A stretch of 64,000 nt of DNA from Rubricoccus marinus (GTDB lineage Bacteria > Bacteroidota > Rhodothermia > Rhodothermales > Rubricoccaceae). A program made the translations under genes and the position numbers. Under the pieces are notes generated by a model that was not told where the DNA came from, did no database searches, and saw nothing but the letters and a program-made list of their open reading frames with translations. The number at the start of each line of letters is the position of its first letter. Position 1 is the first letter of the stretch. This document shows, piece after piece, positions 1 to 64,000 of this stretch. The DNA lies in NCBI RefSeq assembly GCF_002257665.1, contig NZ_MQWB01000001.1:3076619-3140618 (forward strand), given 5' to 3'.

Positions 1-764
1 AGCTCGCTCGGGTCCAGGACCGCCACCATGATGAACACACCCACAACGTAGATGAACGTCGCCGTCAGCAGCGAGAGGATCATCCCCAGCGGGATGTTGC
101 GGTCGGGGTTCTGTACCTCCTCGGCCACGCTCGCCACTTTGGTCAGGCCAGCGTAGCTCACGAACACGAGCCCGATGGTGCCGACCAAACCGCTGGTGCC
201 GAACGGCGCGAACGGCGTGAGTTGTGTCGCCACTTCTTCTCCGCCCAGCCCCGCGACGGCGATGAGCCCCTGGATCACGAAAAAGCCCAGCACGCCCACG
301 AGGATCGCCACGAAGATGCGCTGGAGCCCCGTCGTCTCCTTCGCGCCAAAGATGTTCAGCGCCGCAAACGCGACCGTGAAGCCCACCGCCAGAGGCTTGA
401 CCGGGATATCGAGGAAGAACACGAGGTACGCGCCCATGCCGACCAGCGCAAAGGCGCTTTTGAGCACGAGGGCCAGCCACGTGCCCAGCCCGCCCACGGT
501 CCCCGCCAGAGGCCCGAGGCTGCGGTCCAGGAAGTAGTACGCCCCGCCGGCCTTTGGCATCGCCGTGCTGAGTTCGGCGACGGAGAACATGGCCGGCAGG
601 ATGAGCACGCCCGCGAGCAAGTACGCGAGGATGGCGGCCGGGCCGGCCTTGGCTGTCGCGAGGCCCGGCAGCAGGAAAAAGCCGGAGCTAAACATGGCCC
701 CGGTGCTGACGGCGTAGACGTCGAACAGCGTGAGGGTCTTCTTGAGGGATTTCTGCTTCGCCAC
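1..764 (-). CDS. APC superfamily amino-acid permease, N-terminal part (cut by left edge)
   Basis: An inner-membrane transporter expected to exchange or import amino acids. The reading frame stays open from a GTG at 762-764 to the left edge, so about 254 residues are visible and the C-terminal half is missing. The first membrane segment carries the APC-type unwound motif (STGAMFSSGFFLLPG), and the next region has ELSTAMPKAGGAYY, matching the PxxGGxYxY signature of the family. Further long hydrophobic segments follow at intervals expected for APC helices. I chose the GTG because it directly follows a pyrimidine-rich leader like those of other genes here; an internal ATG lies 24 codons later but would remove the first conserved helix. 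Substrate cannot be told. Downstream on this strand is unseen. Confidence 0.85.
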   Translation of the reverse strand, partial: MAKQKSLKKTLTLFDVYAVSTGAMFSSGFFLLPGLATAKAGPAAILAYLLAGVLILPAMFSVAELSTAMPKAGGAYYFLDRSLGPLAGTVGGLGTWLALVLKSAFALVGMGAYLVFFLDIPVKPLAVGFTVAFAALNIFGAKETTGLQRIFVAILVGVLGFFVIQGLIAVAGLGGEEVATQLTPFAPFGTSGLVGTIGLVFVSYAGLTKVASVAEEVQNPDRNIPLGMILSLLTATFIYVVGVFIMVAVLDPSE

Positions 765-814
765 AGAGTCGGGGTGAGGTGTGCGACGACGAACCCGTCG
801 GACCGCGGAGTGGG

Positions 815-831
815 GCCTCTGGCGCCAGAGG
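815..831. repeat. Palindromic pair of the CCTCTGGCG element
   Basis: Head-to-head pair (17 of 18 positions) between the permease start and the end of the zinc ribbon gene. It is placed to act as a terminator hairpin for the zinc ribbon gene. Confidence 0.8.
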
Positions 832-835
832 GCGC

Positions 836-1078
836 TCAGGAACCGTAGGCAGGCACCTCGTCGTGGTCGAGGAGAGCGTCTACCGGCGGGAGGTCATGAT
901 ACCAGTCCACGTGGGGGCTCCACCCGGAGCAGGCCAAGCACTGCGTCTGCTTCCACGTCGTGCGGCACTTCGGGCAGGTGCCGCCGGTCTCGAACGTGTT
1001 CCAGACGTGGCCGCACGAGCACGTCCACCGCGCGGAGGCGCTCGGCTCCCAGGCACACTTCGGGCAGGCGATCTTCAT
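836..1078 (-). CDS. Small zinc-ribbon protein
   Basis: An 80-residue protein with four closely spaced Cys pairs: CPKC at 4-7, CSCGH at 20-24, CPKC at 35-38 and CLAC at 48-51. Such repeated CxxC knuckles fold as zinc ribbons and are common in small nucleic-acid-binding or assembly proteins. The C-terminal 30 residues are acidic and have no known motif. No enzyme function can be assigned. It stands alone between the permease and the L31 gene, which is transcribed the other way. The start ATG is the first in frame. Confidence 0.75.
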   Translation of the reverse strand: MKIACPKCAWEPSASARWTCSCGHVWNTFETGGTCPKCRTTWKQTQCLACSGWSPHVDWYHDLPPVDALLDHDEVPAYGS

Positions 1079-1200
1079 GGCACGCGGTAGAGCGGGGGCC
1101 CGATCCTACAGCGCGTGGCCCGCAGGGTTCGCGCGCCCGGCGCTGTGCAAAGACCGGGGGAACACGCGCCGGGAGGATTGGCGCCGTGCGGGCGGCGCTC

Positions 1201-1208
1201 TACCTTTC
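1201..1208 (+). promoter_or_regulatory. Candidate -7 box (TACCTTTC) for the L31 gene
   Basis: Resembles the Bacteroidota sigma-A -7 element TAnnTTTG and lies 63 nt before the L31 start. The same octamer sits 30 nt before tRNA-Ser at 53845. No -33 box is obvious. Confidence 0.35.
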
Positions 1209-1237
1209 GCGTCCGCGCAACGCTGCGCCCGATTCCC

Positions 1238-1255
1238 GCCTCTGGCGCCAGAGGC
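1238..1255. repeat. Exact 18-bp palindrome in the L31 leader
   Basis: GCCTCTGGCGCCAGAGGC, 18 of 18, ending 16 nt before the L31 start codon. If transcribed from the box at 1201 it would fold in the 5' untranslated region, an unusual place for a terminator-like hairpin. Confidence 0.85.
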
Positions 1256-1271
1256 TCCGATCCCGAGACCT

Positions 1272-1559
1272 ATGCAGGCCGACATCCACCCCGACTACTC
1301 GTTCCTCACCGTCAAGCTCGCCGACGGCACCGAGTTCGTGACGCGCTCCACGATGGACCGCGAGCGGCTCAACTCTGAGGTCGACTCCTCGAACCACCCG
1401 TTCTATACGGGCAAGCGCACCATGGTCGACACCGCGGGCCGCGTCGAGAAGTTCCGCCAGCGTTACGGTGACGCGCAGGCCAAGCAGATCGCCGCCGACG
1501 AGGCCGCGAACGCTGCCGAAGAGGCCGAGAAGGCCGCAGCCGAAGGCGCCGAGGCGTAG
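1272..1559 (+). CDS. rpmE2: 50S ribosomal protein L31, zinc-free type B
   Basis: A 95-residue large-subunit ribosomal protein. It begins MQADIHPDYSFLTVKLADG and contains the family signature HPFYTGK followed by TAGRVEKFRQRYG. The Cys residues that bind zinc in the other L31 class are absent, which identifies the zinc-independent type. The C-terminus has an extra Ala/Glu-rich tail (AANAAEEAEKAAAEGAEA) of about 25 residues. The ATG at 1272 was chosen because the family begins exactly there; the longer frame upstream would translate the palindrome. Thymidine phosphorylase follows after 154 nt on the same strand. Confidence 0.92.
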   Translation: MQADIHPDYSFLTVKLADGTEFVTRSTMDRERLNSEVDSSNHPFYTGKRTMVDTAGRVEKFRQRYGDAQAKQIAADEAANAAEEAEKAAAEGAEA

Positions 1560-1713
1560 CCTCCCGCCGATCCGACTCTGCGAGGCCGCTTCCCGACGGA
1601 GGCGGCCTCGTTCCATTTGCGCCTCTGGCGCCGGCGCCCGACCCGTTCTGCGCCCCGGCACCTCGCCAGAGGCCCCGCGTTCCGACCTTCCGCTCTCCAC
1701 TCCCCGCGTTCCC

Positions 1714-3060
1714 GTGCCAGACCTCGACGTTGTCCGCCTCCTCACCGCCAAGCGCGACGGCGCGCGCCTCTCGCCAGAGGACGTGACCGCCCTCGTCGCC
1801 GCCTACACCTCTGGCGACGTGCCGGACTACCAGATGGCGGCGTTCCTGATGGCGGCGTTTATCCGCGGCTTGGACGAGTCGGAGTCGGCGGCGTACACCC
1901 GCGCGATGCTGCACTCGGGCGAGGTGCTGGACCTCAGCGACCTGCCCGGCACCAAGGTGGACAAGCACTCCACCGGCGGCGTGGGCGACAAGGTCTCGCT
2001 CTTGCTCGCGCCGCTCGTGGCCGCGTGCGGCGTCCCGGTCCCGATGATCTCGGGCCGAGGCCTGGGCCACACCGGCGGCACGCTGGACAAGCTGGAGTCC
2101 ATCCCCGGCTTCCGGACGGACCTCGACATCGACGCGTACCGCCGCCAGTTGGACGAGATCGGCGTGGTGATGATCGGGCAAACGGCCGAGATCGCGCCCG
2201 CGGACAAAAAGCTGTACGCGCTCCGCGACGTGACGGGGACCGTGGAGAGCATCCCGCTGATCGCGGCGTCCATCATGTCCAAAAAGCTCGCCGAGGGCAT
2301 CGACGCGCTGGTGCTGGACGTGAAGGCGGGCAAGGGCGCGTTCATGAAGTCCACGACCGAGGCGCGGCGCCTTGCCGAGGCGCTTGTCGGCATCGGCGAG
2401 GAGTTCGGCAAGCCGACCGTCGCGCTGCTGACGCGCATGGACGCCCCGCTCGGCCGTGCCGTCGGCAACGGGCCGGAAACCGCCGAGGCCATCCGCGCGC
2501 TCCACGGCGACGCCCCGCTCGGCGGCGAGATCGACGACATGCTGGAGGTCACGCTCGCCCTCGCGGGCGAGATGATAGCGCTCGGCAACGAGGCCTCTGG
2601 CGCCGACGAGGGCCGCCGGATCGCCGAGGCGGCCGTCCGCGACGGGTTCGCCTGGGGTGTGATGCGCGAGATGGTAGAGGCCCAGGGTGGCGACGTGGCC
2701 GTGATGGACGATCCCAGCCTTCTCCACGGCGAGCCCGTCGCGACCGTCGAGGCGCCACAGGCTGCCAGCGCCGGCTTCGTGACCGCCATCGACGCCTTCG
2801 AGGTCGGTCTGGCCGCCGTCGCGCTCGGCGCGGGCCGCGCCCGTAAAGAGGACGACGTGGACCCCAAGGCCGGCTACGTCCTCCTCAAGAAGCCCGGCGA
2901 GGCCGTCGAGCCCGGCGAGCCTCTGGCGCACATCTACGCCAGCCGTCCGGAGCAGGCCAACCCGGAGCGCCTGCTCGCCGCCTTCGCCTTTGGCGAGTCC
3001 GCCCCCGCGCCGGAGCCCATGATCCTCGACCGCCTCGACGCCAGCGGCTGGAGGGGATAG
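1714..3060 (+). CDS. deoA: Thymidine / pyrimidine-nucleoside phosphorylase
   Basis: Cytosolic enzyme that cleaves thymidine (or other pyrimidine nucleosides) with phosphate, giving the free base and deoxyribose-1-phosphate for salvage. The protein has 448 residues, close to the usual 430-445. The glycine-rich phosphate site KHSTGGVGDKVS lies near residue 86, followed by the family signature SGRGLGHTGGTLDKLES near residue 115. The C-terminal alpha/beta domain is complete. The start is GTG at 1714, where homology begins (LDVVRLLTAKRDGARL); upstream sequence in frame is rich in repeat elements and non-conserved. DeoA and the broader pyrimidine-nucleoside phosphorylase cannot be separated by eye. 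Several copies of the CCTCTGGCG element lie inside the gene. Confidence 0.9.
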   Translation: MPDLDVVRLLTAKRDGARLSPEDVTALVAAYTSGDVPDYQMAAFLMAAFIRGLDESESAAYTRAMLHSGEVLDLSDLPGTKVDKHSTGGVGDKVSLLLAPLVAACGVPVPMISGRGLGHTGGTLDKLESIPGFRTDLDIDAYRRQLDEIGVVMIGQTAEIAPADKKLYALRDVTGTVESIPLIAASIMSKKLAEGIDALVLDVKAGKGAFMKSTTEARRLAEALVGIGEEFGKPTVALLTRMDAPLGRAVGNGPETAEAIRALHGDAPLGGEIDDMLEVTLALAGEMIALGNEASGADEGRRIAEAAVRDGFAWGVMREMVEAQGGDVAVMDDPSLLHGEPVATVEAPQAASAGFVTAIDAFEVGLAAVALGAGRARKEDDVDPKAGYVLLKKPGEAVEPGEPLAHIYASRPEQANPERLLAAFAFGESAPAPEPMILDRLDASGWRG

Positions 3061-3068
3061 CAAAACAC

Positions 3069-3096
3069 GCGGGGCCTCTGGCGCCAGAAGCCCCGC
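3069..3096. repeat. Extended hairpin built on the repeat, after deoA
   Basis: GCGGGGC and GCCCCGC arms flank CTGGCGCCAG, giving a long imperfect hairpin 9 nt after the deoA stop. Likely transcription end of deoA; no U-tract on this strand. Confidence 0.6.
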
Positions 3097-3273
3097 ATGG
3101 CGCCTCGGCCCGGCCCCGCTCTGAGCCCGCTCACACGTGGCCTCGGCCCGCAGGCTACCCGCGCTGCGCTCCGCTTCACGGTCCGCCGCGCCGCGCGGCG
3201 TACTTTCCTGAACCTTGGGGCGCAGCGGCTCGTACGCCTCACGCTCACCCCACTCCCCTACACCGACCTCACC

Positions 3274-4035
3274 ATGTGGAAGCGGTTTAAGCGCGTTGTC
3301 GCCTCTCTCTTCGGCGGAGCCATCTCCGCGATGGAAGATCCCCGTCTGATCCTCGAGCAGAACATGCGCGAGTTGAACGATCAGGTCCCGAAGATGAACG
3401 AGAACATCGCGACGGTGAAAGCCAACGTGATGCTCCTCCAGAAGGAGAACAAGAAGTACGCGAACGAGCAGGCCGCGATGACGGCCAAGATCAAAGCCGC
3501 CATCCAGGCCGGCCGCGACGACATCGCGCAGCGCTACGCGCTCCGCCTCCAGCAGGTCAAGGAAGCGCAGCTCCGCACCGGGGAGCAGCTGCAGTTCGCC
3601 GAGAGCGCCTACGAAAAGGCCCTCCAGGTCAAGAAGGCGTTCATGCGCGAGCGTGAGCGCAAGGTGCAGGAGGCGCAAGAGGCCCTCCGCGCCCACGAGC
3701 GCGCCAAGTGGCAGGCGAAGATCGCCGACACGCTGGAGCAGTTCGAGGTCGCCGGCGTCGACGCCACGCACTCGGAGATGATCAACCGCGTCAACGAGCA
3801 GACGGCGAAGTCCGAGGCGCGCATGGAGATGGCGCTGGACTCCATCGACACCGAGGCCATGCAGATCGAGGAGGACGCGCAGGACATCCAGGCGCAGGAG
3901 CTCGTCAAGCAGTTCAAGCTGGAGATGGGCATGGAGGCCCCCGCGCCAGCGGCCCGCCAGCCGCAGATTCAGATCCCCGACGAGGAGATCAGCAGCGCCT
4001 CTGGCGCCGCGCGAGACCGCGCCCGCACCGAATAG
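3274..4035 (+). CDS. pspA: PspA/IM30 family membrane-stress protein
   Basis: A 253-residue protein of the phage-shock / vesicle-inducing family, peripheral on the inner face of the membrane, where it polymerises and stabilises damaged bilayers. The N-terminus (MWKRFKRVVASLFGGAISAMEDP) is the amphipathic helix typical of the family, followed by RLILEQNMRELNDQVPKMNENIATV and a long uninterrupted coiled coil to about residue 230. The C-terminal 25 residues are a Pro/Ala linker. Start chosen at the ATG where the family begins; the in-frame sequence before it is not conserved. It heads a same-strand row with two further coiled-coil genes, which are likely partners. Confidence 0.85.
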   Translation: MWKRFKRVVASLFGGAISAMEDPRLILEQNMRELNDQVPKMNENIATVKANVMLLQKENKKYANEQAAMTAKIKAAIQAGRDDIAQRYALRLQQVKEAQLRTGEQLQFAESAYEKALQVKKAFMRERERKVQEAQEALRAHERAKWQAKIADTLEQFEVAGVDATHSEMINRVNEQTAKSEARMEMALDSIDTEAMQIEEDAQDIQAQELVKQFKLEMGMEAPAPAARQPQIQIPDEEISSASGAARDRARTE

Positions 4036-4113
4036 GAACGAGGCGCGAGGCCGGGGTAGGAGCGCAACGCCTTTACTCCTGCCTCTCCCCTCCCTCCCCC
4101 TTCCTTTTCCCCC

Positions 4114-4623
4114 ATGGACAAAGACGAGTTCGAACGGATCAAGGCCGCTGAGAAAGAGCACCTCCGCACGCTCCGCGGCCTCAAGCAGCAGCACCGCGAC
4201 GCCACCCGCAAGGCGTCGACGATGAACGCCCTCCGGGGCATGCTCACACCCAACCAGGACGCGACGCACGACGAGTTCACCGACAAGGTGAACCAAAGCG
4301 CGGCGATGGCCGAGGCGCGGCTCGAACTCGCGCAAGAGGAGGCCGCCCGCATCGCGCAGCAGGAGGCCGACGCCGAAGTCACGCGCCAGAGCGAGGCCGA
4401 GGCTCTTATCCGCCAGATGAAGGCCGAACTCGGCGGCGACGACGCCTCGGGCGCCCCGCCCGCCGCCCGCTCCGCGCCAGAGGCGCAGTCCACGCGGGCC
4501 TCTGGCGAGACGCCGAGCAGCGCTAAAACCATCGGCCGCACGCCGCCCCCTGAGCCCGACGCGCCAGAGGCGAACGAGCCCACGCGCGGCGCCAAATCCA
4601 TCGGCCGACGGCGAGGCCAGTAG
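4114..4623 (+). CDS. Coiled-coil protein next to PspA, unknown function
   Basis: A 169-residue protein I do not recognise. Residues 1-110 are highly charged and helical (KAAEKEHLRTLRGLKQQHRD, then Ala/Glu/Gln-rich heptads). The segment HDEFTDKVNQSAAMAEARLELA resembles HSEMINRVNEQTAKSEARMEMA of the PspA protein just upstream, so it may be a shortened, diverged PspA paralogue that lost the membrane-binding N-terminus. The C-terminal 60 residues are disordered and Pro-rich, with two similar SxAKTIGR / GAKSIGRRR motifs. It lies 78 nt after pspA and 59 nt before the next gene; an accessory role in the same stress response is inference. Confidence 0.75.
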   Translation: MDKDEFERIKAAEKEHLRTLRGLKQQHRDATRKASTMNALRGMLTPNQDATHDEFTDKVNQSAAMAEARLELAQEEAARIAQQEADAEVTRQSEAEALIRQMKAELGGDDASGAPPAARSAPEAQSTRASGETPSSAKTIGRTPPPEPDAPEANEPTRGAKSIGRRRGQ

Positions 4624-4682
4624 CGAGTGGGAACGGGTGAGTGGTCCGCCACTGTTCCATCCCCGCTGGCCCTATCCCCCCT

Positions 4683-5606
4683 ATGACCGACGAACCGATC
4701 AACTTTTACAAGGAGGCGTTCATGAGCCCGCTCAACCTCGGGTTCCTGATCTTCGCGCTGGTGACGGCGCTGCTCATCGCCGGGCCGATGGCGAACATCC
4801 TCCTCTTGTTCGCCGCGGCGGCCGAACTGCTCTACCTGGGCACGATCCCACGCAGCGATCGCTACAAGCGGCTCGTCCGCTCGCGCAAGATTGCCGAGCG
4901 GAAGCGCGAGGTCAAAAAAGACCGCGACGTGTTCCGCTCGCTCTCCAAGGACGACCAGAAGCGCTACGTCCGCTTCCGGAATATGGAGAAGGCTATCAAG
5001 GACAACTTCGGCAAGCTGCCGTACTCGTCTCAGGGCATCCTGGACGCGCACCTCAAAAAGCTGGACGGCCTGCTGGATGCGTACCTCAACCTGCTCCAGC
5101 TCAAAGAGCGCTACGTGCGCTTTACCGAGCGGACGGGCGAGCGCGACATCGTCCTCGCCATCGACGGGCTGCAGCAGGAGATGAAGACCGATCCACCGCG
5201 GGTCCGGGCCATCAAGCAACGCCGCATGGGCATCTTGGAGAAGCGCCTGGAGCGGTTCAAAAAGGCCGGCGAGAACCTCGCCATCATCGGCGCGCAGCTC
5301 GAGACCATCGAGGACGTAACGCGCTACGTCTACGAGCAGTCGCTGACGATGCAGAACCCCGAGGAGGTCTCGTTCCAGCTCGACACGCTCGTGTCCGAGG
5401 TGGAGGAAACGCAGGCAAGCGTCGAAGCGCTCGAAGACGCCTTCGGCGACCCCATGGCCGGCCTGACTTCGCTCGACATGGAGGAGCTCGATCTCTCGTT
5501 CTCCTCTGGTGACGTCGAGGACCGCATCGACTCTGGCCTGCTCGACGACATCGCGCCAGAGGCCTCTGGCGCCGCCGAGCGCCGCCGCACGCGCCGGAGC
5601 AACTAG
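4683..5606 (+). CDS. Membrane-anchored coiled-coil protein of the PspA cluster
   Basis: A 307-residue protein with two adjacent hydrophobic segments near residues 17-35 and 37-55 forming a membrane hairpin. A basic helical region (RKIAERKREVKKDRDVFRSLSKDDQKRYVRFRNMEKA) and a long coiled coil follow, then an acidic C-terminus with Asp/Leu repeats. No known domain is recognised. Its position as third gene after pspA suggests it is the membrane anchor or sensor of the set. The ATG at 4683 starts right after a run of cytosines; the longer frame upstream would begin inside non-conserved leader sequence. Confidence 0.75.
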   Translation: MTDEPINFYKEAFMSPLNLGFLIFALVTALLIAGPMANILLLFAAAAELLYLGTIPRSDRYKRLVRSRKIAERKREVKKDRDVFRSLSKDDQKRYVRFRNMEKAIKDNFGKLPYSSQGILDAHLKKLDGLLDAYLNLLQLKERYVRFTERTGERDIVLAIDGLQQEMKTDPPRVRAIKQRRMGILEKRLERFKKAGENLAIIGAQLETIEDVTRYVYEQSLTMQNPEEVSFQLDTLVSEVEETQASVEALEDAFGDPMAGLTSLDMEELDLSFSSGDVEDRIDSGLLDDIAPEASGAAERRRTRRSN

Positions 5607-5692
5607 GCCGCGCGAGGTAGGGAGTACCGGGCACGCGGCGTAGCCGCCGGACTCCAACGCCGCCCCCGTACCGAGTACCCCGTACCCCCACT

Positions 5693-6475
5693 ATGGACTT
5701 CCAGACTCTCCTCTACGACGTTGACGCCTCTGGCGTCGCGGTGATTACGCTCAACCGGCCGGACTCGCTGAACGCGCTCAACCGCAGGCTCGTGGGCGAG
5801 CTCGGCCAGGCCATGCGCGCGGCGAAAAACGACGACGCGGTCAAAGGCGTGATCGTGACCGGAGCCGGGGAGAAGGCTTTTGCCGCTGGCGCCGACATCT
5901 CGGAGTTCGCGGGCATGGAGCCGCTAGAGGCGCACCGCTTCGCGCTCCGCGGCCAGGCCATCTTCAACAGCATCGAGAGCATGCCGAAGCCGGTCATCGC
6001 GGCCATCAACGGGTTCGCGCTCGGCGGCGGGTGCGAGCTCGCGATGGCGTGCCACCTCCGCGTCGCGGTGGACACGGCGCAGTTCGGGCAGCCCGAAGTG
6101 CAGCTCGGCCTGATCGCGGGCTTTGGCGGCACGCAGCGGCTCCCGCGCCTCGTCGGCTACGGCAACGCGGCAGAGATGCTGCTCACCGGCGACCGCATCG
6201 ACGCGGCGCGCGCCGAGCGCATCGGTCTCGTCAACAAAGTCGTCGATGCAGGCGGTCTCATGGACGCCGCCAGAGGCTTCGTGGAGAGCATCGCAAGCAA
6301 GGCCCCGGTCGCCGTCGCGATGACGCTCCAGGCGCTCCGCGCTGCCGACCTGCCTCTGGCGCAAGGCCTCCAGCACGAGGCCGCGCTGTTCGGACAATGC
6401 GTGGCGACGGAGGACTTCGCCGAGGGCGTCGGCGCGTTCCTCAACCGCCAGAAGCCGGAATTCCAAGGGCGCTAG
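5693..6475 (+). CDS. Enoyl-CoA hydratase (crotonase family)
   Basis: A 260-residue cytosolic enzyme that hydrates trans-2-enoyl-CoA in fatty-acid beta-oxidation. The oxyanion-hole segments AGADISEF (residues 65-72) and NGFALGGGCELAMAC (106-120) are present, and both catalytic glutamates of true hydratases can be placed, E115 in GGCELA and E135 in FGQPEVQLG, so it is not an isomerase-only member. FGGTQRLPRLVG follows as expected. Length is normal. The gene lies alone, 86 nt after the PspA cluster; its TAG stop is immediately followed by a heptamer tandem repeat. Confidence 0.92.
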   Translation: MDFQTLLYDVDASGVAVITLNRPDSLNALNRRLVGELGQAMRAAKNDDAVKGVIVTGAGEKAFAAGADISEFAGMEPLEAHRFALRGQAIFNSIESMPKPVIAAINGFALGGGCELAMACHLRVAVDTAQFGQPEVQLGLIAGFGGTQRLPRLVGYGNAAEMLLTGDRIDAARAERIGLVNKVVDAGGLMDAARGFVESIASKAPVAVAMTLQALRAADLPLAQGLQHEAALFGQCVATEDFAEGVGAFLNRQKPEFQGR

Positions 6476-6558
6476 TAGCCAGTAGCCAGTAGCCAGTAGC
6501 CAGTAGCCAGTAGCCAGTAGCCAGTAGCCAGTAGCCAGTAGCCAGTAGCCAGTAGCCA
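6476..6558. repeat. Tandem array of TAGCCAG, about 12 copies
   Basis: A perfect 7-bp repeat over 83 bp that begins at the base after the enoyl-CoA hydratase stop. Each unit carries TAG, so all three forward frames meet a stop. The same unit recurs at the end of otsA (25691-25742). Confidence 0.95.
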
Positions 6559-6566
6559 AAGTTGCG

Positions 6567-6584
6567 GCCTCTGGCGCCAGAGGC
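6567..6584. repeat. Exact 18-bp palindrome
   Basis: 18 of 18 copy just after the heptamer array and 51 nt before the CNNM/CBS gene. Confidence 0.85.
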
Positions 6585-6635
6585 GCCGCGTTCCCATCTT
6601 CTCTGCCGCTGGCCCTCCCCACTGGCCCCCTCCTC

Positions 6636-7901
6636 ATGGCCATCGTTGCCATCCTCGTCCTGATCGGCCTGAGCGCGTTTTTTTCGGGCTCGGAGATCGC
6701 CTTCGTGACCGCGAACCGGCTCAAGACCGAGGTGCGGGCGCGCCGCGCGGGCTGGGTCGGCCGCGTGGTGCAGGAGTTCATGGCGAACCCCGCCACGTTC
6801 CTCACGACGACGCTCGTCGGCAACAACATCGCGCTCGTCGTCTACTCCACGCTGATGAGCCTCACGCTGGAGGCGCCTCTGGCGCGGCTCGTGGGCGAGT
6901 CACCGGGCCTGATCCTCGCGCTGCAGACCATCATCGCGGCCGTGCTCGTGCTCGTGCTGGGAGAGGTGATCCCAAAGTCGTTGCTCCGCAACCCGACGGA
7001 CCGCGTCGTGTTCGCGCTCGCGGCGCCTCTCAAGCTGACGTACTGGGTGTTCTGGCCCCTGATCAAGCTGGCGGGCTGGACAAGCGGGCTCGTGGTCCGC
7101 GCACTGGGTGCCGAGGGCGACACGGTCCAGCAGTTCCTGCGGCGCGATTTCGAGATCGTGCTGCGCGAGAGCCGCGAGACGGGCCAGATCGAACTGGACG
7201 AAGAGGAGAGCGAGATCCTCTCCAACGTGTTCGAGCTCCGCAGCCTCCGCGTGAAGGACTCGATGGTGCCGCGGACGGAGATCTACGCCGTGGACGAGAC
7301 CTCGTCGCTGCGCGAGGTGCGCGACCTCTTCGTCGAGACCGGCTTTAGCCGCCTCCCTGTCTACCGCGAAAACGTGGACCGCATCGTGGGCGTCGTCCTC
7401 GCGCACGACCTGTTCCACGCGCCGGACGACTTGAAAGCGATTACGCGGTCCGTCCGCGTCGTCCCGGAGTCGAAGTCGGCCAAGGACCTCCTGTTCACAT
7501 TCCTGCGCGGCGAGGACGACGACGTGCCGCGCAGCGGGAGTTCCACGCTCGCCGTCGTCGTGGACGAGTACGGCGGCACGGCGGGCATCGTAACACTTGA
7601 AGACCTTCTGGAAGAGCTGTTCGGCGACATCCGCGACGAGCACGACGCCGCCGCGGCGCCGATCCGCTTGCTGGAGGACGGGAGCTGGCACGTCCACGGC
7701 CGCGTTGAGCTGGACGACCTCGAAAGCGAGACGGGCCTGGCGATCCCGGCCGGCGACTACGAAACCGTCGCAGGCTACCTCCTCGCGATGCTCGGCACGG
7801 TCCCCGACGAGCGCGCAACGGTGGAGCTCGACGAGCACCGCTTCACGATCCTGAAGGCGAGCCCGAGCCGCATCGAGACGGTCCGCATCCGGAAGCTGTA
7901 G
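6636..7901 (+). CDS. CNNM-CBS-CorC_HlyC membrane protein (hemolysin C / MpfA type)
   Basis: A 421-residue integral membrane protein of the family once called hemolysins, members of which act in magnesium or cobalt efflux. The N-terminal CNNM domain covers about residues 1-180, with the start signature FFSGSEIAFVTANR and GEVIPKSLLRN. A CBS pair follows (about 205-330, beginning VKDSMVPRTEIYAVDE and ending DEYGGTAGIVTLEDLLEELFGDI), then the C-terminal CorC_HlyC domain (about 340-420). All three parts are intact. No operon partners; the gene is bracketed by repeat arrays on both sides. Confidence 0.9.
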   Translation: MAIVAILVLIGLSAFFSGSEIAFVTANRLKTEVRARRAGWVGRVVQEFMANPATFLTTTLVGNNIALVVYSTLMSLTLEAPLARLVGESPGLILALQTIIAAVLVLVLGEVIPKSLLRNPTDRVVFALAAPLKLTYWVFWPLIKLAGWTSGLVVRALGAEGDTVQQFLRRDFEIVLRESRETGQIELDEEESEILSNVFELRSLRVKDSMVPRTEIYAVDETSSLREVRDLFVETGFSRLPVYRENVDRIVGVVLAHDLFHAPDDLKAITRSVRVVPESKSAKDLLFTFLRGEDDDVPRSGSSTLAVVVDEYGGTAGIVTLEDLLEELFGDIRDEHDAAAAPIRLLEDGSWHVHGRVELDDLESETGLAIPAGDYETVAGYLLAMLGTVPDERATVELDEHRFTILKASPSRIETVRIRKL

Positions 7902-7910
7902 GCCTCTGGC

Positions 7911-7997
7911 GGGTTCTGGGTTCTGGGTTCTGGGTTCTGGGTTCTGGGTTCTGGGTTCTGGGTTCTGGGTTCTGGGTTCTGGGTTCTGGGTTCTGGG
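7911..7997. repeat. Tandem array of GGGTTCT, about 12 copies
   Basis: A near-perfect 7-bp repeat over 87 bp, starting 10 nt after the CNNM/CBS stop codon, separated from it only by one CCTCTGGCG element. Same unit length but different unit from the array at 6476. Confidence 0.95.
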
Positions 7998-8014
7998 AAT
8001 GAAGTCCATCGCCA

Positions 8015-8030
8015 CCTCTGGCGCCAGAGG
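8015..8030. repeat. Palindromic pair, 16 bp
   Basis: CCTCTGGCGCCAGAGG follows the GGGTTCT array. The remaining 115 bp to the next start hold two more single copies and nothing else I can name. Confidence 0.8.
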
Positions 8031-8146
8031 CGTTGGGGGCTTTTGCCCTCCCCTTCTGAGTCCGCATCGGATTCCGCCAGAGGCCTCTGGAGCCTGCCAC
8101 AAACGCGGCGGCCCGCCGTAGCCTCTGGCGTCACCCCGCAAGGTCC

Positions 8147-9157
8147 ATGACGGCCCGGCTCGGACGCGCAGCGTTCCCCCTTTTCGTGCTCCTCACGCTC
8201 GGCGTGTACGCGGCCGCTTGTTTCGTGGTCGGGCGCCTCGGCACGGTGCCGAGCCCGCAGCTTCTGGCGGGGGCCGTAGCGGTGGACCTGGTGGTGTTGG
8301 TGCCGGCGCTGTACTACGCGCTCCTCGTGCGCGGTCGCCAGAGGCCAGCGATCACGCTCGCGCCGGTGGTCGTGCTGAGCATGGTTGGCGCGTATGCGGT
8401 GCTGCCGGAGGCGTACGAGGGCGTGTTGGGGCCGTTCGAGATCGGCGTGGTGCTCGTGGAGGCGGCGGCGCTGACGTGGATCGGTCTCCGCATCCGAGCG
8501 GTCGTGCGCGCCTACCGGGCCTCTGGCGACGCGGACCTGCTGGAGCGGTTGCGCGGCGCCTTCGGTGCGGCGTTCGGGCACGGGTTCGCGATGGAAGCCG
8601 CCGCGGCCGAAGCATCCGTGCCGCTATACGCGTTCGGCCGGGGCGTGGAGCGGCGCGACGCAACCACGTTTGGCTATCGCCAGCGGAGCGGCTACGCGTC
8701 AGTCTTCGCGGGCCTTCTCATCGGGGCCGCCGTCGAGCTAGCGCTGGGACACTTCCTCCTGCTCCACTATTGGAACGCGACGGCCGCTGGCGTCCACCTT
8801 GCGCTCTCGGTGTATGGCGCGCTCTGGCTCGTGGCCGATCTCCGCGCGATGCACGCCCGGCCGATTCGTCTCGGCGCCAGAGGCCTGGTCGTGCGCTGCG
8901 GCCTGCGGTGGACCGCCAGCGTGCCTCTGGCGCAGATCGCGGAGGTCCGGCGCCTGGAACGGGGCTCGTACGCGGGAACGGACGGGTTTCTGGACCTCAC
9001 GCCTCTGGGCGCGGCGCGCTACGCCATCGTCTTACGCGAGCCGGTGCGCGTCCGCGGCCCGCTCGGTATTACGCGCGTGGCCTTGCGGCTGGGCGTGGAC
9101 GTGGACGACCGCGAGCGGTTCGAGAGGGCTCTTGCCGACGCCATCGGCGCGGCGTGA
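8147..9157 (+). CDS. Polytopic membrane protein, unknown
   Basis: A 336-residue protein I do not recognise. Hydrophobic segments occur near residues 9-30, 40-62, 70-88, 95-115, 180-205 and 215-235, with a loop between them rich in Ala and Arg. The last 100 residues (from about 240) are soluble and read like a PH-like beta domain with alternating short strands (LGARGLVVRCGLRWTASVPLAQIAEVRRL), as seen in YdbT/bPH-type membrane proteins; that likeness is tentative. It converges with the metallopeptidase fusion downstream, with only a palindrome between them. Confidence 0.7.
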   Translation: MTARLGRAAFPLFVLLTLGVYAAACFVVGRLGTVPSPQLLAGAVAVDLVVLVPALYYALLVRGRQRPAITLAPVVVLSMVGAYAVLPEAYEGVLGPFEIGVVLVEAAALTWIGLRIRAVVRAYRASGDADLLERLRGAFGAAFGHGFAMEAAAAEASVPLYAFGRGVERRDATTFGYRQRSGYASVFAGLLIGAAVELALGHFLLLHYWNATAAGVHLALSVYGALWLVADLRAMHARPIRLGARGLVVRCGLRWTASVPLAQIAEVRRLERGSYAGTDGFLDLTPLGAARYAIVLREPVRVRGPLGITRVALRLGVDVDDRERFERALADAIGAA

Positions 9158-9158
9158 C

Positions 9159-9176
9159 GCCTCTGGCGCCAGAGGC
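9159..9176. repeat. Exact 18-bp palindrome between convergent genes
   Basis: 18 of 18 copy starting 2 nt after one stop codon and ending 12 nt before the stop of the opposing gene. Symmetry would allow one hairpin to end both transcripts. Confidence 0.85.
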
Positions 9177-9187
9177 CTGCGCGTCCT

Positions 9188-12100
9188 CTAGAACGGCAGC
9201 GCGGCCTGGAGCCGGTAGTACAGGTCCACGTCGTCCCACACGATGGAGCCGTTCCAGACCTCGTCGATCTTGCCCGTCGGGATGGCGACGCCGACGGCGT
9301 GCATGAACGAGAAGCCACCGAGCGAGACGCGGTTGCGGAGTTCGCCGCCGACGCCGGCGCGCTGGATCGGGTTGCCGAAGTCCTGGTCGAACACCAGCCC
9401 GCCGTCGACGAAGAGCGACGGCGCGATCTCGCGGAAGCTGACGGCGCCGAGGATCGTGGTCTCCAGGTCAAACACCGGCTCCATCCGGTACTCCGCCGAG
9501 CCGAACAACAGGCCGCGGCCCACGGCGTAGCGCCGGAAGCCGCGCACGCGCTCGGCGCCATCGAGCGAGAGCGCGCCGATAAACGGCAGGCTCGCGCTGA
9601 CGTCGTCGTAACGCGAGAGACCGACGAAGTCCTGCGGCAACTGCGGGTCGCCGAGGAGCGCCGTCGCGCGGCCGTGGACGTACAGGCGCCCGAGCGGCGC
9701 CGGGAAGACCTGGTACGCTTCCAGGTCCGGTCTCGCGAAGGTCCCGGCGCCGAAGACCGGCACGCCGGCCGTCACGCGCGCACGGATGCCCGTTCCGTCC
9801 AGCGGGTGGATCACGTTGAGGCGGTACGGCCGCTGGAGCTTGAACGCGAGGCCGAGTTGCACGTCGGCGCGGGTCCCGGCCTCTGGCGCCGCCAGAGGCA
9901 AGCCTTCGGCGTCGAGGTCGGTCATGTCGTCCACGCCGAGCGGGTTCGCGTGCGCGAGGCGGACGCGCGTCCCGGCGGCCCAGTTGGCGTAGGGGCGCGT
10001 CGTGATGTCGAGCGGGAGCGTCGCCGAGATGTCGCCGCCGATCAGGTCCTCCACGAGCACGTCATTGCCGTAGACGTTGGCCGGACCGGGGAAGCGGTAC
10101 AGGTCCAGCGTCAGCGTCGGCGCGAGTTGGCGGTTGGTGTACGAGAGGTACAGGAACGAGCGGTCGACGGGGCGCGTGACGCTGACGCCGCCGAGGAAAA
10201 AGAGCTGGTGCTTGCCCAGCGGCTCCAAGAAGATGGAGGTCGCGAAGGCGCCGTAGTCGTCATCGCCCGTGAACAGCTTGCCGTCCTCGGCCGGGTCCCC
10301 GTAGGGCAGCGCGATGGTGATGGCGTGGTCCAGGTTGGCGAGCGCGTTGTACGGGCGCCTCTCGCGGATCAAGCTTGCGTCCGGGGCCACCTGCCACGGG
10401 ACCTCGGCGGGCGGCCGGTGCTCGGTCCACGCGGCGTAGGACGCCGGCACCGCCAGAGGCCCCGCAGTCACGGTCGGCTCGCGGCGCGCGTCGATGACGA
10501 ACACGCGGTCGCGCCGCTTCGTCTCTGTCGCGCCGACGACCAAGCGGCCCGCTGGGTGCGTGCTGTCGGCGGGGAGCCAGTCCAGGATCTCGGCGCCGTC
10601 GAAGAGGAAGGTGCGGCGCTGCGCGCCGGGGACTGGGGACTCGAGGTTGGGGACGGGCAGAGAACTCGCGCCAGAGGCCTCTGGCGCCGAGAGAGAACGC
10701 CTCGAGGGCGCAGCAGGGCTCGCGTTCGCCTGCAGATCGCCAGCCCCTAGTCCCCCTCCTCCAGTCCCCACCACGAACACGTTGCTGATGCGGTCGCGCA
10801 GGCTCGTGAACGCGAGCGCGTCCGAGGTCGCGTTCCAGATCGGCGTGCGGTCGTCGCGCTCGTCCAGCGGCGTCGTGGTGTCCGTAGAGAGGCGCGTCAC
10901 CTCGCCAGAGGCCACGTCGACCGTTGCCAGGCCTCTGGCGCCGTCGGCGTCGACGAGCGCGATGGCGATGCGCGCACCGTCCGGGCTCCAGCGCGCGCTG
11001 GAGATCTGCACGTCGCCGGTAAACGCCGTCAACGGCGTCTCCACGCCAGAGGCCGTGTCCAGGATGAAGAGGTTGGCCGTCGGCCCGTCCACGCCCACAA
11101 AGGCGAGGCGGCGGCCGTCGGGCGCCCACGTCGGCGAGATGGCGCGGCGGTTGCGCGTGAGCCTCTGGCGTTTCGCCGTCGCGTCCTCCACCACGAAAAG
11201 GTCGTTGACGAACGAGCCGTAGCGGCCGCGGACCGTCCGCGCGTACGCGATGCGCGTGCCATCCGGGCTCCACGAGATCGGGCCGACGATGGAGCCTTCT
11301 TCCAACAGCCGGAGGTCTCGGGCGCGGGTCGAGTCCGCGCCGGGGTTGTTGACCGAGAACAGCCGCGTGATGGGCCGCGCGAGGCTCGCGAAGACGACTG
11401 CGGCGTAGCGCGACGTGTCCGGGCTGAACTGCACCTGCTGAATGACCTGCCCGGGCACCGCCAGAGGCTTGACGTTCAGCGAGTCCAGCCGCTCCATCTG
11501 CCCCGCGATGGTGTTGTAGTACACGTTGACGTGCTTGCGCCACTCCTCGTAGAACTCGGGGTAGCTCACGCCTACCGTCGCGCGGAAGGCGCGGTAGAAA
11601 TCGTGGACCTGCGCGAAGCCGAACAACGCCGGCTTGCGGTGCTCCAGCAGTTTGGTGACGAGGGAGTCCCCGCGCGTCTGCGCGAGGTAGCGGATCTGAC
11701 TGTTGCCGATGGCGTAGCGCAATTGGCCGTTGCGGGCGCTCAGGCCGTCCTCGTAGCTCAAGCGGTCGTCGAACACGGCGGCGCGCAGCACGGCGTCGCC
11801 TCTGGCGGCGTCCCAGCGCTCGGTCTGGTACTGGGCGAAGCCCTCGGCCCAGAAGCTCGGAATCGCGTCGGCCAGGAGGTTCTGCGCCGTGCCCACGTTG
11901 CTCCGCACCTTGCGGAAGTGGAAGATGTGCGCGATCTCGTGCGCCATCACCTTGCGGAGCCACTTCACGTCGCCCGTCCAGAGCCTCGCGAAGTCGTTGA
12001 TGTGCACCCAGATCGTCGTCACGCCCACGCGGCTGCTCTCGAACGCGATGCCGTTCGTGATCTCGTCCTCGTCCGAGAGGTAGACGCGGATCGGGTCCGG

Positions 12101-12346
12101 GAAGTCCACCGGCCCGATGTTGACCTGGAGCGCCGCGTACGTCTCCTCCGCAATCGGCGCCGCCATCTCCTCGATGCCCGCGAGGTGCTGGGGGTACATG
12201 ATCTCGAAGTGCTCCGTGACCGCCACCTGCCAGTCGATCTCCGGGTGGTTGCGGTCGTTGAAGGACGCGAAACCGGGGGTTTGGGCGAGCGCGGCGCCAG
12301 AGGCGAGGCACGCGAGAAGCGCGAAGGCGAGGAGGCGCGGGAGCAC
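9188..12346 (-). CDS. Secreted MA-clan metallopeptidase / TolB-like propeller / outer-membrane barrel fusion
   Basis: A very large protein (1052 residues from GTG at 12346). A signal peptide ends near ALAQ (residue 22). A zinc-peptidase domain follows with HEIAH at 136-140 and a downstream WAEGFAQY helix supplying the third ligand, as in MA-like gluzincins. The middle holds WD40/TolB-like propeller blades with repeated SPDGxRIA and APDGRRLAFVG motifs. The C-terminal third looks like a beta-barrel surface antigen (GAERVRGFRRYAVGRGLLFGSAEYR) and ends in Phe, the usual outer-membrane beta-signal. A cell-surface protease is inferred. The longer frame to 12508 translates repeat elements, so I reject that start. 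A low-complexity insert occupies 10628-10770. Confidence 0.8.
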   Translation of the reverse strand: MLPRLLAFALLACLASGAALAQTPGFASFNDRNHPEIDWQVAVTEHFEIMYPQHLAGIEEMAAPIAEETYAALQVNIGPVDFPDPIRVYLSDEDEITNGIAFESSRVGVTTIWVHINDFARLWTGDVKWLRKVMAHEIAHIFHFRKVRSNVGTAQNLLADAIPSFWAEGFAQYQTERWDAARGDAVLRAAVFDDRLSYEDGLSARNGQLRYAIGNSQIRYLAQTRGDSLVTKLLEHRKPALFGFAQVHDFYRAFRATVGVSYPEFYEEWRKHVNVYYNTIAGQMERLDSLNVKPLAVPGQVIQQVQFSPDTSRYAAVVFASLARPITRLFSVNNPGADSTRARDLRLLEEGSIVGPISWSPDGTRIAYARTVRGRYGSFVNDLFVVEDATAKRQRLTRNRRAISPTWAPDGRRLAFVGVDGPTANLFILDTASGVETPLTAFTGDVQISSARWSPDGARIAIALVDADGARGLATVDVASGEVTRLSTDTTTPLDERDDRTPIWNATSDALAFTSLRDRISNVFVVGTGGGGLGAGDLQANASPAAPSRRSLSAPEASGASSLPVPNLESPVPGAQRRTFLFDGAEILDWLPADSTHPAGRLVVGATETKRRDRVFVIDARREPTVTAGPLAVPASYAAWTEHRPPAEVPWQVAPDASLIRERRPYNALANLDHAITIALPYGDPAEDGKLFTGDDDYGAFATSIFLEPLGKHQLFFLGGVSVTRPVDRSFLYLSYTNRQLAPTLTLDLYRFPGPANVYGNDVLVEDLIGGDISATLPLDITTRPYANWAAGTRVRLAHANPLGVDDMTDLDAEGLPLAAPEAGTRADVQLGLAFKLQRPYRLNVIHPLDGTGIRARVTAGVPVFGAGTFARPDLEAYQVFPAPLGRLYVHGRATALLGDPQLPQDFVGLSRYDDVSASLPFIGALSLDGAERVRGFRRYAVGRGLLFGSAEYRMEPVFDLETTILGAVSFREIAPSLFVDGGLVFDQDFGNPIQRAGVGGELRNRVSLGGFSFMHAVGVAIPTGKIDEVWNGSIVWDDVDLYYRLQAALPF
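10628..10770. repeat. In-frame low-complexity insert with heptamer traces and a palindrome
   Basis: Inside the fusion gene. GGGGACTGGGGACT at 10628-10641 and two AGTCCCC units near 10750-10770 flank the exact palindrome CGCCAGAGGCCTCTGGCG at 10669-10686. The insert encodes a Pro/Ser/Ala/Gly linker between two propeller blades. Confidence 0.6.
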
Positions 12347-12634
12347 GAGCAGGCGGGAGGATGGGGAGGGCAGGATACAGGCGCCGCCAGAGGCGTGGCG
12401 GTCACTCCGGCGCACCAGAACGCGAGGCGTACGCCGCTCCGTGCGCGCCCGCCAGAGGCCTCTGGCGAGACCGAAAAACCCGTGCGCGAGCGTGTCGCCA
12501 GAAGGCATTCAGCCTATGCCATTCAGGTGTCACTCGCATTCGCTAATTACGCGTACGCGCGCGCGGGAAGCCTCCCTCAGCGACCTCCAACGCGTGCCCT
12601 TCTCATCCCGCCTCTCTCGCCAGAGGCTACTGAC

Positions 12635-13363
12635 ATGCACCGCGTCCCCCTCTCCGGTTCCGCCGCCCGCGTCACCCCGCGTGACTGGGCCACCTCTCTC
12701 CTCTCCGGCCCCGCCGTGGAGCCGCCGCCGCCCTACGCCGGCGCCATCCACGATGAGTTCGCGTGGCACGTCGTGAAGTACCTCGCCGACGACGCCGTGC
12801 TCCGTTCCGAGCACCCCGTGGAGCCGACCGACCGGCTGCCCGGCGCGCTGTTCACGTTCGACTTCGTGATCGAGGTCCCGGTCCGCGACGACGCGGGCGA
12901 CGTGACGGCCATGCGCCGCGTGGCCTTCGAGATCGGCGGCGCGCGCAACCTGCCCGAGCATCAGCGACAGTTGCGGCGCGACGCCACGGTCCTCGCCTCT
13001 GGCGCCGCCGACGCCGTCTACCGCCTGCGCGGCAGCGACCTCCTGGACCACATGGAAGACGTGCTCTTCCTCGTCGCGCAGTGGGACGCCGAGTTGTTCT
13101 CCGCCAGAGGCCAGATCAACCTCAAGACGCTCGCGGGACCCGAGGCGCGCAGCCTCGCCATCCGGCCTGAGCAGCCGAGCGCGCTCGTGCCCTACCCGAT
13201 CGGTGACGCCGACCCCGCGCGGGCGCTCTGGCATGTCGCCAACGGCGAGGCGCCGCACGTCCTCGTCCGCCGCCTGGACGCGCGCTACCCGGACGTGTGG
13301 GAGTCCTACGCCGCGCCGGTCAAGCCTCTGGCGACGGAGGTGCCGTACCGGAAGGCGAGCTGA
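12635..13363 (+). CDS. Conserved-looking hypothetical protein
   Basis: A 242-residue soluble protein without signal peptide or membrane segment. The central part (FTFDFVIEVPVRDDAGD, then MRRVAFEIGGARNLPEHQRQLRRDATVLASGAADAVYRL) has the pattern of a beta-strand Asp, a second strand with Glu, and an Asn/His/Gln-Arg-Asp helix, reminiscent of PD-(D/E)xK nuclease-like folds, but the final Lys is not clear. I do not assign a function. The ATG at 12635 follows a pyrimidine-rich leader; the frame upstream is antisense to the fusion gene and not real. The 288-bp gap before it holds several CCTCTGGCG copies and no gene. Confidence 0.7.
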   Translation: MHRVPLSGSAARVTPRDWATSLLSGPAVEPPPPYAGAIHDEFAWHVVKYLADDAVLRSEHPVEPTDRLPGALFTFDFVIEVPVRDDAGDVTAMRRVAFEIGGARNLPEHQRQLRRDATVLASGAADAVYRLRGSDLLDHMEDVLFLVAQWDAELFSARGQINLKTLAGPEARSLAIRPEQPSALVPYPIGDADPARALWHVANGEAPHVLVRRLDARYPDVWESYAAPVKPLATEVPYRKAS

Positions 13364-13383
13364 GAGTTGATGCCCTACCCGAG

Positions 13384-13416
13384 CCGGTGTCATCGCGAGC
13401 GAAGCGCGGCGATCTC
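13384..13416 (+). repeat. 33-bp interspersed repeat, copy 1
   Basis: Contains CATCGCGAGCGAAGCGCGG. The same 33 bases occur inverted at 43420-43452. It resembles the widely distributed GTCATTGCGAGGAGCGAAGC-type repeats of many bacteria. Confidence 0.75.
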
Positions 13417-13432
13417 CTGCCGCTGAGCGCGC

Positions 13433-13450
13433 GCCTCTGGCGCCAGAGGC
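13433..13450. repeat. Exact 18-bp palindrome between convergent genes
   Basis: 18 of 18, in the gap between the hypothetical gene and the TonB-type receptor, 31 bp from the strong terminator. Confidence 0.85.
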
Positions 13451-13480
13451 CGAGCCAACCGCCGTCCGCTCCGTGCATCT

Positions 13481-13510
13481 AAAAACGGTCCCCCTCGGTG
13501 AGGGGGACCG
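13481..13510 (-). terminator. Intrinsic terminator of the TonB-type receptor gene
   Basis: Stem CGGTCCCCCT / AGGGGGACCG (10 bp, 5-nt loop, 13486-13510), followed on the minus strand by TTTTT (13485-13481). It lies 38 nt past the receptor stop codon. A textbook rho-independent terminator, not built from the repeat element. Confidence 0.9.
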
Positions 13511-13547
13511 CTTCCGTTTCTGCTGCCTGGGCGATCGCGCCAGAGGC

Positions 13548-16394
13548 TTACTCGCCGCGTCCGCCGAAGCCGCCGCGGTCTCCTCGGCCGCCCCGCTCGT
13601 CGTCGTCGCTTCTGGCGTTGCCCTGGCCAAAGTTGCTGAGGCGGTACGTGAGGTTGAGCATCACGTAGCGGCCGAGCGCTTCCGTGCGCGCGTCCTGGAT
13701 GTACAGCTCCGTCACGGTCCGCTCCACGTCCTGCTGCTGCGAGAGGATGTCGTAGACGCTCAGGCTGACCTCGGCGACGTCGCCGGGCAAGAACTTGTAG
13801 CCGGCCTTCGCGCTCCACAGGATCTGCGAGGGGTCGATGCTATCGTCCAGGCCGGTGTAGTACAGCGCGTTGAGGTTGGTGCCCAGGGAGAGGCCGCCCC
13901 AGGGGAGCCAGGCCAGCTTCGCGCCCGCGAGGTGCCGCACCGTGGTGTCATCCAGCGAGGGCGCGTCGGAGTTGGTCGTCGCGGAGTAGCGCGCGCCGTA
14001 CTCCAGCGAGAAGTCCACGCGCTCGCTGATGGCGCTGCCGATAAACACGCGGCCGTCCAGCCCGAACTGGTCCGAGACGTTGAGCGCGTTGTTGACGAGG
14101 CCCGGCGCGCGGGTGTAGCTGCCGCCGAACGACATGTTGGCGTTGCTCTTGATCAGCCCGATGGGCCGACCGTAGCTCACCAGCGCGCGCCCGTTCCAGT
14201 AGCCGTCCACGTTCTCAGGCTGCGTGAGTTGCCCGCCCGCCGGGACGACTACCCCAGAGGGCGTCGTGACCGGCTCCCGGGCCAGGATCGTGGAGGAGCC
14301 GATGTAGTTCTGGCCGTAGGAGCCGCTGATAAAGCCGAAGAGGACAGAGCCGCCCGCGGCGTCGGTCGAGTTAAAGCGGGCGCGGAGCGAGTGCGTCGTG
14401 CTGGGGTCGAGGTCCGGGTTGCCCGTGGTGAGCAGCAGCGGGTTCGAGTTATCCACCAGGCTGCTGAGCTGGTTCGCGCTCGGGGTGCGCGTGCTAGCCC
14501 GGTAGTTGAGGTCCAGCCGCTTGCCCTCGCTCAGCGTTATGCGCGCCCGTGCCGACGGCAGGAACGACCAGAACGAGCGGTCAACCGTAAAGGCCTCTGG
14601 CGCGAGCTGCTCGCCTTCGAGGCGCTCGTGCTGGAGATCGAAGCCGATCTGCCCGTTGGCCTCTCGCGAGCCCGTGCGGAGCGAGACGCCGCCGCGCTGC
14701 ACGAACGACTGCTGCTCAAAGGCGCTCGTGAACGACGCGTCGGGGACGGTGTACGCGCCAGAGGCGTCGGCGAGGAACGCGCCCTGGTCCGAGCTGCTGC
14801 GCGAGAGCTCGGGCCGGTAGCTGAACTGGAGCTGCGTGGTCTCGCTCAGCGGCTCGGTAAAGCTCAGCCGCGCCTGGAGGGAGCGGGAGTCCGAGGCCGT
14901 GTCGAACAGCTGATCGCTGGCAAACGCCATGCTTCCGTCCGCGGCATTGACAGTCTGGGTCGCCTGCGTCGTCTCGCCGTTCTGGTCGCCCACGGCGCCC
15001 TCCACGCTGAGCGAGAGCGTGCGGCCTCTGGCGGCAAAGCGGTGGCGGACCCCGAGCTCGATCTCGGAGGAGAGCGCGAAGGCGCTGGCGTCCGTCTCGG
15101 ACGTGGTCAGCGCGAGGGCCGCGCCATCGGGAGAGCGGGTGATGCCGCGAAGGTCGCTGATCGCGCCGACGTCCTGGAGCGAGAACTGCGGCTCGAACGT
15201 GAGCTGCGTCCGGTCCGACAGGTCGTATTGCGCGCGGAGCGTGGCGCGGGCGTTCGCGTTGTCCGTGTCGGCGGTGTCGGTCTCGTCGTAGAGTTGCGAG
15301 ATGCCACCGTCGGTCAGCGTGGAGCGCGTGAGGCCGGCATCCAGAAGGGTCTCGCTGGTGTTGAAGAACGTGCTGCCGGTCAGGCGGAGCTTGCCGCCCG
15401 CGAGCACGTCGGAGTAGCTCACGCCGAGTGCGTTGGCCGACGCGATGCCGTCCTGCTCGTTCTGGAGCAAGCCGCCCACGTCGCCTCCACCGCGTCCGCC
15501 GCGCCGCCCGCGGCCACCGCCGCCAGAGGCGATCCCCGCCAGGTCCTCGGCGGCGAAGTTCTGCTGGTCCACGTTGTTGGCGAGGCCCACAACGGTGATG
15601 CGGCGGTCACCCTTCAGGATGGTGGTGTTGCCGCCGGCGAGGTACTCGCCCTCAGGCCCGGCGCCTGCGTAAACGCGGCCGAACTGGCTGTTCTGCGTTC
15701 CGGCGCGCGTCACGATGTTGAGCGTCTTTTCCGCGTCGCCGTCATCGAAGCCGGAGAACCGGGACTCCTCGCTCTGGCGGTCGAAGACCTGCACCTCCTT
15801 GATCATCTCGGCCGGGAGCGTGTTGAGCGCCGCCTGCACGTCGGTCCCGAAAAACTCGCGCCCGTCGATGAGCACGCGGCGGACCGTCTCGCCCTCGGCG
15901 GTGACGGTCCCGTTCTCGACGGTCACGCCCGGCAGCTTCGCCACCAGGTCCTCCGCCGTCGCGTCCGGGTTGACCGGGAAGGCGTCGGCGCTGAACGCCG
16001 TCGTATCGCCTCGGACCTCGACCCTCTGGCGCGTCGCCGCCACGTCCACGCCTTCCAGGAGCGCCGCGTCCTCGGCGAGTTCGACCGCGCCGAGCGCGAG
16101 CGCCGAGCCGCTGGCGGTAACCGGGCGCGCCAGCGAGGTGTAGCCCACGAACGAGACGCGGAGTTCGTACGCGCCCGCGGCGACCGCGAGACGGAACGTG
16201 CCGTCGGCGGCAGAGGCCGCGCCGACCTGCGTGCTATCGGCGCTCATGCGCACCATGAGGACGGTCGCGCCGGGGAGCGGCTGACCGTCTGCGGCGTCCA
16301 CGACCGTTCCCGTCACCTGGACGGTGCGGCCGGCCTGGGCGGAGGCCGAGGTGGCAAGGAGGAGGCCCAGGGAGAGGGCGAAAAGAGCGCGCAT
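13548..16394 (-). CDS. TonB-dependent-receptor-like outer-membrane beta-barrel protein
   Basis: A 948-residue outer-membrane protein. Signal peptide residues 1-20 (cleavage after SASA); a carboxypeptidase-regulatory-like beta sandwich (about 26-115, VTGTVVDAADGQPLPGATVLM); a plug region (about 125-230, with LVAKLPGVTVENGTVTAEGETVRRVLIDGREFFG); and a long barrel of alternating strands typical of Bacteroidota outer_membrane_beta-barrel family 3. A Gly/Arg-rich stretch near residues 290-305 and a Gly/Arg/Asp-rich C-terminus (RGDRGGFGGRGE) are unusual; the protein does not end in an aromatic residue. Likely role is binding or import of a ligand that I cannot name. The Spy-like gene lies upstream on the same strand and may be co-transcribed. 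Confidence 0.88.
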   Translation of the reverse strand: MRALFALSLGLLLATSASAQAGRTVQVTGTVVDAADGQPLPGATVLMVRMSADSTQVGAASAADGTFRLAVAAGAYELRVSFVGYTSLARPVTASGSALALGAVELAEDAALLEGVDVAATRQRVEVRGDTTAFSADAFPVNPDATAEDLVAKLPGVTVENGTVTAEGETVRRVLIDGREFFGTDVQAALNTLPAEMIKEVQVFDRQSEESRFSGFDDGDAEKTLNIVTRAGTQNSQFGRVYAGAGPEGEYLAGGNTTILKGDRRITVVGLANNVDQQNFAAEDLAGIASGGGGRGRRGGRGGGDVGGLLQNEQDGIASANALGVSYSDVLAGGKLRLTGSTFFNTSETLLDAGLTRSTLTDGGISQLYDETDTADTDNANARATLRAQYDLSDRTQLTFEPQFSLQDVGAISDLRGITRSPDGAALALTTSETDASAFALSSEIELGVRHRFAARGRTLSLSVEGAVGDQNGETTQATQTVNAADGSMAFASDQLFDTASDSRSLQARLSFTEPLSETTQLQFSYRPELSRSSSDQGAFLADASGAYTVPDASFTSAFEQQSFVQRGGVSLRTGSREANGQIGFDLQHERLEGEQLAPEAFTVDRSFWSFLPSARARITLSEGKRLDLNYRASTRTPSANQLSSLVDNSNPLLLTTGNPDLDPSTTHSLRARFNSTDAAGGSVLFGFISGSYGQNYIGSSTILAREPVTTPSGVVVPAGGQLTQPENVDGYWNGRALVSYGRPIGLIKSNANMSFGGSYTRAPGLVNNALNVSDQFGLDGRVFIGSAISERVDFSLEYGARYSATTNSDAPSLDDTTVRHLAGAKLAWLPWGGLSLGTNLNALYYTGLDDSIDPSQILWSAKAGYKFLPGDVAEVSLSVYDILSQQQDVERTVTELYIQDARTEALGRYVMLNLTYRLSNFGQGNARSDDDERGGRGDRGGFGGRGE

Positions 16395-16423
16395 GGCGAC
16401 GAAAGCAGAAAGAGAAAAGGGTG

Positions 16424-16441
16424 GCCTCTGGCGCCAGAGGC
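16424..16441. repeat. Exact 18-bp palindrome
   Basis: 18 of 18, in the 86-bp gap between the Spy-like gene and the receptor gene, both on the minus strand. If it terminates, the two would be separate units. Confidence 0.85.
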
Positions 16442-16480
16442 CGAGGGGGAAGGCCCCGGGATGAACCCGGGGCCGGGAAA

Positions 16481-16906
16481 TCAGGAGCGGCCGTTGCCGC
16501 GGCCACCGCGGCGTCCGCGCTGGTTCTGGCGCTGCGCCTCCTGCCAGGTCCGGAAGCCCGGGATCTGCTCAGGCGTCAGGAGCGCTTCGATCTTGCGGGT
16601 CGTCTCAGCGCGCCGGGCTTGCATCTGCTCACGCATGGCCTGCCGGTCTCCGGTGCCGCGTGCGGGCCGGTCGGCGGCCTCGGCCTCGAGGAGTTCGCGG
16701 ATCTGAGCCGTCTGGGAGGCGGTCAGGTTTACGGCCTCACTCAGCGACGACACTTGGGCCTGTACGCGGGAGGCCGCGTCGCCTCCGCGGGCACCTGCAG
16801 CGCTGCGCTGCTGCGGCGACGCCTCCTGGCTCTGAGCGCAAGCGGGAAGAGTAAAGGTGAGGAGGCCGAGGAGCGCCAGAGGCGTCAGGGTGCGGCGGAG
16901 AGACAT
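16481..16906 (-). CDS. Spy/CpxP-like (LTxxQ) lipoprotein
   Basis: A 141-residue exported protein. The N-terminus has a basic start, hydrophobic core and lipobox-like LPAC at about residues 20-23, so it is probably a lipoprotein. The mature part is helical, with VNLTASQTAQIRELLEAE and IEALLTPEQIPGFRTWQEA, the paired LTxxQ-type motifs of the periplasmic Spy/CpxP chaperone group. The tail is Arg/Gly-rich like that of the receptor downstream. The ATG at 16906 was preferred over a GTG 57 nt upstream because it gives a proper signal peptide. Function as a periplasmic chaperone or stress sensor is inferred. Confidence 0.75.
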   Translation of the reverse strand: MSLRRTLTPLALLGLLTFTLPACAQSQEASPQQRSAAGARGGDAASRVQAQVSSLSEAVNLTASQTAQIRELLEAEAADRPARGTGDRQAMREQMQARRAETTRKIEALLTPEQIPGFRTWQEAQRQNQRGRRGGRGNGRS

Positions 16907-17090
16907 GGTGGCGTTGTCTGGTGGGGGTTGGGGGCGCCGGAGGCCGTGGGCCCAGGCGGTCACGAAGAGAAGAACGGGACCGCCGGGCCCGATTCCGCAC
17001 GCCTGCGCACGAGGTGCACGGCGGTGTCACGAATGGCACGAGCGGGGTCTCGACCCCTCAGCCGCGAGCGTTTGGGCCTATCCCCCACGC

Positions 17091-17120
17091 AAAAACGCCA
17101 GAGGCCGTAGCCCCTGGCGT
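17091..17120 (-). terminator. Terminator built from the repeat element
   Basis: ACGCCAGAGG-ccgtag-CCCCTGGCGT forms a near-perfect hairpin, followed on the minus strand by TTTTT (17095-17091). It lies 57 nt after the SEC-C gene stop. Direct evidence that paired copies of the interspersed element are used as intrinsic terminators. Confidence 0.75.
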
Positions 17121-17177
17121 CAGTCCTGCTGCTATGTGTTCGGCCCTGCCGCGACGTGCCGCCAGAGTCCTCTGGCG

Positions 17178-17411
17178 CTAGTGCCAGTGCCCGTGCTCCT
17201 CGGACCATACTTGGCCGGGCGCGCCCTCGCCCTGTGGCCCATCGCCGGCGCCCGAGACCGCAGCGCCCGCGATCAGCACGCCGACGAGGAGCACGAGGCC
17301 GATGATGATCCCCGCCCCGTTCCGACCGATGCCGCTTGATTTCCCAGCGCAGCAGTTTTTGTACTTCTGTCCGCTGCCGCAGGGGCAGGGTGCGTTGCGG
17401 GCGACGTCCAT
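17178..17411 (-). CDS. Small SEC-C motif membrane protein
   Basis: A 77-residue protein that begins with a complete SEC-C zinc motif (NAPCPCGSGQKYKNCCAG, residues 6-23), the module at the end of SecA and in many small proteins that binds zinc and may contact ribosomes or SecB. A single membrane segment follows (about 33-53), then a short tail ending EEHGHWH, which adds His ligands. The SEC-C motif alone does not define a function. The 271-bp gap downstream contains the repeat-built terminator and a variant palindrome abutting the stop codon. Confidence 0.8.
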   Translation of the reverse strand: MDVARNAPCPCGSGQKYKNCCAGKSSGIGRNGAGIIIGLVLLVGVLIAGAAVSGAGDGPQGEGAPGQVWSEEHGHWH

Positions 17412-17457
17412 AGGTGGGAGAGGCGTGGTGCGGCCTCAAGGTAATAGGTCGTGCTGC

Positions 17458-17475
17458 CGCCAGAGGCCTCTGGCG
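17458..17475. repeat. Palindrome in the inverse arrangement
   Basis: CGCCAGAGGCCTCTGGCG, 18 of 18, with the half-sites facing the other way. Sits 15 bp after the CDC48-type gene and 47 bp before the SEC-C start, both on the minus strand. Confidence 0.85.
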
Positions 17476-17489
17476 AGACGCTTTGTTGT

Positions 17490-19811
17490 CTACTGGCCGT
17501 TCTCGGTCTCTGGCGCGATCTGAAAGCCGATGGACCGGTTGCCGCGCGGGTCCTCCTGCCGGAGCTCGCGCTGCATCCGCTCGTACTCCTTCTCGGCCTC
17601 TGGCGTCACGCTCGGGCGCGTGGTCTTGAGGGCTTCGTCGAAGGCGCCCATGGCGACCTCCTCGCCTCCGGCGCGGAGCGTGAGCAGGCCTGCCTTGCGG
17701 ACGAGGTTTTCCAGGTCGGCGCCGGAAAAACGCTCGGTGCGCTCGGCGAGGGCGTCGAGGTCGACGTCGGTCGCCAGAGGCATCTTGCCGGTCTGGATGC
17801 CGAGGATGACGCGGCGGCCCTCCTGGTCCGGGACCGGGACGTAGACGATCTCGTCGAAGCGGCCGGGGCGTAAGAGTGCCGGGTCCAGCAGCGTCGGCCG
17901 GTTGGTGGCCGCGAGGACGACGACGCCCTGCATGTCCTCCAGCCCGTCCATCTCCGCCAGCAGCGTGTTCACCACGCGCTCGGTCACGTTCGAGTCGCCG
18001 ATGCCGGAGCCTCTGGCGGGGGCGAGCGCGTCGATCTCGTCGATAAAGATAACCGTAGGAGCCACCTGGCGGGCGCGCTGGAAGAGGCGGCTGACCTGCT
18101 TTTCGCTTTCGCCGACCCACTTGCTCAGCAGGTCGCTGGACTTCGTGGACACGAAGTTGGCCTCGGCCTCTCGCGCGACGGCCTTGGCCAGAAGCGTCTT
18201 GCCGTTCCCGGGAGGGCCGTAGAGCAGGAAGCCCTTCGCGGGCCGGATGCCGAGCTTTTTGAACGCTTCGGGCTGCTGAAGCGGAAGCTCGACGCCTTCG
18301 CGAAGCTGCATCTTGACCTCTTCTAAGCCGCCGATGTCCTTCCAGCCCACGTTGGGCACCTGGATCTGGATCTCGCGGAGCGCGCTCGGCTGCACGCGGC
18401 GCGTGGCGTCGGTGAAGTCGTCGGCGGTGACGATCAGTTCGTCCAGGACTTCGCCCGGGATCTCGTCCTGCTCCAAGTCGATCTCGGGCAGGATGCGGCG
18501 GAGCGCGCTGATCGCGGCCTCTCGCGCGAGGGCACCGAGGTCGGCGCCGACGAATCCGTAGGTCGTCCGCGCGAGCGTGTCCAAGTCCACGTCCTCCGCC
18601 AGAGGCATCCCGCGGGTGTGGATGTCGAGGATCTGACGGCGACCGCTCGTGTCGGGCACGCCGATCACGATCTCGCGGTCGAAGCGGCCCGGACGGCGCA
18701 GCGCGGGGTCGATGGAGTCCGGCCGGTTCGTCGCGCCGATCACGACGACGTTGCCGCGCGATTCGAGCCCGTCGAGAAGGGTCAGAAGCTGGGCCACGAC
18801 GCGGCGCTCGGCCTCGCCGGTCTCGTCGCGCGCGGGCGCGATGGAGTCGATCTCGTCGATAAAGATGATGGCGGGCGCGTTCTGCTCCGCCTCCTCGAAC
18901 ACCTCGCGCAAGCGGCCCTCGCTCTCGCCGTAGTAGCGGCCCATGATCTCGGGGCCGTTGATGACGAGAAAGTGCGCGTTGGTCTCGTTCGCGACGGCCT
19001 TTGCGAGCAGCGTTTTGCCCGTTCCGGGCGGGCCGTAGAGCAGCACGCCCTTGGGTGGGTCGATGCCGAGCCGCGAGAACAACTCGGGGTGCTTGAGCGG
19101 AAGTTCGATCATCTCGCGCACCTGATCGACCGTGTCGCCCAGGCCGCCGATGTCGTCGTACGTGATGCCGACGGGGCCTTCGCCGCTCTCGGGCTCGGCG
19201 TACTCGGGGAGCAACTCGATCTCGGTCTCCTCGGTCACCTGCACGATCCCGCGCGGGTTGCTCTGGGTGACGACAAGTCGGATTTCTTGCAGACCGAAGC
19301 CGCGCTGCTGGCCAAAGAGTTGGCGGTACAGGTCGGGCGGCATCCCGGGCAGGTTGCCGCCTTCGGGGCCCGCGCCCTGGCGGTAGACGCTGGTGCTGAC
19401 GACGTCGCCAGAGGCCAGCGGGCGGCCCATAAGCGTGCGCAGAAGCGCGCGACCCGAACCTTGCAACCGCACGCCCTGCTGGGCGGGCGCGAGCACGACT
19501 TTCTTCGCGGGCTGCACCTGGGCAGGCGCGATCTCGACGTGGTCGCCCATGCCGACGCCGGCGTTGGCGCGCAAGAGGCCATCCAGCCGGATGATGTCCA
19601 GCCCGGCATCGGCGCTGTACGGCGGGAGCGCGATGGCGGGCGTGGTGCGCTTGCCGGTGAGGGCCACGATGGCCCCTGGCGCGAGGCCAAGCGCGGCCAA
19701 GCTTTCAGCGTTGATGCGGGCGACGCCCTTGCCGACGTCGGGGTTCTGGGCGCCGGCCACCTGGAGGCGGACGGTGTCGGTGCGGTCGGGGGCGGTCGGG
19801 ACTTCGGCCAT
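17490..19811 (-). CDS. CDC48/VAT-type AAA+ ATPase
   Basis: A 773-residue double-AAA+ unfoldase of the Cdc48/p97/VAT class, which pulls proteins apart with ATP. It has a double-psi-barrel N-domain (about 1-190), then D1 with Walker A GPPGTGKT at 260-267, Walker B IIFIDEID and arginine-finger segment RRPGRFDRE, and D2 with Walker A GPPGNGKT at 532-539, Walker B VIFIDEID and RPGRFDEIVYVPVPD. Both sites look intact. The C-terminus has no hydrophobic-Tyr-X proteasome motif. Such genes are standard in archaea and scattered in bacteria. No obvious substrate adaptor is adjacent; the nearest same-strand neighbour upstream is the Cys-cluster protein, 139 bp away. Confidence 0.92.
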   Translation of the reverse strand: MAEVPTAPDRTDTVRLQVAGAQNPDVGKGVARINAESLAALGLAPGAIVALTGKRTTPAIALPPYSADAGLDIIRLDGLLRANAGVGMGDHVEIAPAQVQPAKKVVLAPAQQGVRLQGSGRALLRTLMGRPLASGDVVSTSVYRQGAGPEGGNLPGMPPDLYRQLFGQQRGFGLQEIRLVVTQSNPRGIVQVTEETEIELLPEYAEPESGEGPVGITYDDIGGLGDTVDQVREMIELPLKHPELFSRLGIDPPKGVLLYGPPGTGKTLLAKAVANETNAHFLVINGPEIMGRYYGESEGRLREVFEEAEQNAPAIIFIDEIDSIAPARDETGEAERRVVAQLLTLLDGLESRGNVVVIGATNRPDSIDPALRRPGRFDREIVIGVPDTSGRRQILDIHTRGMPLAEDVDLDTLARTTYGFVGADLGALAREAAISALRRILPEIDLEQDEIPGEVLDELIVTADDFTDATRRVQPSALREIQIQVPNVGWKDIGGLEEVKMQLREGVELPLQQPEAFKKLGIRPAKGFLLYGPPGNGKTLLAKAVAREAEANFVSTKSSDLLSKWVGESEKQVSRLFQRARQVAPTVIFIDEIDALAPARGSGIGDSNVTERVVNTLLAEMDGLEDMQGVVVLAATNRPTLLDPALLRPGRFDEIVYVPVPDQEGRRVILGIQTGKMPLATDVDLDALAERTERFSGADLENLVRKAGLLTLRAGGEEVAMGAFDEALKTTRPSVTPEAEKEYERMQRELRQEDPRGNRSIGFQIAPETENGQ

Positions 19812-19950
19812 GTCGAGCGGTTCTCAGATCTGGCCGCGTTCCACGTCCGGCGCCGCGTGGGGTTCGCGCGCGCCAGAGGCCTCACAGGGTGTTCGCGGGC
19901 CTCTGGCGGGTGGCTGCGTCGCCAGAGGCCGGGCACCTCTCGCCAGAGGC

Positions 19951-20601
19951 TCAGGAGGTGGCCGGGGGCGCGCCTGCGGCGTCGAGCCAGCGGTGGAGCA
20001 GGGCAAGGTGGAGGTCTACGCGGTCCTCTACGCTCTCGGGAACGGGGACGTCTCTGGCGTCGCAGTCGGTGCGGACGGCGGCGTCCACGTCGGAGACCGG
20101 GGGCGGAGCGCCGGGGTCGGCGCCGTCATCGTCGAGCGCGCCAGCGGCGCGGAGGGCGACGGCCTCGTACTGAACCGAACGGCGCGCATAAGGCGGCACG
20201 CCCTGCGCCTGCAGGTAGCCCTCTACGTCTCCAGCCTCGCCGTAGACCCCGGCCGACTCGGGGTGCGGCTCTACCGGGATAAACATCTCGGCGCCCCCGG
20301 GCATCGTGATCCACCCGAGCGGGTAGAGGCGGCACGCCAGAGGTCGCCCCGCGTGGACGGCGCACCGCCCGGCGTCGTAGTGCACGCACACGCCGCCATC
20401 GGTCCAGCGCAGCGTGCTCGTTTCGGGGTCGACGCTTGTCGCGAGGGCCTCGGACGTGGAGACGCCCAGCGCTTCGGCGAGCCGCGCGACCTCGTAGGGG
20501 CCGACCGAGATCTGCTTTCCGTGGCAGCAGCGGCCGCAGCCGTTGCACCGGTACGAGAAAGAGTCGCGCCGGGTCTTGGGGACGACGGGTAGGCGGTACA
20601 C
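19951..20601 (-). CDS. YkgJ-type cysteine-cluster protein
   Basis: A 216-residue cytosolic protein with the zinc- or iron-chelating Cys cluster of the CxxCxxCC family: RCNGCGRCC at residues 18-26, then VCVHYDAGRCAVHAGRPLACRLYPLGW near 70-98. The Cys set is complete. Biochemical role unknown in the family. The C-terminal 90 residues are acidic and not conserved to my eye. It lies 3 nt after the next upstream gene on the same strand, so the two form an operon. Confidence 0.82.
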   Translation of the reverse strand: MYRLPVVPKTRRDSFSYRCNGCGRCCHGKQISVGPYEVARLAEALGVSTSEALATSVDPETSTLRWTDGGVCVHYDAGRCAVHAGRPLACRLYPLGWITMPGGAEMFIPVEPHPESAGVYGEAGDVEGYLQAQGVPPYARRSVQYEAVALRAAGALDDDGADPGAPPPVSDVDAAVRTDCDARDVPVPESVEDRVDLHLALLHRWLDAAGAPPATS

Positions 20602-20604
20602 GGC

Positions 20605-20904
20605 CTAGAACTTGACCTTGATGCGCGCAGTCCCGAGCGCCTCGGGGGCGCGGCCTGTGAGCCGCTCCATCTTCATAAGGCTCCGGCCGTCGCCGCGACC
20701 GAGCATCTCGGCCTGCACGTTTTCCATCGTGATAATGAGGTACGGCTCGCCCTGGCCGGGCTTGTAAAAGGCGAGGCGGTAGTCGCCGTCTTCCTCTGGC
20801 GCCGTCGCGGCAAAAGCGGTGGGGGCGCCGAGGCCGAGCGCGAGGGCGCCAGCGACGCGCTTGAGGCTCTCGCGGCGGGTGACGGTCTTGTGGGGTGTGC
20901 TCAT
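20605..20904 (-). CDS. Small exported protein with Tat-like signal
   Basis: A 99-residue protein starting MSTPHKTVTRRESLKRVAGALALGLG, a twin-arginine signal (TRRESLKR) with hydrophobic core and cleavage near AFAA. The mature part is about 65 residues (DYRLAFYKPGQGEPYLIITMENVQAE) with no known domain. Export through Tat suggests folding or cofactor binding in the cytoplasm, but no cofactor motif is visible. The ATG at 20904 was chosen for the signal peptide; the frame extends 21 codons further upstream. It is transcribed away from the rhodopsin gene and coupled to the Cys-cluster gene. Confidence 0.7.
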   Translation of the reverse strand: MSTPHKTVTRRESLKRVAGALALGLGAPTAFAATAPEEDGDYRLAFYKPGQGEPYLIITMENVQAEMLGRGDGRSLMKMERLTGRAPEALGTARIKVKF

Positions 20905-21004
20905 GGCAGGTAAAAGGGAGGTCACCACCACATACGTCGTCTCTTCCTGAACAAGACCATCAGGCACTCCGCAGAGCGGTGCGACGCGTTGCGCGCCGAG
21001 CCAG

Positions 21005-21022
21005 GCCTCTGGCGCCAGAGGC
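21005..21022. repeat. Exact 18-bp palindrome upstream of the rhodopsin
   Basis: 18 of 18, in the divergent 197-bp gap, 80 bp before the rhodopsin start codon. Here it cannot be a terminator for either neighbour. Confidence 0.85.
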
Positions 21023-21101
21023 CTCGGGGATGCCCTGATTGTCGGCGCGTGCGGAGCCCTGGGGGCAGGGTTGGGTAGACCTCACCCCCCTCTACGTCTG
21101 C

Positions 21102-21803
21102 ATGTCGCTCGAAACCCTCCTGTATACCGTCTACATCGCCAGCATGGCGGCAGGCGCCCTGTTGTTCCTCTCGTGGATGCGCGACCCGAAGGGCGTGCCC
21201 GTCTGGGAGTACATCGTGGCTGCGCTGATCCCCGTCTGGTCCGGACTGGCGTACCTCGCGATGGCGCTCGGATTGGGCACGGCAGAGATCGCCGGTCAGA
21301 CGACCTACTGGGCCCGGTATGCGGACTGGGTGGTGACCACACCGCTGCTCTTGACGGCGCTGTGGATGACGGCCGTCACGCGGAGCGACAAGAGCAAGCA
21401 CGTCCCCCTCCTGCTCGGACTCGTCAGCGCGGACATCATCATGATCCTGTGCGGGCTCGTGGGCGACCTCTCGTCTGGACCGGCGCGCTACGTCTACTTC
21501 GGCATCGGCGTGGCCGCGCTTGTCGTCGTGTTCGCGCTCACGTGGGGGCCGCTCCGGCGCGTGGCCGAGCAGGACCCCGAGATCGGTGGCATCTACCGGA
21601 AGGTGGCGGCGTACCTCGCTTTGTTCTGGATCGGCTACCCGCTCACGTGGATCCTCGGGCCGTCGGGATTGGGCATCGTGGGACAGACGGTGGACACCAC
21701 GTTGTTCATCCTGCTGCCCATCTTTTCCAAGGTCGGCTTCAGCATCGTTGACCTCGGAATGCTCCGGGCCGCTGGCGGCACAGGCTGCGCGGCGCATGAG
21801 TAA
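21102..21803 (+). CDS. Xenorhodopsin-type microbial rhodopsin
   Basis: A 233-residue seven-helix retinal protein. The Schiff-base lysine is K210 in PIFSKVGF. Helix C reads ARYADWVVTTPLLLTA, giving R72, D75, T79, T80 and P81. The bacteriorhodopsin D85, T89, D96 positions are therefore D75, T79 and A86. The helix G position of bacteriorhodopsin D212 is P206; this Pro is the hallmark of the Anabaena sensory rhodopsin / xenorhodopsin clade, and the numbers D75, P206 and K210 coincide with that protein. Helix D (VSADIIMILCGLVGDL) and helix F (LALFWIGYPLTWILGPSG) are canonical. Characterised xenorhodopsins pump protons inward. No retinal-forming gene or transducer is adjacent. The ATG at 21102 fits the usual length. 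Confidence 0.93.
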   Translation: MSLETLLYTVYIASMAAGALLFLSWMRDPKGVPVWEYIVAALIPVWSGLAYLAMALGLGTAEIAGQTTYWARYADWVVTTPLLLTALWMTAVTRSDKSKHVPLLLGLVSADIIMILCGLVGDLSSGPARYVYFGIGVAALVVVFALTWGPLRRVAEQDPEIGGIYRKVAAYLALFWIGYPLTWILGPSGLGIVGQTVDTTLFILLPIFSKVGFSIVDLGMLRAAGGTGCAAHE

Positions 21804-21804
21804 G

Positions 21805-21822
21805 CGCCAGAGGCCTCTGGCG
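21805..21822. repeat. Palindrome in the inverse arrangement after the rhodopsin
   Basis: 18 of 18 copy beginning 2 nt after the stop codon; likely end of the rhodopsin transcript. Confidence 0.85.
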
Positions 21823-21897
21823 ACCGCCACGAACTGGGCACGGGGTCGGGCGTAGGCCTCCCTCCTCACCCGCCCACCGTTGCGCCTCATCACCCCC

Positions 21898-22848
21898 ATG
21901 CGCGCCGTTCGTTTCCACGACTTCGGCCCGCCGTCCGTGCTCCGCGTCGAGGAAGCGCCCGACCCCGAGATCGAGGACGACCTGCTGCTCGTCCGCGTGG
22001 CCGCGACGGGGCTCAACCCGATCGATACCGACATCCGCGGTGGGCGCGTCTCCGGGGTTTTGACGGGCACGCCGCCGCGCGGGCTCGGCGTCGAGGTGGC
22101 AGGCACCGTCGTGCGGTCGGGGCCTCTGGCGAGCCGCTACCGCGAAGGCGACCGTGTGATCGGCACGATGCCGACGTTTAAGGGCGAGGGCTACGCCGAG
22201 TTCGTCGCGTTGCCTGAGGAGGACGCCGCGCCGTGGCCCCAGAACCTCTCGGCGCCAGAGGCCGCGTCCATGCCTCTGGCGGCGCTGACCGCACTCCAAG
22301 CCCTCCGCGCGAAGGGAGGCCTCCGCGCGCGGCACCGCGTGCTCATCCACGGCGCCTCTGGCGGCGTGGGCACGATGGCGGTGCAGATCGCGGCTCTGCT
22401 CGGCGGCGAGGTGGTGGCAACCGCGAGCGCGGAGCACCTAGACCTGGTGCGGAGCCTCGGCGCGCACGAGGCCGTGGACTACCGCGCCGAGGACGTCACG
22501 CGCCGCGATGGCTTCGACCTCGTGTTCGACGTGGCGGGCACGCTCCCGTTCGGCCTCGCGCGGCCCATGCTCCGCTCGGCGGGCGCCTACATCACGACCC
22601 AAGTCAGCCCCGGCGTCGTCACGCGGACGGTTTTGCAGAAGGCCATGCCCGGCCCGGTGATGGCGTACTCCCAGGCCGCCCCGGACGGCCCCGCGCTGGA
22701 ATGGCTCGCCACCCTTTTCGCCTCTGGCGCGGCGCGCGTCGTCATGGACCGCACGTTCGCGATGGACGAGGCGCCCCAAGCGCACGCGCACCTCGAAGGC
22801 CCCCACGGCCCCGGCAAATGCGCGCTGATCGTGGACGAGAGCCAGTAG
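21898..22848 (+). CDS. Zinc-free medium-chain reductase (quinone oxidoreductase type)
   Basis: A 316-residue NAD(P)H-dependent reductase of the MDR superfamily. A GroES-like N-domain (about 1-120) is followed by a Rossmann domain with HGASGGVGTMAVQIAALLG near residue 150. The Cys/His residues of zinc alcohol dehydrogenases are absent, as in quinone or enone reductases. Length is normal. Start placed at the ATG that gives MRAVRFHDFGPPSVLRVEE, the usual family start; six further codons are open upstream. Substrate unknown. The epimerase-like gene follows after 63 nt and may share the transcript, though a palindrome lies between. Confidence 0.87.
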   Translation: MRAVRFHDFGPPSVLRVEEAPDPEIEDDLLLVRVAATGLNPIDTDIRGGRVSGVLTGTPPRGLGVEVAGTVVRSGPLASRYREGDRVIGTMPTFKGEGYAEFVALPEEDAAPWPQNLSAPEAASMPLAALTALQALRAKGGLRARHRVLIHGASGGVGTMAVQIAALLGGEVVATASAEHLDLVRSLGAHEAVDYRAEDVTRRDGFDLVFDVAGTLPFGLARPMLRSAGAYITTQVSPGVVTRTVLQKAMPGPVMAYSQAAPDGPALEWLATLFASGAARVVMDRTFAMDEAPQAHAHLEGPHGPGKCALIVDESQ

Positions 22849-22866
22849 GCTTCTGGCGCCAGAGGC
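22849..22866. repeat. 18-bp palindrome, one mismatch
   Basis: GCTTCTGGCGCCAGAGGC begins at the base after the reductase stop codon. Confidence 0.8.
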
Positions 22867-22911
22867 CCCGCGCGCTGCGATCTTGCCGTCTCCCTAGCCC
22901 CACGCCCCACC

Positions 22912-23886
22912 ATGCGCACCGTCTTCCTCACCGGCGGGACCGGCTTTGTCGGCAGCCACGTCGCCGAAGAGTTCAAGAGGCGCGGCTGGAGCGTGCGCGC
23001 GCTCGTCCGCTCCGACCCGAAGTGGCTGACCGGCCTGGGCGTCGAGACCGTCCGCGGCGACCTCTCCGACCTCCACGCCCTCGCGCAAGCGGCCTCTGGC
23101 GCCGAGGTCGTCGTCCACGCTGCCGCGCTGACGCGCGCGCCCACGCTGGACGAACTGCGTGAGGCCAACGTGGTGGGCACGCTGCGGCTTCTGGACGCTT
23201 GCGCGAGCGCGTCCAAACCGCCCGAGCGCGTCGTGATCGTGAGCAGCCTCGCCGCGGTCGGTCCGAGCGGCGCGCGGCCTCTGGCGGAGGGCGACCCGCT
23301 GCGGCCGATTTCGAACTACGGCCGCTCCAAGGCCGAGATGGAAGAGCGCGTTGCCGCCCACCCCCTCGCGGACCGCGTGACGATCGTGCGCCCGCCCGCC
23401 GTCTACGGACCGCGCGAGGCCGACATCTACACCGTGATCAAGACCGCCGCCCGCCAGAGGCTCTTCCCCATTGTGGGCGACGCACACGCTCGGACGCTGG
23501 ACCTGGTCTTCGTGCGCGACCTGGCGCGCGGGATCGTGGACGCAGCCGAAACGCCAGAGGCCGCGGGGGAAACGTTTTTCCTAGGGGGCGAGGCGCATTC
23601 GTGGAACGAGATCCATCGCGAGGTGACCGCTGCGCTCGGGACGGGCGCGATCAAGGTCAAGGTTTCGCCGCGGGTCGTCGCGCCCATCGGCGCACTCGTA
23701 GAGGGCGTCGGCAAATTGTTCGGAGCGTACCCGCCGCTCAACCGCGAAAAGGCGCGAGAGGCTAAAGAGGCGTGGGTGGCGTCGTCGGCGAAGGCGCGGA
23801 TGGCCTTCGGCTACGCGCCCGAGGTGCCTCTGGCGGAGGGCATGCGCGAGACCGTGGCGTGGTACCGCGCCGAAGGCTGGCTGTAG
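22912..23886 (+). CDS. NAD-dependent epimerase/dehydratase (extended SDR)
   Basis: A 324-residue sugar-nucleotide or sterol-type SDR. The N-terminal nucleotide site is TGGTGFVGS (residues 7-15), DLSD marks the second strand, VSSLAAVG holds the catalytic Ser and NYGRSK the Tyr-xxx-Lys pair, all in expected order. RPPAVYGPRE is the usual substrate-loop motif. It reads like the general NAD-dependent epimerase group rather than a specific UDP-sugar enzyme; substrate not assignable. Ends 40 nt before the terminator of the opposing tRNA gene. Confidence 0.88.
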   Translation: MRTVFLTGGTGFVGSHVAEEFKRRGWSVRALVRSDPKWLTGLGVETVRGDLSDLHALAQAASGAEVVVHAAALTRAPTLDELREANVVGTLRLLDACASASKPPERVVIVSSLAAVGPSGARPLAEGDPLRPISNYGRSKAEMEERVAAHPLADRVTIVRPPAVYGPREADIYTVIKTAARQRLFPIVGDAHARTLDLVFVRDLARGIVDAAETPEAAGETFFLGGEAHSWNEIHREVTAALGTGAIKVKVSPRVVAPIGALVEGVGKLFGAYPPLNREKAREAKEAWVASSAKARMAFGYAPEVPLAEGMRETVAWYRAEGWL

Positions 23887-23926
23887 CGTCAGAGGCCTTT
23901 GGCGGCACATGCGGGTAGCCCCAACG

Positions 23927-23961
23927 CAAAACCCCTCGGCACGCGAGCGCGCCGAGGGGTT
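23927..23961 (-). terminator. Intrinsic terminator of tRNA-Leu
   Basis: AACCCCTCGGC / GCCGAGGGGTT hairpin with a 10-nt loop, followed on the minus strand by TTTT, starting 3 nt past the tRNA 3' end. Confidence 0.9.
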
Positions 23962-23963
23962 CG

Positions 23964-24047
23964 TGCCTGGAGTGGGACTCGAACCCACAAGGCCGTGAAG
24001 CCAGCGGTGTTTGAGACCGCCGCGTATACCAATTCCGCCATCCAGGC
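23964..24047 (-). tRNA. tRNA-Leu (CAA anticodon)
   Basis: 84 nt with a 7-bp acceptor stem (GCCTGGA / TCCAGGC) and discriminator A, D-arm GGCGGAATTGG, anticodon loop CTCAAAC giving CAA, a long variable arm and T-loop TTCGAGT. Long variable arm and A73 are leucine features. CCA is not encoded. It reads UUG. Confidence 0.95.
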
Positions 24048-24074
24048 AAAGCACGGCAGGCCGTGCGCGGAGCC

Positions 24075-24082
24075 CCAAGCTA
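24075..24082 (-). promoter_or_regulatory. Candidate -7 box (TAGCTTGG) for tRNA-Leu
   Basis: Ends 28 nt before the tRNA 5' end on the minus strand; the TACCTTTC box of tRNA-Ser is at an almost identical distance. Confidence 0.4.
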
Positions 24083-24253
24083 CCGCCTCTGGCGCCACGC
24101 GTCTAGCGCTTCCCTCGACCACGCCAGAGGCTTCACGCGCGCCCCACACGCCAAAGGCTACGCACGGGTAACGCGGGGCGGCCCTCTAGCGCGGGGGTGA
24201 CGCCGAACCCGTCACCCGAGCTTGCGTACCCTCCGCCTCTCACCCCCTGTTCG

Positions 24254-25711
24254 ATGCCGCTCGTCCTGCTCGCCAACCGCGCACCCATCCGGCAAACGCC
24301 CACGGGCTGGGAGGCCGCCCTGGGAGGCCTCGCCTCGGCCCTGCTGCCCGTTCTGGAAGACCGCGGCGGCGCGTGGGTCGCCATGCGAGAGCCCGAGGAC
24401 GGCGCGCCCCTCATGCAGCCGTACCCCGAAGCGAGCCCGACGTTTACCGTCCACCGGGTGCCGTTGGAAGAGGAGGAGTTCAAGGACTACTACAACGGGA
24501 TGTCCAATCAGGTGCTGTGGCCGCTGGCGCATTACCTGGTCAACCATGTGGCGCCGGAGCGGGCTTTCCGCGGCGCCTACCGCGCCGTCAACCGCCGCTT
24601 CGCTGAGGCCGCGCTCGCCGCAGCCGCCGAGGTCTCCAGCGCTCCCCCCGCGACGAGCGGAGCCTCTGGCGACGCGGACCCGGTCCAGTTCTGGATTCAG
24701 GACTACCACCTCATGCTTGTGCCGGAGTTGATCCGCCAGAGGCGGCCTGGCGCCCGCATCGGGCACTTCTGGCACATCCCCTGGCCCGCGCCCGAGGTGT
24801 TCCGCATCCTCCCCTCCGCCCGCGAGCTCCTGCGCGGGATGCTCGGTGCCGACCTCGTCGGCTTCCACACCGACGGCGACGCGGAGAACTTCCGCGAGTC
24901 CGCGCGCGACCTCGTCGGCGCGACCGTAGAGGGGCACGACGTGCTCTGGGAGGGGCGCCGCGTCCGCGCCGAGCGCCACCCCATCGGCATCGACGTGGAG
25001 AAGTTCGAGGCCTTCGGCCACGACGCCCACATCGCGCAAGAGGCTGACACCTTCCGGCGGGAGATCTTCGCAGACCACATCGTGCTCGGCATCGACCGCC
25101 TGGACTACACGAAGGGGCTCCTGCTCCGGCTGGAAGCCTTCGAGCGCTTTCTGGAGTCCTACCCGGAGATGCACGGCCACGTCGCCATGTTTCAGATCGC
25201 GACGCCGAGCCGCACAGGGATTCCGGCCTACGCGCAACTCAAGCGCAAGGTGGAGCAGGCCGTGGGCCGCATCAACGGGCGCTTCGCGGAGGGCGCGTGG
25301 ACGCCCATCCACTACCGCTACCGCGCGTACACGCAGCAAGAGCTCGCCGCGCTCTACCGCGCCGCCGACGTGGCGCTCGTGACGCCTCTGCGCGACGGGA
25401 TGAACCTCGTCGCCCACGAGTTCGGCGCCATCTCCGGCGCGGCCATGGACGACGGCGCTCAGCCGGGCGTCCTCATCCTCAGCGAGCTAGCCGGCGCCTC
25501 CGACTACCTCGACGGCGCCGTCTGCGTCAACCCCTACGACACCGACGGACTGGCTCGCGTCCTCCGCGCCGCCATCGACCTGCCTCTCGCGGAAAAGCGC
25601 CGCCGCCTCTCGCTCGTGCGGGAGGCCGTGCGCGGCCTTGACGTCCACGCCTGGGCCGCTCGCTTCCTGGACCGGCTAGGGGAAAGCCAGCCAGTAGCCA
25701 GTAGCCAGTAG
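24254..25711 (+). CDS. otsA: Trehalose-6-phosphate synthase
   Basis: A 485-residue GT20 glycosyltransferase joining UDP-glucose and glucose-6-phosphate. Family blocks are in order: ANRAPI at the start with WEAALGGLASAL for the nucleotide loop, WIQDYHLMLVPELIR, GHFWHIPWPAPEVFRILP, GFHTDGDAENF, GIDRLDYTKGLLLRLEAFE, and LVTPLRDGMNLVAHEFGA near the end. All look intact. The ATG at 24254 gives the usual MPLVLLANRAPI start. The C-terminus runs into a TAGCCAG tandem repeat, which supplies the last residues (PVASSQ) and the stop codon. otsB follows after 185 nt, completing trehalose synthesis, an osmolyte route that fits a marine or salt-adapted bacterium. Confidence 0.95.
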   Translation: MPLVLLANRAPIRQTPTGWEAALGGLASALLPVLEDRGGAWVAMREPEDGAPLMQPYPEASPTFTVHRVPLEEEEFKDYYNGMSNQVLWPLAHYLVNHVAPERAFRGAYRAVNRRFAEAALAAAAEVSSAPPATSGASGDADPVQFWIQDYHLMLVPELIRQRRPGARIGHFWHIPWPAPEVFRILPSARELLRGMLGADLVGFHTDGDAENFRESARDLVGATVEGHDVLWEGRRVRAERHPIGIDVEKFEAFGHDAHIAQEADTFRREIFADHIVLGIDRLDYTKGLLLRLEAFERFLESYPEMHGHVAMFQIATPSRTGIPAYAQLKRKVEQAVGRINGRFAEGAWTPIHYRYRAYTQQELAALYRAADVALVTPLRDGMNLVAHEFGAISGAAMDDGAQPGVLILSELAGASDYLDGAVCVNPYDTDGLARVLRAAIDLPLAEKRRRLSLVREAVRGLDVHAWAARFLDRLGESQPVASSQ

Positions 25712-25742
25712 CCAGTAGCCAGTAGCCAGTAGCCAGTAGCCA
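25691..25742. repeat. Tandem array of TAGCCAG, about 7 copies, overlapping the otsA stop
   Basis: Same heptamer as at 6476-6558. Its first units are translated as the C-terminus of otsA and one of its TAG triplets is the stop codon. Confidence 0.95.
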
Positions 25743-25825
25743 AATCAGCGCGGCCTCTGGCGCTGGGTCAAGTTGCCTAGGGCTGAGTTTTCCCGCGTTG
25801 TCCGCGCGCCTTCTTCAGCGCCCCT

Positions 25826-25843
25826 CGCCAGAGGCCTCTGGCG
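25826..25843. repeat. Palindrome in the inverse arrangement
   Basis: 18 of 18, between otsA and otsB, 53 bp before the otsB start. Confidence 0.85.
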
Positions 25844-25896
25844 CCACGAGTCGCCGACGTTTCTAACCCCTCCCCCACCGGCCGCTCTCCATCGCC

Positions 25897-26607
25897 GTGA
25901 TTCCCCATCCTAACCGACCGCTCCTGTTCCTCGACTACGACGGCACCCTCTCGCCCATCGTGGACGACCCGGCGCAGGCGCGGCCGCACCCCGATGTCCC
26001 CGCACTTCTGGCCTCGCTTGCCGAGCGGCACCGCGTCGTCATCGTCTCCGGGCGCGGGATTGCAAAGCTGACCCACTTCCTGCCCGGCGTGCGGGTCCAG
26101 GCCGTCGGGCTTCACGGCGCTGAAGAAGGCGCACTTGGCGAAGAGCCGGCGCCGAGCGCTGCGCTCCAAGCCGTTGCCGAGCCTCTGGCGGCGCTCAAGG
26201 CGTCCGTTCCCGCGCTGGAAGGCGTGATGGTGGAGGACAAAGGCGCCACGTTTGCCGTCCACTACCGCAACGCGCGCGACGAGGCGGCAGCGCACGAGGC
26301 GCTTCGCGCGTGGGCCTCAGACGTGCCCGAAGGGCTCCACGCCGTCTGGGGGAAAAAGGTGCTGGAGCTCCGCCCGCGCGATCTATCCAAAGGCACCGCC
26401 GTCGTCCGCATCGCGGCAGAGAACCCCGCCCTCACGCCCGTCTACATCGGCGACGACACGACCGACGAGGACGCGTTCCAAGCGCTCGACGCCTCTTCTG
26501 GCGAGAGAGAGCCCGTCACTGTCAAAGTCGGCGAGGGCGAGACGGCGGCGCGCTACCGCGTGCCCGGCGTGGACGACGTGGTGACCTACCTCCGCGGCTT
26601 CCTGTAA
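25897..26607 (+). CDS. otsB: Trehalose-6-phosphate phosphatase
   Basis: A 236-residue HAD-superfamily phosphatase that releases trehalose from trehalose-6-phosphate. Motif I DYDGTLSPI has the nucleophile Asp and acid Asp (residues 14-18), motif II is VIVSGRG, the Lys of motif III lies in the WGKKVLELRP/DLSKG region, and motif IV is GDDTTDEDAF. Length matches short OtsB proteins. The start is GTG after a pyrimidine-rich leader; no ATG lies near. It is the partner of otsA directly upstream. Confidence 0.93.
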   Translation: MIPHPNRPLLFLDYDGTLSPIVDDPAQARPHPDVPALLASLAERHRVVIVSGRGIAKLTHFLPGVRVQAVGLHGAEEGALGEEPAPSAALQAVAEPLAALKASVPALEGVMVEDKGATFAVHYRNARDEAAAHEALRAWASDVPEGLHAVWGKKVLELRPRDLSKGTAVVRIAAENPALTPVYIGDDTTDEDAFQALDASSGEREPVTVKVGEGETAARYRVPGVDDVVTYLRGFL

Positions 26608-26625
26608 GCCTCTGGCGCCAGAGGC
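26608..26625. repeat. Exact 18-bp palindrome between convergent genes
   Basis: 18 of 18, starting at the base after the otsB stop and ending 17 bp before the stop of the opposing NFACT-R gene. Confidence 0.85.
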
Positions 26626-26642
26626 CAATCCTCCCGACGTGG

Positions 26643-27026
26643 TCAGTCGGCGGCGTAGACCTTGAGCGTGTCGTAGCGCTTGAGCTGGACCTGCCCGGCG
26701 GGGGCGCCGCGCCGCTTGGACACGTCGCACGCGCGACAGACGTGGACGCTCACTTTGCCGCTGGCGTTTTTCGCCTTCGAGTGCTTCACCGCGAGCGCGG
26801 CGGCGCGCTGCAAGACCGGGCGCGGGAGCACGTCCAGCTTGTCCGGATTGCGAACGATCACGTGACTGCCGGGGCAGCCGGCGGCGTGCATCCAGACATC
26901 GAGCGGGTCTGCCACTCGCAGCGTGAGGCGGTCATTCTCCTTTGCGCTCAGCCCCACGAGGATCTCGAAGCCGTCGACCTCATGCGTGTCCCAGCCGTCG
27001 TGCTTGGCGCCGTCTCGTTTGCCCAT
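26643..27026 (-). CDS. Stand-alone NFACT-R (DUF814) RNA-binding domain protein
   Basis: A 127-residue protein that is essentially one NFACT-R domain, the RNA-binding end of RqcH/Tae2/FbpA proteins: GFEILVGLSAKENDRLTLRVADPLDVWMH, then AGCPGSHVIVRN, matching the GxxIxVGxxAxxND...DxWxHxxxxPGSH signature. The N-terminal NFACT and helical domains of RqcH are absent and no frame nearby encodes them, so it is a natural single-domain form, not a broken gene. A role in ribosome rescue or RNA binding is inference. The ATG at 27026 was chosen since earlier in-frame sequence contains repeat elements. Confidence 0.85.
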   Translation of the reverse strand: MGKRDGAKHDGWDTHEVDGFEILVGLSAKENDRLTLRVADPLDVWMHAAGCPGSHVIVRNPDKLDVLPRPVLQRAAALAVKHSKAKNASGKVSVHVCRACDVSKRRGAPAGQVQLKRYDTLKVYAAD

Positions 27027-27163
27027 CGTCGTGTCTCGTGGTTCAGCGCCAGTTTCGCCAGAGGCGCCGGGTGCCGTTTGGAAGACAGGGCGGAGTCTCC
27101 GAGGCTCCAACCTCTGGCGCTCTCAACGTCCCCACACACCCCTCCTCGCTCGCGCCCTCACGC

Positions 27164-28654
27164 TCACTCCTCGTCCGCCGGCGGCCGCTCGCCAGAGGCC
27201 AGCGCGTCCACGATGCGGTCCATCGCCTGCGTGATGTTGCGGTCGGGCGCGGTGTAGTTGTTCGCCATCAGCACAAACGCGAGCGTCTGGCCGCGCGGCC
27301 CCTCGACGTAGCCCGCGAGCGCGCGGACGGCTTGCAGCGAGCCCGTCTTGGCCCGAACCGGAACGTTGCGCATGCGGTTGCGCAGCGTGGACCCCGCGCC
27401 CCCGCCCTGCGGCAGCGACTGGCGGAACGCGCCCGAAGCCGGGTGCTGGTTCATGCGCGCCAGGAGCGCGCCCATGGCCTCTGGCGTGATCATGTCCTTG
27501 CGCGAGAGGCCCGAGCCGTCCACGATGTTGAGGCCGTCAGTCTGCGCGCCGGCGCTCGCGAGGAAGTCCTTGACGCGACGCGCCGAGGCTTCGGTAGAGC
27601 CGTTGGACGAGAGCGTCCGGAAAAGGTGCTCAGCGTACAGGTTGTCGCTTTTGCGGTTGATGCGCTGCACGATCTCCCGGAGCGGCGGCGAGACGTAGGC
27701 GCGGAGCGGCTCGGCGCCCTCGTAGCTGGGCGCGGTCGCCATCTCGTCCACGTCCACGATCGCCGCGTCCACGGCGATGCCCGCGTCGGCCAGGCGGTCT
27801 GCGAAGGCCGTCGCGGCGTAGAGCGTGGGGTTCTCGACGGGGAGTTGGATCGTGCCGGAGAGCGTGACCTTGTTGGTGCCGACCGTCCGGCCCACGCGGA
27901 GCCGCCCGCCGCCGCGCCGCTCGGCCGCGAGATCGGTCACGAACTCGACAAAGCCCGGCGGGTCCACGCTGACCTCGCCGCCTCGGAAGCGGACGGCCAT
28001 GAGGTTGTCGCCCCATGCCAGCCCGCCAGAGGCCGGCGCGTAGCTCTCGGTCGCGATGTGGCTCACGTCCCAGCCCTCGGCGTACGCCGCGTCCTCGAAG
28101 CGGTCGTCGTCGCCGATGATGCGGCCTTCGACGCGCCGCACGCCCGCCTCGTAGAGCGCCTCGGCCCAGTTCTTCAGCGGGTCCGCGCTGACCCATTCGC
28201 TGCCAAACGTGGGATCCCCGGCGCCACGGATGACGAGGTCGCCGCGGAGCGTGCCGCCGACCTCGTCGCCGAAGTGGAAGAGCTGCGTCGTGTAGCGGAA
28301 GTCGGGGCCGAGCGCGTCCAGGGCCGTCGCGGTCGTGAGCAGCTTCATCGTGCTCGCGGGCAGCAGCGTGAGGTCGGCATTGCGCGCGAGCAGCGTCCGG
28401 CTGGTGGTGAGGTCCTGCACGTGGATGCCCCAGATGGCGCGCGGCAGGTCCGGGTCGTCCAAGATCTCCGCCAGGATGGTGGCCATCTCCGCGTCGGACA
28501 CGCGCGCGGGCGACGTGACGGCGCTGTCGACCGAGGCCGACACGCTGTCGGCCTGGAGCGGGTCGGCGACGGAGGCCTGTGGCCACGCGACGATGCCGAC
28601 GGCGGCGAGCGCCAGAGGCGCGAGGAAGAGAAACGGGCGGCGGAGCAAGCGCAT
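27164..28654 (-). CDS. dacB: D-alanyl-D-alanine carboxypeptidase/endopeptidase (PBP4, S13)
   Basis: A 496-residue periplasmic penicillin-binding protein that trims or opens peptidoglycan cross-links. Signal peptide 1-30. Active-site motifs are complete: STMK at 101-104 (Ser nucleophile, Lys base), SDN at 336-338 and KTG at 436-438. The long insert between the first two motifs is typical of class C PBP4 enzymes. The start at 28654 gives the signal peptide; a perfect TAGCTTTG box lies 24 nt upstream, which supports it. Divergent from the DUF3098 gene. Confidence 0.93.
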   Translation of the reverse strand: MRLLRRPFLFLAPLALAAVGIVAWPQASVADPLQADSVSASVDSAVTSPARVSDAEMATILAEILDDPDLPRAIWGIHVQDLTTSRTLLARNADLTLLPASTMKLLTTATALDALGPDFRYTTQLFHFGDEVGGTLRGDLVIRGAGDPTFGSEWVSADPLKNWAEALYEAGVRRVEGRIIGDDDRFEDAAYAEGWDVSHIATESYAPASGGLAWGDNLMAVRFRGGEVSVDPPGFVEFVTDLAAERRGGGRLRVGRTVGTNKVTLSGTIQLPVENPTLYAATAFADRLADAGIAVDAAIVDVDEMATAPSYEGAEPLRAYVSPPLREIVQRINRKSDNLYAEHLFRTLSSNGSTEASARRVKDFLASAGAQTDGLNIVDGSGLSRKDMITPEAMGALLARMNQHPASGAFRQSLPQGGGAGSTLRNRMRNVPVRAKTGSLQAVRALAGYVEGPRGQTLAFVLMANNYTAPDRNITQAMDRIVDALASGERPPADEE

Positions 28655-28677
28655 CGGAGACGGACGAGGGACGGGGG

Positions 28678-28685
28678 CAAAGCTA
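28678..28685 (-). promoter_or_regulatory. -7 box TAGCTTTG upstream of dacB
   Basis: Exact match to the Bacteroidota TAnnTTTG element; the leader to the dacB ATG would be about 17-20 nt. The same octamer precedes ispH at 48443. Confidence 0.5.
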
Positions 28686-28755
28686 CCCGGGCAACTCCCC
28701 GGGGTGGCACCCAATTGCGCGTACAACCGCTCCCCGCACCCCACCGCCGTGGCTG

Positions 28756-28773
28756 GCCTCTGGCGCCAGAGGC
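28756..28773. repeat. Exact 18-bp palindrome in a divergent promoter region
   Basis: 18 of 18, between the candidate boxes of dacB and the DUF3098 gene, so it lies upstream of both genes. Confidence 0.85.
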
Positions 28774-28845
28774 CGGAGCCGCCCCGGAGCGCGTACCGCT
28801 CCTGTGCCTGGAAGAGGTTGTGGGTGCGTACAGGGCCGTTGCCGG

Positions 28846-28853
28846 TATCTTGC
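28846..28853 (+). promoter_or_regulatory. Candidate -7 box (TATCTTGC)
   Basis: Resembles TAnnTTTG, 23 nt before the DUF3098 start codon. Confidence 0.3.
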
Positions 28854-28876
28854 GCCACACGATTCCAGACCCTCCG

Positions 28877-29200
28877 ATGGCCAAGCGTTCCTCTAAAAAG
28901 CGCGCGACGAAAACCGCGCCCGCCGCCCGCCGCGGCCCGCGCTCGGCTCGGATGCCCTTCGAGCGCCGCAACTACGTCTTGCTGCTCGGTGCCATTGCCC
29001 TGATCGTGGTGGGGTACGTGCTCATGCTGGTGGACAACGCCGTGAGTGACAACCCGGTCGACAGCGCGCTTTCGCTGACGGTCGCACCGTTGCTGCTGCT
29101 CGGCGGCTACCTCGGCGTGATCTGGGCCGTGCTCTCCGGCGTGCAAACGCCCGAGGCCTCTGGCGCCGACGCCAGCGACGCCACGCCCGCCGAGGCATGA
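28877..29200 (+). CDS. DUF3098 small membrane protein
   Basis: A 107-residue protein with a basic N-terminal tail (KRSSKKRATKT), then MPFERRNYVLLLGAIALIVVGYVLMLVDNAV, the diagnostic start of the DUF3098 family, and a second membrane segment (about 68-90). The family occurs in Bacteroidota and its role is unknown. The C-terminal tail contains one translated repeat element (EASGADASD). Its TGA overlaps the ATG of the next gene by four bases, so the two are translationally coupled. Confidence 0.85.
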   Translation: MAKRSSKKRATKTAPAARRGPRSARMPFERRNYVLLLGAIALIVVGYVLMLVDNAVSDNPVDSALSLTVAPLLLLGGYLGVIWAVLSGVQTPEASGADASDATPAEA

Positions 29201-29730
29201 AGCGCTGGGCCCTCGCGGTAGCGCTCCTCGCCAGCGGATGCGGCGGCGAGAACGCGCAACAACCGGCCGCCCCTGCCCTACCACCCGCCCCCCCGTCCAT
29301 CCCCGACGTGGGCGATCTGGACGACTTCGACGACGCGTTTGAGGACGCGGACTCGCTCGGCACGCCAGAGGCCGACTCGCTGGAGGCGACCGCGCTCCCG
29401 GACCCCGGCCCCTCGTTCGCGCCCTTCCTGACGGAGTTCAAGGTGGCGCTCCAGAAAGGGACCGCGCGGCGCCTCGCGGCGCCCGGGCTCTCGGCGCAGG
29501 ACTTCGCCGCCGTCGCGGAAGACGACGCCGTCCGGCAGCACGTGCTCGCCGCTGGCGTGGAGCGCTACCGCCGCGAGGGCACGCGCCGCGAGGTATACGT
29601 CGTCGTCGGCTACGATGCGGAGGGCAACGTGGTCCCGGAGGACGAGGCGATCACGGAGAGCGCCGTCGGGCTCACGTTCGACGTGGTGGACGGCGCGTAC
29701 CGGCTCGTGCGGATCGAGCGGGCGGGATAG
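29197..29730 (+). CDS. Lipoprotein, unknown function
   Basis: A 177-residue protein with a short lipoprotein signal (KRWALAVALLASGC, lipidated Cys near residue 15), a Pro/Ala-rich and acidic linker, and a C-terminal domain of about 90 residues (FLTEFKVALQKGTARRLAAPGL ... GLTFDVVDGAYRLVRIERAG) of mixed alpha/beta character, resembling small NTF2-like lipoproteins; that likeness is weak. Coupled to the DUF3098 gene by an ATGA overlap. Confidence 0.7.
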   Translation: MKRWALAVALLASGCGGENAQQPAAPALPPAPPSIPDVGDLDDFDDAFEDADSLGTPEADSLEATALPDPGPSFAPFLTEFKVALQKGTARRLAAPGLSAQDFAAVAEDDAVRQHVLAAGVERYRREGTRREVYVVVGYDAEGNVVPEDEAITESAVGLTFDVVDGAYRLVRIERAG

Positions 29731-29731
29731 C

Positions 29732-29749
29732 CGCCAGAGGCCTCTGGCG
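29732..29749. repeat. Palindrome in the inverse arrangement
   Basis: 18 of 18, 2 nt after the lipoprotein stop codon. Confidence 0.85.
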
Positions 29750-29817
29750 CTGCTTCGTGCGACGCGTCTTTGCGGAGGCGGACCTGCGCAGAGCCGCTGT
29801 GGATGTGGACTCCAGTC

Positions 29818-29835
29818 GCCTCTGGCGCCAGAGGC
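29818..29835. repeat. Exact 18-bp palindrome, second in the same gap
   Basis: The gap between convergent genes holds one palindrome of each arrangement, 68 bp apart, as if each serves one strand. Confidence 0.85.
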
Positions 29836-29851
29836 GCCGAGCCGGGCGGAC

Positions 29852-29887
29852 AAAAAAAGCCCGGCCGCGCGGGGTGCGCAGCCGGGC
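29852..29887 (-). terminator. Intrinsic terminator of the acidic lipoprotein gene
   Basis: GCCCGGC / GCCGGGC stem followed on the minus strand by seven T (29858-29852), 24 nt after the stop codon. Confidence 0.85.
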
Positions 29888-29911
29888 CGGAAGCTCGAAA
29901 GAGCCGAGGGT

Positions 29912-30190
29912 CTACTGACCGTCGACCTCTGCCTCAACCTCCTCCATGCCAGCCTCGGCGTCGTTCATCATCTCCTCGCCGGTGGCCTCCATCTCTTCCA
30001 TGCCAGCCTCCATCTCGGCGCCGGCCTCCTCCATCTCGCCCTCGATCGTCTCGTCGGACGGCACGACGGGCGTGACGACCTCGGCCTCGGTGCCGTCGAT
30101 CTCCGTGGTCTCCACGGTGTCGTTGTCGGAGCAGCCGGTGAGGCCGATGAATGCGAACGCGAGCGCGAAGATGCTGATGTTCTTGAACAT
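29912..30190 (-). CDS. Small Glu/Met-rich lipoprotein
   Basis: A 92-residue protein. The lipoprotein signal MFKNISIFALAFAFIGLTGC ends at Cys20. The mature chain is about 70 residues and extremely acidic, with a Glu/Met/Ala pattern after residue 50 (EMEEAGAEMEAGMEEMEAT) likely to form one long helix. No domain is known. The abundance of Met and Glu suggests metal or cation binding, but this is a guess. ATG at 30190 chosen for the signal peptide. It has its own terminator and a candidate promoter, hence a single-gene unit with an 80-nt leader. Confidence 0.75.
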   Translation of the reverse strand: MFKNISIFALAFAFIGLTGCSDNDTVETTEIDGTEAEVVTPVVPSDETIEGEMEEAGAEMEAGMEEMEATGEEMMNDAEAGMEEVEAEVDGQ

Positions 30191-30271
30191 AGTCGTATGC
30201 CCCAAAGGGGCGAATGCAGGTGGGTGATGTCGAGCCGGGGTGAGAGGCTCGGATGTGCTTGAGCGCACGCC

Positions 30272-30279
30272 GCAATATA
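30272..30279 (-). promoter_or_regulatory. Candidate -7 box (TATATTGC)
   Basis: AT-rich box in an otherwise GC-rich region, 82 nt before the lipoprotein start. The transcribed leader would contain CGAGCC/GGCTCG and GCCCC/GGGGC hairpins. Confidence 0.35.
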
Positions 30280-30396
30280 TGCCGCTGTAGAATGCCCTCT
30301 CCAATACCTGATGCGTTGAAGAAGCGGCGTGTACGACGTGAAGGGCTTTCTTCCGCCAGGGGCTCTCCCCATCCTTCCGCCTCTTTCTCGCGCCCC

Positions 30397-31263
30397 ATGC
30401 CCTCCGCTCTCGACGACCTCCTCACGCTTCTCGACCTCGAACTGCTGGAGCACGACTACTTCCGCGGCCAGAGCGCCTCGTACGGCGCCCCGCGCGTGTT
30501 CGGGGGGCAGGTGCTCGCGCAAGCCGTGATCGCGGCCGGGCGGACCGTTCCAGAAGACCGGCGCTGCCACTCGTTGCACGCCTACTTCATCCTCCCCGGC
30601 GACGCGCAGGCGCCCATCCTCTACCACGTGGACCGGCTGCGCGATGGCGGCTCGTTCGCCACGCGGCGCGTGACGGCCATCCAGCACGGCCGCCCCATCT
30701 TCAACGCCGCGCTCTCCTTCCACCGCGAAGAGCCGGGCCTGGACCACGCCGACCCGGCGCCAGAGGCCGTCCCCGCGCCCGGCGAGGTCACGAGCGAGGT
30801 CGAGATCGCGCGGGCACTCGCCGACCGCATCCCCCGCCGGTTCCGCGCCACGCTTACCGGCGAGCGCGCCATCGACTACCGCCCCGTGGACCCCGTCAAC
30901 CCGTTCGCGCCAGAGGCGACGGAGGCCGAGCTCAAGGTGTGGCTACAGGCCTCTGGCGAACTCGCTGACGACCCGCTGATCCACCAGGCGCTGCTGGCCT
31001 ACGCGAGCGACTACGGCCTGCTGGGCACGGCGCTCCGCCCGCACGCGCGCAGCGTGTTCGACCCCGGCATTATGGCCGCGAGCCTAGACCACGCGATCTG
31101 GTTCCACCGTCCCTTCCGCATTGATGGCTGGCTGCTGTACACGATGGACAGCCCGAGCGCCTCTGGCGGGCGCGCGTTCACGCGCGGCGCCGTGCACGAC
31201 GCCGAAGGACGCCTGGTGGCGAGCGCCACACAGGAGGGGCTCGTCCGGCTGATGAACACGTGA
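30397..31263 (+). CDS. tesB: Acyl-CoA thioesterase II
   Basis: A 288-residue double-hotdog thioesterase that hydrolyses acyl-CoA to fatty acid and CoA. FRGQSASYGAPRVFGGQVLAQAVIAAGRTVP and HSLHAYFILPGDAQAPILYHVDRLRDGGSFATRRVTAIQ in the first hotdog match TesB closely, and the second hotdog ends with LDHAIWFHRPFRIDGWLLYTMDSPSASGGRAF. Length agrees with the E. coli protein. The ATG at 30397 follows a pyrimidine-rich leader; the frame upstream is unlike the family. The next gene overlaps its stop by four bases. Confidence 0.93.
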   Translation: MPSALDDLLTLLDLELLEHDYFRGQSASYGAPRVFGGQVLAQAVIAAGRTVPEDRRCHSLHAYFILPGDAQAPILYHVDRLRDGGSFATRRVTAIQHGRPIFNAALSFHREEPGLDHADPAPEAVPAPGEVTSEVEIARALADRIPRRFRATLTGERAIDYRPVDPVNPFAPEATEAELKVWLQASGELADDPLIHQALLAYASDYGLLGTALRPHARSVFDPGIMAASLDHAIWFHRPFRIDGWLLYTMDSPSASGGRAFTRGAVHDAEGRLVASATQEGLVRLMNT

Positions 31264-31904
31264 CCCGCGCGCTCCTCCTGATCCTCCTCGTGGCGTCGGG
31301 GTGCCGCTTGGAGACGCCCGCTCCCGAGCCTGCGCCAGAGCCCTCTGGCGACAGCGCGAGCGCTTCCGCGCCCGATCCGCCCGTCGCGGCAGGCGACACC
31401 GCGCGCGTCACGGCGCGGCGCGCTGGCGAGGCCACGCCACGCCAGAAGCCGAAGCCTCTGGCGCCCAACGTCAGCGGTAGCGGCTGGGCCGTCCCGGTCC
31501 TCGGCATCGCGCCTGAGGACTTGGTAGACACCTTTACCGCCGCGCGCAGCGAGGGCCGCACACACAACGCGATCGACATTCTCGCGCCGCGCGGCACGCC
31601 GGTGGTCGCCGCGTTTGGGGGGACCGTGCAGCGGCTGTTCACGAGCGACAAGGGCGGCCTGACCGTCTACGTCCTAGGCAGCGAGGGCCGGATCGTGACG
31701 TATTACGCGCACCTGGACGCGTACGCGCCGGGCCTGGAGGCCGGGCAGCGCGTCGCCAGAGGCGAGCGGCTGGGAACGGTTGGCGATACGGGCAACGCGG
31801 CACCCGGCAACACGCACCTCCACTTCGCCATTTGGACCATCGAGCCCGGCGATAGCTTCTGGGACGGCGAGCCGATCAACCCGTACGACCTCCTGGCGCG
31901 CTGA
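31260..31904 (+). CDS. M23-family peptidase lipoprotein
   Basis: A 214-residue envelope protein. The lipoprotein signal is TRALLLILLVASGC (Cys15); a Pro/Ala linker runs to about residue 70; the LytM domain then has HNAID (first zinc ligands), HLD and HLHF (last ligands) in the right order, so it should be catalytic. The usual substrate is peptidoglycan peptide bridges. Start is GTG in GTGA overlapping the tesB stop, giving translational coupling with an enzyme of unrelated function. A second M23 protein is encoded at 39351. Confidence 0.87.
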   Translation: MTRALLLILLVASGCRLETPAPEPAPEPSGDSASASAPDPPVAAGDTARVTARRAGEATPRQKPKPLAPNVSGSGWAVPVLGIAPEDLVDTFTAARSEGRTHNAIDILAPRGTPVVAAFGGTVQRLFTSDKGGLTVYVLGSEGRIVTYYAHLDAYAPGLEAGQRVARGERLGTVGDTGNAAPGNTHLHFAIWTIEPGDSFWDGEPINPYDLLAR

Positions 31905-31910
31905 GGCCTG

Positions 31911-31928
31911 GCCTCTGGCGCCAGAGGC
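31911..31928. repeat. Exact 18-bp palindrome between convergent genes
   Basis: 18 of 18; ends exactly one base before the stop codon of the L,D-transpeptidase gene and starts 7 bp after the M23 stop. Confidence 0.85.
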
Positions 31929-33161
31929 TCAGGACCGCGACGTGGAGGTCTTCGCGCCAGAGGCGTCGCGGCCCGTGATGTCGCGGAACTGGACGGGGGT
32001 GCCGGTCTTGACCATGCTCAGAAGGTGCTCCGCGTCCCAGTTGGTCAGGCGCGTGCAGCCCGCCGAGCTGGCGTAGCCGATGGTGCTGGGCGCGCGCGTG
32101 CCGTGGATGCCGTAATGCGGCTCGGAAAGCGCGATCCAGACCGTCCCGACGGCGTTGTTCGGGCCGCCGGGAAGAACGGCGTCCTCCTGGTCGTCGGGGA
32201 CGCTCGCGAGGATCTTGGGCTGGTAGTGCCACGTCGGGTTGCGCGCGGTGCGCGTCACCTCGAAGTCACCGCTGGGCGAGGGGTCGTACTCGGCGCCGAG
32301 GGTGGCGGGGGCGTGGAACAGAATGGTGCTGTCGGCGGAGAGCGCCTGGAGGTAATGCCCGCTGCCGGAGACGACGATCATCGCGATCTCGCCGGAGACC
32401 CGTGGGGCACCCATGATGTTGGGCACGCGGATGCGGTCGCCTGCGGAGAGGCTGTCCAGCGTCATGCTGTCGTTGAGGCGCGAGATGAGCGCGGGCGAGG
32501 CGTGGAAGCGCTCGCCGAGGGCTTCGCCAAGCGACTCGTAGCCCAGGCGCTCCAGCTTGGCTTTTTCGTACACGTCCTCGGGCAACGGCTCAAAAGGGCC
32601 TTCTACATCACCTGCGGTGAGCGTGTACGTGACCACGAGGGAATCCGGACGCCCGGCGCGGCGGCCGAGCGCGGCGACGGTCGCGGAGTCCGCCACGCCA
32701 GAGGCCTCCATGCCGGCGGACTTCTGAAACCAGACCAGCGCCGCCTCGGTGTTGTTGCCCCAGCGGCCGTCGATCTCGCCGGGCGAGAAGCGCGCGCGGT
32801 CCAGCAGCACCTGGAGCTTGAGCACACTCGGGCCTTCCACGTTGCCGCCCAACGGGAGCTGCATCTCGGTGGACCACGCCCGCGTGGTGTCCAGGTCCGC
32901 GAGGCGTTCGGTGTTGGCCTGCTCGGCCTCGGCGCGCGCGAGCGTGTCCACGTTCGCGAGCTGGACCGGGCGCGTGATGTAGCGGTCGCGCTCCACCTCC
33001 TCGTCGGACGGCAGCTCGTCCCCGCCGATCATCGAGACCGACTGGACGGCCATGTCGCCAGAGGCCTCTGGCGTGTCGGCGGGCGTCTCGGTCCAGCAGC
33101 CAGAAACCAGGATGAGAAGGGCCGCGAGGACGAGGAGGACGGCGAGAGAGGTGCGCATCAT
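31929..33161 (-). CDS. L,D-transpeptidase with peptidoglycan-binding domain (YkuD)
   Basis: A 410-residue lipoprotein (VLAALLILVSGC, Cys22) that can form 3-3 cross-links in peptidoglycan or attach proteins to it. A PG_binding_1 domain (about 100-165: VLKLQVLLDRARFSPGEIDGRWGNNTEAALVWFQKSAG) and a LysM-like stretch (about 215-250) precede the YkuD domain, whose catalytic signature HGTRAPSTIGYASSAGCTRLTN includes the nucleophilic Cys. All residues are present. Start is the ATG with a lipoprotein signal. Upstream lies a 570-bp non-coding stretch. Confidence 0.92.
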   Translation of the reverse strand: MMRTSLAVLLVLAALLILVSGCWTETPADTPEASGDMAVQSVSMIGGDELPSDEEVERDRYITRPVQLANVDTLARAEAEQANTERLADLDTTRAWSTEMQLPLGGNVEGPSVLKLQVLLDRARFSPGEIDGRWGNNTEAALVWFQKSAGMEASGVADSATVAALGRRAGRPDSLVVTYTLTAGDVEGPFEPLPEDVYEKAKLERLGYESLGEALGERFHASPALISRLNDSMTLDSLSAGDRIRVPNIMGAPRVSGEIAMIVVSGSGHYLQALSADSTILFHAPATLGAEYDPSPSGDFEVTRTARNPTWHYQPKILASVPDDQEDAVLPGGPNNAVGTVWIALSEPHYGIHGTRAPSTIGYASSAGCTRLTNWDAEHLLSMVKTGTPVQFRDITGRDASGAKTSTSRS

Positions 33162-33713
33162 GTACGGAGAGAGGGATGCTGTGAACGGCGGCGCGCCAGG
33201 GAGTTCCCGGCGTGGTGAGCAGACATGAGTCCGCCCCGCTGGCTTACGGGCCAGCGGGGCGAGATCGAGTGGGACCGAGGTGACGTCCCTGGCGTGTCAC
33301 CCCGGCCCCGTCGACCGGACCCGGATCCCTGCGCGTGTCAGCCCCACAAGCGTCAGGAATGGGCTGCCGGTCGGTTGAGGCGGCGCTTTGGTGCTCGGCA
33401 GATCCGCTCCGGCCAGGGGCGGGCACGGGCGGCCCCCGTGGGTGAGAGGTGGGGCGGATCTGCGCAGAGCGCGAAAGAACGGATGCATCTCCGGGGCGGG
33501 CCTCGGTGGCGGCCCCTTGTGGTGAGAGGCGAGGAACCGGCATCCCGGGATGCACAGCCCTTATTCCAAGAGCCGTGCCACGCTGCGAACATCGATTTCA
33601 GCCCCCCAGCGCAGGTATAGGCGCCCCTCGCGTTCGACTGTGCGACAAACACCGACACGGGTGTTCGATCCCGGGACGAGCATCTCGTGAACTAGGAGCC
33701 GCCCCATCCGGAC
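33162..33713. other. Non-coding stretch with multiple strong inverted repeats (candidate structured RNA)
   Basis: No credible gene. It contains a perfect 11-bp hairpin (33233-33243 with 33250-33260), GGTGAC/GTCACC at 33279-33301, and two tandem modules. Module 1 is closed by GCAGATCCGC/GCGGATCTGC (33398-33407, 33454-33463) and encloses CACGGG/CCCGTG. Module 2 is closed by GGATGC/GCATCC (33481-33486, 33540-33545) and encloses GGGGC/GCCCC. In both, GGTGAGAGG follows the inner hairpin, at 33441 and 33521, exactly 80 nt apart. Strand is uncertain. From 33554 to 33713 I see only short inverted repeats. Confidence 0.5.
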
Positions 33714-33731
33714 CGCCAGAGGCCTCTGGCG
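33714..33731. repeat. Palindrome in the inverse arrangement
   Basis: 18 of 18, abutting the last base of the NtrC-type regulator stop codon. Confidence 0.85.
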
Positions 33732-35132
33732 CTACGCCTCGATCTCGTACTTCTTGAGCAGGCGGTAGACCGTGGAGCGCGTGATCCCGAGCGCCTCGGC
33801 CGTTTTCTCGATCTGCCCCTCGCAGATTTGCAGGGCGTGCTCCAGCGCGAGCCGCTTCAGCTCCTCAAAAGGCACGATCTCACTCTCGGCGCCGGCGTGC
33901 GTCGCGTGCTCGGCGGGCGTGCGGGCCTCGCCCATCAGCGAGCGCCCCAGCCGGAGGTCCCCGGCGCCGACGTTGACGCCAGAGGCCACGAGCGCGGCGC
34001 GCTCGACGGCGCTTTTCAGCTCGCGCACGTTGCCCGGCCACCCGTAGCGGAGAAGCGCTTTGCGGGCCGAGGGCGAGAACTGCCGGGCGTTGAGGTCCGG
34101 GTAGCGCGCGGTCACGGCCTTGAGAAAGCGCTCGGCCAGGAGCAAGACGTCCAGGCCACGGTCGCGCAAAGGCGGGACGGGGATGACGAACTGCACCAGG
34201 CGGTAGAAGAGGTCCTCGCGGAACTCGCCAGAGGCCACCATCGCCTGCAAATCCCGGTGCGTGGCGCTCACGATGCGGACGTCCACCTGGAACGCCTCGC
34301 GGCCTCCAACGCGGCGGATGGTCTGGTCCTGGAGCACGCGGAGCAGTTTGGCCTGCAAGCGCGCGTCCAGCTCGCCGATCTCGTCCAGGAACAGCGTGCC
34401 GCCGTTGGCCTGCTCGAAGACGCCGGCGTGGCGCGCGATGGCGCCGGTGAACGCGCCTTTCTCGTGGCCGAACAGCTCGCTCTCCATCAGCTCCGCCGGG
34501 ATCGCGCCGCAGTTGAGGACCACGAACGGGCCTCTGGCGCGCGCCGAGCCGCGGTGGACGGCCCGCGCGACGAGCTCTTTGCCGCTGCCGCTCTCGCCTA
34601 CGACCGCGATGGCGAGATCGCCGCGGACGGCCTGGCTCACGAGCCGGAGCACCTTCGCCATCTCGGGGCTCTCGCCGACGATCTCCGGCGCGACGGCGCG
34701 GTCCCCCAGCCTCTGGCGGAGCGCGTCGATCTGGCTCACGAGCGCGAGCCGGTCCGCTGCGGCGCGCGCGAGGACGGGGACGCGGTCCAGCGCGTCGTCG
34801 CCTTTGACGAGGTAGTCCTGCGCGCCGGATTCGATGGCCTCTAGCGCGACCGGGATGGAGGACTGCGCCGAAACCATCACGACGGGCAGATCCGGGCGCC
34901 GCTCCTGCACGTGGCGCAGCACGTCCAGGCCGCCCATCTCGGGCATGACCACGTCGAGGAAGACGAGATCGAACGCCGCCTCTCCGTTCAGGGCGTCCAC
35001 GAACGCGGCGCCAGAGGCGAACGCGGTGGTCTTGCACGGCACGCCGGCGCCGCGCTTGAGCCGCAGCGCGATCAGCCGCGAGAAGTCGGGGTCGTCGTCG
35101 ACGAGGGCGACGCGGAGGGGCGTAGAATCCAT
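33732..35132 (-). CDS. NtrC-type sigma-54-dependent response regulator
   Basis: A 466-residue transcription activator. The receiver domain (1-120) has the acidic pair DDD near residue 14 and phospho-acceptor Asp in [15 protein letters not shown]. The AAA+ domain (about 150-385) has Walker A GESGSGKE, the sigma-54 contact loop GAFTGA, Walker [13 protein letters not shown] and arginine finger REDLFYRL. The Fis-type helix-turn-helix is at the C-terminus ([20 protein letters not shown]). All parts are complete. The histidine kinase gene immediately upstream on the same strand is its probable partner. A TAGCTTCG box lies only 5 nt before the start, which would give a nearly leaderless transcript. 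Confidence 0.93.
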
Positions 35133-35136
35133 GCGG

Positions 35137-35144
35137 CGAAGCTA
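35137..35144 (-). promoter_or_regulatory. Candidate -7 box (TAGCTTCG) at the regulator start
   Basis: If used, transcription would begin at or within the start codon, giving a leaderless mRNA. Alternatively a chance match. Confidence 0.3.
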
Positions 35145-35147
35145 GCG

Positions 35148-35165
35148 GCCTCTGGCGCCAGAGGC
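35148..35165. repeat. Exact 18-bp palindrome between kinase and regulator
   Basis: 18 of 18 in the 50-bp gap; if it terminates, kinase and regulator are separate transcripts. Confidence 0.85.
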
Positions 35166-35182
35166 TTTGGATCGCAGAGCGT

Positions 35183-36326
<1,144 letters not shown>

Positions 36327-36340
<14 letters not shown>

Positions 36341-36851
36341 GGGCGATGGCGAGGCGGGCGAGGGCGAGGAACGCCTCTTCAACCTCCATGCCATCGCGGG
36401 CGCTCGTCTCGCGCACGTCCACGCCCGCGTTTCGGAGCGCCTCCACCTGCGCCTCGTCGATGGCCCACTCGTCGTCCAGGTCGCGCTTGTTGAGCGCGAG
36501 GATGGACGGCGTGCCGCCAAAGGCCTCGCCGAGTTCGTCGCGGAGGGCGACCACGCGGTCGAACGTGATCGGCCGCGTGCCGTCGGCGACGAGGAGGAAG
36601 GCCGAGGCGCCGCGCAGGTAGGCGCTCTGGAGCGGCGCGAAAGCGTCGTCGCCGTTGATGTCCCACACGATGAGGCCGACGGCCTCGCCGTCCACCGTTA
36701 CGCGCTTGCGGCTGATCCGCACGCCGATGGTGGTGAGGTAGTCCTCGGAGAACGTGCCCTCCACGTAGCGGCGCACCAGGCTCGTCTTGCCCACGGCGGG
36801 CGCGCCGACGAGGCAGACCTTGAGGCGGAGGGTCTCGTGGGGTTCGCTCAT
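36327..36851 (-). CDS. Ras/Rab-like small GTPase
   Basis: A 174-residue GTPase of the bacterial Rab/Roc-like group. P-loop GAPAVGKTSL at 17-26, switch I Thr in YLTTIGV (41-42), G3 WDINGDD (63-69), G4 NKRD at 121-124 and G5 ETSAR at 148-152. The position of the Ras catalytic Gln (DxxGQ) is Asp, so intrinsic hydrolysis is probably slow. It overlaps the kinase gene by 14 nt and lies 22 nt after the OmpA-like gene, in a same-strand row. By recollection, small GTPases of this type neighbour similar OmpA-like proteins in cyanobacteria; a role in spatial organisation of the cell surface is inference. Confidence 0.9.
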
Positions 36852-36873
36852 GGGGACGGCCTCTGGCGCGGAG

Positions 36874-38640
36874 TTAGCGGAGAACGCGGAAGGTGACGCG
36901 GCGGCTGGGCGGGTGCGGCCCGTTGGCAAGGGCGTCCTGCGCGCCACGGCTCAGGGTACGCACGTCGAGGTTCTCCACCTCGCTTTCCAGCGCGGCGGCG
37001 ACGGCGCGGGCCCGCGCGAGGCCCAGCGCGGCGTTGGCGTCGGGCGTGCCGAGGTCGTCCGTATGGCCGGTGACCTCCAGGGTCAGCCTCTGGCGGCGCT
37101 CGCCCGCGGCGGCGTCGAGCCGCGCGATGCGGGTCCGGGCATCGGCCAGGGCGGCGTCGGGCGGCACGGCTCCGCTCTCGTCGAACTGCAACGAGAAGGT
37201 CTCCACCCCCGAGCGGGCAGCGTCGATGTCGTCCCGCAGGCCGGAAACGTCCAGGCGCCGAACGCCGGGCACGAGGGGCAGGATCTCTCTTGCGCGCGCC
37301 ACCCAACTCGTGTCCTCGCGCGCGCCAGAGGCCCGGACCGTGCCGTCGGCGCCGGCGCGCAGGCGCACGCCGGGCGGCGTGCCAAAGGCCTCGGCGGCGC
37401 GGCGGGCCACGACGCTCGTGTCTGTGGAGAAGGCGGTCACCCAGCGGGCGTCCACGTCGTCGGCGTCCAGGCCGGCGGGCGCGAGAAGCGTGGCGGGGTC
37501 GGGCGCCAGAGGATCGCGCGCGCCGACGACGACCAAGCGGCCGCCCTCGCGGTCGGTGCGGAGCACGTCCAGGCCGGGCGTGGCGTCGAGCGCTTCGACG
37601 TAGGCGGACTCGCGGGAGCGGGCGTCCCACCAGCGGTAGCCGCCCCACGCGGCGAGGCCAAGCGCCAGCAGGAGAAGCACGAGGAGCTTGGGCGAGAGGC
37701 CTCTGGCGGGCGTCTCGGCGTACTCGGCGTCGAGGAGGTCTTCGAGGACGGAGCCGGCGGCGTCGAACGGGGCGGTCTCGCCGGTAAAGGTCGTCAGCGC
37801 GTCGCCCAGGCGCGAGTGGATGGACTCGCAGGCGGCTTTGAGCCGCTGGCGGTAGGCCTCTGGCGGATGGCCGCGGATCACGGCGGCGAGGATGGCGCGC
37901 GGCCCGGGCTCGATCCACACGTTGAGATCGCCGACCTCGATGGTGTCCAGTGCGTCGCCCTCGTCCACGCTGAACGAGTCGCCGACGAACTGCCGCACGG
38001 CGGTCAGCATCGCGCTTACCAGGTCGCCGTCCTCGCCCGCGCCGGGCACGCCAGAGGCCACGACGTGCTTGAGGAGCAACCCGGTCTCGCGGTGGACGAG
38101 GAGCACCTCTTCCACGCGGTACTGCAGCGTGTGGCGCAAGACCACCTCGCCAAAGGAGAGCCCACTGCGGCGCGCCTCCATGCGCCACTTCAAGCCGCGC
38201 CACGAGAGCCCGTAGTTGACAGACTGGTTGACGGACTCCAGCGACTGCGCCATCGCGTGCTGGATGGACCGCCGGATGGCCGGGCCGATAATGGGAAAGA
38301 TGGCGTCCACGACCGGCTGCGGGTTGCGCTCCACGCTCGCCTTCAGCCCGCGCTCGATGGGGCCGGCGAGCGCGTCGCCGAGGGCGTGGTCTTCGGTCTC
38401 GCGCCAGAGGACGGCCTCGGGCAGGACGCGCGCCACCGCGCGCGGGTCCATCTCCGGCGGCGGGAGTTCGTTGCGGACGACGCGGTCCAGCGCGGCGTCA
38501 TGGTCGTCTCCGAGGAGGAGGCGGCGGAGCGTTTCCTCGGCGGAGGCTTCTGGCGGCGAGCCGTCGCCGGAGGGCGCGTCCGCGCCGCCGGCGGCGAGCG
38601 GCGCGAACGGAGGCGGGTCAGGGCGCGGGTCGGAGGGCAT
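36874..38640 (-). CDS. Large OmpA/MotB-like protein with conserved cytosolic region
   Basis: A 588-residue single-pass membrane protein. The cytosolic N-terminal region (about 35-300) carries SWRGLKWRMEARRSGLSFGEVVLRHTLQYRVEEVLLVHRETGLLLKHV and GDLVSAMLTAVRQFVGDSF, a conserved block I recall from cyanobacterial OmpA-domain proteins. A membrane segment lies at about 318-337. The periplasmic part ends in an OmpA-like peptidoglycan-binding domain with VTGHTDDLGTPDANAALGLARARAVAAAL. The ATG at 38640 is preferred to one 8 codons upstream. The layout, cytosolic domain to peptidoglycan anchor, suggests coupling of GTPase state to the cell wall. Confidence 0.85.
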   Translation of the reverse strand: MPSDPRPDPPPFAPLAAGGADAPSGDGSPPEASAEETLRRLLLGDDHDAALDRVVRNELPPPEMDPRAVARVLPEAVLWRETEDHALGDALAGPIERGLKASVERNPQPVVDAIFPIIGPAIRRSIQHAMAQSLESVNQSVNYGLSWRGLKWRMEARRSGLSFGEVVLRHTLQYRVEEVLLVHRETGLLLKHVVASGVPGAGEDGDLVSAMLTAVRQFVGDSFSVDEGDALDTIEVGDLNVWIEPGPRAILAAVIRGHPPEAYRQRLKAACESIHSRLGDALTTFTGETAPFDAAGSVLEDLLDAEYAETPARGLSPKLLVLLLLALGLAAWGGYRWWDARSRESAYVEALDATPGLDVLRTDREGGRLVVVGARDPLAPDPATLLAPAGLDADDVDARWVTAFSTDTSVVARRAAEAFGTPPGVRLRAGADGTVRASGAREDTSWVARAREILPLVPGVRRLDVSGLRDDIDAARSGVETFSLQFDESGAVPPDAALADARTRIARLDAAAGERRQRLTLEVTGHTDDLGTPDANAALGLARARAVAAALESEVENLDVRTLSRGAQDALANGPHPPSRRVTFRVLR

Positions 38641-38670
38641 CGGGCGCCAGAGGCGGATGCGCACGAGAGG

Positions 38671-39243
38671 CTAGGTGCCGTCTTCGAGACGTGAGGCGGC
38701 TTCGGAGAAGATGGCCGCGAGCGAGGCGCGGTCGGCCTTGCGGGTCTGGAGCAGGCCGGCGTGGTGCGCCATCGTGCGGCGGATCTCGTCGGTCGTCGTG
38801 CGGAGCGCGTTCTGCGCCGTCGCGGCCTCGTCCAGGATCTGCTGGCGGACGGCCTGCGCGGTGAGGTCGTGCTCCTCTTTCTGCTCGCGAATCATCCGCG
38901 CGAGCGTGGCGCGACCGCCAGAGGCGTCGGCCGTCGCGCGGTCCAGCGCGTCGATGCGCTCGCGGCGCTCCTGGGTGATGGTCGCGGACAGGCTGGAAAG
39001 CTCGGAGCGGACGTGCGCTTCCAAGGCGTCCATGCGCGCGGAGATGTCGGCGCGGAGGTCGGCGGCCTGAGCCTCCATGCGGGCTTCGAGGCGCAGGAAG
39101 CGTGTCTCGATGGTGCTCATCTCGCGGCCGAACAGCAGGTCGCGGATCTTCTCCAGGTTGCCCTCGGCGTGCGGCTCCTCCGAGGGGCGGGAGGCGCGTG
39201 CGGGGTCGGGCGTGGGGGCGTGGGTCGTTGAGGCGTCGCTCAT
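38671..39243 (-). CDS. Coiled-coil protein of the GTPase-OmpA module
   Basis: A 190-residue soluble protein. After a disordered N-terminus comes NLEKIRDLLFGREMSTIETRFLRLEARMEAQ, a motif (KxRDLLFG...ExRFxxLE) I associate with proteins encoded beside the same OmpA-like family in other bacteria. The rest is a continuous coiled coil to residue 185. It is the first gene of the row coiled-coil, OmpA-like, GTPase, kinase, regulator, with a 30-nt gap to the OmpA-like gene. It is likely a scaffold for the OmpA-like protein. Confidence 0.8.
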   Translation of the reverse strand: MSDASTTHAPTPDPARASRPSEEPHAEGNLEKIRDLLFGREMSTIETRFLRLEARMEAQAADLRADISARMDALEAHVRSELSSLSATITQERRERIDALDRATADASGGRATLARMIREQKEEHDLTAQAVRQQILDEAATAQNALRTTTDEIRRTMAHHAGLLQTRKADRASLAAIFSEAASRLEDGT

Positions 39244-39350
39244 GGGCCGGCAGGGGACAGTGCGGCCTGCACGTTACGGGCCGGGCCGGTGCCGCGCAAT
39301 GGAAGACGGACCCCTGGCGCGGTGCGTGTGCGGCGCCAGAGGCCCGGGCG

Positions 39351-39923
39351 CTACTCGGCCTCTGGCGTGCCGCCCTCCGGCTCCACGAGCCTCGGGTACG
39401 GGTTCGTGGCGCCCCCGGCGCTGTAGATCCCGTAGTGGAGGTGCGGCGGCGTGCCGGCCGCGTTACCGCTCGTGCCGACAAAGCCCAGCGTGTCGCCCGG
39501 GGCGATTCGGTCGCCAGAGGCGAGCCCCGGCTGCTGCGTCTCGAGGTGTGCGTAGTAGTGCGCCTCGCGGCCCGGCCCCTGCACCCAGACCACGTTGCCG
39601 CCCAGGTTGTTGGTGCCCACCTCGGCCACGATGCCCTCGGTCGCGCTCACGACGGGCGTGCCTCTGGCGGCGAAGATGTCGATGCCCTCGTGCTGGCGCC
39701 CGCCGGAGCGTGCCGCGCCCCACGTGTCGGTAAGCGCCTCTGGCGAGACGCCCGCGACGGGGACCGGCGTGCTCGTCAGAGGCTCCATCGCGGCGAGGCG
39801 CGCGGCGTAGAGCGGCTGGCGGAACGCGGCGCCGAGTTGCGGGACGAGCGAAGCGGCACCGAGAGCGAGCAGCGCGGCGACGAAGACGAACGAAAGGCAG
39901 CCGCTGGCGCGTCGGTAGGCCAT
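39351..39923 (-). CDS. M23-family peptidase, membrane anchored
   Basis: A 190-residue protein with an N-terminal signal or anchor segment (about 9-30) and a LytM domain: HEGID and HLHYG provide the zinc ligands and HYYAHLETQ the middle motif, all intact. It is a close relative in layout to the lipoprotein at 31260 (shared pattern PVxGVSPEALTDTxxAARSxGRxHxxIDIxAxRGTPVV), pointing to a duplication within this region. Probable peptidoglycan peptidase. It stands alone; repeat elements mark both ends. Confidence 0.87.
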   Translation of the reverse strand: MAYRRASGCLSFVFVAALLALGAASLVPQLGAAFRQPLYAARLAAMEPLTSTPVPVAGVSPEALTDTWGAARSGGRQHEGIDIFAARGTPVVSATEGIVAEVGTNNLGGNVVWVQGPGREAHYYAHLETQQPGLASGDRIAPGDTLGFVGTSGNAAGTPPHLHYGIYSAGGATNPYPRLVEPEGGTPEAE

Positions 39924-39983
39924 AGCGAGGGATGGGCGGCGCCCCTAAACGCGCGTTGGCCGGCGTTGTGTCGCCCACGACGA

Positions 39984-40001
39984 GCCTCTGGCGCCAGAGG
40001 C
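39984..40001. repeat. Exact 18-bp palindrome
   Basis: 18 of 18, followed by CTCTTTTCTA, 6 bp past the DinB gene stop on the minus strand. Confidence 0.85.
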
Positions 40002-40007
40002 TCTTTT

Positions 40008-40529
40008 CTACTCGCTCCTCGCGCCGCGGCGGTCGTCGCCGGACGGTCCGTAGACGCCAGGAACGGGCACGTCCAGAAGGCGGAGGTAGACGCTCAGCTG
40101 GCCCCGGTGGTGCGCGATGTGGCTCAGCGTGAAGCGCCGTAGGACCATGTGCGTCGGGTCCGTCGAGATGTGGTGTTTGCCGCTGCGCAGGGTCCACGGC
40201 TTGTCGAGGTCGGCGTCGGTCTGCTGCTCCAGCGTGGCGCGGAACGCGGCGACGTTGCGGTCGAACGTCGCCAGAAGCGCCTCGGTGCTTTCGGGCGGAT
40301 CGTTGGGCGGCATCGGCGCGCCCATGTCGAACTCGTCCTGCGTGAGCGTCATCGTGCCCCACCAGAACAGGTTGGCGATGTGGGCCGTGAGTTGGCCCAG
40401 CGTCCAGCTCTTCTCGTGCGGGCGCCAGCCGAAGTGCGCCTGGGGCGCGGCTTCCAGGAGCCGGCGCGTGCCCGCGAGTTCGAGGTCGAGGTCGGAAAAG
40501 GCGAGGTCGCGAAAGGAGGTGTCGGACAT
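40008..40529 (-). CDS. DinB-family protein
   Basis: A 173-residue four-helix-bundle protein of the DinB/YfiT superfamily. The metal-binding His residues are present: HIANLFWWG near residue 50, and SHIAHHRGQLSVYLRLLDVPVPGVYGPSGDD near the end, where HxxHH is the usual metal triad region. Members are thiol-dependent transferases or have no known role. The ATG at 40529 gives the normal family length. Flanked on both sides by exact palindromes, so it is probably a single-gene unit. Confidence 0.88.
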   Translation of the reverse strand: MSDTSFRDLAFSDLDLELAGTRRLLEAAPQAHFGWRPHEKSWTLGQLTAHIANLFWWGTMTLTQDEFDMGAPMPPNDPPESTEALLATFDRNVAAFRATLEQQTDADLDKPWTLRSGKHHISTDPTHMVLRRFTLSHIAHHRGQLSVYLRLLDVPVPGVYGPSGDDRRGARSE

Positions 40530-40540
40530 AGGATCGGGGC

Positions 40541-40558
40541 GCCTCTGGCGCCAGAGGC
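40541..40558. repeat. Exact 18-bp palindrome
   Basis: 18 of 18, in the 37-bp gap between the lipoprotein gene and the DinB gene on the same strand. Confidence 0.85.
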
Positions 40559-40566
40559 CGGGCGGC

Positions 40567-41517
40567 TCAGCGGAGCCGGAGGGTGAGAAAGTGCGGGAGC
40601 GGCTGGTCGCCGGTGGGGCGGTGGAGCGCGCCGGAGGATCGGTTCCAGACGAAGACCGACGCGCCGCCATCGGGCGCGATGCGTGCCTCTGGCGCGACGC
40701 CGAGCGCGTCCAGGACGGCGCCGGTCTGCTCGATGCTTGTCGTGCCGTCGTTGGTGACGGCGACAAGCGTCTCGGTGGTCCCGTCGCCGTCGCGGTCGAG
40801 CGCGCCGAACACGTGGAAGCGCGTCGCGCGTCGCGTGGGGTGCGCCTCGGGCGCGTAGCTCGCGAAGGCGTCGGCAAAGGCATCGGCTCCCAGCGGGGCG
40901 CCAGAGGCCGGGTCCACGTCGGCGATCCGCACCTCGCGCGTGCCCATCGCGAGGGCTCGCAGCGGCTGGTCCCACCGCCGGCCTCTGGCGCCGGGGCGGC
41001 CGGGACCGTTCGGGCTGCTCCCGCCCGTCACGATCTCGCCGCCAGAGGCGACGGGGAACGCGAGGCGCGTGCTCGGCTGCATCGGGGTTTCCAGAAACGC
41101 GCCGTTCATCACTGCCAAGAGCTCACCCGTACCGCCTCTGGCGACGGCCACGACGCTGTCGGCGCGCATCATGCCGAACGCCGGGCTGGGCGCCGCCGGA
41201 TAGAAAAAGCCCTCGGCCTCTGGCGCCGGGACCATCGCGCTTAGCACCTGCTCCAACTCGACCTGCCCCAGATCGGCCCACTGCACGAGATAGGCGCCCT
41301 CGGACGGGCTCACATTCGCGAGGGCGTACGCCTCCAGGCCCTCGCCAGAGGCCACGTCCAGCGTCACCGCCTTCAGCCCGGCCGATGCCAGCCGGGTTTG
41401 CAGGTCGGACGCGAGCGCGTCCGCGACCTCTGGCGCGGGGTCGTTCGGGGGCGCATCCGGGTCGCCAGGGGCGCAGCCGAGCGCGGCGAGGAGGAGCAGA
41501 AGGGCGAAACGTGTCAA
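40567..41517 (-). CDS. Large lipoprotein, possibly phosphodiester-glycosidase-like
   Basis: A 316-residue protein with lipoprotein signal TRFALLLLLAALGC (Cys15). The mature protein has FGMMRADSVVAVARGGTGELLAVMNGAFLETPMQPSTRLAFPV and later ALDRDGDGTTETLVAVTND, ending in a compact beta-rich part. The MNGAF segment recalls the NGGFF motif of NAGPA-type phosphodiester glycosidases, but other family motifs are not clear and I do not rely on it. Several repeat elements are translated inside it as PEA, PLA and ASG. Function unknown. Confidence 0.65.
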   Translation of the reverse strand: MTRFALLLLLAALGCAPGDPDAPPNDPAPEVADALASDLQTRLASAGLKAVTLDVASGEGLEAYALANVSPSEGAYLVQWADLGQVELEQVLSAMVPAPEAEGFFYPAAPSPAFGMMRADSVVAVARGGTGELLAVMNGAFLETPMQPSTRLAFPVASGGEIVTGGSSPNGPGRPGARGRRWDQPLRALAMGTREVRIADVDPASGAPLGADAFADAFASYAPEAHPTRRATRFHVFGALDRDGDGTTETLVAVTNDGTTSIEQTGAVLDALGVAPEARIAPDGGASVFVWNRSSGALHRPTGDQPLPHFLTLRLR

Positions 41518-41601
41518 TCGCGTGGGGCCTCTGGCGGACGCTCTAGGGAGAGGGCTCTAGGTACCGCCGCACCGCGCGGCGGCGCCAGAGGCAGGCGCGG
41601 G

Positions 41602-43029
41602 TCAGCGGCCGAACGGCCGGGCGGTCGTGGACTCGGTCACGGCCTGCTCTTCGATGGCGTCGTCGTCCTCGACGGGCTGGCGCAGCACGCGCATAAACCA
41701 CACCACGGCCACGAGCGCGCCGCCAACGTAGGAGATGGGGAACGCCCACCACACGCCCTCCAGGCCGAGCGCCGTCCGCGTCGAGAGGAACCACGCGATG
41801 GGGAAGCGGAGCATCCACAGGCTCGCGATCGAGATCGCCATGGAGACGTACGTGCGGCCCGCGCCGCTAAAGCCGCCGCCGATCACCACCTGCGCGCCGA
41901 TGAGCCCCCAGCCCGGCGCCATGATGCGGAGAAACTGCGCGCCCTGCTCGATCACCGCCGGCTCGCCCGGCACGAACGCCGCCACGATCGGGCGGGCGAA
42001 GACAAACGCCAGAAGCCCCGCCGCCGTCATCGTGCCGAGCGCGATCCACGAGCCGACCGTCGTCGTCTCGCGGGCGCGCTGCCGCTGCCCCGCGCCGATG
42101 TTCTGCCCCACGACCGTCGAGGTCGCGATGCCGAGCCCGAGCGCCGGGATGAGGACGAACGAGAAGATCCGCGTGCCCACGCCGTACACCGCCACGGCCT
42201 CGCTGCCGAACCCCGCGATGAGCGTCACGAGCACGCCGAGGCCGACCGCGCGCATCCCCTGGTCGACAGAGGCCGGGAAGCCCAGCCCCACGATCCGGCG
42301 CGCGAGCGCGAGGTCGGGCCGGATGTCGCTCAGCCGGACGCGAATCGGCCGCCGCCCGCTGAGCAGGAGCCACAGCCCGATCGCCGCCGCCAGCCCCTGC
42401 GTGCCGATGGTGGCCGCGGCGGCGCCCGCCACGCCGAGCGCCGGGACCGGCCCCCAGCCGAGGATGAACAGCGGGTCTAGCACGAAGTTGAGCAGCACGG
42501 TCACGCCCACCACGTAGAGCGGCGTTTTGACATCGCCCACGCCGCGCAGGAGCGCCTGGAACACGAAGTAGCCGAACACGAACGGAAGCCCGAGGTAGCT
42601 CAGCTGGAGGTACTCCGTCGCGAGTCCCAGCACCTCTGGCGCGGCACCCATCAGCCGCAAGAGAGGCTCCGCGAGCACATAGCCGCTGGCGGCGAGCACG
42701 AGCGAGAGCAGCGTCACGATGGCGTACGTCTGCCCCGCGATGTAGTCCACCTGCCGCGTATCGCTGCGGCCCTCCGCCTGCGCCACGAGGATCGTCCCGG
42801 CGATGGTGATCCCGCCGCCGATGGCGATAAACAGGAAGATGACCGGAAAGCTGAACGAGACCGCTGCGACGGCGTCGGCGCCCAGACGCCCCACCCAGAA
42901 CGTGTCGGTCAGTTGGTAGACCGTCTGGAACACGTTGGCGAGCACGACCGGCCCGGCCAGCTTGAGCAGCGCCGGGGCAATCGGCCCCTGGAGGATGGCT
43001 TCGGACGGACGAGCGGGCGGCTTGGGCAC
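41602..43029 (-). CDS. MATE-family multidrug/sodium exporter
   Basis: A 475-residue inner-membrane transporter with 12 predicted helices. Family blocks: ILQGPIAPALLKLAGPVVLANVFQTVYQLTDTFWVGRLGADAVAAVSFSFPV in helices 1-2, QALLRGVGDVKTPLYVVGVTVLLNFVLDPLFILGWGP in helix 5-6, and the repeat half beginning GFPASVDQGMRAVG. It expels drugs or other cations in exchange for sodium or protons. Start assigned to GTG at 43029; the in-frame extension upstream translates several repeat elements and is not conserved. Stand-alone. Confidence 0.9.
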   Translation of the reverse strand: MPKPPARPSEAILQGPIAPALLKLAGPVVLANVFQTVYQLTDTFWVGRLGADAVAAVSFSFPVIFLFIAIGGGITIAGTILVAQAEGRSDTRQVDYIAGQTYAIVTLLSLVLAASGYVLAEPLLRLMGAAPEVLGLATEYLQLSYLGLPFVFGYFVFQALLRGVGDVKTPLYVVGVTVLLNFVLDPLFILGWGPVPALGVAGAAAATIGTQGLAAAIGLWLLLSGRRPIRVRLSDIRPDLALARRIVGLGFPASVDQGMRAVGLGVLVTLIAGFGSEAVAVYGVGTRIFSFVLIPALGLGIATSTVVGQNIGAGQRQRARETTTVGSWIALGTMTAAGLLAFVFARPIVAAFVPGEPAVIEQGAQFLRIMAPGWGLIGAQVVIGGGFSGAGRTYVSMAISIASLWMLRFPIAWFLSTRTALGLEGVWWAFPISYVGGALVAVVWFMRVLRQPVEDDDAIEEQAVTESTTARPFGR

Positions 43030-43166
43030 GGGATGCGGAGGAGTCGGCCGCGCAAACGACGCGCCCGCCCGCCGGTTCGGAAGGCCGCGCCCGTTCCGGG
43101 TGAACCTGCCGTGCGCCTCTGGCGCGCCCCCGGCTCCGGTGCCCCGGCGGCTTAACCAGGGTGTAA

Positions 43167-43184
43167 CGCCAGAGGCCTCTGGCG
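43167..43184. repeat. Palindrome in the inverse arrangement
   Basis: 18 of 18, upstream of the MATE gene start, not near any stop codon. Confidence 0.85.
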
Positions 43185-43250
43185 CCGGAGCGGCTCCGAC
43201 AGCACCGCCAGAGGCTCCCGTCCCCCGTCCCCACCCCTGCACCTCCCTAC

Positions 43251-43527
43251 GTCATTCCCGCGCAGGCGGGAATCCAGGGTACTGGGAACGCCTCGCACCC
43301 CGCCCCCTCGGGCCTGGACGCATACAGGAGATGGCTTCGCCTCCGCCTTTCCCTGCATCGCCAGAAGCCTCTTGCCGCAAGCCAGGGTGGTGTCCTCGTG
43401 ACTCCGTGCTCGGCTGCGCGAGATCGCCGCGCTTCGCTCGCGATGACACCGGTTTGGGTTAGAGGGTCTGTGCCCACTAAAGGCTGCTCAGTCGCCACTC
43501 TGGATTCCCGCCTTCGCGGGAATGACG
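43251..43527. repeat. Segment bounded by inverted ATTCCCGC hairpin elements
   Basis: GTCATTCCCGC-gca-GGCGGGAATCCA at 43251-43276 and its inverted relative TGGATTCCCGCCTTCGCGGG at 43501-43520 (continuing AATGAC to 43526) bound 277 bp. Each end is itself a hairpin. No target duplication is evident. REP-like pair or a small non-autonomous element. Confidence 0.6.
43420..43452 (-). repeat. 33-bp interspersed repeat, copy 2 (inverted)
   Basis: Reverse complement of 13384-13416, identical over 33 bases, nested between the ATTCCCGC elements. Confidence 0.75.
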
Positions 43528-43604
43528 ACGGGGAGGAGTGTGACGGCTTGCGTGTCGGGCACATCCCCGCCCAACGCTGCCTGCCAGTGCTCGCTCCTCA
43601 GCCT

Positions 43605-43622
43605 CGCCAGAGGCCTCTGGCG
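43605..43622. repeat. Palindrome in the inverse arrangement
   Basis: 18 of 18, about 25 bp beyond the dipeptidase terminator. Confidence 0.85.
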
Positions 43623-43646
43623 GCGAGCGAACGGCTCAGAACCAAA

Positions 43647-43679
43647 GGGTCGCCCCCGGCACGATGCCAGGGGCGACCC
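43647..43679 (-). terminator. Likely terminator of the M20 dipeptidase gene
   Basis: GGGTCGCCCC / GGGGCGACCC stem with a GGC/GCC extension; on the minus strand it is followed by TTTGGTT, a weak U-tract. 64 nt past the stop codon. Confidence 0.65.
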
Positions 43680-43698
43680 GGGTAGACCCAACGCCTGC

Positions 43699-43716
43699 GC
43701 CTCTGGCGCCAGAGGC
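43699..43716. repeat. Exact 18-bp palindrome
   Basis: 18 of 18, between the dipeptidase stop codon and the hairpin at 43647, so two hairpins follow the gene in series. Confidence 0.85.
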
Positions 43717-43742
43717 CCGTCGAAGAAGTCTATCGCCAGAGG

Positions 43743-45134
43743 CTAGGCGGCCTCCTGCTTCGCGTAGGCGTCCATAAAGCGGATGCTGGCCTCAATGCCC
43801 TGGTGGAAGCGGTCGATGCCGAACTTCTCATTCGGCGAGTGGATGGAGTCCGAGTCCAGGCCGAAGCCCATGAGGACGGTGTCCAGGCCGAGGATCTTCT
43901 TGAAGTCGGCCACGACGGGGATGGAGCCGCCCTCGCGCGTGAAGTGCGGCTTCTGGCCAAAGACGCCTTCAAGCGCGACCGAGGCCGCCTGCATCGCGGG
44001 CGCCGTGGTGTCCACGATGGAGCCGTGGCCGCCGTGGAGGTCGCGGAAGTCCAGCGTCATCGTGTCCGGGACGTGCTTCTCGAAGTGGGCGCGGAGCTTG
44101 TCCGTGATCTCGCCGGGCGTCTGATCTGGGACGAGGCGGCAGGAGATCTTGGCTGTGGCTTTCGACGGCAGAACCGTCTTGGCGCCCTTGCCGGTGTAGC
44201 CGCCCCAGATGCCGTTGACATCCAGCGTGGGCCGGCCGCTCGTGCCTTCGAGCGCGGAGTAGCCCTTCTCGGACTTGGTCGTCTTGACGCCGGCCTCCTC
44301 CATCCACGCCTCCAGGTCGAACGGGAGCGCCTTGTACGCCTCGCGCTCCTCTGGCGTGAGGTCGCGCACGTTGTCGTAGAAGCCCTCCACGGTGACGTGG
44401 TGGTCGGCGTCGTGCAGGTCCGAGATCATCCGCGCGAGCGCGTTGACGGGGTTCTCCACGCCGCCGCCGTAGACGCCGGAGTGGAGGTCCTTCTTGGGGC
44501 CGGTCAGTTCCACCTCGACGTAGGCCAGCCCGCGCAGGCCGTACGCGATGCTGGGCACGCCGGGGGCGAACAGCGCCGTGTCGCTCACGAGGACGACGTC
44601 GGCCGCCAGAAGCTCTTTGTTCGCCTCGATAAAGCCCGGCAGGTGGACCGAGCCGGACTCCTCCTCGCCCTCGATCATCAGCTTGATGTTGACCGGGAGG
44701 TCCTGCCCGCTCTGGAGGTACGCCTCCAGCGCCTTGACGTGCATGTACGCCTGCCCCTTGTCGTCGGCGGAGCCTCTGGCGACGATGTTGCCGTCCACCT
44801 CGACGGGCTCGAACGGCGGTGAGTCCCAGAGGTCGAGCGGGTCCGGCGGCTGCACGTCGTAGTGGCCGTAGACGAGGACCGTCGGCGCGTCGTCCGAGAC
44901 GTGGATCTCGCCGTACACGATGGGGTGGCCGGGCTTGTCCGCCGAGCCGGTCTCCATCACCTCGACGGTCTCGACGCCGATGAGGCGGAGGTTGTCGGCC
45001 AGCCACTCGGCGGCCTGGCGCGTCTGCGGGGCGTACTCGGGGTCGGTTGAGATGCTCGGGATGCGGAGCCACGCCTTGAGTTCTTCGACGAAGCGGTCGG
45101 AGTGGGAGCGGGCGTAATCGAGAGCGGCGTCCAT
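43743..45134 (-). CDS. M20-family dipeptidase
   Basis: A 463-residue cytosolic zinc peptidase. Metal ligands are in the usual order: YGHYDVQPPDP (His and catalytic Asp), ARGSADDKGQ (bridging Asp), IEGEEESGS (catalytic Glu and ligand Glu), DLHSGVYGGGVENP (dimer loop His) and HSPNEKF near the C-terminus. The layout matches the dipeptidases that cleave Xaa-Xaa dipeptides, including carnosinase-like enzymes. All residues are present and length is normal. Stand-alone, with a 16-bp palindrome 26 bp upstream of its start that may be an operator. Confidence 0.92.
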   Translation of the reverse strand: MDAALDYARSHSDRFVEELKAWLRIPSISTDPEYAPQTRQAAEWLADNLRLIGVETVEVMETGSADKPGHPIVYGEIHVSDDAPTVLVYGHYDVQPPDPLDLWDSPPFEPVEVDGNIVARGSADDKGQAYMHVKALEAYLQSGQDLPVNIKLMIEGEEESGSVHLPGFIEANKELLAADVVLVSDTALFAPGVPSIAYGLRGLAYVEVELTGPKKDLHSGVYGGGVENPVNALARMISDLHDADHHVTVEGFYDNVRDLTPEEREAYKALPFDLEAWMEEAGVKTTKSEKGYSALEGTSGRPTLDVNGIWGGYTGKGAKTVLPSKATAKISCRLVPDQTPGEITDKLRAHFEKHVPDTMTLDFRDLHGGHGSIVDTTAPAMQAASVALEGVFGQKPHFTREGGSIPVVADFKKILGLDTVLMGFGLDSDSIHSPNEKFGIDRFHQGIEASIRFMDAYAKQEAA

Positions 45135-45160
45135 GCTGGGAGGTGTGTTGGAAAGAGGAT

Positions 45161-45176
45161 GCCGTCTATAGACGGC
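45161..45176. promoter_or_regulatory. Perfect 16-bp palindrome upstream of the dipeptidase
   Basis: GCCGTCTATAGACGGC, centred about 34 bp before the start codon. Unrelated to the interspersed element. The AT core and position suit a repressor site overlapping a promoter. Confidence 0.45.
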
Positions 45177-45199
45177 GGCACCCGCCCTCCGGTTCGCCA

Positions 45200-45217
45200 G
45201 CCTCTGGCGCCAGAGGC
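45200..45217. repeat. Exact 18-bp palindrome
   Basis: 18 of 18, upstream of the dipeptidase start, in a divergent gap. Confidence 0.85.
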
Positions 45218-45333
45218 TAGTGCTTCGGTGCTCGGCCGATGTTCACCCCCCTGCCGTCGCTCTCGCTCCGGCTGTCCCCCCTCGCGAAGCAAGGGGGGAT
45301 GGGATGCCGTGCTCGACCCCCCGTCCTCGTTCC

Positions 45334-45359
45334 GTCTCCCCTCGCGCGTGAGGGGAGAC
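45334..45359. repeat. Strong isolated hairpin
   Basis: GTCTCCCCTC / GAGGGGAGAC, 10 bp with a 6-nt loop and no U-tract. Of the type seen as dispersed intergenic repeats in many bacteria. Confidence 0.6.
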
Positions 45360-45407
45360 CGGTTTGCGACCGGAGGGGAGCAAACCAGAGGGGTGGCTCC
45401 CGCGCCT

Positions 45408-45425
45408 CGCCAGAGGCCTCTGGCG
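45408..45425. repeat. Palindrome in the inverse arrangement
   Basis: 18 of 18, about 125 bp before the PARP start codon. Confidence 0.85.
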
Positions 45426-45454
45426 CACGCTCAAGCACCCCAGATCGCGGGCAG

Positions 45455-45485
45455 AAAAAACACCTCTGGCGCCAGAAGCAGGTGT
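45455..45485 (-). terminator. Orphan intrinsic terminator
   Basis: ACACCT / AGGTGT closes an inner CTGGCGCCAG palindrome and is followed on the minus strand by TTTTTT. No gene on that strand ends here; the only minus-strand sequence ahead of it is the start of the PARP gene region. Confidence 0.5.
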
Positions 45486-45549
45486 GCCATTCGGGTGTCA
45501 CCACGGCCTCTGAGATTGCCACCACTCACTTGTACAGCACCCCGTTCAC

Positions 45550-46773
45550 ATGTCCGCGCCCGCCCCCGACCGCCGCCCCACCGTCCGCCTCGTCATGGTG
45601 ACCGGCGCCAACAACAACAAGGTCTACGAGATGGCCGAGAACGGCGACGGCACGTTCACGGCGCGCTTCGGCCGCATCGGCGCCGCGCTTCAGGCCAAGA
45701 CCTACCCCACGAGCAAGTGGGACGCCACGTACCGCGCGAAGACGCGGAAGGGCTACACCGACGTGACCGCCCTCGCGGCCGAGGAAGGCGAGCGCGGCTT
45801 CGCCATCGACGCGCCAGAGGTCGCCGCGCTTGTCGACCACTTGCAGGCCGCCGCCGACGACGCGCTGCGCGCGCAGTACCTCGTCGCGCCCGACGCCGTC
45901 AGCGCCCGCCAGGTCGCCGAAGCCCAAGCACACCTCGACGCCCTCAGCGCGATCGCGCTCGACGGCTCGCCAGAGGCCCGCGACGCCTTCGATGCGCGCC
46001 TGATCGACCTGTTCACCACCATCCCGCGCAAGATGGGCGACGTGCGCGACTTCCAGCTGAGCGAGCGCCTGGAGGCCTCTGGCGTGCCGGACCTGCTCAA
46101 CAGCGAGCAAGAGGCGCTGGACCGCATGGCGCAGCGCGTGCGGCTCGGCGAAGCGCCCACGCGCCCGACGTTGATGGAGGCGCTCGGCTTCGAGCTCCGC
46201 CCCGTCACCGACGAGAAAACGCTCCGCCGCATCCGCAGCAAGATGGGCGACCACGCCGACCGGCTGGAAAGCGCGGTCGAGATTGTGCACCCGCGGCTGC
46301 GCGAGCGGTTCGACGCCCACGTCGGCGCCGCGCGCCAGAGGCGGACGGAGTTGCTGTGGCACGGCTCGCGGTCCGAGAACTGGCTCTCCATCCTGGAAAC
46401 CGGCCTCTGCCTCCACCCGGACCGCGCTGTGATCACGGGCAAGATGTTCGGCTACGGGCTCTACTTCGCGCGCTCGTTCCAGAAGTCGCTGGGCTACACG
46501 TCGCTCCGCGGCGCCTTCTGGACCGGCCAGCGCGCCGACCGCGGCGTCCTCGCGCTCTACGACGTGCACATGGGCCGCCCGCTCACCGTGGACCGCCACG
46601 AGGCGTGGTGCCCCGCCCTCACCGCCGACGGCCTCGACGCCAGAGGCAGCCTCTGGCGCCGCTACGACTCGCTCCACGCCCGCGCGGGCGAGATGCTCCG
46701 CCACGATGAGATCGTGGTCTACCGCGAGGCGCAGGCCTGCCCCCGCTACCTGGTGGAAGTCCGCGAGGGATAG
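45550..46773 (+). CDS. Bacterial PARP: WGR, regulatory helical and ADP-ribosyltransferase domains
   Basis: A 407-residue homologue of eukaryotic poly(ADP-ribose) polymerase. A WGR domain covers about 10-75 (VYEMAENGDGTFTARFGRIG, with Phe replacing the name-giving Trp), an alpha-helical regulatory domain about 85-200, and the catalytic domain about 205-405. The H-Y-E triad is complete: H271 in LLWHGSRSENWLSIL, Y305 in GKMFGYGLYFARSFQKSLGY and E387 in HDEIVVYREAQACPRYLVEV. Thus true polymer or mono-ADP-ribose transfer from NAD is expected, probably triggered by DNA breaks through the WGR domain. No glycohydrolase gene is adjacent. A small winged-helix-like gene follows after 84 nt. Confidence 0.93.
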   Translation: MSAPAPDRRPTVRLVMVTGANNNKVYEMAENGDGTFTARFGRIGAALQAKTYPTSKWDATYRAKTRKGYTDVTALAAEEGERGFAIDAPEVAALVDHLQAAADDALRAQYLVAPDAVSARQVAEAQAHLDALSAIALDGSPEARDAFDARLIDLFTTIPRKMGDVRDFQLSERLEASGVPDLLNSEQEALDRMAQRVRLGEAPTRPTLMEALGFELRPVTDEKTLRRIRSKMGDHADRLESAVEIVHPRLRERFDAHVGAARQRRTELLWHGSRSENWLSILETGLCLHPDRAVITGKMFGYGLYFARSFQKSLGYTSLRGAFWTGQRADRGVLALYDVHMGRPLTVDRHEAWCPALTADGLDARGSLWRRYDSLHARAGEMLRHDEIVVYREAQACPRYLVEVREG

Positions 46774-46857
46774 GGCATGGAGGGAGGCGCACGCGCCTCT
46801 CCCCCACGCCGCATCCGCACGTCCCGCGCCACTCTCAATCCCCTTACCCCTCTAGCC

Positions 46858-47133
46858 ATGACCCGCTACACCTCCCTCACCGACCGCGCCGTGCGCGCCG
46901 CCGCCGTTCTCGACGCCGAGCGCACCGGCACCACCACCACGCTCGACGTCAAACGCGAACTCCGCGACCGCGGCTACTGGGCCACCCAGGGCGACGTCTC
47001 GCGCCGCCTGGCGCGCATCGCCTCTGGCGAGGGCTGGCCGTGGTGGGGCATGGGCCGCTTCCGCCTCTACGGCGTCCCCGCCAGAGGCCAGAGGGGGCCG
47101 GCGGTGGCCTCGCGGGCCGCGCTCGTCAACTGA
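46858..47133 (+). CDS. Small protein next to PARP, possibly winged helix
   Basis: A 91-residue protein I do not recognise. TTTTLDVKRELRDRGYWATQGDVSRRLARIASGEGWPWWGMGRFRLYGVP has the helix-turn-helix and beta-wing spacing of a winged-helix DNA-binding domain, with an aromatic-rich wing (GWPWWGMGRFRLYG). The remainder is a short basic tail. The ATG at 46858 follows a pyrimidine-rich leader 84 nt after the PARP stop, so the two may share a transcript; a DNA-binding partner of PARP is inference. Confidence 0.65.
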   Translation: MTRYTSLTDRAVRAAAVLDAERTGTTTTLDVKRELRDRGYWATQGDVSRRLARIASGEGWPWWGMGRFRLYGVPARGQRGPAVASRAALVN

Positions 47134-47151
47134 GCCTCTGGCGCCAGAGGC
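47134..47151. repeat. Exact 18-bp palindrome between convergent genes
   Basis: 18 of 18, directly after the stop codon of the small gene and 7 bp before the ispH stop. Confidence 0.85.
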
Positions 47152-47158
47152 TTGCCCT

Positions 47159-48412
47159 CTAGGCCGCCTCCTCCGCGAACGGCTCGACGGCCTCGTCGAC
47201 CGAGCGCGCGTCGGGGAACCACAGGAGCAGCCGCCGGATGACCTCGTCCAGGAGCGCGTCCGGGCACGAGGCGCCGGCGGTCAAGATCACCCCCAGGGGG
47301 CCGCCGCCAGAGGCCTCTGGCGGGAGCCAGTTGGGTGACACGCGCGGCTCCTTGACGCGCCAGTCGAAGTGGCGGATCTCGCGCGGGCTCACCATGTCGT
47401 CCGCGTCGGAGATGAAGTAGGTAGGCAGGCCGGCGTCCTCGCACAGCTCCACCAGGTGGCTGGTGTTGGACGAGTTGTAGCCTCCCACGACGAGCGCGAG
47501 GTCGGCGCCGGCTTCGATGAGGGCCAGCGTCGCGTCCTGGTTCTCTTTTGTCGCGTAGCAGAGCGTGTCGCTCGTGTCCGCGAACGCGCCCGCGTCGCCA
47601 TCGCGCGTGACCACGGCCTCGCGCACGCGTTCCGCGATGGCGGCCGTCTCCGTCGCCAGCATCGTCGTCTGGTTGACCACCCCGAGCCGGGCTAGGTCAC
47701 GCGCCGGGTCGAACCCGTCCGACGTGCGGCCTTCGAAGCGCGACCAGAAGAAGTCGACGCCCTCGCGGCCTTCGATCACCGCCGCGAGCGCCTCCGTCTC
47801 CTCCATGTCGCGCACGACCACAACCGGCGCGCTCTCCTTCGCGTGGCCAAACGTGGCGCGCGTCTCCTCGTGGTTGCGCTTGCCATGCACCACCACGGTG
47901 TAGCCCTTCGCCCCGATGTGGGCGCTCTTTTTCCACACGCGGACGACGAACGGGCAGGTTGTGTCGTAGGTCTTGGGCTCGATGCCTCTGGCGCGGAGGT
48001 CTTCCACGATCTCCGGCGGCGCGCCAAAGGCCGGGATGATGACGATGTCGCCCGGCCGGAGGTCGTCATAGGGGATGAGTTGCTCGCCGGTCGTGGTGCG
48101 GAGAAAGCGGATGCCTCTGGCGACGAGGTCCTCGTTGACGTGCGAGTTGTGGATCATCTCCGAGAGGAGGAAGATCCGCCCGCCAGAGGCCATCTCCGGG
48201 TTCTCGTCCAGCGCCCGGTACGCGATCTCGATGGCGTTCTCCACGCCGAAGCAGAAGCCGAAGTGCCGCGCCAGCTTGACGCGCAGCGGCCCGAAGTCCA
48301 GCACGCTCGGCGAGAGGTCCTTTTTGCGAGGGTCCGCGTCCCGGCGGGCCGCTTTGACACGGCTCACCACGGGGCTGCGGTAGAAGTCGGGGACGTCGAA
48401 CTGGCGGGCCAT
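47159..48412 (-). CDS. ispH: 4-hydroxy-3-methylbut-2-enyl diphosphate reductase
   Basis: A 417-residue [4Fe-4S] enzyme that makes IPP and DMAPP in the last step of the MEP isoprenoid pathway, which also feeds retinal for the rhodopsin. The three cluster cysteines are in HFGFCFGVENAIEIA, YDTTCPFVVRVWKK and TAGASCPDALLDEVI. The catalytic Glu and His regions (HGKRNHEETRATFGH, VNQTTM) are present. It is longer than E. coli IspH by about 100 residues, as in the cyanobacterial and Bacteroidota long form, with an N-terminal extension. Start at the ATG with MARQFDVPDFYRSP; a TAGCTTTG box lies 31 nt upstream. Confidence 0.95.
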   Translation of the reverse strand: MARQFDVPDFYRSPVVSRVKAARRDADPRKKDLSPSVLDFGPLRVKLARHFGFCFGVENAIEIAYRALDENPEMASGGRIFLLSEMIHNSHVNEDLVARGIRFLRTTTGEQLIPYDDLRPGDIVIIPAFGAPPEIVEDLRARGIEPKTYDTTCPFVVRVWKKSAHIGAKGYTVVVHGKRNHEETRATFGHAKESAPVVVVRDMEETEALAAVIEGREGVDFFWSRFEGRTSDGFDPARDLARLGVVNQTTMLATETAAIAERVREAVVTRDGDAGAFADTSDTLCYATKENQDATLALIEAGADLALVVGGYNSSNTSHLVELCEDAGLPTYFISDADDMVSPREIRHFDWRVKEPRVSPNWLPPEASGGGPLGVILTAGASCPDALLDEVIRRLLLWFPDARSVDEAVEPFAEEAA

Positions 48413-48442
48413 GGGGTGCGTGGGGGATTCCCCTAGAGGAGG

Positions 48443-48450
48443 CAAAGCTA
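48443..48450 (-). promoter_or_regulatory. -7 box TAGCTTTG upstream of ispH
   Basis: Exact TAnnTTTG match, identical to the octamer before dacB, with a leader of about 25 nt. Confidence 0.5.
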
Positions 48451-48538
48451 GGGGGCACAACGAGCCGCACCTCGCGGGGTTGCTCGAAATCGGAGTGCAT
48501 CTGGGCTAGAATGCGTCAGACGTTCACCGCCTCTGGCG

Positions 48539-48561
48539 CCACGCCAGAGGCGCGGCGTGTG
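48539..48561. repeat. Palindromic pair with a 5-base spacer
   Basis: GCCTCTGGCG and CGCCAGAGGC separated by CCA. In the divergent gap between ispH and the type IX cargo gene. Confidence 0.75.
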
Positions 48562-48644
48562 ACGGTTTCATAACGTGAGGGGCGCGGCGGGCACACAGGC
48601 CCGCTTCGCCCGTAGCCTGTTCTCTCTCTTCCCCTACTGACTGT

Positions 48645-51458
48645 ATGTCCCTCCGATACCTCTTGCGCTCGTGCTTCGCACTGGCGCTCCTCCTCACTGC
48701 CTCTGGCGCGGTCGCTCAAAGCGATCTCGTCATCACCGGCGTCGCCGACGGGCCTCTCTCAGGAGGCACCCCGAAGGTGCTCGAACTCTACGCGATCAAC
48801 GACATCCCGGACCTCTCGGTCTACGGCGTAGCTGTTGCAGCCAACGGCAACGCATCAAGCGGAGCCCCGTCGTTCATGCTTGGCGCAGACGCGGCCTCCG
48901 CTGGCGACTACATCTACGTCGCGACCGAGACCGAGCAGTTCAACAACTTCTTCGGCTTTGAGCCGGACTACACCGGCTCCCTGTTCATCAACGGCGACGA
49001 CGCCGTCGAGCTGTACCTCAACGGTGCCGTGGTGGACGTGTTCGGCGAAGTCGGCGTGGACGGCACGGGCCAACCGTGGGAGCACCTCGACGGGTGGGCC
49101 TACCGCATGGATGGTACCGGTCCTGAAGGCGCCACCTTCACGGTCTCCAACTGGACGTACAGCGGCGTGGATGGCCTCGAAGGCGGTAGTACCAACGCGA
49201 CAACGAACGTCCCCTTCCCGGTCGGCACGTACAGCACGACGCCGAGCATGGGCCCGCAGACCTTCACCGCGCTCGCCAGAGGCGAGTTCGAGGTCCCGGC
49301 CGTTGAGACGATGGGCAAGGGCGGCATCACCGCCGTCCTGGACGGCACGATGCTGACCGTAACGGGCGCCTTCGCCTACCTCGAGAGCGACTACAACGCC
49401 GCCGTCGGCGCGCACCTCCACGGAGGCGCCTCTGGCGAGAACGGCCCCGTCCGCTACTCCCTCACGCCGACGCTCGACGCGGACAACCGGGGCGGCTTCT
49501 TCGCCGCCGGGGAGAACATGTTCAACGTCCGCGAGACGTTTGCGGACTCGCTCCGCGCCGGCCTCGTGTACTTCAACCTCCACACCGTAGACAACGGCTC
49601 TGGTGAGATCCGCGGCCAGCTCGGCATGAACGCCGATGCGCTTCCCGTCGCGCTCAGCGGCGACCAGGAGGTCCCGCCGTTCGAGACGAGCGCCAGCGGC
49701 TCCGCGACCGTGACGGTCGACGGCACGACCGTGACCGTAACCGGCTCCTTCATGGGGCTCACCGGCGACTACCAGGCGTCGCACGTCCACGCCGGCGCCA
49801 GAGGCATGAACGGCCCGGTCGTCTTCGCGCTCAACCCCACCGTTCCGATGGCGATGGCGCGCAGCGGCGAGTGGGAGGCTGCGAACAACATGTTCGAGGT
49901 GAGCACCACCTTCGCGGACTCCCTCCGCGCAGGGCTCGCGTACATCAACGTCCACTCCGATGCCTCGCCGAGCGGCGAGATCCGCGGCCAGATCGGCTTC
50001 GAGAACGAGATGGACGCGGAGCCGATGGACATCGCTGACGTCCGCGCCGGCGGCGACGACCAGCAGGTCACCATCGTGGGCGTGGTCACGCGCTCGCAGG
50101 GCCGCATCACGTACGTGCAGGACGAGACGGCTGCACTCGCCATCTTCCAGACGTCGGGCGCCTTCCGCACGGCCGTGGACGCCGGAGATATCGCCGCTGG
50201 CGACTCGCTCCGCGTGACCGGCATGACGGGAAGCTTCAACGGCTTCTTCCAGATCGACGGGGTCGACAGCTTCGAGGTCATCTCGCGGGACAACGCGCTG
50301 CCGCTCTACCAGCGCGTGACGCTGGCAGAGATCGCCGCCAACGGCGAGCAGTACGAAAGCGAGCTGCTTGAAGTCCGCGGCCTCATGTTCAGCGCCGAGG
50401 GCGCGTTCGCCGCATCGACGACGTACCAGATCGGTGACCAGAGCGGTGCCGTCGCGCTCCGCACGCCGAGCGCGAGCGACACCCGCATCGCGGGCGTCGA
50501 CATCCCGCAAGAGGCCGCCATCTTCCGTGGCGTTCTCGGCCAGTTCGACAACGAGGACCCACGTGACAGCGGCTACCAGCTCACCCCCATTCGGATGAGC
50601 GACGTTGTGGCGCAGGGCGATCCGTCGCAGCTGGTCATCAACGAGATCCTCTATGACCCGGCCTCCGAGCTCGCGGGCGACGCCAACGGCGACGGCACGC
50701 GTGACGGGGTCCAGGACGAGTTCGTCGAGATCGTCAACGCGGGCACGAGCTCCGTCGACCTCGGCAACTTCGTGATCGAGGACGGCGCATCGCTGGGCTC
50801 GGACGACGTGACGTTTATCCGTCACCGCTTCCCGGTCGGAACGGTTCTCGAAGCCGGTCAGGCTGTTGTCGTCTTCGGTGGCGGTACGCCGACCGGTGAC
50901 TTCGGCACCTCGATCGTGCAGACGGCCAGCAACACTGGCGGTCTCGGCCTGAACAACGGTGGCGACACCGTGACGCTCGCCGACGCCCCGATCCAGAACA
51001 ACGCTGGCGGCAACGTCATCGCGACCGTGACCTACGACGGTTCGGTTCAGGACGAGGCCATCGCGCGCATCCCGGACCTCACGGGTGACTTCGCGGCTCA
51101 CACCACGAACCCGCAGAACCCCGTTCGCTTCTCGCCTGGCGTCTCCAACCTCACCGGTGGAGGCGGCGGATTCCCGAGCGCGAGCGAGGAGACTCCGGAC
51201 GGCACGATAGTGCTGACCGTGGCGAACCCGCTCCGCGCCGACGCGCAGGTCCGCTTCGAGACGCCGGTCTCTGGCGACGTCTCCCTCGTGCTCTACGACG
51301 CGCTCGGCCGCCGGGTCGCCGTGCTCGCCGAGGGCGACCTCGCCGCCGGCGCGCACACGGCGACGCTGCGGGCGTCGTCGCTGGCCCCGGGCGTCTACGT
51401 CCTCCGCCTCGCGGCGAGCGGGACGCAGATGACGCGGACGCTGACGGTGGTGCGCTAG
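48645..51458 (+). CDS. Type IX-secreted multidomain protein (lamin-tail, CHRD, OB-like domains)
   Basis: A 937-residue exported protein. Signal peptide 1-25 (ASGAVAQ); a lamin-tail-like domain about 26-185; two CHRD domains about 200-335 and 338-455 with repeated VPAxET, HLHGGASGENGPV / HVHAGARGMNGPV and RAGLxYxNxHT; an OB-fold-like domain about 470-560; a second lamin-tail domain about 660-830 (VINEILYDPASELAGDANGDGTRD); and a C-terminal sorting domain (about 860-937: NPLRADAQVRFE, LYDALGRRVAVL, GVYVLRL) of the type IX kind. It should be released to or displayed on the cell surface. The domains suggest extracellular binding; no enzyme motif is seen. The 3' end is duplicated in the next gene. 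Confidence 0.9.
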   Translation: MSLRYLLRSCFALALLLTASGAVAQSDLVITGVADGPLSGGTPKVLELYAINDIPDLSVYGVAVAANGNASSGAPSFMLGADAASAGDYIYVATETEQFNNFFGFEPDYTGSLFINGDDAVELYLNGAVVDVFGEVGVDGTGQPWEHLDGWAYRMDGTGPEGATFTVSNWTYSGVDGLEGGSTNATTNVPFPVGTYSTTPSMGPQTFTALARGEFEVPAVETMGKGGITAVLDGTMLTVTGAFAYLESDYNAAVGAHLHGGASGENGPVRYSLTPTLDADNRGGFFAAGENMFNVRETFADSLRAGLVYFNLHTVDNGSGEIRGQLGMNADALPVALSGDQEVPPFETSASGSATVTVDGTTVTVTGSFMGLTGDYQASHVHAGARGMNGPVVFALNPTVPMAMARSGEWEAANNMFEVSTTFADSLRAGLAYINVHSDASPSGEIRGQIGFENEMDAEPMDIADVRAGGDDQQVTIVGVVTRSQGRITYVQDETAALAIFQTSGAFRTAVDAGDIAAGDSLRVTGMTGSFNGFFQIDGVDSFEVISRDNALPLYQRVTLAEIAANGEQYESELLEVRGLMFSAEGAFAASTTYQIGDQSGAVALRTPSASDTRIAGVDIPQEAAIFRGVLGQFDNEDPRDSGYQLTPIRMSDVVAQGDPSQLVINEILYDPASELAGDANGDGTRDGVQDEFVEIVNAGTSSVDLGNFVIEDGASLGSDDVTFIRHRFPVGTVLEAGQAVVVFGGGTPTGDFGTSIVQTASNTGGLGLNNGGDTVTLADAPIQNNAGGNVIATVTYDGSVQDEAIARIPDLTGDFAAHTTNPQNPVRFSPGVSNLTGGGGGFPSASEETPDGTIVLTVANPLRADAQVRFETPVSGDVSLVLYDALGRRVAVLAEGDLAAGAHTATLRASSLAPGVYVLRLAASGTQMTRTLTVVR

Positions 51459-51534
51459 CGCGCGGCCCCTGCGGCCTCTGGCGACGGCGGCCGCGGTCCT
51501 CCGAGGGCGCCCCCACTCCGGTGGGGGCGCCCTC
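51186..51534 (+). repeat. 349-bp duplicated 3' cassette, copy 1
   Basis: Covers the sorting domain coding sequence, the stop codon, 44 bp of spacer and the terminator. Nearly identical to 53371-53719 with only scattered substitutions and no length change. Confidence 0.9.
51503..51534 (+). terminator. Strong terminator after the first type IX cargo gene
   Basis: GAGGGCGCCCCCAC / GTGGGGGCGCCCTC, 14 bp perfect with a 4-nt loop (TCCG), followed by TTTG. Confidence 0.85.
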
Positions 51535-51684
51535 TTTGCATGTGTGGGCTCGGCGTCGGGGCCTCTGGCGTGGCTCGCGCGCCTCGTTGGGCGCCAGAGG
51601 CCAAACCCGGCCGGCGCCAGAGGCGGAGGACCCGGACCAAGCCTCGCCCGTTAGAAAGATCCTTTCCGCATCTCTCCTCCGCAC

Positions 51685-53643
51685 ATGCCCCTTCGCCACA
51701 CCTCTCGCAGCCTTCTCGTGCTGCTACTCGTCGCCATCCTCGCGCCCGCGGCCACAGGCCAGCGCCTGTTCCGCGCCGAGCTTACCGGCGCCCAGGAAGT
51801 CCCGCCGGTCACGACCACCGCCAGCGGCCTCGCCACCGCCGTCTTGGACGGCTCGACGCTCATCCTCCGAGGCCAGTTCGCCGGGCTGGAAAGCGACTAC
51901 AACGCCACGGTCGGCTCGCACATCCACCGCGCGCCGGTCGGCGCCAATGGATCCGTCGTTTTCCCCTTGAGCCCCTCCCTAGACCGTGATCTCCGCGGAG
52001 GTCAGTGGTACGGGCCTGAGAACCGCTTCTCTCTCACCACCGACCAGATCCAGGCCCTGCGCGATGGCCTGTACTACGTCAACGTGCATTCCGTCGCCAA
52101 CGCCGGGGGCGAGATCCGCGGGCAGCTCGTCCAAGCGGTGTCGCTCAACGAGGTCCGCTCGGATCAGCCGGGAGCCGACGTGGATGAGTACGTGGAGTTG
52201 TCCGGGCCTCCCGGCACGAGCCTCGATGGCTACTCGTTCGTCGTCATCGGAGACGGCCCGGGCGGCATCGGTGTGATCGAGGAGGTGATCGACCTCTCCG
52301 GACAGATCATCCCGGAAGACGGATACTTCCTCTTCGGCCAACTCGAGTCCGCGACGCCGGACTTCGACGTGGACCTCAACCTCGAAAACTCCGACGCCGT
52401 GACCTACCTCCTCGTAGAAGGCGTCGCCGGCACCGAGGGGGACGACCTCGACACTGACGACGACGGCGTGCTCGACGCCGAGCCGTGGTCCGCCATCGCC
52501 GACGCGGTGGGCGCAGCCTCTGGCGACGAGGGTGACGCGACCTACGCGGCGCAGTTGGGCTTTGAAGACGTTGGCCCCGACGGGGACTTCCGCCCGGGCC
52601 ACCTTTTCCGCAACCGCGACGATGGCGCGTGGCGTATCGGCACGTTTAGCCGCGATGGCGGCTTCGATACGCCCGGCGAAATCAATGCCTCGGCGGCGCT
52701 CGTCCAGATCGTCCACAACTCCCCAGACCAGAGCCTCGGGACGGTCGACGTGTACCTCGACGACGAGCTTCTCGTAGACGACCTCGCGTTCCAGGGGGCG
52801 ACTCCGTTTGTCCTCTTGCGCGCCGGCGCCTCCGCCAAGCTGGACGTTGCGCCAGGGGCCTCCGCGTCCTCGGCCGACAGCTTCTTGGGAACGGATGTCA
52901 CTCTCAACGGCTCGCGCTCCTACTACGCGGTCGTCGTCGGGATTGGTGGCGACAACGGGACGCCGGACGATGACCCGATGATCGTCCTGTACGACAACGC
53001 TCGGCCGTTCTCCACCACGCCGGGCACGGTAGATGTCGGGTTCCTCCATGGAGCCCTGGAGACGGGCGCCGTGGACGTGCGTACGGGCGTGACGCAGCAG
53101 GCCATCCTGTTCAACGCCGTCCCGTACGGCACCTTCGCGGACGAGACCTACCAGCCCACGGTCCCGGCCATCGTGGACATTGACGTCACCTCCGCTGAGC
53201 CCAACGTCGTGCTGGCGCAGTTCAAGCCGGACCTCTCTGGCCTCTCGGGCCAGAGCGCGCTGCTCATCGCGACGGGCTCCGCGGCGCCAGGGGCTGCCGT
53301 CCCGGTCGGGATCCTCGTGGTCCAGCCCGACGGCACGACGGCGCTTTCCGCCCCGGTCGACGTGGCGAGTGAGGAGACCCCGGACGGCACGATGGTGCTG
53401 ACCGTGGCGAACCCGCTCCGCTCCGACGCGCAGGTCCGCTTCGAGACGCCGGCCTCTGGCGACGTCTCCCTCGTGCTCTACGACGCGCTCGGCCGCCGGG
53501 TCGCCGTGCTCGCCGAGGGCGACCTCGCCGCCGGCGCGCACACGGCGACGCTGCGGGCGTCGTCACTGGCCCCGGGCGTTTACGTCCTCCGCCTCGCGGC
53601 GAGCGGGACGCAGATGACGCGGACGCTGACGGTGGTGCGCTAG
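51685..53643 (+). CDS. Type IX-secreted protein with CHRD, lamin-tail-like and DUF4397 domains
   Basis: A 652-residue exported protein. Signal peptide 1-22 (APAATGQ); one CHRD domain about 25-145 (RAELTGAQEVPPVTTTASG, HIHRAPVGANGSVVF, RDGLYYVNVHSVANAGGEIRGQL); a lamin-tail-like domain about 147-330 with acidic, possibly calcium-binding DTDDDGVLDAEP; a DUF4397-like domain about 335-555 (VQIVHNSPDQSLGTVDVYLDDELLVDDLAFQGATPFVLLRAGA); and a type IX sorting domain about 575-652. The sorting domain is nearly identical to that of the gene before it. Both are separate units, each with its own terminator. Confidence 0.9.
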   Translation: MPLRHTSRSLLVLLLVAILAPAATGQRLFRAELTGAQEVPPVTTTASGLATAVLDGSTLILRGQFAGLESDYNATVGSHIHRAPVGANGSVVFPLSPSLDRDLRGGQWYGPENRFSLTTDQIQALRDGLYYVNVHSVANAGGEIRGQLVQAVSLNEVRSDQPGADVDEYVELSGPPGTSLDGYSFVVIGDGPGGIGVIEEVIDLSGQIIPEDGYFLFGQLESATPDFDVDLNLENSDAVTYLLVEGVAGTEGDDLDTDDDGVLDAEPWSAIADAVGAASGDEGDATYAAQLGFEDVGPDGDFRPGHLFRNRDDGAWRIGTFSRDGGFDTPGEINASAALVQIVHNSPDQSLGTVDVYLDDELLVDDLAFQGATPFVLLRAGASAKLDVAPGASASSADSFLGTDVTLNGSRSYYAVVVGIGGDNGTPDDDPMIVLYDNARPFSTTPGTVDVGFLHGALETGAVDVRTGVTQQAILFNAVPYGTFADETYQPTVPAIVDIDVTSAEPNVVLAQFKPDLSGLSGQSALLIATGSAAPGAAVPVGILVVQPDGTTALSAPVDVASEETPDGTMVLTVANPLRSDAQVRFETPASGDVSLVLYDALGRRVAVLAEGDLAAGAHTATLRASSLAPGVYVLRLAASGTQMTRTLTVVR

Positions 53644-53719
53644 CGCGCGGCCCCTGCGGCCTCTGGCGACGGCGGCCGCGGTCCTTCGAGGGCGCCTCCA
53701 CTCCGGTGGGGGCGCCCTC
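53371..53719 (+). repeat. 349-bp duplicated 3' cassette, copy 2
   Basis: Partner of 51186-51534 at a constant offset of 2185 bp. The similarity stops sharply upstream of GAGGAGACC and downstream of the hairpin. Confidence 0.9.
53688..53719 (+). terminator. Terminator after the second type IX cargo gene
   Basis: Same hairpin as at 51503 with one C to T change in the left arm (now a G-T pair) and a poorer tail (GCTGC). Confidence 0.75.
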
Positions 53720-53844
53720 GCTGCGTCGTGCCGCGCCGCCGGAGGCGAGCCTCTGGCGCCTTCGCCTGGACGCCGAATGCGTCGCCAGAGGCCCCTCGCG
53801 TGCATTCCCCGATTCCTCCATGCAGCCGGACGCGCCGGAGGCAC

Positions 53845-53852
53845 TACCTTTC
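53845..53852 (+). promoter_or_regulatory. Candidate -7 box (TACCTTTC) for tRNA-Ser
   Basis: 30 nt before the tRNA 5' end, same octamer as before the L31 gene. Confidence 0.4.
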
Positions 53853-53882
53853 GGCTCCTGGCGCCCGCCGCCGGGGCCCCAC

Positions 53883-53969
53883 GGAGGGGTGGCAGAGTCT
53901 GGCTGAATGCACCGGTCTTGAAAACCGACGTACCGCAAGGTACCGGGGGTTCGAATCCCTCCCCCTCCG
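53883..53969 (+). tRNA. tRNA-Ser (TGA anticodon)
   Basis: 87 nt with acceptor stem GGAGGGG / CCCCTCC and discriminator G, anticodon loop CTTGAAA giving TGA, a long variable arm (GTACCGCAAGGTAC) and T-loop TTCGAAT. G73 plus long variable arm are serine features. CCA is not encoded. Reads UCA and other UCN codons. Confidence 0.95.
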
Positions 53970-53982
53970 CCGCGATCCCAGA

Positions 53983-54017
53983 GCCCGCCTGCGCGCCCAT
54001 GCGCAGGCGGGCTTTTT
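53983..54017 (+). terminator. Intrinsic terminator of tRNA-Ser
   Basis: GCCCGCCTGCGC / GCGCAGGCGGGC, 12 bp perfect, 6-nt loop, then TTTTT; starts 13 nt after the tRNA. Confidence 0.93.
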
Positions 54018-54034
54018 CTGGGCCTGCTCTCCGC

Positions 54035-54052
54035 CGCCAGAGGCCTCTGGCG
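54035..54052. repeat. Palindrome in the inverse arrangement
   Basis: 18 of 18, just behind the tRNA-Ser terminator and 187 bp before the GGDEF-EAL gene. Confidence 0.85.
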
Positions 54053-54124
54053 CAGAGCCCGACAGCCTTTCGGGGGCGGCGCGCGCCAGGGCGCACATGG
54101 GTAAAGACGTCCCCTATGGGAATC

Positions 54125-54141
54125 CAGATCGTCACGATCTG
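54125..54141. promoter_or_regulatory. Inverted repeat CAGATCGT-C-ACGATCTG
   Basis: Perfect 8+8 inverted repeat around one central C, 98 bp upstream of the GGDEF-EAL gene. Suits a dimeric regulator site or a small RNA hairpin in the leader. Confidence 0.45.
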
Positions 54142-54200
54142 TAATCCTTTGGGCAAAGAGGACCCGATCCGGCACGTTTAGAGGGGTTCAGAAGCGTGGA

Positions 54201-54213
54201 ATGCATCATGCAT
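54201..54213. promoter_or_regulatory. Inverted repeat ATGCAT-C-ATGCAT
   Basis: Perfect 6+6 repeat, again around a single C, 26 bp before the GGDEF-EAL start codon. Could overlap the promoter or leader. Confidence 0.35.
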
Positions 54214-54238
54214 AGGGAAGGTCACGCCCCCCCTGCCC

Positions 54239-57121
54239 ATGCCCCACTCCCCTACAACCGACGGCGCCGTCGCGATCGACGCCTCCGGACGTCTCGTGGC
54301 GCTCTCGCCAGAGGCCGCGTCGCTGACCGGTCTCGCGCACGACGCCTTTGTCGGGCAGCCCTTCGCGGCGCTTTTCCACGAGAACGACCGCGAGGCCGCC
54401 GAGGAGGTGCTCCGCCGCGTCCGCTCGGGCGAGATCGACGAGACCAGCCTCCGCATCCACTCCGCTTCCGATGAGCCGGTGTGGATCTACCTCTCGCGCA
54501 CGCGAGGCGCCGAAGGGATGGCCGAGGACGGGCGCGTCACCGGCTGGCTCCACGCCGACCGTCGGCGGCGGGGCGACCTGAACGGCTCCGCCCAGGCCGA
54601 CCGCCTCCGGCTTCTCGCCACGGTCACCTCCCAGAACGCCCCGTTCCAGGACACCATCCGGCAGGCGCTCCGCCTGACCGCCGACCTTCTCGGCTACGAC
54701 ATCGCCATCTGCAGCCGGATCGAGGGGCAGACCTACACCGTGCGCTCGTGCCACGCGCCAGAGGCGGACCTGGACGCCGGAGCCCAGTTCGACCTTGGCG
54801 AGACGTACTGCGCGCTGACGGTCTCCGGTAGCGACCTCTTCGAGATCGACCACATGGCGACGTCCCCACACCGGCGCCACCCGTGCTACAGCGCGTTCGG
54901 GCTGGAGAGCTACGTCGGGATCCCTATTGTGGTGCGGGGCGAGGTGTACGGCACGCTCAGCTTCTCCTCCGCCGCGCCGCGCACGGCGCCGCTGACCGAG
55001 GCCGACGACGACCTGCTGCGGCTTCTGGCGCTGTGGGTCGGTGGGGCCATTGAGCGCGAGGACCGGGAGCAGGCGTACATCGAGAGCAAGCGGCGGCTGC
55101 GCGCGCTCGGCGAGGCCACCTTCGAGGGCATCTTCTTTTCCGAGCACGGCCGCGTGCTGGACTGTAACGAGCAGGGCGCGCACATGATCGGCTTCGAGTC
55201 GCGAGAGGCCTGCATCGGGCTGCCTCTGGCGGAACTCGTGCCGCCGGAGTCACTGGCGAAGGTCGCGGAGATGAACCTCGCGAACCGCCCCGAGCCGTAC
55301 GAGGTGGTCCTGCTCCACCGCGACGGGACGAGGTTCTGGGCCGAGGTGCAAGGCCGCCCGGCGCCCTACAAAGGCCGAACGGTCCGGCTGACGGCCATCC
55401 GCGACGTGACGCGGCGGCGCGAGGCGCAGGAGCAGACCCGCTTCCAGTCCAACGTCCTCGCGCACGTCTCGGAGGCCGTCGTCGCGCTCGACGCCGAGGG
55501 CTACGTGACGTACTGGAACGAGGGCGCCTCCGTGTTGCACTGCCTCCCCCCCGACGCCGTGCTCGGCAAGCGGTTCAAGGACGTACTGCACTACGACTTC
55601 GGACCGGCACAGCCGGAGGGAGACGGCACGTTTCCGGCCCAAGAGGCGCTCCGACAGGCCTCGGAAGAGGCGCAAGACCTCACGTACACCTGCCCGGACG
55701 GAACGCGGCGGCTGGTCTCCGTCTCCGCGAGCACGCTCTACGACGCTGAGGGGCGGGAAAACGGACTGCTCGCCGTCGTGCGGGACGAGACGCAGCACCG
55801 CGAACTGGAAGCGCGGCTGTGGCACCAGGCGAACCACGACGCGCTGACCAAGCTTCCCAACCGGCTCCGGCTCCGCGAGCTGATCGGTGCGGCCATCGAG
55901 ATGAAAGAGCCGTTCGCGGTCCTCTTTATTGACCTCGACCATTTCAAGACCGTGAACGACTCGCTCGGCCACGAGGTCGGGGACAAGCTGCTCGAACACG
56001 TGGCCGTCACGATGGCGGCGGTCGCTGAGCCCGGCTCCGTTTCCCGTCTCGGGGGCGACGAGTTCGCCGTCGTGTTCCCCGGCTCGGCGCCAGAGGCCGA
56101 GGCCGTTGCCGCCGCCCTCGTGGAAGCGGTCCAGAGGCCGGTCACGATCGGACCTCACCTGCTCACGCCGACGGCGAGCGTGGGCATCGTGCTGGGCGCG
56201 GAGGACTACACCGATCCGGAGGCGCTACTCCGCGACGCCGACACGGCGATGTACGAGGCCAAGCGGCAGGGCCGCGGCCGATCGGTCGCGTTCGAGCCAT
56301 CGTTCCACATCCAGGCCGCGGCGCGCTTCTCGCTGGAGCGGGACCTCCGCCGCGCCATCGCGGAGGACGAGCTCCGAGTCCACTTCCAGCCCATCGTGGA
56401 CCTCGCCTCTGGCGAGCTGGCCGGGTTCGAGTCGCTCGTGCGCTGGCAGGACCCCGTCCGAGGCCTTCTCGCGCCGTTCCACTTCCTGCCTCTGGCGGAA
56501 GAGCTTGGCCTCGTGGCCGAGATCGACAGCTGGGTGCTGGACGCGACGTGCCGCGAGATCGGGACGTGGGGGGCAGACAGCAACGCGTTTCTGACCATCA
56601 GCGTCAACTGCTCGGACCAGACGTTCCTGCGGGAAAGCCTAGCAGAGCGCGCGCGCTCTGCGGCGGAGGCCGCTGGCATCTCGCCCGACCGGCTCGTCCT
56701 CGAACTGACCGAGCGCGCGCTCGTGGAGTCCAACGCCGCCGCGGGTGCGCTGGACCGCCTCCGCAACCACGGCCTCAAGCTGAGCATTGACGACTTCGGC
56801 TCCGGCTACTCCTCGCTCGGCCTGCTGCACCGCCTGCCGGTGGACGCGCTCAAGATCGACCGCTCGTTCGTGTCGGACCTGGAGAACTCGGCGCAGGCCC
56901 GCGCCATCGTGCGCGCCGTGAGCGACCTCGCCAAGGAGATCGGTCTTCGCGTCACCGCCGAGGGCATCGAGACCTTCGCGCAACTCCAGGCGGTCCGGGA
57001 TGCGGGCTGCCCGCTCGGGCAGGGCTACTACTTCTCACGGCCTGTCCCGCCAGAGGCCGCCGCTCGCATGTTGTCCCAGCCGACCTGGCAGGCGCACTGG
57101 CCACCGGGCACGCGCGTGTGA
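54239..57121 (+). CDS. PAS-GAF-PAS-PAS-GGDEF-EAL cyclic-di-GMP enzyme
   Basis: A 960-residue cytosolic protein with no membrane segment. PAS about 5-100, GAF about 115-275 (DLGETYCALTVSG, YVGIPIVVRGEVYGTLSF), two more PAS about 290-520, GGDEF about 525-690 with intact LGGDEF, and EAL about 700-945 with FESLVRW, LELTE, IDDFGSGYSSL, ALKIDRSFV and AEGIET, so both synthesis and breakdown of cyclic-di-GMP look possible (EAL is ESL, the metal-binding Glu kept). The GAF motif resembles redox or light-type sensors, ligand unknown. It heads an operon whose next four genes overlap stop to start. Confidence 0.93.
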   Translation: MPHSPTTDGAVAIDASGRLVALSPEAASLTGLAHDAFVGQPFAALFHENDREAAEEVLRRVRSGEIDETSLRIHSASDEPVWIYLSRTRGAEGMAEDGRVTGWLHADRRRRGDLNGSAQADRLRLLATVTSQNAPFQDTIRQALRLTADLLGYDIAICSRIEGQTYTVRSCHAPEADLDAGAQFDLGETYCALTVSGSDLFEIDHMATSPHRRHPCYSAFGLESYVGIPIVVRGEVYGTLSFSSAAPRTAPLTEADDDLLRLLALWVGGAIEREDREQAYIESKRRLRALGEATFEGIFFSEHGRVLDCNEQGAHMIGFESREACIGLPLAELVPPESLAKVAEMNLANRPEPYEVVLLHRDGTRFWAEVQGRPAPYKGRTVRLTAIRDVTRRREAQEQTRFQSNVLAHVSEAVVALDAEGYVTYWNEGASVLHCLPPDAVLGKRFKDVLHYDFGPAQPEGDGTFPAQEALRQASEEAQDLTYTCPDGTRRLVSVSASTLYDAEGRENGLLAVVRDETQHRELEARLWHQANHDALTKLPNRLRLRELIGAAIEMKEPFAVLFIDLDHFKTVNDSLGHEVGDKLLEHVAVTMAAVAEPGSVSRLGGDEFAVVFPGSAPEAEAVAAALVEAVQRPVTIGPHLLTPTASVGIVLGAEDYTDPEALLRDADTAMYEAKRQGRGRSVAFEPSFHIQAAARFSLERDLRRAIAEDELRVHFQPIVDLASGELAGFESLVRWQDPVRGLLAPFHFLPLAEELGLVAEIDSWVLDATCREIGTWGADSNAFLTISVNCSDQTFLRESLAERARSAAEAAGISPDRLVLELTERALVESNAAAGALDRLRNHGLKLSIDDFGSGYSSLGLLHRLPVDALKIDRSFVSDLENSAQARAIVRAVSDLAKEIGLRVTAEGIETFAQLQAVRDAGCPLGQGYYFSRPVPPEAAARMLSQPTWQAHWPPGTRV

Positions 57122-57555
57122 GCTCCGCTGTCCCACCACCGAGCAGTTGGATCGTCCGTCCCCAGCCCCCGAGACCTCGCGTTCTCCTCGCGGAGGGCGA
57201 CGAGCTCACGGCACGAGTCGTCCATCACCGTCTTACGCGAGACGGGATGGACGTCACGGCCGTTCGGGACGGCGTGGCCGCGATGGACGCGCTGAGCACG
57301 CAGGCGTTCGACGTCGCCATTATCGACGCCGTGTTGGTGGGCGTGGATGGACTGGACCTCGTCCGGCGGGTGCGACTGGGCGAAGCAGGGCCCTCGGACA
57401 TCGGCATTGGCGTGCTGTGCTGGCCGGGGAACGACTCGCTTCTGGCGCGGGCGTACGCGTTGGACGCGGACAACGTGATGGTGCGCCCCCTGTCGCTGGT
57501 TGCGCTGAGCGCGAGCGTGGCGCGCCTGGCACGACGCCCCCGGGTGCGGCCATGA
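57118..57555 (+). CDS. Degenerate receiver-domain protein
   Basis: A 145-residue single-domain response regulator. The receiver fold covers about 18-140: acidic residues E26 and D28 in LLAEGDE, phospho-acceptor position D70 in VAIIDAVLVGVDG. The conserved Lys is Arg (R123 in MVRPLS) and the Thr/Ser switch position is occupied by Cys or Trp (GVLCWPG), so signalling by phosphorylation is doubtful. It could act as a scaffold or bind by fold alone. GTG start overlaps the previous stop (GTGA). Confidence 0.8.
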   Translation: MSSAVPPPSSWIVRPQPPRPRVLLAEGDELTARVVHHRLTRDGMDVTAVRDGVAAMDALSTQAFDVAIIDAVLVGVDGLDLVRRVRLGEAGPSDIGIGVLCWPGNDSLLARAYALDADNVMVRPLSLVALSASVARLARRPRVRP

Positions 57556-58625
57556 TGCTCTCCCTCGCTACCATTCCCCTCTCGCGCCTGATCACATTGG
57601 CCCTGGTCGCGATGATCCTGCTGGCGGGTGGGCTGGTCATCGCGGCGATCGTCGCGCAATGGATGGGAACGCAAGCTGACGCCCGGCGCGACCGGAACTG
57701 GGCGCGCTGGGAGCCGATGCTACTGGACATGCTGGCCGGCGAGCGGGACCCGCGATCTCTCGGCCTCATGGTGACCCCGCGCGAGAGGCTGGACTTTTTC
57801 CGGCTTATCGTGGCGTACGCGCTCCGGCTGGGCGGCGAGAGCCGCCGGGTCCTCGCCGAGGCCGCGAGCCTGCACCTCGGCGCGGCGTTGGAATTGCTCT
57901 CGCACCCGCGCGCGGACCAGCGCGCGCTCGCGGCGCACCTCGTCGGCTTGGTGGGCGGACCGCAGGAGCGCCAGAGGCTCCGGCCGCTGCTCTGGGACCC
58001 CTCGCTGGAGGTCGCCATGACGGTTGCGCGGGCGCTCGCGCGCTCCGGCGACGCGGTCTCGCGGCGGCTGGTGATCGACGCGCTGGAGCGGTTCGAGTCC
58101 TGGGGCGCCGGGTCGCTCGCGGCCATGCTGGCGCTGTTCGGCGTGCGCGGCGGCGCCGTTCTCCAGGCCGCGCTCATGGACGCGACGCGGAGCGACCTCG
58201 CGCGCGTCTCCTGCGCCGAGGCGCTGCGGCGGCTCGTGTACGTCCCGGCGGCCGAACCGGCCGCCCGCGTGCTGGCCGAAGACGCCGACCGCGAGGTGCG
58301 GGCGGCCGTCCTGCGCCTCTTGCGCGACATCGGCGGGCCGGGCCACGCCGACGCGATCCGCCCCCTCTGCGACCACGAGGACCCCGTCCTCCGCCTCCAC
58401 GCCATCAGCGCGCTCTCGGCGCTGAGCCTCTCGCCCATCGACGCCGCCCGCATCGAGTACGCGCTCCGCGACGAGTCCTCGTGGGTGTCGCTGCGGGCCG
58501 CCAGAGGCCTGATCGAATCTGGCCGCGTAGCCTCGTTGCAGACCGTGGCCTCTGGCGACGCGCCAGAGGCGGCGATCGCGCGGCAGGCGCTCGCGGAGGC
58601 CGGCTACTCCCCCGCCGAGACATGA
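57552..58625 (+). CDS. Membrane-anchored HEAT-repeat protein
   Basis: A 357-residue protein with one N-terminal membrane segment (about 14-38, LITLALVAMILLAGGLVIAAIVAQW) and a cytosolic alpha-solenoid of five or six HEAT-like repeats (about 100-350; RADQRALAAHLVGLVGG, DREVRAAVLRLLRDIGG, DPVLRLHAISALSALSL, ESSWVSLRAARGLIESG). Such solenoids bind partner proteins. Its place between the receiver and the glycosyltransferase suggests a membrane scaffold linking both. ATGATG start overlaps the receiver stop by one frame-shifted TGA. Confidence 0.82.
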   Translation: MMLSLATIPLSRLITLALVAMILLAGGLVIAAIVAQWMGTQADARRDRNWARWEPMLLDMLAGERDPRSLGLMVTPRERLDFFRLIVAYALRLGGESRRVLAEAASLHLGAALELLSHPRADQRALAAHLVGLVGGPQERQRLRPLLWDPSLEVAMTVARALARSGDAVSRRLVIDALERFESWGAGSLAAMLALFGVRGGAVLQAALMDATRSDLARVSCAEALRRLVYVPAAEPAARVLAEDADREVRAAVLRLLRDIGGPGHADAIRPLCDHEDPVLRLHAISALSALSLSPIDAARIEYALRDESSWVSLRAARGLIESGRVASLQTVASGDAPEAAIARQALAEAGYSPAET

Positions 58626-60040
58626 TGGAAACCCTGCGCCAGATCGTCTGGGTCGCCGACTGGGTCGTGTTCGGCTTTTTCGTGCTCGTGGCGGTGAGCT
58701 ACACCACGGCGACGCTGCTGGCGCTCCCGGCGCTGCTCAAGCTGCGGCGGTGGTCCAGCACGTTCTACGTGGACGAGGTGGCGGCATCGGCGACCTCGCC
58801 GCCGATCACGCTGATCGCGCCGATGTACAACGAGGCGATGGTGTGCGTAGAGGCCGTGCGCGCGCTGCTCGGCGTGGACTACCCGACAAAGGACGTGCTC
58901 GTCGTGGCCGACGGCTGCAAGGACGACACCGTTGAGCGGCTCATTGCCGCGTTCGACATGGAGGAGGCCATGCGCTCCGCCACGGCCACGATCCCGACCG
59001 CCGCCATCCGCACGGCGTACCGCAGCCGGAGCCGCCCGGACCTCTGGCTGATCGACAAGGAGAACGGCGGCAAGGCGGACGCCATCAACGTGGGCATCAA
59101 CCACTGCCGGACGCCGCTGCTGTGCACGCTGGACGGCGACAGCCTCCTGGGGCCGGACGCGCTGCACCGCATCGTGCAGCCGTTCCTCAAAGACGCGACG
59201 ACGATCGCCGCTGGCGGCACGATCGGCATCGTGAACGATTGCACCGTGCGGTTTGGGCGCGTGACGCGGATTCAGCTTCCCAACAAGTGGATCCCCCGCT
59301 TCCAGGTGTTGGAATACATCCGGGCATTCGCCTCGGCGCGCGTGGGGTGGAACGCGGCGCACGCGCTGCCGCTGATCTCGGGCGCCTTCGGGCTGTTCCG
59401 CCGTGAGGCGCTCGTGGCCGTTGGCGGGCTGGACACCGACGCGACGGGCGAGGACTTCGAGGTGACTGCGCGCCTGCACCGGCACTACCGCGAAGCGGGG
59501 ATCCCGTACAAGATCGAGTACGTGCCGGACGCCGTCTCGTGGACCGAGTGCCCCTCCGACCTCAAGGTGCTCGGCAAGCAGCGCGACCGCTGGCACAAGG
59601 GCGGCATGGAGGTGATGTGGAAGCACCGCGCGATGCTGCTCAACCCGCGCTATGGTCGCATCGGGATGGTCTCGCTGCCCGTCTTCTTCATCGTCGAGAT
59701 GATGGGGCCGGTGATCGAGGTGTGCGGCTACGTCGCGTTCGCGCTCTCGCTGTGGCTCGGCATTATCAACGTGCCGATGGCGGCGCTGCTTCTGGCGCTG
59801 GCCTTCGTGCTCGGGCTCGCGCAGTCCATCGCGGCGCTGGCGCTGGAGCAGTACGCGTTCCGGCGCTACACCTCGCTCCCCGATCTGCTCATGCTGCTCG
59901 CGCTCACCGTCGTGGAGAACCTCGGGTACCGCCAACTCACCGTCTGGTGGCGCGTGCGCGGCTTCTGGAAGTTCCTCCGTGGCGACACCTCCTGGGGCGA
60001 GATGACCCGCTCCGGCTTCAACACCGCCGACCCGGCCTGA
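58622..60040 (+). CDS. Processive family 2 glycosyltransferase (BcsA/hyaluronan-synthase-like)
   Basis: A 472-residue integral membrane enzyme that polymerises and probably exports a polysaccharide. One membrane helix precedes the GT-A domain (ITLIAPMYNEAMVCVEAVRALLGVDY; VVADGCKDDT; DKENGGKADAINVGIN; TLDGDSLLGPD; ISGAFGLFRREALVAVGGLDTDATGEDFEVTARLHR; QRDRWHKGG), which contains the D,DxD,TGED and QxxRW motifs. Three to four helices follow. No PilZ domain is present, so cyclic-di-GMP control would have to come through another protein. Coupled to the HEAT gene by an ATGATG overlap. Confidence 0.92.
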   Translation: MMETLRQIVWVADWVVFGFFVLVAVSYTTATLLALPALLKLRRWSSTFYVDEVAASATSPPITLIAPMYNEAMVCVEAVRALLGVDYPTKDVLVVADGCKDDTVERLIAAFDMEEAMRSATATIPTAAIRTAYRSRSRPDLWLIDKENGGKADAINVGINHCRTPLLCTLDGDSLLGPDALHRIVQPFLKDATTIAAGGTIGIVNDCTVRFGRVTRIQLPNKWIPRFQVLEYIRAFASARVGWNAAHALPLISGAFGLFRREALVAVGGLDTDATGEDFEVTARLHRHYREAGIPYKIEYVPDAVSWTECPSDLKVLGKQRDRWHKGGMEVMWKHRAMLLNPRYGRIGMVSLPVFFIVEMMGPVIEVCGYVAFALSLWLGIINVPMAALLLALAFVLGLAQSIAALALEQYAFRRYTSLPDLLMLLALTVVENLGYRQLTVWWRVRGFWKFLRGDTSWGEMTRSGFNTADPA

Positions 60041-60864
60041 TGCCTACGCATTCCGCTCCTTTGCCCTACCGCCCTCCGACGCCCCCCGCCCACGCCTCTG
60101 GCGCCAGAGGCGCGCTCTGCCTGTGGGTGTGCGCCGTGGCAGCCGTGCTCCTGGCCTCCGGCGCGAGCGCGCAGAGCGGCTGGGGCGGCGGCGCCTTTTT
60201 CAACGCCGACGTGTTCCGCGCCGACCGCGAGGCGTGGCACGAGGAGCGCCTGGTCGTGCAGCGCCGCTTCTCAGCCGGGGCGGCCTCGCTGGAAGGCGGG
60301 ACCGTCTCGCGCAACGGCTTTACCGACCCCTTTGTCGCGACGGACCTGTACGCCCGCGCGGGCACCCGCGGCTACGGCAACCTGCGCGCGCAGTGGGCGC
60401 CCGAGGCCTCTGGCGTGCCGCGTCTGGACCTCCTCGCCGAGGCTTACGCGGTCGTCGGCACGGGCTGGGAGGCCTCTCTGGGTGCGAGGCACATCGTCAC
60501 CGCGAGCAGCGCCGCCACGCTAGGGACCGGCTCCGTCGCGAAGTACGTCGGCAACTGGACCGTCCGCGCCAGAGGCGTCGCGACGCTGGACGAGACGATC
60601 GCGGTTTCCACCTCGCTCTCGGCGCGCTACCTCTTCGACGGCGTCGGCGGGCTGACGGCTCCGTTCGCCGAGGTCACCGTCGGGCGTGGGCGGGAGCCGG
60701 TTGTGGCGGCAGGTGGGCTGGAGATCCGGCCGTCCTGGGTGGTGAACGGCCGGGTCCAGCGCGAGGTGCGCTCTGGCTTCGGCGTCTCGGCCTCGCTGGG
60801 CTACATCTGGGACGACTCGCTGACGCGCTGGACGGGAGGCCTGGGTGTGACGGGACGGTTTTAG
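60040..60864 (+). CDS. YaiO-type outer-membrane beta-barrel protein
   Basis: A 274-residue exported protein. The signal peptide is long and interrupted by a translated palindrome (AHASGARGALC) before the hydrophobic core (about 28-43, cleavage at GASA). The mature protein is a series of amphipathic strands ending in Phe, with WGGGAFFNADVFRADREAWHEERLVVQRRF and ending GYIWDDSLTRWTGGLGVTGRF, the pattern of YaiO barrels found with exopolysaccharide glycosyltransferases. It would let the polymer out across the outer membrane. The ATG shares its A with the stop codon of the glycosyltransferase gene. Confidence 0.85.
   Translation: MPTHSAPLPYRPPTPPAHASGARGALCLWVCAVAAVLLASGASAQSGWGGGAFFNADVFRADREAWHEERLVVQRRFSAGAASLEGGTVSRNGFTDPFVATDLYARAGTRGYGNLRAQWAPEASGVPRLDLLAEAYAVVGTGWEASLGARHIVTASSAATLGTGSVAKYVGNWTVRARGVATLDETIAVSTSLSARYLFDGVGGLTAPFAEVTVGRGREPVVAAGGLEIRPSWVVNGRVQREVRSGFGVSASLGYIWDDSLTRWTGGLGVTGRF
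60094..60111 (+). repeat. Exact 18-bp palindrome inside a coding sequence
   Basis: The whole 18-mer is in frame in the N-terminal region of the YaiO-type gene, encoding ASGARG just before the signal-peptide core. Confidence 0.85.
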
Positions 60865-60994
60865 CCACGGGGCCGCGCGCGAGGCCACGCCTCATACGCC
60901 AGAGGCCCGCGCCACTAGCTTCCACACCCCGCCTCTGGCGCCGCGTAACCTCGCGGCGCCGCGCCCGTTGAGAGCCGCGACCCTCTCCCCCATC

Positions 60995-62509
60995 ATGCGC
61001 CTTCGATCCGCCCTCGCCCTCGCCGCGCTCCTGTTCCCCGCGTTCCTCCACGCTCAGGTGGTGCAGACCGCCGGGGCGCAACCCGACGGTTCGCTGCCGC
61101 CAGAGGCCTCTGGCGGGATCACGCTCGAAGAGGCCATCGCGCTAGCGTTGCGCACGAGCCCAGAGGTCGCGCGCGCAGAGCTGGCCGAAGAGGGCCGCGG
61201 GCTCGCCATCAGCGGCGCCCGGACGGAGCGGTTGCCGTCTGTCAGTTTTTCAGCGCAGCCGTCACAGAGCTACGGCCTCTCCTTTGACCAGACCACCGGC
61301 CAGCTGGTCTCCCAGACCGTTGAGAGCTTCAACACGGGGCTGAGCGCGAACGTGCAGATCTACGACGGCGGCCGAACGCGGGCGCTCGTGCGGCAGGCCG
61401 AGTTCGACCGCGCCGCCGCCGAGGCCTCTGGCGAGCGGACGCGCCAGACCGTCGCGGCCGATGTGGCCGACCGCTTTTTGCAGCTCCTCCTGGACCGGCA
61501 GCTGGTCGAGATCCAGACCGAGCAGTTGGAGGCCGCGCGGCAGCAGCTGGACCGCGCGCAGCGCCTCGTGGCCGCTGGCGCGAGGCCCGAAAGCGACCTC
61601 CCCGCTGCCCGCGCGACCGTAGCCGAGCGCGTGGCCGCCCTCGCTGAAGCGACCGCCTCCATCGCGCGAGACCAGGTGCGTCTGCTGGACCGGCTCGGGC
61701 TTGGGCCTCTGGCGGAGGTGACGTTTGTCGGACCGACGCTGGAAGAGCTGGAGGCCGCCGGGCTGCTGGACCTCGCCGCGCCAGAGGTGGCCGCGCTCGT
61801 AGAGGCGGCGCTGGACTCGCGCCAGGACCTGCGCGCTCAAGAGATCGCCGTGGACGCGGCCGTGGCAGGCGAGGCGCTTGCGCGGACGGCCTCGCGGCCC
61901 AACGTGAGCGCCTTCGGCCAGATCGGGACGGGATATTCCAGCCTCGCCAGCCGCCTGACCAACCCGGACGCTGAGCCCACGCTGCTCCCGGTCACGCTCT
62001 CGGACGGTTCGCCGGTCCTCCTGGGAGGCGTCCCGTTTGTCGTCCCGCAGCAGCCGGACTTCGAGTTTGAGACGACGCCGTTTTTCAGCCAGCTCGGTGA
62101 CAACCGCAGCGGCAGCCTCGGCATCAGCGTGACGGTCCCCATCTTCGACCGCTTCGCGGCGCGGCGCCAGAGGCAGGAGGCCCGCCTCCAATCGGAAAAC
62201 GCGCGCGTCGAGCTGGACGCGCTGCGCCGCTCGGTCTCGGCGGAGATCGGGCTCGCCGCCGTCGAGATCGCAGGGGCCGAGGCGCGCCTGGACGCCGCCA
62301 ACGCCCGCGTCGAGGCTGCCCAGGCAGCAGTGGACGCGGAGGAGGCCCGCTACAGCCTCGGCGTGACCACGCCGTACGACCTCGCCGACGCCCGCGGCCG
62401 CCTCGCCGAGGCGCTGGCGGCGCGCGCGCAGTCCGCGTACACGCTCGTCTTTCGCCGCGCGCTGCTCCGCCTCGCCACCGGCGACGAGATCACCGACCTC
62501 ATCCCCTAG
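60995..62509 (+). CDS. TolC-family outer-membrane efflux channel
   Basis: A 504-residue exported protein. Signal peptide 1-20 (AFLHAQ); two homologous halves, each with long coiled helices (LDRAQRLVAAGARPESDLPAARATVAERVAALAEA; then ARLDAANARVEAAQAAVDAEEARYSLGVTTPYDLADARGRLAEALAAR) around beta strands. Start motif ITLEEAIALALRTSPEVARAELA is typical. It forms the trimeric outer-membrane duct of a tripartite exporter. ATG at 60995 chosen for the signal peptide. The HlyD-type adaptor follows after 70 nt. Confidence 0.92.
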   Translation: MRLRSALALAALLFPAFLHAQVVQTAGAQPDGSLPPEASGGITLEEAIALALRTSPEVARAELAEEGRGLAISGARTERLPSVSFSAQPSQSYGLSFDQTTGQLVSQTVESFNTGLSANVQIYDGGRTRALVRQAEFDRAAAEASGERTRQTVAADVADRFLQLLLDRQLVEIQTEQLEAARQQLDRAQRLVAAGARPESDLPAARATVAERVAALAEATASIARDQVRLLDRLGLGPLAEVTFVGPTLEELEAAGLLDLAAPEVAALVEAALDSRQDLRAQEIAVDAAVAGEALARTASRPNVSAFGQIGTGYSSLASRLTNPDAEPTLLPVTLSDGSPVLLGGVPFVVPQQPDFEFETTPFFSQLGDNRSGSLGISVTVPIFDRFAARRQRQEARLQSENARVELDALRRSVSAEIGLAAVEIAGAEARLDAANARVEAAQAAVDAEEARYSLGVTTPYDLADARGRLAEALAARAQSAYTLVFRRALLRLATGDEITDLIP

Positions 62510-62533
62510 CGCCGCTGGCGCGCCCGCGCTCTG

Positions 62534-62551
62534 GCTTCTGGCGCCAGAGGC
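62534..62551. repeat. 18-bp palindrome, one mismatch
   Basis: GCTTCTGGCGCCAGAGGC between tolC-like and hlyD-like genes, 28 bp before the adaptor start. Its presence inside an expected operon argues against strong termination. Confidence 0.8.
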
Positions 62552-62579
62552 CCCTCCCGCATCCTGACGCATCCCACCC

Positions 62580-64000
62580 ATGTCCCCAACGAAGAAACTC
62601 CTGATCGCCCTCGGTGTGGCCGTCGTGCTCCTGGTCGTCGTGGCCGTGGTGGTCGGCGGCGGCGGAGAGGACGGCGTCGAGGTGGAGACCGCCGAGGCGC
62701 GCGTGCGCCCGATTACCCAGGCGGTGACCGCCTCTGGCGTGGTCGCGGCCGAGAGCGAGGTGAGCATCTCGCCGGACGTCTCAGGTGAGGTCATCTTCGT
62801 GGGCGTCAAAGAAGGCGACGCCGTGGAGCGCGGACAACTTCTGCTCCGCATCCGCCCAGACACGTACGCCTCGCAGCGGCAGCAGGCGCTCGCGGGCGTG
62901 CGCGCCTCGCAGACGGATGTGGAGGCCGCGCGCGCGGACGCCGCGCAGGTGGCCGCCGAGCGCGGGCAGCTCCAGGCCGACATCGCGCAGGCCACGGCCG
63001 AGCGAGACCGCGCGCAGCGCACGATGGACCGCCAGCAATCCTTGCTGGACCAGGGGCTCGGCAGCGAGGTCGAGTTGGAGAACGCCAGAGGCGCCTTTGA
63101 GCAGGCCCGCGCGGCCGAGCAGGCGGCAAAGGCCCGGCTCGCAACGCTCGACACCCGCATCGCGAGCGCGCAGGCGCGGATTCGCGGCGCCGAAGCTCGG
63201 GTTTCCAGCGCGCAGGCCAGCGCGCAGCAGGCGGGTCAGCAGCTCGCGCAGACGGCGATCTACGCGCCCATGAGCGGGACCGTCACCTACCTCAACGTCG
63301 AAGCCGGCGAGCGCGTGGTCGGTACGGCCACGATGGCGGGCACCGAACTGCTCCGCATCGCGCAGCTCAACGACATGACCATCGAGATCGAGGTGAGTGA
63401 GACCGACGTGGCGAACCTCGCGCTGGGAGACAGTGCCCGCGTCGAAGTGGACGCGTTCCCGGACGACCCGCTCGTCGGCGTCGTCAGCGAGATCGCGACG
63501 AGCGCCCGCACGGCGCCCAACGCCAGCGGCCAGGCCTCCACCAACTTCCCGGTCACGATCGCCATCCTCGCCTCGGGCGAGACGCCAGAGGGCGTCACGC
63601 TCGCCGCCTCGGGCGAAGAGCGCACGCCTCGGGCGCCGTCGGTGCGCGTGAGGCCGGGCATGAACGGGACGGTGGACGTGTTCACGCGGACAGTCCCCAA
63701 CGCCGTCGTCGTGCCCATCCAGGCCGTGACCGTGCGCGATCTGAACGCGATCCGCCGGGACAGTCTCGAAACGGCAAACGCCAAGGGCGACGAGACCGCC
63801 GACCCCGACGCCGTCCCGGAAGAGGAAGACCTCCGCCGCGTGGTCTTCGTGGTGGTAGACGGCAAGGCCGAGATGCGCTTGGTCGAAACCGGCATCGCGG
63901 ACGACACGCACATCGAGATCACATCCGGCCTGGCAGGCGGCGAAACGGTCGTCACCGGCCCCTTCAAACTTCTCCGCACCACGCTGGACTCTGGCGATGC
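62580..64000 (+). CDS. HlyD/MacA-type periplasmic adaptor (cut by right edge)
   Basis: At least 473 residues, open to the right edge. N-terminal membrane anchor about 5-27 (LLIALGVAVVLLVVVAVVVGG); a lipoyl half with SGVVAAESEVSISPDVSGEVIFVGVKEGDAVERGQLLLRI; a long coiled-coil hairpin about 100-230; the second lipoyl half IYAPMSGTVTYLNVEAGERVVG; and beta-barrel and membrane-proximal domains. It links an inner-membrane ABC (MacB-like) pump to the TolC channel encoded just upstream; the pump genes are presumably beyond the edge. Confidence 0.92.
   Translation, partial: MSPTKKLLIALGVAVVLLVVVAVVVGGGGEDGVEVETAEARVRPITQAVTASGVVAAESEVSISPDVSGEVIFVGVKEGDAVERGQLLLRIRPDTYASQRQQALAGVRASQTDVEAARADAAQVAAERGQLQADIAQATAERDRAQRTMDRQQSLLDQGLGSEVELENARGAFEQARAAEQAAKARLATLDTRIASAQARIRGAEARVSSAQASAQQAGQQLAQTAIYAPMSGTVTYLNVEAGERVVGTATMAGTELLRIAQLNDMTIEIEVSETDVANLALGDSARVEVDAFPDDPLVGVVSEIATSARTAPNASGQASTNFPVTIAILASGETPEGVTLAASGEERTPRAPSVRVRPGMNGTVDVFTRTVPNAVVVPIQAVTVRDLNAIRRDSLETANAKGDETADPDAVPEEEDLRRVVFVVVDGKAEMRLVETGIADDTHIEITSGLAGGETVVTGPFKLLRTTLDSGD

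Follow-up and report, generated by a model that had tools for sequence, protein, structure and literature searches.

A PARP of a largely phage-encoded lineage in Rubricoccus marinus, paired with a winged-helix gene and probably gated by DNA breaks

In human PARP2, nick binding involves Asn127, Lys130, Trp151 and Arg153, of which Asn127 and Arg153 touch the regulatory domain as well as the DNA and Lys130 aids coordination of the phosphorylated end; Asn129 and Arg153 relay the signal to the helical domain, and the N129A variant is inactive (PMC8190142). Roles for the residues of the WGR domain are also given in PMC4081085, whose numbering follows a different isoform. Although PARPs have long been recognized in bacteria, no function, substrate or dedicated eraser has been assigned to them. 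A Clade 1 of these proteins, from Cytophagales and Clostridiales, was described by Garcia-Saura 2018 (PMC5966428); in the available part of that source its members combine WGR and PARP_cat domains with no Pfam PARP_reg match and a helical domain in models, and phage members or partner genes are not discussed. Phages are a further source of such proteins: phi4:1 and Aeh1 are listed as phage PARPs in PMC4245714, and phage PARPs are discussed in PMC7824862 and PMC9503650.

The window, a 64-kb stretch of the R. marinus genome, contains an ORF at positions 45550-46773 of the positive strand that begins with an ATG start codon and encodes a 407-aa PARP, the only PF00644 protein of this genome. The PARP catalytic family (PF00644) matches the product at an E-value of 1.2e-21 in Pfam, and phrog_23333 of the PHROGs library covers it over its full length (E-value of 3e-47); NCBIfam gave no match. 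The WGR domain scores 16-20 bits, below the Pfam cut-off of 22, and PARP_reg (PF02877) has no match at all in the Pfam search, leaving the WGR and helical domains insecure by sequence libraries alone. A structure was predicted with AlphaFold2 from 58 relatives (mean pLDDT 89.9, pTM 0.84) and compared with the PDB. Residues 5-407 can be aligned with human PARP1 in complex with a DNA double-strand break (4dqy; Z 25.6, 364 residues, 5.7 Å), and residues 85-407 with catalytic fragments of PARP1-4 that include the helical domain. The predicted structure and the PDB comparison thereby secure the putative WGR and helical domains, and they uphold the order WGR, helical, ART that the preliminary description of this DNA had proposed. 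On the positive strand, the WGR domain spans residues 11-72 approximately (45580-45765; sub-cut-off Pfam score, structure and invariant residues), the helical regulatory domain about residues 85-212 (45802-46185; structure only) and the ART catalytic domain about residues 215-406 (46192-46767; Pfam, PDB sequence match and structure). The H-Y-E triad is complete, as had been claimed: H271 (46360-46362), Y305 (46462-46464) and E387 (46708-46710), assigned by alignment of relatives, are kept in every one of the 78 full-length relatives, the count leaving out two that are truncated. A broken active site in close relatives, which the preliminary description had named as grounds for abandoning its view, was looked for and is absent, as the triad is invariant among these full-length sequences.

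Human PARP2 is the best match of the family profile (E-value of 2e-34) and also the best PDB sequence match for the window PARP. The protein has in common with human PARP2 and PARP1 (ARTD2/ARTD1) the WGR-HD-ART order, the H-Y-E triad and the NNNKYY-type and (W)GR motifs, and the model compares with their structures at Z scores of about 23-26; it differs in having no zinc fingers, BRCT or N-terminal region, in an aromatic F/Y for W, in an identity of about 20-24%, and in a lineage-specific stretch of the ART domain, SLxGxFWTGGxADRG. The profile alignment to PARP2 places NNNKyY on NNNKYY and yGRvg on WGRVG, and with residue numbering matched through the NNNK motif, the window's NNNK (N21-K24) and FGR (40-42) match PARP2 N127-K130 and W151-R153. 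All 58 sequences compared keep N21, N23, K24 and R42. Because the gating residues of PARP2 are both matched and invariant, we strongly infer that the window PARP is DNA-gated.

The best explanation of this protein, to which we assign a probability of about 0.66, is a PARP1/2/3-type ADP-ribosyltransferase gated by DNA breaks, from a lineage common to large phages and a few Bacteroidota chromosomes, and a DNA-break response is its best-supported function. Counting against this reading is the tryptophan essential in PARP2-type WGR domains, since the position of PARP2 Trp151 is occupied by F40 in the window PARP and by Tyr in most relatives. Further points against it, described below, are the lack of repair genes beside the window copy, the restriction of the macrodomain and wHTH (winged-helix) links to separate phage clades, and the decay of the PARP in one Bacteroidota lineage. 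By analogy with PARP2, the WGR domain would dock on a nick or a 5′-phosphorylated end, upon which the helical domain would unfold and the ART domain would move ADP-ribose from NAD onto itself, onto break-site proteins or onto the DNA end, leaving a mark that may flag or protect the break until sealing.

The rarity of such proteins in bacteria, noted in the preliminary description, is borne out by a PARP homolog in five of the 114 genomes of the order and by PF00644 above the Pfam cut-off in about 5 of the 394 genomes sampled across the phylum; partial, sub-cut-off PF00644 matches in five further genomes (G144, G169, G272, G416 and G443) were not counted. Scanning the genome collection with strict patterns recovered at least 7 loci of the family, and scanning viral contigs recovered at least 109 phage contigs that encode it, many of them 100-300 kb long. 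Named phages with a relative are Cellulophaga phi4:1 and phi17:2, Klebsiella 05F01, Xanthomonas XacN1 and Stenotrophomonas RAS14; the phi4:1 PARP (ALO80040.1), like phrog_23333, belongs to the same family as the window PARP over its full length, at 27% identity to it. The family is largely viral, and every relative found in the genome collection and viral contigs, eukaryotes being outside the search, is phage or bacterial.

A mostly phage-encoded family is consistent with a phage host-takeover or counter-defense enzyme that would poly- or mono-ADP-ribosylate host proteins, such as RNA polymerase, and was captured in the chromosome with no role in DNA repair, and host-protein modification is what two surveys propose for phage PARPs (PMC7824862, PMC9503650). 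We regard this as quite improbable for the window PARP, because the gating residues and the partner gene described below are kept over deep divergence, the chromosomal copies lie among host genes with no phage remnant, and these copies are under purifying selection (dN 0.084 and dS 0.556 between G105 and G106, dN/dS about 0.15).

A tree of 76 sequences was built with Clade 2-type bacterial PARPs as outgroup proxies and no Herpetosiphon sequence included. In it, 67 rows comprising the window lineage and its phage relatives group together (100/99) and are split at 100/99 from the PARPs of Pseudomonas, Variovorax, Paenibacillus, Jeotgalibacillus and Tsukamurella. A Herpetosiphon-type (Clade 2) identity, the kinship suggested in the preliminary description, was rejected on this split from the Clade 2 proxies and on the unmatched PARP_reg, and gives way to placement in a separate, mostly phage-encoded lineage; the characterized bacterial PARPs, of Herpetosiphon and C. 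difficile CD160, belong to the other clade. The literature, in the portions available, yielded no activity report for any member of the lineage of the window PARP. Within the group, the PARPs of the window and of G048 share a long stem that arises from a radiation of phage and Bacteroidota sequences left unresolved by the tree; the chromosomal copies fall into two groups, and a single clade of the nine chromosomal Bacteroidota copies is not rejected by the AU test (p 0.59). The 100/99 ingroup also holds L024 (a Cytophagales MAG), L029 and L030, the sequences of PMC5966428 itself being outside the tree, and by its architecture the window PARP can best be assigned to the published Clade 1, as a new member. 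The PARPs of L024, L027, L028 and G105-G107 sit among ordinary chromosomal genes. The L030 contig carries phage-like replication genes, and by analogy the Clostridiales members of Clade 1 in PMC5966428 may be phage-borne.

Two features of individual gene models were observed among the relatives. The Saprospiraceae PARPs L027 243-1601, L028 1866-3245 and L026 3200-4564 have possible upstream starts, which would lengthen the N-terminus ahead of the WGR domain by about 40-50 residues. In L083 (position 1115) and L084 (position 6139), phage PARP genes that are otherwise intact contain an in-frame TAG, which suggests that TAG is read as an amino acid in these phages.

Directly 3′ of the PARP gene is a 91-aa ORF (46858-47133, positive strand) for a winged-helix protein, hereafter wHTH (TTTLDVKRELRDRGYWATQGDVSRRL), identified by co-occurrence, profile searches and predicted structure. 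Its homologs come after the PARP in G048, G105-G107, L027 and L028; ten phage loci also have one next to the PARP or in its vicinity. A wHTH profile search of the 114 genomes finds exactly the five PARP genomes, with one copy each, always adjacent; were the genes independent, the chance of this exact overlap would be about 7e-9, the five genomes representing only two lineages. The PARP thus does not stand alone, being one half of a fixed pair, a conserved two-gene unit that the preliminary description had missed. This pairing bears on the idea of a stray eukaryote-type PARP acquired by horizontal transfer, beside which the small gene would lie by chance. Such an origin accords with the sporadic presence of the gene, and horizontal transfer is favored by earlier authors (PMC4245714, PMC5966428); it is nevertheless strongly disfavored by the exact co-occurrence and adjacency, repeated in separate phage lineages, and by the phage or bacterial nature of all relatives found in the genome collection and viral contigs.

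The predicted fold of the wHTH is a winged helix (pLDDT 86), for which structure comparison returned generic winged-helix matches only, none with an E-value below 0.001; ArgR, a Pfam match at an E-value of 0.3, was rejected as chance-level. In the Bacteroidota unit, gene context suggests that the wHTH may be a DNA-binding partner of the PARP, acting as regulator, acceptor or cofactor. Alignment of the window copy (G000) with G048 gave no convincing conserved operator 5′ of the PARP. In the wider phylum sample, the wHTH of G338 adjoins a degenerate PARP without a helical domain and with the triad Y changed to H, and in G444 the wHTH occupies the corresponding locus with the PARP lost; the loss of the helical domain and the Y-to-H change in G338 show the enzyme to be dispensable in one lineage. 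Both cases of decay, at L147 6463-7293 (+) and L146 7910-8200 (+), fall in one Bacteroidota family, where the wHTH persists.

The cassette site, delimited by locus comparison, extends from 45135 to 47158, between an M20 peptidase gene (43743-45134) and lytB (47159-48460), both on the negative strand. The same interval holds PARP and wHTH in G000 and G048, a Coa1-like gene in G047 and G049, a methyltransferase in G044 and G043, and a two-component-type insert in G050. Since the PARP identity between G000 and G048 (73%) is near that of the flanking genes (78-80%), an ancestral cassette with repeated loss probably fits best. A prophage origin of the gene was rejected, as its neighbors are the M20 peptidase, MatE, LytB and secreted-protein genes, with no phage genes or integrase. 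No ligase, macrodomain or other repair gene adjoins the window PARP. Downstream, 48645-51458 and 51685-53643 encode neighboring large secreted-type proteins with near-identical C-terminal ends and related repeats, likely a duplication.

The phage loci differ in their neighbors. A macrodomain ORF lies near the PARP in 40 of 69 distinct phage loci, and 36 of these 40 are immediately upstream of it on the same strand, with a gap of at most 20 bp. In human TARG1, K84 and D125 are catalytic (PMC9967889). The phage macrodomains share with human TARG1/OARD1 a profile match (15 sequences, E-value of 4e-38) and, in most cases, these residues, an equivalent of K84 being present in 35 and of D125 in 32 of 41 distinct phage macrodomains, with one or both lacking in 11 of 41, including several second, non-adjacent copies; they differ from the human protein in standing in an operon with their presumed writer. 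A second macrodomain without the TARG1 lysine was observed a few kb from the PARP-adjacent one at L052 8786-9202, L081 2408-2917 and L083 6082-6555. Macrodomain and wHTH were never found together in any of the 69 loci; the link to the macrodomain is confined to a single phage clade, that to the wHTH to other clades.

A DNA ligase, ATP-dependent (PF01068) or NAD-dependent (PF01653), is present in 32 of the 69 phage loci and lies no more than three genes from the PARP in 17 of 66, and eight loci have a contiguous ligase-macrodomain-PARP arrangement. This ligase link is suggestive; as phage replication genes cluster, the nearness of a ligase counts for less than the adjacency of the macrodomain, for which such clustering does not account. 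Phage phi4:1 has the gene order PARP, small hypothetical gene, DNA ligase, and L105, nearest to it in the tree, has a wHTH at the position of the small gene. Judging from gene context, the adjacent TARG1-like macrodomain in phages would erase the ADP-ribose mark and the adjacent ligase would seal the break. It is tentatively proposed, as a possibility that we hold rather doubtful, that phages have a complete reversible PARP pathway, its break-gated writer, TARG1-type eraser and ligase encoded in a single operon, and that Bacteroidota chromosomes have a two-gene version whose wHTH is a cofactor, acceptor or reader of the PARP and a counterpart of HPF1 in role. If true, the PARP/TARG1 logic of eukaryotic repair would exist, and perhaps have originated, in the world of viruses and bacteria.

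The same gene pairs raise the main rival to a DNA-break response, a toxin-antitoxin or defense role, which we consider unlikely. In a DarTG-like toxin-antitoxin or abortive-infection module, the PARP, once freed or in response to breaks in phage DNA, would poison the cell by protein or DNA ADP-ribosylation or NAD drain; the wHTH would serve as antitoxin as well as autoregulator, and the antitoxin of phages would be the macrodomain. The two-gene unit with its small predicted DNA-binding partner, sporadic distribution and variable insertion spot is consistent with such a module, as is a phage writer adjoining a TARG1/DarG-class macrodomain, ART-macrodomain pairs being established toxin-antitoxin systems (PMC5179494, PMC9967889). 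Arguing against it, the defense-system library PADLOC gave no match for the window PARP, the wholly allosteric architecture, apparently gated by DNA and with its gating residues invariant, does not resemble that of DarT, and the phage copies lie near ligase and other replication genes. The wHTH also outlives the decayed or lost PARP in G338 and G444, though an antitoxin would too, and its gene comes after that of the PARP, whereas antitoxin genes more often precede the toxin gene. DarTG itself was rejected as an identity for the window copy, given that the ART is a PARP, PADLOC is silent and the window has no macrodomain; the common feature, an ADP-ribosyl writer beside a TARG1-class macrodomain, is confined to the phage relatives, and the writer there is a WGR-HD-ART PARP and not DarT.

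The fixed bacterial partner gene and the adjacent phage TARG1-like eraser and ligase provide specific, testable partners. The PARP-macrodomain operon, the PARP-wHTH pair and the ligase link are not mentioned in the available portions of PMC4245714, PMC7824862 and PMC9503650, and as far as these portions of the cited literature go, the obligate winged-helix partner, the largely viral lineage and the phage writer-eraser-ligase operons are new. Anaerobic ribonucleotide reductase genes were also observed near the PARP in many phage loci (L128 4280-7254, L043 9702-11903 and similar), and a Klebsiella phage with a distant PARP has one next but one to it.

What removes the modification was left open in the preliminary description, which saw no macrodomain or glycohydrolase within reach. 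The 64-kb window indeed contains no macrodomain or ARH gene, and to this extent the statement stands; the phage relatives, with a TARG1-like macrodomain directly upstream, now offer a strong lead. The genome search that had been recommended for PARG and macrodomain proteins was positive for the latter, with one MacroD-type macrodomain (GGGGVD motif) found together with two ARH-type hydrolases, each lying at a distance of more than 1.4 Mb by contig coordinates; bacterial PARG (PF10021) had no match in this genome, in a search with no positive control that leaves its absence unproven. MacroD-type and ARH-type genes also occur in 8 and 5, respectively, of 14 control genomes, none of which has PF00644, and are therefore not PARP-specific; a general MacroD or ARH enzyme may serve as the eraser in the window's genome. 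A TARG1-like gene had no match in this genome or in G048. A TARG1-like eraser tied to the PARP within the order was rejected: distant ones occur in G106, G107 and the PARP-less G050, and the last of these shows that chromosomal TARG1-like genes are not linked to the PARP.

A separate observation concerns the composition of the R. marinus genome. The 10-mer GCCTCTGGCG/CGCCAGAGGC has no copies in the relatives' loci examined, including same-genus G046, and occurs 234 times in the 64-kb window (3.66 per kb); a further 20 kb from this genome (L014) contains 79 copies (3.95 per kb). It is also found inside coding sequence, where it contributes to PEASG and LWR peptides, and is a genome-specific, HIP1-like hyperabundant word.
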